Source of the DNA: an uncultured Collinsella sp.
Lineage (GTDB): Bacteria > Actinomycetota > Coriobacteriia > Coriobacteriales > Coriobacteriaceae
Length of the DNA: 15,175 bases
Direction: 5' to 3'
Assembly (NCBI GenBank): GCA_905197385.1
Contig: CAJJYO010000013.1
Coordinates: forward strand, 1 to 15,175
How positions within the stretch are numbered: the stretch's first letter is position 1; each line of letters opens with the position of its first letter. The notes beneath the pieces are model-generated. The model saw only the letters and a program-made list of their open reading frames with translations, did no database searches and was not told where the DNA came from. Positions 1 to 15,175 of the stretch are shown here, piece by piece. The position numbers and the translations under genes were made by a program.

Positions 1-557
1 TTCAGACGTGATTTGACCATCTTCATTGACTCAAGCAGCTTCGTAACGCCCTCAAGTGCATAATACTCGCATTGGATCGGAATCAAAACGCTGTCTGCTG
101 CGGTCAAGGCGTTGATAGTAAGCAGGCCGAGCGAAGGGGGACAGTCAATGAAAATAAAATCGAACTCGTCCTGAATCGGCTCAAGCAAATCTTTGAGACG
201 GGTTTCACGAGCAATTGCGCTTACGAGTTCAATTTCCGCGCCTGCAAGCTGAATTGTAGCCGGAATTACGAATACCTTTTTGCAATTTGTATCAAGAACA
301 AGCGATTCTGCCGGCACATCATTCAACAATGCATCATAGATGCAGTGATCAAGGTCTTCTTTTTCAATTCCAAATCCGCTAGTGCTGTTTCCTTGCGGAT
401 CAAAATCGACAATCAGTGTCTTACGACCCTGCTCGCCCAGTGCCGCCGCAAGGTTTACAGCCGTCGTTGACTTACCAACGCCGCCTTTTTGATTGATAAT
501 TGCAATGATACGCGTGTCTTTTGCGCTCTTAGAACGCTTAACGTCGCGAAATCCCAC
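1..557 (-). CDS. parA: ParA/Soj chromosome-partitioning ATPase (partial, 3' end outside window)
   Basis: The N-terminal 185 residues are visible; about 70 would be missing compared with the usual length of roughly 255 for this family. ParA is a deviant-Walker ATPase that dimerises on DNA with ATP and works with ParB bound at parS to segregate origins. Visible motifs are the deviant Walker A KGGVGKST (residues 24-31), the Walker A' region DFDPQGNST (51-59) and Walker B FIFIDCPP (134-141). The start is GTG at 555-557, preceded by the Shine-Dalgarno AGGAGGG (561-567); a short lysine/arginine-rich leader (residues 1-15) precedes the ATPase fold. The parS sites just upstream support a chromosomal ParA rather than a plasmid relative or MinD. 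parB would be expected beyond the left edge but is not seen. Confidence 0.95.
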   Translation of the reverse strand, partial: MGFRDVKRSKSAKDTRIIAIINQKGGVGKSTTAVNLAAALGEQGRKTLIVDFDPQGNSTSGFGIEKEDLDHCIYDALLNDVPAESLVLDTNCKKVFVIPATIQLAGAEIELVSAIARETRLKDLLEPIQDEFDFIFIDCPPSLGLLTINALTAADSVLIPIQCEYYALEGVTKLLESMKMVKSRL

Positions 558-596
558 GGTCCCTCCTGGTGTGTATTGAAGCTGTCAAACGGAGGA

Positions 597-612
597 TGTT
601 TCACGTGAAACA
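597..612. promoter_or_regulatory. parS site 1 (ParB-binding centromere)
   Basis: This is a perfect 16-bp palindrome, TGTTTCACGTGAAACA, identical to the canonical bacterial parS. It lies 40 bp upstream of the parA start, in the likely parA leader. ParB nucleates on parS and spreads to form the segregation complex. Confidence 0.97.
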
Positions 613-635
613 TTCCGATTCAATATCAACCGCCA

Positions 636-651
636 TGTTTCACGTGAAACA
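636..651. promoter_or_regulatory. parS site 2
   Basis: A second perfect copy of TGTTTCACGTGAAACA, starting exactly 39 bp after the first. It lies between rsmG and parA, inside the likely parA leader. Confidence 0.97.
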
Positions 652-670
652 CTGCAAGTTGTTAGTATCT

Positions 671-699
671 ATTATGTTTCACGTGAAACATCTAGGCAA
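671..699 (-). promoter_or_regulatory. Putative parA promoter with a parS site in its spacer
   Basis: On the minus strand, a -35-like TTGCCT (694-699, overlapping the rsmG stop codon) is separated by exactly 17 bp from a -10-like CATAAT (671-676). The spacer is almost entirely parS site 3. If used, the transcript would start near 664 and carry a leader of about 107 nt including parS sites 1 and 2. The -10 match is 5 of 6 and the -35 match 4 of 6, so this is plausible but unproven; read-through from rsmG is the alternative. Confidence 0.45.
675..690. promoter_or_regulatory. parS site 3
   Basis: A third perfect copy of TGTTTCACGTGAAACA, again 39 bp from its neighbour and one base away from the rsmG stop codon. 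It sits between the hexamers of the candidate parA promoter. Confidence 0.97.
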
Positions 700-1429
700 G
701 CGGATTCTTCTTTGCCATGCCATTTGCACGGGGCAATGAAACGGATGCTGAATGACTCTTCCTAAGAACAATGAACTCCCTGTGACCCAGGCCTTCAGGC
801 AAATCGATAGCGTCATTCAGAAGCGAAGTGAAGCCGCAGATCTTAGCTGCAGACATGCCAGAGGCAAGCTCCTCATCAGATGGATTGCCCTTTGTGATAA
901 CAAATAGCCCTCCATCCTTGAGGTACGGAGCCGCATACTCAACAAGAATCGGTAAAGGGGCCAGTGCGCGGGCGGTTACAACAGAGAACTGCTTCTTATG
1001 ACTTCGAGCATATTCTTCAAGACGATCATGAACGGCATGAGCATGTTTCAATCCAAGAGCACTGACAAAAGAATTGACAGCATCAACCTTCTTGCCAACA
1101 GAGTCAATATAAGTAGCTTTACGATGCGTGGTTATGGTTAACGGAATACCAGGGAAGCCCGCACCTGTTCCCATATCGAGCAAAGCTCCCTCAGGAGCCT
1201 TATTGATATAGGGGAGCAAAACAAGTGAGTCAAGGATATGAAGTACCGCAGCATCTTCTACGTTAAGAATACGGGTAAGATTCGTAGTCTTATTTGTTTC
1301 CAGAACCAAAACCAAATGCTGAATACATTTCCTCAGTTCAACATCAGTTACGCTCAAGGAATACTCTTTGCAATAGGAAGTTAGACGGCTCAACATCTCG
1401 TCAGCCTGCTGATCAGTAAGTACTAACAA
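692..1429 (-). CDS. rsmG: 16S rRNA (guanine-N7) methyltransferase RsmG (GidB)
   Basis: RsmG transfers a methyl group from S-adenosylmethionine to N7 of G527 (E. coli numbering) in 16S rRNA; its loss is known to give low-level streptomycin resistance. The SAM-binding loop LLDMGTGAGFPG is at residues 83-94, with family blocks NLTRI and HILDSL before it. I place the start at TTG 1427-1429 (245 aa) because it has a good Shine-Dalgarno, AGAAAGGAGC (1435-1444), six bases away. The reading frame is open further upstream to a TTG at 1475-1477, but that codon lies in the T-tract of the jag terminator and has no ribosome-binding site. The gene follows a terminator and so probably has its own promoter, which I cannot identify with confidence. 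It is followed directly by the parS array and parA. The C-terminus (about 25 residues after the core) is polar and not diagnostic. Confidence 0.93.
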   Translation of the reverse strand: MLVLTDQQADEMLSRLTSYCKEYSLSVTDVELRKCIQHLVLVLETNKTTNLTRILNVEDAAVLHILDSLVLLPYINKAPEGALLDMGTGAGFPGIPLTITTHRKATYIDSVGKKVDAVNSFVSALGLKHAHAVHDRLEEYARSHKKQFSVVTARALAPLPILVEYAAPYLKDGGLFVITKGNPSDEELASGMSAAKICGFTSLLNDAIDLPEGLGHREFIVLRKSHSASVSLPRANGMAKKNPLA

Positions 1430-1475
1430 CGAAAGCTCCTTTCTGACAAAAATCAGTGTATCGAGAACTTTTGAC

Positions 1476-1506
1476 AAAAAAAGGGGACGTGGAAACCACG
1501 TCCCCT
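1476..1506 (-). terminator. Intrinsic terminator of the rpmH-jag operon
   Basis: An 11-bp perfect stem (AGGGGACGTGG at 1482-1492 against CCACGTCCCCT at 1496-1506) closes an AAA loop. On the minus strand it is followed by seven T residues (1476-1482). It lies 20 bp after the jag stop codon. There is no T-run on the plus-strand side, so it should act leftward only. Confidence 0.92.
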
Positions 1507-1525
1507 AAGCATAAGCTCGAGTAGA

Positions 1526-2095
1526 TTATCGAGCAACAATCACCACATGGCGATCAGGGTCAGAACCCTCAGAATGAGTATCGACAGCATCATTGCCACG
1601 AAGTGCAATGTGAACCAGTCGGCGCTCATAGGCATTCATGGGCGGAAGCGAAACACTCTTATGAGTGCGGATGGCACGCTCGGCAGCAGACTGAGCCATG
1701 GAGGCAACCTTGTCCTGACGGCGGCTCTTGTATCCCTCGACGTCAACTACAACCGGATATCTAAAGCCAAGCTTGCGGCTCACCAGCAAAGAGAACATAA
1801 CCTGAAGGGCATCAAGAGTGCGACCATGACGGCCAATGAGAACAGCAAGGTCGGGAGCCGTTACATCCAAAATCAGCTCACCCTCGTCGCCCTCATACTC
1901 ATCGATAGGAGAGTTGGCGGCATCGAAGTGCGAAAGGATGGAACGCAGGATGGAAATCGCAACATCGGCAATGGTGTCGAGCTCCTCATCGGTCAGCTCT
2001 TCACCAGCCTTGTAGCGCTGTGCAATCTCGGGATAATCGCCCGCGACCTGCGGGGCAACCTCCTCAAGCATATCCTCGATGATCTCTTCAGACAT
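1526..2095 (-). CDS. jag: Jag/KhpB-type RNA-binding protein (KH and R3H domains)
   Basis: This is a cytoplasmic RNA-binding protein; family members (Jag, KhpB, EloR) influence cell elongation and are usually encoded beside yidC. The KH domain has its GxxG loop as GRHG at residues 88-91. The R3H domain carries the R-x3-H signature at R158-H162. The N-terminal Jag_N domain found in firmicute homologues is absent, giving a compact 189-residue protein with an acidic N-terminus, as in other actinobacteria. I chose ATG 2093-2095 because GGAG lies six bases upstream. A TTG four codons earlier overlaps that Shine-Dalgarno and is unlikely. It is the last gene of the rpmH unit and is followed by a strong terminator. 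Confidence 0.92.
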   Translation of the reverse strand: MSEEIIEDMLEEVAPQVAGDYPEIAQRYKAGEELTDEELDTIADVAISILRSILSHFDAANSPIDEYEGDEGELILDVTAPDLAVLIGRHGRTLDALQVMFSLLVSRKLGFRYPVVVDVEGYKSRRQDKVASMAQSAAERAIRTHKSVSLPPMNAYERRLVHIALRGNDAVDTHSEGSDPDRHVVIVAR

Positions 2096-2140
2096 AACGT
2101 GCTCCAAAAGTTAGGTACCTAAATAAGATTGATATCCCGA

Positions 2141-2911
2141 CTACTTCTTCTTGTGCGGGCGCGGCTTCTTCTCGCGACGGGTAACCTCGACCTGCAGCGG
2201 AGCGTTCTTGAGGCGCTCCTCCTCATCGGACTTAGCCTTGTCGATAACCTTCTGCGTCACGAAGATCTGCTGGATAACCTGCCAGGCAGAAGACACATCG
2301 TAGTACAGCAGAACGCCGACGGGCAGGCTCCAACCCATCCAAAGCATCATGACGGTCATGACGACGGCCATCATGCGCATGCTTTGGGCCTGCTGGCCAG
2401 TTTGATTGCGCGACATATAAAGCTGCGGAATCAAGGTGAGAACGGCAAACAGAATCAGGCAAACCAGCGCAGGCAGCGCAACCATAAAGCCATCGGCAAA
2501 GGAAGCGCTCGGCGTGGTGGTAAGGTCAGGCAGGATGTTGAAGAACGAGAACGTGCCGTCGTTAAAGTACTGCGGCAGGTTACGCAGCAGCGTAAACAGG
2601 GCGAACAGGATAGGCATCTGAATCAGAAGCGGCAGACAGCCGGCCAGCGGATTGAACTTGTTCTCGCTGTAGAACTTCTGCATCTCCTCGGCCTGACGCT
2701 GAGGATCGTCGGCATAGCGCTCCTGGATCTCGAGCATCTTGGGCTGCAGCACCTGCATGCGAGCCGTCGACTTGGTCGACTTGAGCATGAGCGGCGTCAG
2801 CAGCAGACGGATGATGACCACCAGGATGATGATGGACAGGCCCCAGTCGACCGCAAAGGTCTGGATGAGCTTGAGCAGCTCGAAAAGGATGTTAACGATC
2901 CAATCCCACAT
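2141..2911 (-). CDS. yidC: YidC/Oxa1 family membrane protein insertase
   Basis: YidC inserts and folds inner-membrane proteins, alone or with SecYEG. The protein has 256 residues and lacks the large periplasmic domain of the E. coli protein, so it is the Gram-positive short form. Hydrophobic segments lie at about 23-43, 90-109, 141-164 and 179-217 (probably two helices). R35 in the first of these matches the conserved hydrophilic-groove arginine. A charged cytoplasmic hairpin spans about 44-88. The tail is strongly basic (REKKPRPHKKK), as expected for ribosome contact. No lipobox cysteine is visible near the N-terminus, unlike SpoIIIJ. ATG 2909-2911 follows GGAGGAAAACTTAC, a good ribosome-binding site. 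yidD lies 29 bp upstream. Confidence 0.96.
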   Translation of the reverse strand: MWDWIVNILFELLKLIQTFAVDWGLSIIILVVIIRLLLTPLMLKSTKSTARMQVLQPKMLEIQERYADDPQRQAEEMQKFYSENKFNPLAGCLPLLIQMPILFALFTLLRNLPQYFNDGTFSFFNILPDLTTTPSASFADGFMVALPALVCLILFAVLTLIPQLYMSRNQTGQQAQSMRMMAVVMTVMMLWMGWSLPVGVLLYYDVSSAWQVIQQIFVTQKVIDKAKSDEEERLKNAPLQVEVTRREKKPRPHKKK

Positions 2912-2940
2912 GTAAGTTTTCCTCCGATAGCGAGTGCCCG

Positions 2941-3165
2941 CTAGGGCACAGGGTCATAACCGCCGACGTGCAGGGGATTGCAGCGAGCGATGCGCCTCAC
3001 GGCAAGCCAGCAGCCTCTCAAAACACCGTGCTTCTCAATCGCCTGGATGGCGTATTGCGAGCACGTTGGGTAATAAATGCAGGCGTCAGGCAATAAGGGC
3101 GAAATAACCTGTTGATATATGCGAATAGGAGCGATGGCAACACGTCGCAAAACGTGATTGCTCAT
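2941..3165 (-). CDS. yidD: YidD membrane protein insertion efficiency factor
   Basis: This 74-residue protein matches the YidD family, which assists YidC-dependent insertion by an incompletely understood route. Diagnostic parts are the cysteine-containing core YYPTCSQYA followed by the block [19 protein letters not shown] and the C-terminal HVGGYDPVP. The N-terminal helix is amphipathic and basic, consistent with peripheral association at the inner face of the membrane. The start codon overlaps the rnpA stop as ATGA (3162-3165), so translation is probably coupled. Its place between rnpA and yidC is the conserved one. Confidence 0.95.
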
Positions 3166-3500
3166 CGCTCCTCCCCGGCAACGCCGGCGCGCTTCATAAG
3201 CGAACGCAACGCCTTGTCCATCTCCTGCGGCGAGGAAACCCTCGTCTTGGGAGTTGCAAACAAGATGATGTCATAACCCGCAACGGGAAATCCGCAGCTG
3301 CGGGCGGCCTCGCGCATCACACGCTTAGATCGGTTGCGCACGACGGCACAACCGAGTCGCTTAGCACCAACGAAGGCGACCCTTCCGGAGTCGCCTTCGC
3401 CAACCGATTCACATATGGTCATTCGAATCAGAGGGTGATTGAAACGACGCCCCTGACTGAACACATGCTCGAAATCTTGCCGAGACTTAATAGTCTTCAT
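3162..3500 (-). CDS. rnpA: Ribonuclease P protein component
   Basis: RnpA binds the catalytic RNase P RNA and helps it cleave the 5' leader from precursor tRNAs. The family signature [11 protein letters not shown] is at residues 55-65, and the N-terminal block ([16 protein letters not shown]) is typical. At 112 residues it is of normal length. The ATG at 3498-3500 lies 20 bp after the rpmH stop. I see no clear Shine-Dalgarno in that gap, so expression may depend on translational coupling to rpmH. It overlaps yidD by four bases. The RNase P RNA gene itself is not in this window. Confidence 0.95.
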
Positions 3501-3520
3501 GCGAGATGTGTGTATCGCTG

Positions 3521-3655
3521 CTAGACAGTGAGACGCTTGCGGCCCTTGGCGCGACGACGGGCGAGCACGGCACGACCACCCTTAGTGGCCATACGGGCAC
3601 GGAAGCCATGGGTCTTGGCACGCTTACGCTTATTAGGCTGATACGTACGCTTCAT
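3521..3655 (-). CDS. rpmH: 50S ribosomal protein L34
   Basis: This is a 44-residue, strongly basic protein with the L34 sequence plan: [12 protein letters not shown] at the start, [13 protein letters not shown] in the middle and RRAKGRKRL near the end. L34 is a small protein of the large ribosomal subunit. The ATG at 3653-3655 is preceded by AGGAGG (3664-3669) at eight bases. The frame is open for another 20 codons upstream, but that part crosses the Shine-Dalgarno and a leader hairpin and is not coding. It is the first gene of the leftward operon. Confidence 0.97.
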
Positions 3656-3683
3656 CTTAAGTTCCTCCTGCTGCATTTCGAGT

Positions 3684-3701
3684 GTCCGCGGGGACGCGGA
3701 C
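3684..3701 (-). other. Hairpin in the rpmH leader
   Basis: A perfect 7-bp stem (GTCCGCG at 3684-3690, CGCGGAC at 3695-3701) with a 4-base loop lies between the rpmH promoter and its Shine-Dalgarno. No T-run follows on the minus strand, so it is not a terminator; it could affect mRNA stability or translation. Confidence 0.6.
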
Positions 3702-3727
3702 GCAGATATAGACACGTGAGCTTGAAG

Positions 3728-3757
3728 ATTGTAGGGAAATCAATGTTCAAATGTCAA
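3728..3757 (-). promoter_or_regulatory. rpmH operon promoter (primary sigma type)
   Basis: On the minus strand a perfect -35 TTGACA (3752-3757) is followed after 18 bp by TACAAT (3728-3733; 5 of 6 to consensus). Transcription should start near 3721, giving a leader of about 66 nt that contains the hairpin at 3684-3701. This is the clearest promoter in the window. Confidence 0.85.
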
Positions 3758-3854
3758 GAAATCAAAGGTAAAAGGTTGCGCAGTTCACACGGTTCCCCCA
3801 TAAGCCAAGCTCGATTTAGCGGCGCATGCCAACTTTTCACGATATTTCATCGAG

Positions 3855-3863
3855 TTTTCAACA
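3855..3863 (+). promoter_or_regulatory. DnaA box TTTTCAACA
   Basis: The nonamer TTTTCAACA is embedded in GAGTTTTCAACAGG. The same nonamer occurs four times in the window, at 3855, 3908, 5041 and (inverted) 7109, all around dnaA. It differs from the E. coli TTATCCACA at two positions. Confidence 0.8.
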
Positions 3864-3877
3864 GGTCATGTTGGCAA

Positions 3878-3886
3878 TGTTGAGAA
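3878..3886 (-). promoter_or_regulatory. DnaA box TTCTCAACA (inverted)
   Basis: Read on the minus strand this is AAGTTCTCAACA, one base different from the TTTTCAACA boxes on either side and in the opposite orientation. Confidence 0.65.
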
Positions 3887-3898
3887 CTTTTCGTCCGT

Positions 3899-3927
3899 TT
3901 TCCAAAGTTTTCAACAGGTTTTGGAAA
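3899..3927. repeat. Inverted repeat framing a DnaA box
   Basis: TTTCCAAA (3899-3906) and TTTGGAAA (3920-3927) form a perfect 8-bp inverted repeat. The box at 3908-3916 lies at its centre. Confidence 0.6.
3908..3916 (+). promoter_or_regulatory. DnaA box TTTTCAACA
   Basis: An exact copy of the nonamer in the fuller context AAAGTTTTCAACAGG, shared with the boxes at 5041 and (inverted) 7109. It lies 53 bp after the first plus-strand box. Confidence 0.8.
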
Positions 3928-4000
3928 GTTGTCGAAAGATGAGAAACATTGCACGGTGAGCTACTATTTGTTCGAAACCTTTTGGAAGATTGCGAGTGGC

Positions 4001-5353
4001 ATGTCTGACGACTTTTACACCATGGTCGATTCCGGAGACCCGGCACCCGACAACGAGCACATCACCGGCGTGCGCGAAGAGCGTGACGAAGGTGAACAGA
4101 CGACCACGCAGGGGCCGAAAGCCATGTACGCTGCGCGCATCGCCGTCTATGACGACATGTTGTCGACACCGCGTGTGATCGTCATTGATCCGCAAGATGT
4201 CCGCACGTATTTGGAAGAGACGACCAACACCGTCTACCAGTGCATGAAAGAACAAGGCGGCCATATCTCGCTCATGGTCATCCGCGAGATTGTCGAAAAC
4301 TTTATACACGCGCACTTTGCCGAGCCCATCATCTCGATTCTGGACGGCGGAGACACCATCCGCTTTGCCGATCAAGGACCAGGCATCGACGACAAGGAAC
4401 GCGCTTTCGACTTTGGCGTTACCAGCGCAAACAGCAAGATGAAGCGCTATATCCGTGGAACCGGAGCAGGGTTTCCCATGGTGCAGGAGTATTTGGAAAA
4501 CGCCGGCGGTGCCGTTTCCATCGAGGACAACATGGGCAACGGCACCGTGGTTACGGTAAGCCTGAACCCTAAACGCGTGCAGGAAATCGAGCGTGCCGGC
4601 GGACGCGGCGCTGCCGTGCGGCCCGAGACGGAACAGCCCACATATCCCCTGCCGGGAGCTTTTGCGCAGCAGCCCATGGCAGCGCAGCAGATGCAGCCCC
4701 CCGTGGGACAGATGCAGCAGCCCGGAATGCTACCCACACAAGAACCCCGGGCGGCATCGATGTCGATGCCGACAAACACGCCAGAGACCATGCCGCTGGC
4801 GGATCAGGATGCAGCAGCAATGCAGCAGGCGACGGGGGCGCCGGGTGGCCAGCAAATGGGCTATCAGCCGTACCAACAGGGATATCCATATCAGCAGATG
4901 CCGCCACTGGGGTATGGCCAGCAGTTCCCGCAGCAGTACCAGCAGGGATATCAGCAGCCGTACCAGCAGATGCCGCAGCAGCAGTACAACCCCTGGGCCC
5001 AGCAGATGCCTCCGCAGCCTTACCAACAGTGGCCTCAAAGTTTTCAACAGCAAATGCCGCCGATGCAGAGTTCTCAACAACCAGCAGCTCAAATGATGTA
5101 TCCTAATGCAGCAAATCAGTATGCGCAGCCACAACCGGACGTGTTCGTAAGCGATCGCGGCAACGCCGCGCTGGGCTATCTGGCGCAAAATCAAGCGTGC
5201 GGTGCAACCGATCTGGCGAGGGCGTTTGGAAACTCGGCCCCCACTTGGTCACGCACGCTCAATGACTTGGCGCAGGCCGGCTTGGTCATCAAGCATGGCC
5301 AGAAATACCATCTGACCGAACTCGGCGCCGCTCGCGTGCGAGCTCAGAGCTAA
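4001..5353 (+). CDS. Origin-linked GHKL ATPase-like protein with Gln-rich linker and winged-helix-like domain
   Basis: The function is unknown. The N-terminal half resembles a GHKL (histidine-kinase/anti-sigma type) ATP-binding domain: N-box REIVENFIHAHF (E96, N100, H103), G1 ADQGPGI (D124-G128), G2 GTGAGF (153-158) and G3 NGTVVTV (180-186). No phospho-accepting histidine domain, receiver domain or membrane helix is seen, so it is not a classical sensor kinase. Residues about 209-380 are low complexity; 271-379 contain no charged residue and are about one third glutamine, with many PYQQ and QQM units. The last 70 residues (381-450) resemble a winged-helix DNA-binding domain (helices around LGYLAQ, ATDLARAF and WSRTLNDLAQAGLV, then a KHGQKYHLTELG wing). 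I chose ATG 4001 (450 aa) because codon use is coding-like from there, although its ribosome-binding site is weak; ATG 4124 is the alternative. The stop is 15 bp before dnaA, so the two are likely cotranscribed. A role in initiation or dnaA control is inference. Confidence 0.8.
   Translation: MSDDFYTMVDSGDPAPDNEHITGVREERDEGEQTTTQGPKAMYAARIAVYDDMLSTPRVIVIDPQDVRTYLEETTNTVYQCMKEQGGHISLMVIREIVENFIHAHFAEPIISILDGGDTIRFADQGPGIDDKERAFDFGVTSANSKMKRYIRGTGAGFPMVQEYLENAGGAVSIEDNMGNGTVVTVSLNPKRVQEIERAGGRGAAVRPETEQPTYPLPGAFAQQPMAAQQMQPPVGQMQQPGMLPTQEPRAASMSMPTNTPETMPLADQDAAAMQQATGAPGGQQMGYQPYQQGYPYQQMPPLGYGQQFPQQYQQGYQQPYQQMPQQQYNPWAQQMPPQPYQQWPQSFQQQMPPMQSSQQPAAQMMYPNAANQYAQPQPDVFVSDRGNAALGYLAQNQACGATDLARAFGNSAPTWSRTLNDLAQAGLVIKHGQKYHLTELGAARVRAQS
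5041..5079 (+). promoter_or_regulatory. Two DnaA boxes inside the coding sequence
   Basis: TTTTCAACA (5041-5049) and TTCTCAACA (5071-5079) lie in the same orientation with starts 30 bp apart, inside the glutamine-rich part of the gene upstream of dnaA. They use AGT, TTT and CAA codons where the surrounding glutamine tract prefers CAG. A glutamine-rich protein raises the chance of CAACA arising by coding alone, so binding needs testing. Confidence 0.5.
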
Positions 5354-5368
5354 AGAACGGGAGAGACA

Positions 5369-7093
5369 GTGGACGAGGAAGCAAGCATCATCCTGGGGGA
5401 TGCCATCGCCTTTTGCCAGCGCGACGGCCAAGATGCACGCCTCATCAACATGCTGGGGCAATCGCGCGCCATAAGCCTGACCGAAGATACACTCACGATC
5501 GAGGCACCCTCGCGCTTTGCCATCGCGCAGCTCAAAAAGCATCAGCCGACTATTGAGGCCTATCTGGAAGAAATCGCCTTTGCGCCGATTGCGCTCGACA
5601 TCGTGGCACCGCAAGGCGCCGCGACGGAATCCGCTGCCACGACGGCGCCCGCCACGGCTCCCGCCGCTTCCCCGGCGGTGCCGGCCTCCGCAGGCGACGT
5701 ACCGACGATCGAGCACCAGCACAGCGATGTTTCCCGTGAAACCATGGCACCGTTGCCGACCGCGGCGGCGACGTCAACGAACGTACCCGTCACGCACATG
5801 CCCATCGCTCACGACGCAGCGGCGGGCGCGGATTCGGGCATTGCAATCAAAAACACGCTCTCGGCCGATGATTTTCGTCGCATGATGAACCAGATGAAGG
5901 GCGGAGCGCCGACTAAACCCACGCAAGTTGCGACCCCCGCTTCACCCATGCCAGCACCGACCGTGCCGGCCGAGCAGAATACGGATGGAGCCCCGCTCGC
6001 CGCGAACTCAAAATTTACCTTTGAGAACTTTGTCTACGGCCCCGAGAACAGCCATGCCTATCGCTCGGCACTCAAGTTTGCCGCCCTCGCGGACGAGCGC
6101 GGCACGTGCACATCACTGTTCATCTACGGCAAATCGGGCCTGGGCAAGACGCACCTGCTGCTCGCCATCAAAAACGAGCTCGCCGAAAAGTCGCCCGAGA
6201 TCAAGGTCAAGTATGCCAACTCCCAGGCATATCTGGACGACCTGATGACCGAGTTCGACCGTCAAAAGAAGAGCAACGCTCCCATCATGCAGGCGTACCA
6301 CGGCGTGGACGTGCTCATCATCGATGACATCCAAAACATCATCGGCAAGCGCGCGAGCGTGGACTACTTTTTCCAGCTCATGGACGAGTTCATCCGCAAC
6401 AACAAGAAGGTCGTCATCGCGGCAGACCGCGCCCCCAAGGACCTGAGCATGGACGAGCGTCTGACCAGCCGCTTCAACGCCGGCATGCTCTGCCTGGTCG
6501 CAGAGCCCAGCTACGAGATGAAATACAAGATCTTGCAGCGCTATTACGAAAACACCATCGTCGCCGCTCCCGAGGCAGGCGACGACTCGCTGCTGGCGGC
6601 CTATGGGGGCGACGGCGGACACCTGACCGACGAGCACTTTAAACACATGGCCGAGGTCTCGGGCACCAACATCCGCGAACTCGAGAGCTTTTGCGAGCGC
6701 TGCGCCGGCGAGGCGGGCGACCGCGAGCGCGAGGGCGGAGAGCTCACCTTTGACGATATCGACGCCATCGCCGGCCAGTACTTCGACACATCGGCCAAAA
6801 AGATCAACGTGCAAACGGTTCAGTCCGTCATCGAAGAGCAGTACGGCGTGACACACGAGGAGCTCATCGGCCCGCGTCGCAACGCCAATATCGCCAAAGC
6901 GCGCCATATCGCCATCTACCTGGCCATCGAGATGTGCGAGATGACGACCACGGCGGTGGGCGCCGAATTTGGCAACCGCAACCACTCGACCGTCAGCACG
7001 AGCTACAAAAAGGTCCAGAAGATGATCCAGGAAGACCGCACCGTCACCGAAGACCTCAAGTCGTTGCGCGATAAAATTACACTGCGTTCGTAG
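5369..7093 (+). CDS. dnaA: Chromosomal replication initiator DnaA
   Basis: DnaA is the AAA+ ATPase that binds DnaA boxes, melts oriC and recruits the helicase. Domain I is at about 1-80; domain II is a long alanine/proline/threonine-rich linker (about 80-210); domain III carries Walker A GKSGLGKT (254-261) and Walker B VLIIDDIQ. Domain IV ends in the signature VGAEFGNRNHSTV (530-542). At 574 residues it is longer than the E. coli protein (467), mostly because of the linker. In the signature, the usual GGRDHTTV is GNRNHSTV, so two residues of the base-reading triad (D433, H434, T435 in E. coli) become N538 and S540 while H539 is kept. The start is GTG 5369-5371, with GGAG-like bases (5359-5363) upstream and a gap of 15 bp to the preceding gene. 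The linker DNA also contains a degenerate parS. Confidence 0.97.
   Translation: MDEEASIILGDAIAFCQRDGQDARLINMLGQSRAISLTEDTLTIEAPSRFAIAQLKKHQPTIEAYLEEIAFAPIALDIVAPQGAATESAATTAPATAPAASPAVPASAGDVPTIEHQHSDVSRETMAPLPTAAATSTNVPVTHMPIAHDAAAGADSGIAIKNTLSADDFRRMMNQMKGGAPTKPTQVATPASPMPAPTVPAEQNTDGAPLAANSKFTFENFVYGPENSHAYRSALKFAALADERGTCTSLFIYGKSGLGKTHLLLAIKNELAEKSPEIKVKYANSQAYLDDLMTEFDRQKKSNAPIMQAYHGVDVLIIDDIQNIIGKRASVDYFFQLMDEFIRNNKKVVIAADRAPKDLSMDERLTSRFNAGMLCLVAEPSYEMKYKILQRYYENTIVAAPEAGDDSLLAAYGGDGGHLTDEHFKHMAEVSGTNIRELESFCERCAGEAGDREREGGELTFDDIDAIAGQYFDTSAKKINVQTVQSVIEEQYGVTHEELIGPRRNANIAKARHIAIYLAIEMCEMTTTAVGAEFGNRNHSTVSTSYKKVQKMIQEDRTVTEDLKSLRDKITLRS
5728..5743. promoter_or_regulatory. Degenerate parS inside dnaA
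   Basis: TGTTTCCCGTGAAACC matches parS at 14 of 16 positions, and at 13 of 14 over the inner GTTTCACGTGAAAC. Both outer half-sites, GTTTC and GAAAC, are intact; only one central base and the last base differ. It is read in the DnaA frame as VSRET (residues 121-125), in the variable linker where sequence is little constrained. Confidence 0.5.
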
Positions 7094-7108
7094 GGAAATA
7101 GAGACACC

Positions 7109-7128
7109 TGTTGAAAACTTGTCGAAAC
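7109..7128 (-). promoter_or_regulatory. Paired DnaA boxes downstream of dnaA
   Basis: A perfect inverted box (TGTTGAAAA, 7109-7117) is followed by a weaker one (TGTCGAAAC, 7120-7128). Their starts are 11 bp apart, about one helical turn. The first lies in the extended context AAGTTTTCAACAGGT on the minus strand. Confidence 0.75.
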
Positions 7129-7172
7129 CACGGGCATAAGGTGTCTAAAACCCAACCCGCGGTGATGAAAAG

Positions 7173-7199
7173 TTTTGAGCAGGTTTTGAACGTGGAAAA
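7173..7199. promoter_or_regulatory. Degenerate DnaA-box cluster
   Basis: TTTTGAGCA (7173-7181) and TTTTGAACG (7184-7192) each differ from TTTTCAACA at two positions and again start 11 bp apart. CGTGGAAAA (7191-7199) reads TTTTCCACG on the minus strand. These would be low-affinity sites if used. Confidence 0.4.
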
Positions 7200-7263
7200 C
7201 CACCCCCGTTGCACACAGGTTGCTGTCGATTCTCTTTCTGGGTCTGACCTGCGTCTTTGGGAG

Positions 7264-7313
7264 TAATCAACAGTTTCGTCAGTGCTATTACTATTATTAA
7301 GATATTTATATCT
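7264..7313. other. Candidate unwinding element: DnaA box, DnaA-trios and AT-rich palindrome
   Basis: TAATCAACA (7264-7272) is followed after 12 bp by five tandem triplets CTA TTA CTA TTA TTA (7285-7299). On the lower strand these read 3'-GAT AAT GAT AAT AAT-5', matching the DnaA-trio consensus 3'-(G/A)A(T/A)-5' in the orientation known from B. subtilis. The AT-rich palindrome AGATATTTATATCT (7300-7313) comes next. The order box, short spacer, trios, AT-rich DNA fits the basal unwinding system described for bacterial origins. Confidence 0.65.
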
Positions 7314-7331
7314 ATAGAAAGGTATTAAAAG

Positions 7332-8435
7332 ATGAAGTTCACCGTCAGCCAGAGCTCGCTTACACAAGCCATCGGCGTCGTTATGAAGGGTGTCGCTTCG
7401 GCATCCACCCTTCCCATCCTGTCGGGCGTGCTCGTCAAGGCGCAAGACGGCATTTTGGAATTCCAGACCTCTAACTACACCATCTCGATCCGTCATCGCA
7501 TCGCGGCGCATGTCGAAGAAGAGGGCGAGATGGTTATCCCCTGTAAGATGCTCTCCAATATCACCAAGACCCTCCCCGATGCCCCGGTCACCTTTGAGCT
7601 GTCCGAGCGCCAGGTGCTGATTGGTTGCGAGAAGAGCTCTTTTAGGCTGAACACGCTCGATGCCAATGACTTCCCCGAGTTTCCGGCCTATGCCATCGAG
7701 AGTGCCGTGGAGCTGCCGACCGATATCTTGTCCGAAATGGTCGGTCGCGTGTGGCGCGTCACCTCGACCGACAAGGCCCGCCCCATCCTGGGCGGCGTGC
7801 ACATGAAGGTCGAGAACAATACCGTGCGCCTGGTGGCGACCGATTCCTTCCGCTTGGCCGTGTGCGATACGCAGGTCGAGACCTCGACCCTCGAGGGTTC
7901 CTTTGAGCTCAACGTTCCGGCCGACGCCTTTAACGACGCGCTGAACATCATGGCCAGCCAGGCGACCATCATGATCGGGGCTACCGACACCCAGGTCGTC
8001 TTCGAGGCCGGCAACACCACCTACGTGTCGCGCCGCATCGAGGGCGTGTACCCCAACTACAAGCAGCTCATCCCCGATTCGTGCGTGACGAGCGTCAAGA
8101 TCGACGTCGCCGCCTTCAATGCCGCCCTCAAGCGTGTTGCCGTTATCGCGAGCGCCAACCCCGCCGTCAAGTTCGAGATCGACGTCGAGAACGGGCAGAT
8201 GGGCCTGTCTTCCATCTCCAACGACCAGGATCTGGCGCAGGAGACGATCGATGTCGAGGCCGAGGGCGAGTCGGGTACCATCGCCTTCAACTACCACTAC
8301 ATCTTCGGCTGCCTCAATGCCCTATCCAAGGAGAAGGAGATCACGCTGGAGCTCAAGAGCTACTCGCAGGCGGGCATCTTCAAGTCCTACGACAAGATCA
8401 ACTACCTGTACCTGGTCATGCCGGTCCGCATCTAG
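7332..8435 (+). CDS. dnaN: DNA polymerase III beta subunit (sliding clamp)
   Basis: DnaN forms the ring-shaped homodimer that tethers the replicative polymerase and other proteins to DNA. The protein has 367 residues, the normal length, with the N-terminal pattern MKFTVSQSSLTQAIGVVMKGV and the family block LPILSGVLV. The C-terminus YLYLVMPVRI corresponds to the usual MPMRL-type ending next to the partner-binding pocket. The ATG at 7332 follows AGAAAGG (7316-7322) at nine bases. The recF start is nine bases after its stop. Expression probably comes from read-through from dnaA or a promoter in the AT-rich spacer. Confidence 0.98.
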   Translation: MKFTVSQSSLTQAIGVVMKGVASASTLPILSGVLVKAQDGILEFQTSNYTISIRHRIAAHVEEEGEMVIPCKMLSNITKTLPDAPVTFELSERQVLIGCEKSSFRLNTLDANDFPEFPAYAIESAVELPTDILSEMVGRVWRVTSTDKARPILGGVHMKVENNTVRLVATDSFRLAVCDTQVETSTLEGSFELNVPADAFNDALNIMASQATIMIGATDTQVVFEAGNTTYVSRRIEGVYPNYKQLIPDSCVTSVKIDVAAFNAALKRVAVIASANPAVKFEIDVENGQMGLSSISNDQDLAQETIDVEAEGESGTIAFNYHYIFGCLNALSKEKEITLELKSYSQAGIFKSYDKINYLYLVMPVRI

Positions 8436-8444
8436 CGTTGCGCC

Positions 8445-9551
8445 ATGACCATGTTCGCCCGCGATCTTTCCGTCGCGCACTACCGCAGCTTCGATAGCTA
8501 TCGCCTTGCCCTAGACGACGGCGTGACGATACTTGCGGGACCCAACGCGGCGGGAAAGACCAATCTCATAGAGGCGCTGCAGCTGCTGACGAGCGGCGCC
8601 TCGTTTAGGCATCCGACCGCAGCCGAGCTCGTCCATGACGGCGTGGGCTCGTGCAAGGTCGAGCTGAGGCTCGAGGGCGACGGCCGCGTGCTTGATATGG
8701 GATTGAACGCGGAGGACGGTAAGCGCTCGTTTAGCCGCAACGGCAAGAGATGTTCTGCCGCCGGTGTGCGCGGGGTTCTGCCGAGCGTGCTGTTTTGCCC
8801 CGACCATCTGGACATGGTTAAGAGAGGCGCCAGTGTGCGCCGTGCCGCCCTCGATGACTTTGGCATGCAACTGAGCGCACGCTATGCCGATCTTGCGAGC
8901 ACCTATGGGCGCTGCGTGACCCAGCGCAACGCCCTGCTCAAGGAGACCTGGTGCTGCCGCGAGATGCTCGGCGCGTGGAACGATTCGATTGCCCGCGCGG
9001 GCTCGGCCCTGCTCGTGCACCGGTTGGCCCTACTCGACCGGCTGGCGGGCCATGTGCACACTGCCTACGGTCAAGTGGCACCCGGTGAGGCTGCCAACGT
9101 GACCTATACGTCCACGCTGGGGGATTTGCCCCAGGTCGAGGATCGCGAAGAGCTGAAGGGCTGGGCGTACGAGCGCATGCTGGCCGCACTTGATGAGCAC
9201 GCCGACGAGGAAATTCGCCGCGGCGTGACGTTGGTGGGACCGCATCGCGATGAGATTGAGTTTACCGTGGCGGGTCGCTCCGCCCGTTCATTTGCCAGCC
9301 AAGGTCAGCAGCGAACGTTGGTTCTGGCCTGGAAGGTGGCCGAGGTGGCCGTGGCTCGCGATGTCCTGGGCACCGCCCCATTGCTGCTTTTGGACGACGT
9401 GATGAGCGAACTCGACGGCGAACGCCGCGGCGCTTTTCTGCGGCTGATCGGCGATGATATCCAGACGGTCATAACCACGACCAACTTGGGGTACTTTACC
9501 GATGACCTGCTTGATCGAGCCAAGGTGGTGGGCATGGGTGAGACGTGCTAA
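8445..9551 (+). CDS. recF: DNA replication and repair protein RecF
   Basis: RecF is an ABC-type ATPase of the SMC-like class that helps load RecA at gapped DNA with RecO and RecR. Visible motifs are Walker A GPNAAGKT (32-39), the ABC signature SQGQQR (285-290), Walker B LLLLDD (313-318) and the D-loop SELD (321-324). At 368 residues it has the usual length. ATG 8445 has no clear Shine-Dalgarno but lies nine bases after dnaN, suggesting translational coupling. A second ATG two codons later is possible. The 3' end overlaps dciA by 14 bases. Confidence 0.97.
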   Translation: MTMFARDLSVAHYRSFDSYRLALDDGVTILAGPNAAGKTNLIEALQLLTSGASFRHPTAAELVHDGVGSCKVELRLEGDGRVLDMGLNAEDGKRSFSRNGKRCSAAGVRGVLPSVLFCPDHLDMVKRGASVRRAALDDFGMQLSARYADLASTYGRCVTQRNALLKETWCCREMLGAWNDSIARAGSALLVHRLALLDRLAGHVHTAYGQVAPGEAANVTYTSTLGDLPQVEDREELKGWAYERMLAALDEHADEEIRRGVTLVGPHRDEIEFTVAGRSARSFASQGQQRTLVLAWKVAEVAVARDVLGTAPLLLLDDVMSELDGERRGAFLRLIGDDIQTVITTTNLGYFTDDLLDRAKVVGMGETC

Positions 9552-10101
9552 TTACGAGCGCGAGAGCGAAACGGTTGCCTTCAGTGGATTTTTGAACGCA
9601 GAGCGTCAGCGCATCCTGGCGGCCGCGACGCCTGAGCGCCGCGCGCAGATGGAGGCTGCAGAGGAATCTCGCGCGGTCTATCGCGCGTGGAACGCGGTGT
9701 GCTCGGGCACGCGTGAGGGGCGGCATGTGACGGGCCTGCGCTACCTGCCCGAGTCCAATGAGCTGCTGGTATATCTCGATTCGCCCTCGTGGACGCAGGA
9801 AATGACGCTGTTGCGCGAGATCATCCGCGCGCGCATGGAGCGCGCCGGTGCGCATGTGGATGGCCTGGTGTTCAAAACCACCGCGCCCGGTCACACGCCG
9901 CCCGCCGCCAAGGAGCGCCTGCGTCCGGCGACGACCGGGCGCCCGCCGGCTCCGCACGCCGACCTCAGTGAGGCCGAGCGCGCCGAGATTGAGTGCCAAG
10001 TGGCGCCCATCGAAGACCAAAAACTGCGCGAGGCCCTCGAGAACGCCATGAGAGCCAGCGCCGAGTGGGCCAAGGGCGTGCAAAGCAAAAAAGAGCCTTA
10101 A
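9538..10101 (+). CDS. dciA: DciA-like replicative helicase loader/operator (DUF721)
   Basis: DciA is the widespread ancestral bacterial factor that assists loading of the DnaB helicase where DnaC/DnaI are absent. The DUF721 core runs from YRAWNAVCSG through TGLRYLPESNELLVYLDSPSWTQEMTLLREIIRARM to VDGLVFKT, roughly residues 45-115. The tail is alanine/proline/glutamate-rich and charged. I place the start at GTG 9538 (187 aa), inside the 3' end of recF, because AAGGTGG (9522-9528) lies nine bases upstream. The ATG at 9502 in the same frame lacks such a site. Its place between recF and gyrB is where actinobacterial dciA usually sits. An intrinsic terminator follows. Confidence 0.85.
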   Translation: MRRANYERESETVAFSGFLNAERQRILAAATPERRAQMEAAEESRAVYRAWNAVCSGTREGRHVTGLRYLPESNELLVYLDSPSWTQEMTLLREIIRARMERAGAHVDGLVFKTTAPGHTPPAAKERLRPATTGRPPAPHADLSEAERAEIECQVAPIEDQKLREALENAMRASAEWAKGVQSKKEP

Positions 10102-10127
10102 ATCGCATCTGGTGGCCTTGTAGAGCC

Positions 10128-10154
10128 AAATACCCTCGTTCCCGAGGGTATTTT

Positions 10155-10157
<3 letters not shown>
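10128..10157 (+). terminator. Intrinsic terminator after dciA
   Basis: TACCCTCG (10131-10138) pairs with CGAGGGTA (10143-10150) around a TTCC loop and is followed by seven T residues (10151-10157). AAA (10128-10130) can extend the stem against the T-run. It separates the dnaA-dciA unit from gyrB. Confidence 0.93.
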
Positions 10158-12237
<2,080 letters not shown>

Positions 12238-12243
12238 CCTGTT

Positions 12244-12344
12244 CGGCTTTCCCAGCCACCGCACCTTCGCCCTCAATCGTCGGTCGCGTACCCAAGTACG
12301 TTTCCCTCCTCTTTCGGGCGAATCTGCGGCACCTGGAAAAGCCG
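12244..12344. repeat. Large imperfect inverted repeat between gyrB and gyrA
   Basis: Two 29-base arms (12244-12272 and 12316-12344) are complementary at 23 positions. The outer seven bases (CGGCTTT/AAAGCCG) and the inner seven (TTCGCCC/GGGCGAA) pair perfectly. The 43-base loop holds a second hairpin, CGTAC-CCAA-GTACG (12287-12300). No T-run follows on the plus strand. It could be a REP-like mobile palindrome, a structured mRNA element or a processing site. Confidence 0.7.
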
Positions 12345-12393
12345 TCTCCGTGGTAGGGAACTAATTAGACCACGCAAACCATGAGGAGGTAAC

Positions 12394-15132
12394 GTGGCAG
12401 ACGATATCAACAATAACGAGGGTATGGACGAGGCCGGCGATGCCGGTATGCCCGACGATCTGAAGCGCCTGCTTGCCCGTGCTGAGCAGGGCGAGGACGG
12501 CGATCCGGACGCCTATAACCCCGATGCCGATGATGATGAGGAAGAAGACGACGCCGAGCTCGAGGAGAGCTTTGGCGAAGTCGACCGTGGCGCCTCGGCC
12601 GGCGAGGATATCAACGGCGGCCAGCTCCAGATTTCGGAGTTTGGCCGCGAGATGAAGCAGTCGTTCATCGAGTATTCGATGTCGGTCATCACGGCGCGCG
12701 CCCTGCCGGACGTGCGCGACGGCTTAAAGCCGGTGCACCGCCGCATCCTGTACGCGATGAACGAGAGCGGCATCTACCCCAACCGCCCGCACAAGAAGTC
12801 AGCTTGGACGGTCGGCGAAGTTATCGGTAAGTACCACCCGCATGGCGATTCCGCGGTCTACGAGGCCATGGTCCGCCTGGCGCAGTGGTTCTCCATGCGC
12901 ACGCCGCTCATCGACGGTCACGGTAACTTCGGTAACATCGACGGCGACGGCGCGGCGGCCATGCGTTACACCGAGAGCCGCTTGGCAAAGCCCGCCATGG
13001 AACTGCTGCGTGACTTGCAGAAGGATACCGTCGACTGGCAGCCCAACTACGACGAATCGCTCGCCGAGCCCGTGGCGCTGCCTGCGCGCTTCCCCAACCT
13101 GCTGGTCAACGGCAGCCAGGGCATCGCCGTCGGCATGGCCACCAACATCGCTCCGCATAACCTCACCGAGGCGATCGAGGCCACCTGCTACCTGATCGAC
13201 AACCCCGACGCCACCGTCGACGAGCTCATGCAGATCATGCCCGGTCCGGACTTCCCCACCGGCGCCATCATCATGGGCAGCGCCGGCATTAAGCAGAGCT
13301 ACGAGACCGGCCGCGGCTCCATTACCGTGCGTGCCAAGGCACACGTGGAGTCCACCAAGACCGGCCGCAGCCGCCTGGTCTTTACCGAGATTCCCTACAT
13401 GGTCAACAAGGGCACCCTGCAGGAGAAGATCGCCCAGCTCGTCAACGACAAGCGCATCGAGGGCATCTCGGATATGCGCGATGAGTCCAACCAGAAGGGC
13501 ATCCGTCTGGTCATCGAGCTCAAGAAGGGCGTCATTCCGCAGGTCGTGCTCAACAATCTGTATAAGTACACCTCGCTGCAGACGACCTTTGGCGCCAACA
13601 ACCTGGCACTCGTCAACGGCGTTCCCAAATGCCTGAGCCTGCGCGAGATGCTGCAGCACTACATCGACCACCAGGTCGACGTCGTCACCCGCCGCACCCG
13701 CTTCGACCTTAAGAAGGCCCAGGCCCGCGCGCATATCCTCGAGGGCTACCTGATGGCCCTTGACCATATCGACGAGGTCATCAGCATCATCCGCTCCTCG
13801 CAGACCGACTCCGAGGCCAGCAGCCGACTGATCGAACGCTTTGGCTTTACGCCCGAGCAGACCACGGCCATCCTCGAGATGAAGCTGCGCCGCCTGACCG
13901 GCCTGGAGCGCGACAAGATCCAAGAAGAGTTGGACGGCCTGCGCCGCGCCATCGCCTACTACGAGGACCTGCTGGCGCACGAGGAGAAGATTCTGGGCGT
14001 CATCAAGGAAGAGATGCGCGAGATCTCCAAGAAGTTTGGCGACAAGCGCCGCACCGAGATCAGCCAGGTTGAGAAGGACTTGGACGTCGAGGACCTCATT
14101 GCCGACGAGGATATGGTCGTGACCATCACCCACACCGGCTACGTTAAGCGTATCCCGGTGGCTGCCTACCGTGCCCAGAAGCGCGGTGGCAAGGGCGTGT
14201 CGGGCGTCAACCTCAAAGAGGACGATGTTATCGACGAGATGTTCATCGCGTCCACGCACGAGTATGTGCTGTTCTTCTCGAGCAAGGGCAAGGTCTATCG
14301 CCTGAAGGTGCACGAGCTGCCGGTGGGTACGCGCCAGGCGCGCGGTACCGCGATCGTCAACCTGCTGCCCTTCGAGGAGGGCGAGAAGATCGCGAGCGTC
14401 ATCAGCTGCCGCGAGTTCCCGGCCGACGAGTACCTGATGTTTGCCACCAAGAGCGGCATGGTCAAGAAGACCGTGATGAGCGCTTACGATCGTAGCCGCC
14501 GTGATGGCCTGATCGCTATCAACCTGCGCGACGACGACGCACTGCTGAACGTGCGCCGCGTGCGCGAGGGTGACAAGATTATCCTAGCCACCACCGCGGG
14601 CAAGGCGATCATGTTCTCCGAGGAGCAGGTGCGCGCCACCGGCCGCGATACCAGCGGCGTTCGCGGTATCGGTATGAAGGACGGCGTGAGCGTTCTGGGC
14701 ATGGAAGTCACTAACGGCAACGGCGATCTGTTCGTCATCACCGAGCGCGGCTACGGCAAGCGCACGCCGGTCGCGGACTACCCAGAGCAGAATCGCGGCG
14801 GCCAGGGCGTCTACACCATCCAAATGACCGAGCGCAAGGGCAACCTCGCGGCCATGAAGACGGTGGGCCCGCAGCACGAGCTGTTCATCGTGACGGAGGG
14901 TGCGACGGTCATTCGCGTCAAGACCGACGAGATCAGCCAGACCGGCCGCGCCACCCAGGGCGTCAAGATGATGACCGTCGACGACAACGACCGCGTATGC
15001 GCCGTAGCCCGCATGACGGCAGCCAAAGAGAAGCCCGAAGGCGAAGCAACAGAAGACGGTTCTGCCCCCGAAGAAGCCCCAGTCGATCTAGGCGATGGCA
15101 ACGACATGCCAGAAGATCTCCTAGACGAGTAA
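12394..15132 (+). CDS. gyrA: DNA gyrase subunit A
   Basis: GyrA cuts and rejoins DNA and wraps it for supercoiling; it is the quinolone target. The catalytic tyrosine is Y192 in AAAMRYTE. The quinolone-determining region reads [12 protein letters not shown], with serine (S153) and an acidic residue (E157) at the positions equivalent to E. coli S83 and D87, the susceptible-type residues. The GyrA box is QKRGGKG (595-601), which supports GyrA over ParC. The start is GTG 12394 after AGGAGG (12384-12389). The protein is 912 residues with two unusual ends. About 80 residues precede the normal start of the fold (around [19 protein letters not shown]), including [15 protein letters not shown] at 44-58. 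The C-terminus is also acidic and ends EDLLDE. Confidence 0.97.
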
Positions 15133-15175
15133 GAGGCTCTAGCTGGTAAAAATCATCAGACCCCATATATCGGCG
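15133..15175. other. Sequence after gyrA
   Basis: Only 43 bases remain after the gyrA stop codon. I see no gene, hairpin with T-run or repeat in them. Confidence 0.6.

What the first reader, a model, noticed from the sequence alone, without database searches (positions are those of the whole stretch)
4001..5353. Unusual GHKL ATPase, glutamine-rich linker and winged-helix protein embedded in the origin
A protein with an ATP-binding GHKL-like fold, no histidine phospho-acceptor, no membrane segment and a C-terminal winged-helix-like domain sits between the upstream DnaA boxes and dnaA, 15 bp before dnaA. Family knowledge: GHKL proteins of this type (for example SpoIIAB, RsbW) act as ATP-dependent switches by binding partners. 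A fused DNA-binding domain and origin location suggest an ATP-dependent regulator of initiation or dnaA transcription. That role is inference; this is the strongest candidate here for an undescribed system.
Basis: partly seen in the sequence, partly recalled or inferred. Interest (0 to 1): 0.8.

Follow-up and report, generated by a model that had tools for sequence, protein, structure and literature searches.

The report
Conserved ATP-switch protein in dnaA operon
Right before the gene for the bacterial replication initiator DnaA sits a gene for a protein that joins an ATP-binding switch to a DNA-binding domain; I found no description of it, yet it keeps this place in bacteria of three phyla, so it probably helps to control when chromosomes are copied.

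Summary
Window 4001-5353 (+) encodes a 450-aa protein with a GHKL ATP site (Pfam HATPase_c 1e-10), a disordered linker (30% Gln) and a C-terminal MarR-type winged helix, 15 bp before dnaA and between DnaA-box-like sites. One copy is found in each of 169 of 197 class genomes. Of 168 loci fetched (13 repeat a genome), dnaA is on the contig in 157 and lies directly downstream in all 157. The loci span the class, other parts of the phylum, Sysuimicrobiota (38 of 43 genomes match) and UBP13 (3 of 3). In 11 phylum genomes chosen for lacking it, dnaA stands without it. Six class genomes and at least one outside lost it but keep dnaA. The Gln-rich linker is lineage-specific; the two domains are the conserved protein. 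Best reading: an ATP-switched DNA-binding regulator, made with DnaA, acting on the dnaA promoter/origin. Folds and linkage are computed; ATP binding, DNA binding, target and sign of regulation are inferred. No change in DnaA tracks loss of the gene. Eight literature searches found no description.

The parts
4001..5353 (+). Gene of the dnaA-linked GHKL-winged-helix protein (450 aa)
   Evidence: one match each in 169 of 197 class genomes
4133..4600 (+). GHKL (Bergerat) ATPase domain with N-terminal beta hairpin, residues 45-200
4286..4300 (+). N-box E96-I-V-E-N100 (Mg/ATP binding, possible catalytic Glu)
   Evidence: E96, E99, N100 invariant in 59 aligned sequences, 96%, 96% and 100% in a wider 56; same spacing as GyrB in the window
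4370..4384 (+). G1 box D124-Q-G-P-G128 (adenine contact)
   Evidence: D124, G126, P127, G128 invariant in 59 sequences
4457..4471 (+). G2 box G153-x-G155-x-G157 (ATP lid)
   Evidence: three Gly invariant in 59 sequences
4622..5134 (+). Disordered linker, residues 208-378, Gln-rich over 226-378
   Evidence: AF2 block means 37-55; 46 Gln of 153 residues at 226-378; fast-evolving; short or absent in many relatives
5153..5347 (+). C-terminal MarR-type winged helix, residues 385-449, basic (pI 9.2 for 379-450)
   Evidence: Arg418 invariant in 59 sequences, Lys435 90% or more
5369..7093 (+). dnaA, 15 bp downstream, same strand
   Evidence: Pfam Bac_DnaA 1e-41, Bac_DnaA_C 9e-21
3855..3863 (+). DnaA-box-like TTTTCAACA upstream of the gene
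   Evidence: exact match
3908..3916 (+). DnaA-box-like TTTTCAACA upstream of the gene
   Evidence: exact match
5041..5049 (+). DnaA-box-like TTTTCAACA inside the linker coding sequence (reads S-F-Q-Q)
   Evidence: exact match
7109..7117 (-). DnaA-box-like TTTTCAACA between dnaA and dnaN
   Evidence: exact match
3521..3655 (-). rpmH, divergent left neighbour
   Evidence: named by reading; translation printed

Best explanation
A family of soluble GHKL-winged-helix proteins, for which I found no description, encoded directly before dnaA and probably in one transcription unit with it, inside the origin region. The GHKL half binds ATP (inferred from intact motifs); closing of its lid, and probably pairing of two subunits, changes how the two winged helices sit on DNA (inferred). 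The target is most likely the dnaA-operon promoter and/or the flanking origin, so the protein would tie ATP state to dnaA expression or to origin firing (inferred). Shown by computation: the two folds, conserved ATP-site residues, adjacency to dnaA over three phyla, one copy per genome, short or overlapping gene junction, DnaA boxes upstream of the gene in carriers (and on both sides in the window). Not shown: ATP binding, DNA binding, target, sign of regulation.
For: Adjacency, rechecked: class loci L061-L115, dnaA on the contig in 51 of 55, all 51 with its start within 205 bp after the gene (31 within 35 bp). Rest of phylum, L151-L183: dnaA in 27 of 33; in 5 others the contig ends 3-20 bases after the gene's stop; in 1 it ends 214 bases after. 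Named scan L184-L263: dnaA in 79 of 80. In all, 157 of 157 have dnaA downstream on the same strand; a start could be placed in 149, 148 of them within 205 bp, 108 within 35 bp, 25 at 0 or less, 16 at exactly -4; the 149th, L238, has dnaA split over two frames whose first part begins just after the gene; the 8 without a placed start have DnaA homology 11-71 bp after the gene. Thirteen of the 168 loci repeat a genome. In L070 and L103 the gene-dnaA pair is kept though the neighbours are inverted round it. Phylum of CSP1-3 (NCBI: Sysuimicrobiota) 38 of 43 genomes match, UBP13 3 of 3; adjacency there was seen in the loci. ATP residues conserved. Winged helix by AF2 (block means 91-98) and structure match. 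Purifying selection against L012: dN/dS about 0.02 (ATPase part) and 0.03 (winged helix). Upstream DnaA boxes: 505 TTATCCACA hits with up to 1 mismatch in 117 loci (6 of them repeats) against 11 in mononucleotide shuffles. Conserved promoter facing the gene, with CCTTGAAAA beginning 37-39 bp after the -10, in 22 of 27 distinct loci that also have the DnaA box: a candidate operator.
Against: No DNA-binding or ATP assay. Six class genomes keep dnaA and lack the gene, and so does G230 (L272), whose genus otherwise carries it; DnaA can work without it. DnaA shows no convincing change in the six losers: 2 columns, both in one clade. The catalytic-type Glu is not universal: L107, for one, has Ser there. 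The candidate operator is found in one group of families, not in the window's family; nothing shows that this protein reads it. Arg418 and the wing Lys could be structural. In that group the promoter lies about 270-475 bp before the gene, so co-transcription with dnaA rests on spacing, not on a measured RNA; no plus-strand promoter was found in the window.
Confidence: 0.5

Rival explanations
1. Protein-level DnaA regulator: the ATP-switched GHKL domain binds DnaA itself (as Soj, SirA, YabA or Hda do in other bacteria; recalled) and the winged helix only anchors the pair at the origin or mediates dimerisation.
For: Near-obligate pairing with dnaA, with 4-bp overlaps in 16 of 149 measured loci that suggest matched output; GHKL domains often act by partner binding (family knowledge).
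Against: No DnaA column conserved in 46 carriers changes in more than one clade of the 6 losers; the winged helix is basic and conserved.
Confidence: 0.25
2. A transcription regulator of other genes (energy or cell cycle) whose place beside dnaA only gives it origin-proximal dosage and co-expression.
For: MarR/IclR-type winged helix; no own operator proven near the gene.
Against: Pair stays together when the flanks are rearranged (L070, L103) and over three phyla; a conserved element lies at its own operon's promoter in one group.
Confidence: 0.15
3. A protein kinase of the SpoIIAB/RsbW or PDHK sort that phosphorylates DnaA or another partner.
For: GHKL fold, no DHp domain listed, Glu before Asn in the N-box; a branched-chain ketoacid dehydrogenase kinase is among the profile's PDB hits (3.6e-6).
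Against: No anti-sigma kinase family among the 12 Pfam families listed or the 25 of 43 NCBIfam families shown; a fused DNA-binding domain is unusual for them (recalled).
Confidence: 0.05
4. An ordinary orphan histidine-kinase fragment or a decaying gene.
For: Best generic hits are histidine-kinase catalytic domains.
Against: One copy per genome, purifying selection, conserved ATP residues and place; no DHp or sensor family among the 25 of 30 families shown for 58 members.
Confidence: 0.02

Closest known systems
DIP2311 of Corynebacterium diphtheriae (PDB 3lmm), a structural-genomics protein; recalled to be of the AlbA_2 / HATPase_c_4 kind
   Different: 14% identity; longer chain (477-556 residues seen); I know of no tie to dnaA and no known function.
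Histidine-kinase catalytic (CA) domains such as HK853 and CpxA
   Same: Bergerat fold with N, G1 and G2 boxes; HATPase_c.
   Different: No DHp domain, sensor or membrane segment indicated; N-box has Glu four residues before Asn.
GyrB / MutL GHKL ATPases
   Same: N-box E-x-x-x-N, identical in spacing to the window's GyrB; MutL appears in the profile search (1.4e-4).
   Different: No transducer or topoisomerase parts; a winged helix instead.
SpoIIAB / RsbW anti-sigma kinases
   Same: Small soluble GHKL proteins that act as ATP switches (family knowledge).
   Different: No winged helix (recalled); no HATPase_c_2 match was listed.
MarR / IclR-type winged-helix regulators
   Different: No GHKL domain in those families (recalled).
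Known regulators of DnaA (Soj, SirA, YabA, Hda, DiaA, SeqA; recalled)
   Same: Presumed task: control of initiation.
   Different: None is recalled to be a GHKL protein or to be encoded in one unit with dnaA over several phyla.

Membership tests
GHKL ATPase superfamily | Bergerat fold with N, G1 and G2 boxes | tested here: met
GHKL ATPase superfamily | ATP binding or hydrolysis | not testable with these tools
   needs purified protein
Sensor histidine kinase | DHp/HisKA domain with phospho-accepting His | tested here: not met
   no HisKA-type family among the 12 listed for the window protein or the 25 of 30 shown for 58 members
SpoIIAB/RsbW anti-sigma kinase | HATPase_c_2-type domain as the whole protein, sigma/anti-anti-sigma partners | tested here: inconclusive
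   no HATPase_c_2 hit listed and a second domain is fused; partners not testable
GyrB/MutL ATPase | N-box catalytic Glu four residues before Asn | tested here: met
   E96xxxN100 in the window protein and 59 aligned sequences; not universal, 96% of 56
GyrB/MutL ATPase | transducer (S5-like) domain after the ATPase | tested here: not met
   ATPase part is followed by linker and winged helix
MarR-type winged-helix DNA-binding protein | three helices and a beta wing | tested here: met
MarR-type winged-helix DNA-binding protein | specific DNA binding | not testable with these tools
   basic domain and invariant Arg418 only suggest it
AlbA_2/HATPase_c_4 (DIP2311 type) | N-terminal AlbA_2 domain | tested here: not met
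   not among the 12 Pfam families listed up to E 1; no folded domain before residue 45
DnaA/initiation regulator | changes dnaA expression or origin firing | not testable with these tools
   genomic linkage only

The most novel reading that the evidence does not exclude
An ancient, origin-embedded ATP sensor: a GHKL-winged-helix protein made in fixed ratio with DnaA that gates dnaA expression and origin firing by ATP, shared by several classes of Actinomycetota, Sysuimicrobiota and UBP13, absent (perhaps lost) in other lineages of Actinomycetota, and perhaps the first GHKL protein in control of replication initiation.
Probability: 0.4. Interest if true: 0.9.

Novelty: new variant of a known kind. 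Interest (0 to 1): 0.76.

Why it matters
How bacteria tie the start of replication to energy state is open in most phyla (recalled). Here is a protein with an ATP switch and a DNA-binding domain encoded beside the initiator gene in parts of Actinomycetota and two other phyla. If it regulates initiation, it adds a protein fold not used by the regulators I recall, and makes the question testable in organisms that can be grown.

Tried and rejected
Helicase loader: a DciA gene is present at 9502-10101 (PF05258 3.1e-6), so the protein need not fill that role. Defence gene: PADLOC matched only the winged helix, to CRISPR-linked regulators. Phage origin: no near match of 3700-5400 in the phage collection (megablast only). 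Pseudogene remnants between rpmH and dnaA in six loci without the gene: none found. DnaA changes tracking the gene: none convincing. RNA family in the window: none at Rfam's thresholds. Word and dyad search for a winged-helix operator over 117 upstream regions: no clear palindrome; the strongest signal other than DnaA boxes, CCTTGAAAA, holds in one group. I looked whether that promoter is lost with the gene: the loser L146 lacks it, but the carriers L089-L091 of the same family are not in the list of loci with it either, so this says nothing. sigma-70 scan of 3600-7400: one site, on the minus strand facing rpmH. Structure comparison with viral models gave mainly histidine kinases and small winged-helix proteins. 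In the structure lists I name only families that appeared; others (GyrB, SpoIIAB) are not excluded. Papers: eight searches gave listings with nothing on this gene; of two papers I saw passages only (PMC13270200; PMC4255298). Most subscription papers and all bioRxiv preprints are outside the library.

Full report
What is there. The window is a chromosomal origin region: rsmG, jag/khpB and yidC (Pfam), rnpA and rpmH (named by reading) on the minus strand, then on the plus strand the gene of interest, dnaA, dnaN, recF (by reading), a DciA gene, gyrB and gyrA (by reading). The gene runs 4001-5353, ends 15 bp before dnaA, and encodes 450 aa. Pfam finds HATPase_c at residues 93-189 (1e-10) and winged-helix families at 385-444, all below their cut-offs. 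AlphaFold2 on the window protein gives two domains and a disordered linker (mean pLDDT 66); on a compact homologue (L230, 266 aa) the mean is 86.6 and the winged helix 91-98 by blocks. E96, E99, N100, D124, G126, P127, G128, G153, G155 and G157 are invariant in 59 aligned sequences. A wider set is a little looser: E96 and E99 in 96% of 56, N100 in all; a distant member, L107, has Ser at the E96 place. All 58 members scanned match HATPase_c; 44 match HVO_A0261_N and 38 HTH_IclR at E 0.01 or better.

It asked whether the gene is absent from this place in relatives. Among 39 relatives, 36 had a match at 1e-3, four of them only weak ones (4e-5 to 5e-6) that look like kinases. In the class 169 of 197 genomes match at 1e-15, one match each. 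I took 27 genomes without a family match (20 of the 28 misses, the other 8 not being listed, and 7) and searched for dnaA: 20 lack a dnaA match too, so their origin is missing or diverged; 7 have dnaA. Of these 7, one contig starts inside dnaA (G126) and six show rpmH beside dnaA with no such gene and no remnant (G184, G064, G095, G056, G045, G048). So the gene is usual but has been lost several times.

Place. In 55 class loci dnaA is on the contig in 51 and in all 51 starts within 205 bp after the gene. Two members (L070, L103) have the neighbourhood rearranged and the pair stays together. A profile search over 396 genomes drawn from the phylum gave 182 at 1e-8; leaving out 25 between 1e-8 and 4e-11, which look like generic kinases, 157 remain at 1e-20 or better (hand count; class members included). 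Of 33 loci from families outside the class, 27 have dnaA next, in 5 the contig ends 3-20 bases after the stop codon, as when a circular record is opened at dnaA, and in 1 it ends 214 bases after (one search had missed the short dnaA piece of L174). Its record titles include Candidatus Aquicultor, Oleimmundimicrobium, Coriobacteriia, Anaerosomatales, Thermoleophilia, UBP13, and CSP1-3 and ANGP1, which NCBI places in Sysuimicrobiota; some titles (Slackia, Aeromicrobium, Nitrosymbiomonas, Bacillota, Clostridia) may be misnamed MAGs. Thirteen of the 80 repeat genomes already held. dnaA is in view in 79 and lies downstream on the same strand in all. My automatic rule passed 76; L215 and L259 failed it through overlapping reading frames, and L238 because its dnaA is split over two frames, the first part beginning just after the gene. 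In all, 157 of 157 loci with dnaA show it directly downstream; a start could be placed in 149: 108 within 35 bp, 25 at 0 or less, 16 at exactly -4; start choice is automatic. Matches: phylum of CSP1-3, 38 of 43 genomes; UBP13, 3 of 3.

Controls. I searched for dnaA in 14 genomes of the phylum without a good match: 11 have dnaA and none of these has the gene in the stretch fetched; rpmH was seen beside dnaA in 10, and in 1 the contig starts before it. One of the 11, G230, belongs to a genus whose other member searched carries the gene, so it is a further loss. The other 3 lack dnaA, so their lack of the gene means nothing.

Descent. Over 123 loci, pairwise distances of the protein and of DnaA correlate (r 0.68). 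The Sysuimicrobiota loci on my list that had data (13 of 13) and those of the window's order (23 of 23) form clean clades in both trees. The class L061-L115 as a whole does not: in the protein tree the best group has its 48 loci with 19 others, in the DnaA tree 40 of 48 with 2 others; f42 and f43 group in part, 4 of 6. This fits old vertical descent without proving it.

Promoter. Upstream DnaA boxes abound: 505 TTATCCACA hits with up to one mismatch in 117 loci (6 repeats), 11 in shuffles; in 13 loci of families f1, f3 and f5 the TTTTCAACA form gives 47 against 2.3. In one group of families around Anaerosomatales a promoter facing the gene is conserved: DnaA box, TTGTTG-like hexamer, extended -10 TGnTAGAAT, then CCTTGAAAA beginning 37-39 bp after it. 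Of 38 loci with the -10 motif (32 distinct), 27 (22 distinct) carry the element with up to one mismatch, against 0.5% in shuffles; where a DnaA box precedes, 22 of 27 distinct. It is a candidate operator; nothing here shows what reads it. It is not seen in the window.

Selection. Between the window and L012, dN and dS are 0.014 and 0.707 in the ATPase part, 0.025 and 0.74 in the winged helix, 0.176 and 1.087 in the linker. In six farther pairs dS is high or beyond measure, and dN of the winged helix (0.43-0.56) is well above that of the ATPase part (0.11-0.18). The linker varies in length and make-up: Gln-rich in the window's family and some others, 0-30 residues in many by a crude cut.

How it may work. 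I commit to an ATP-switched DNA-binding regulator acting on the dnaA operon and origin, at 0.5. The main rival is a direct DnaA partner, at 0.25. Against a tight DnaA contact: no DnaA column conserved in 46 carriers changes in more than one clade among the 6 losers. Against an indispensable role: the losses themselves. The mended counts did not call for other odds.

Novelty. The domains are known; the family, its tie to dnaA and its spread are not described in the papers I could search (listings; passages of two papers). I therefore call it a new variant of a known kind, with a bolder reading left open.

Noticed in passing
window 3855, 3908, 5041, 7109 and loci: The DnaA box seems to have changed together with DnaA's DNA-reading loop: 37 loci with FGGRDHTTV have mostly TTATCCACA upstream (exact 45 against 6 TTTTCAACA), while 10 loci with FGGR(S/T/K)HAT(V/I) have TTTTCAACA (exact 10 against 0). 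Exceptions: L165, L166 and L062 keep the Asp (RDHATV) but have TTTTCAACA; 23 loci did not fit the motif search. The window has TTTTCAACA and GNRNHSTV.
   Followed up: partly
L081-L108 and L200-L263, about 270-475 bp before the gene: Conserved promoter flanked by DnaA boxes, with a CCTTGAAAA element beginning 37-39 bp after the -10 (22 of 27 distinct loci with box); reader unknown.
   Followed up: partly
window 5041-5049: An exact DnaA-box-like word lies inside the linker coding sequence; it is kept in L001-L013 (13 of 13) and seen in the linkers of L020 and L023, but not in the 8 other congeners examined.
   Followed up: partly
window 9502-10101 (+): Helicase-loader gene dciA between recF and gyrB (PF05258 3.1e-6).
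   Followed up: no
L070 and L103: The gene-dnaA pair is inverted relative to dnaN, gyrB and the rpmH side, which splits the usual dnaA-dnaN order.
   Followed up: no
L238 and L239: dnaA is split over two reading frames in these two Sysuimicrobiota MAGs; sequencing error or real is not known.
   Followed up: no
window 72-470 (+): An ORF of 132 aa with no Pfam match at 0.01; probably not a gene.
   Followed up: no
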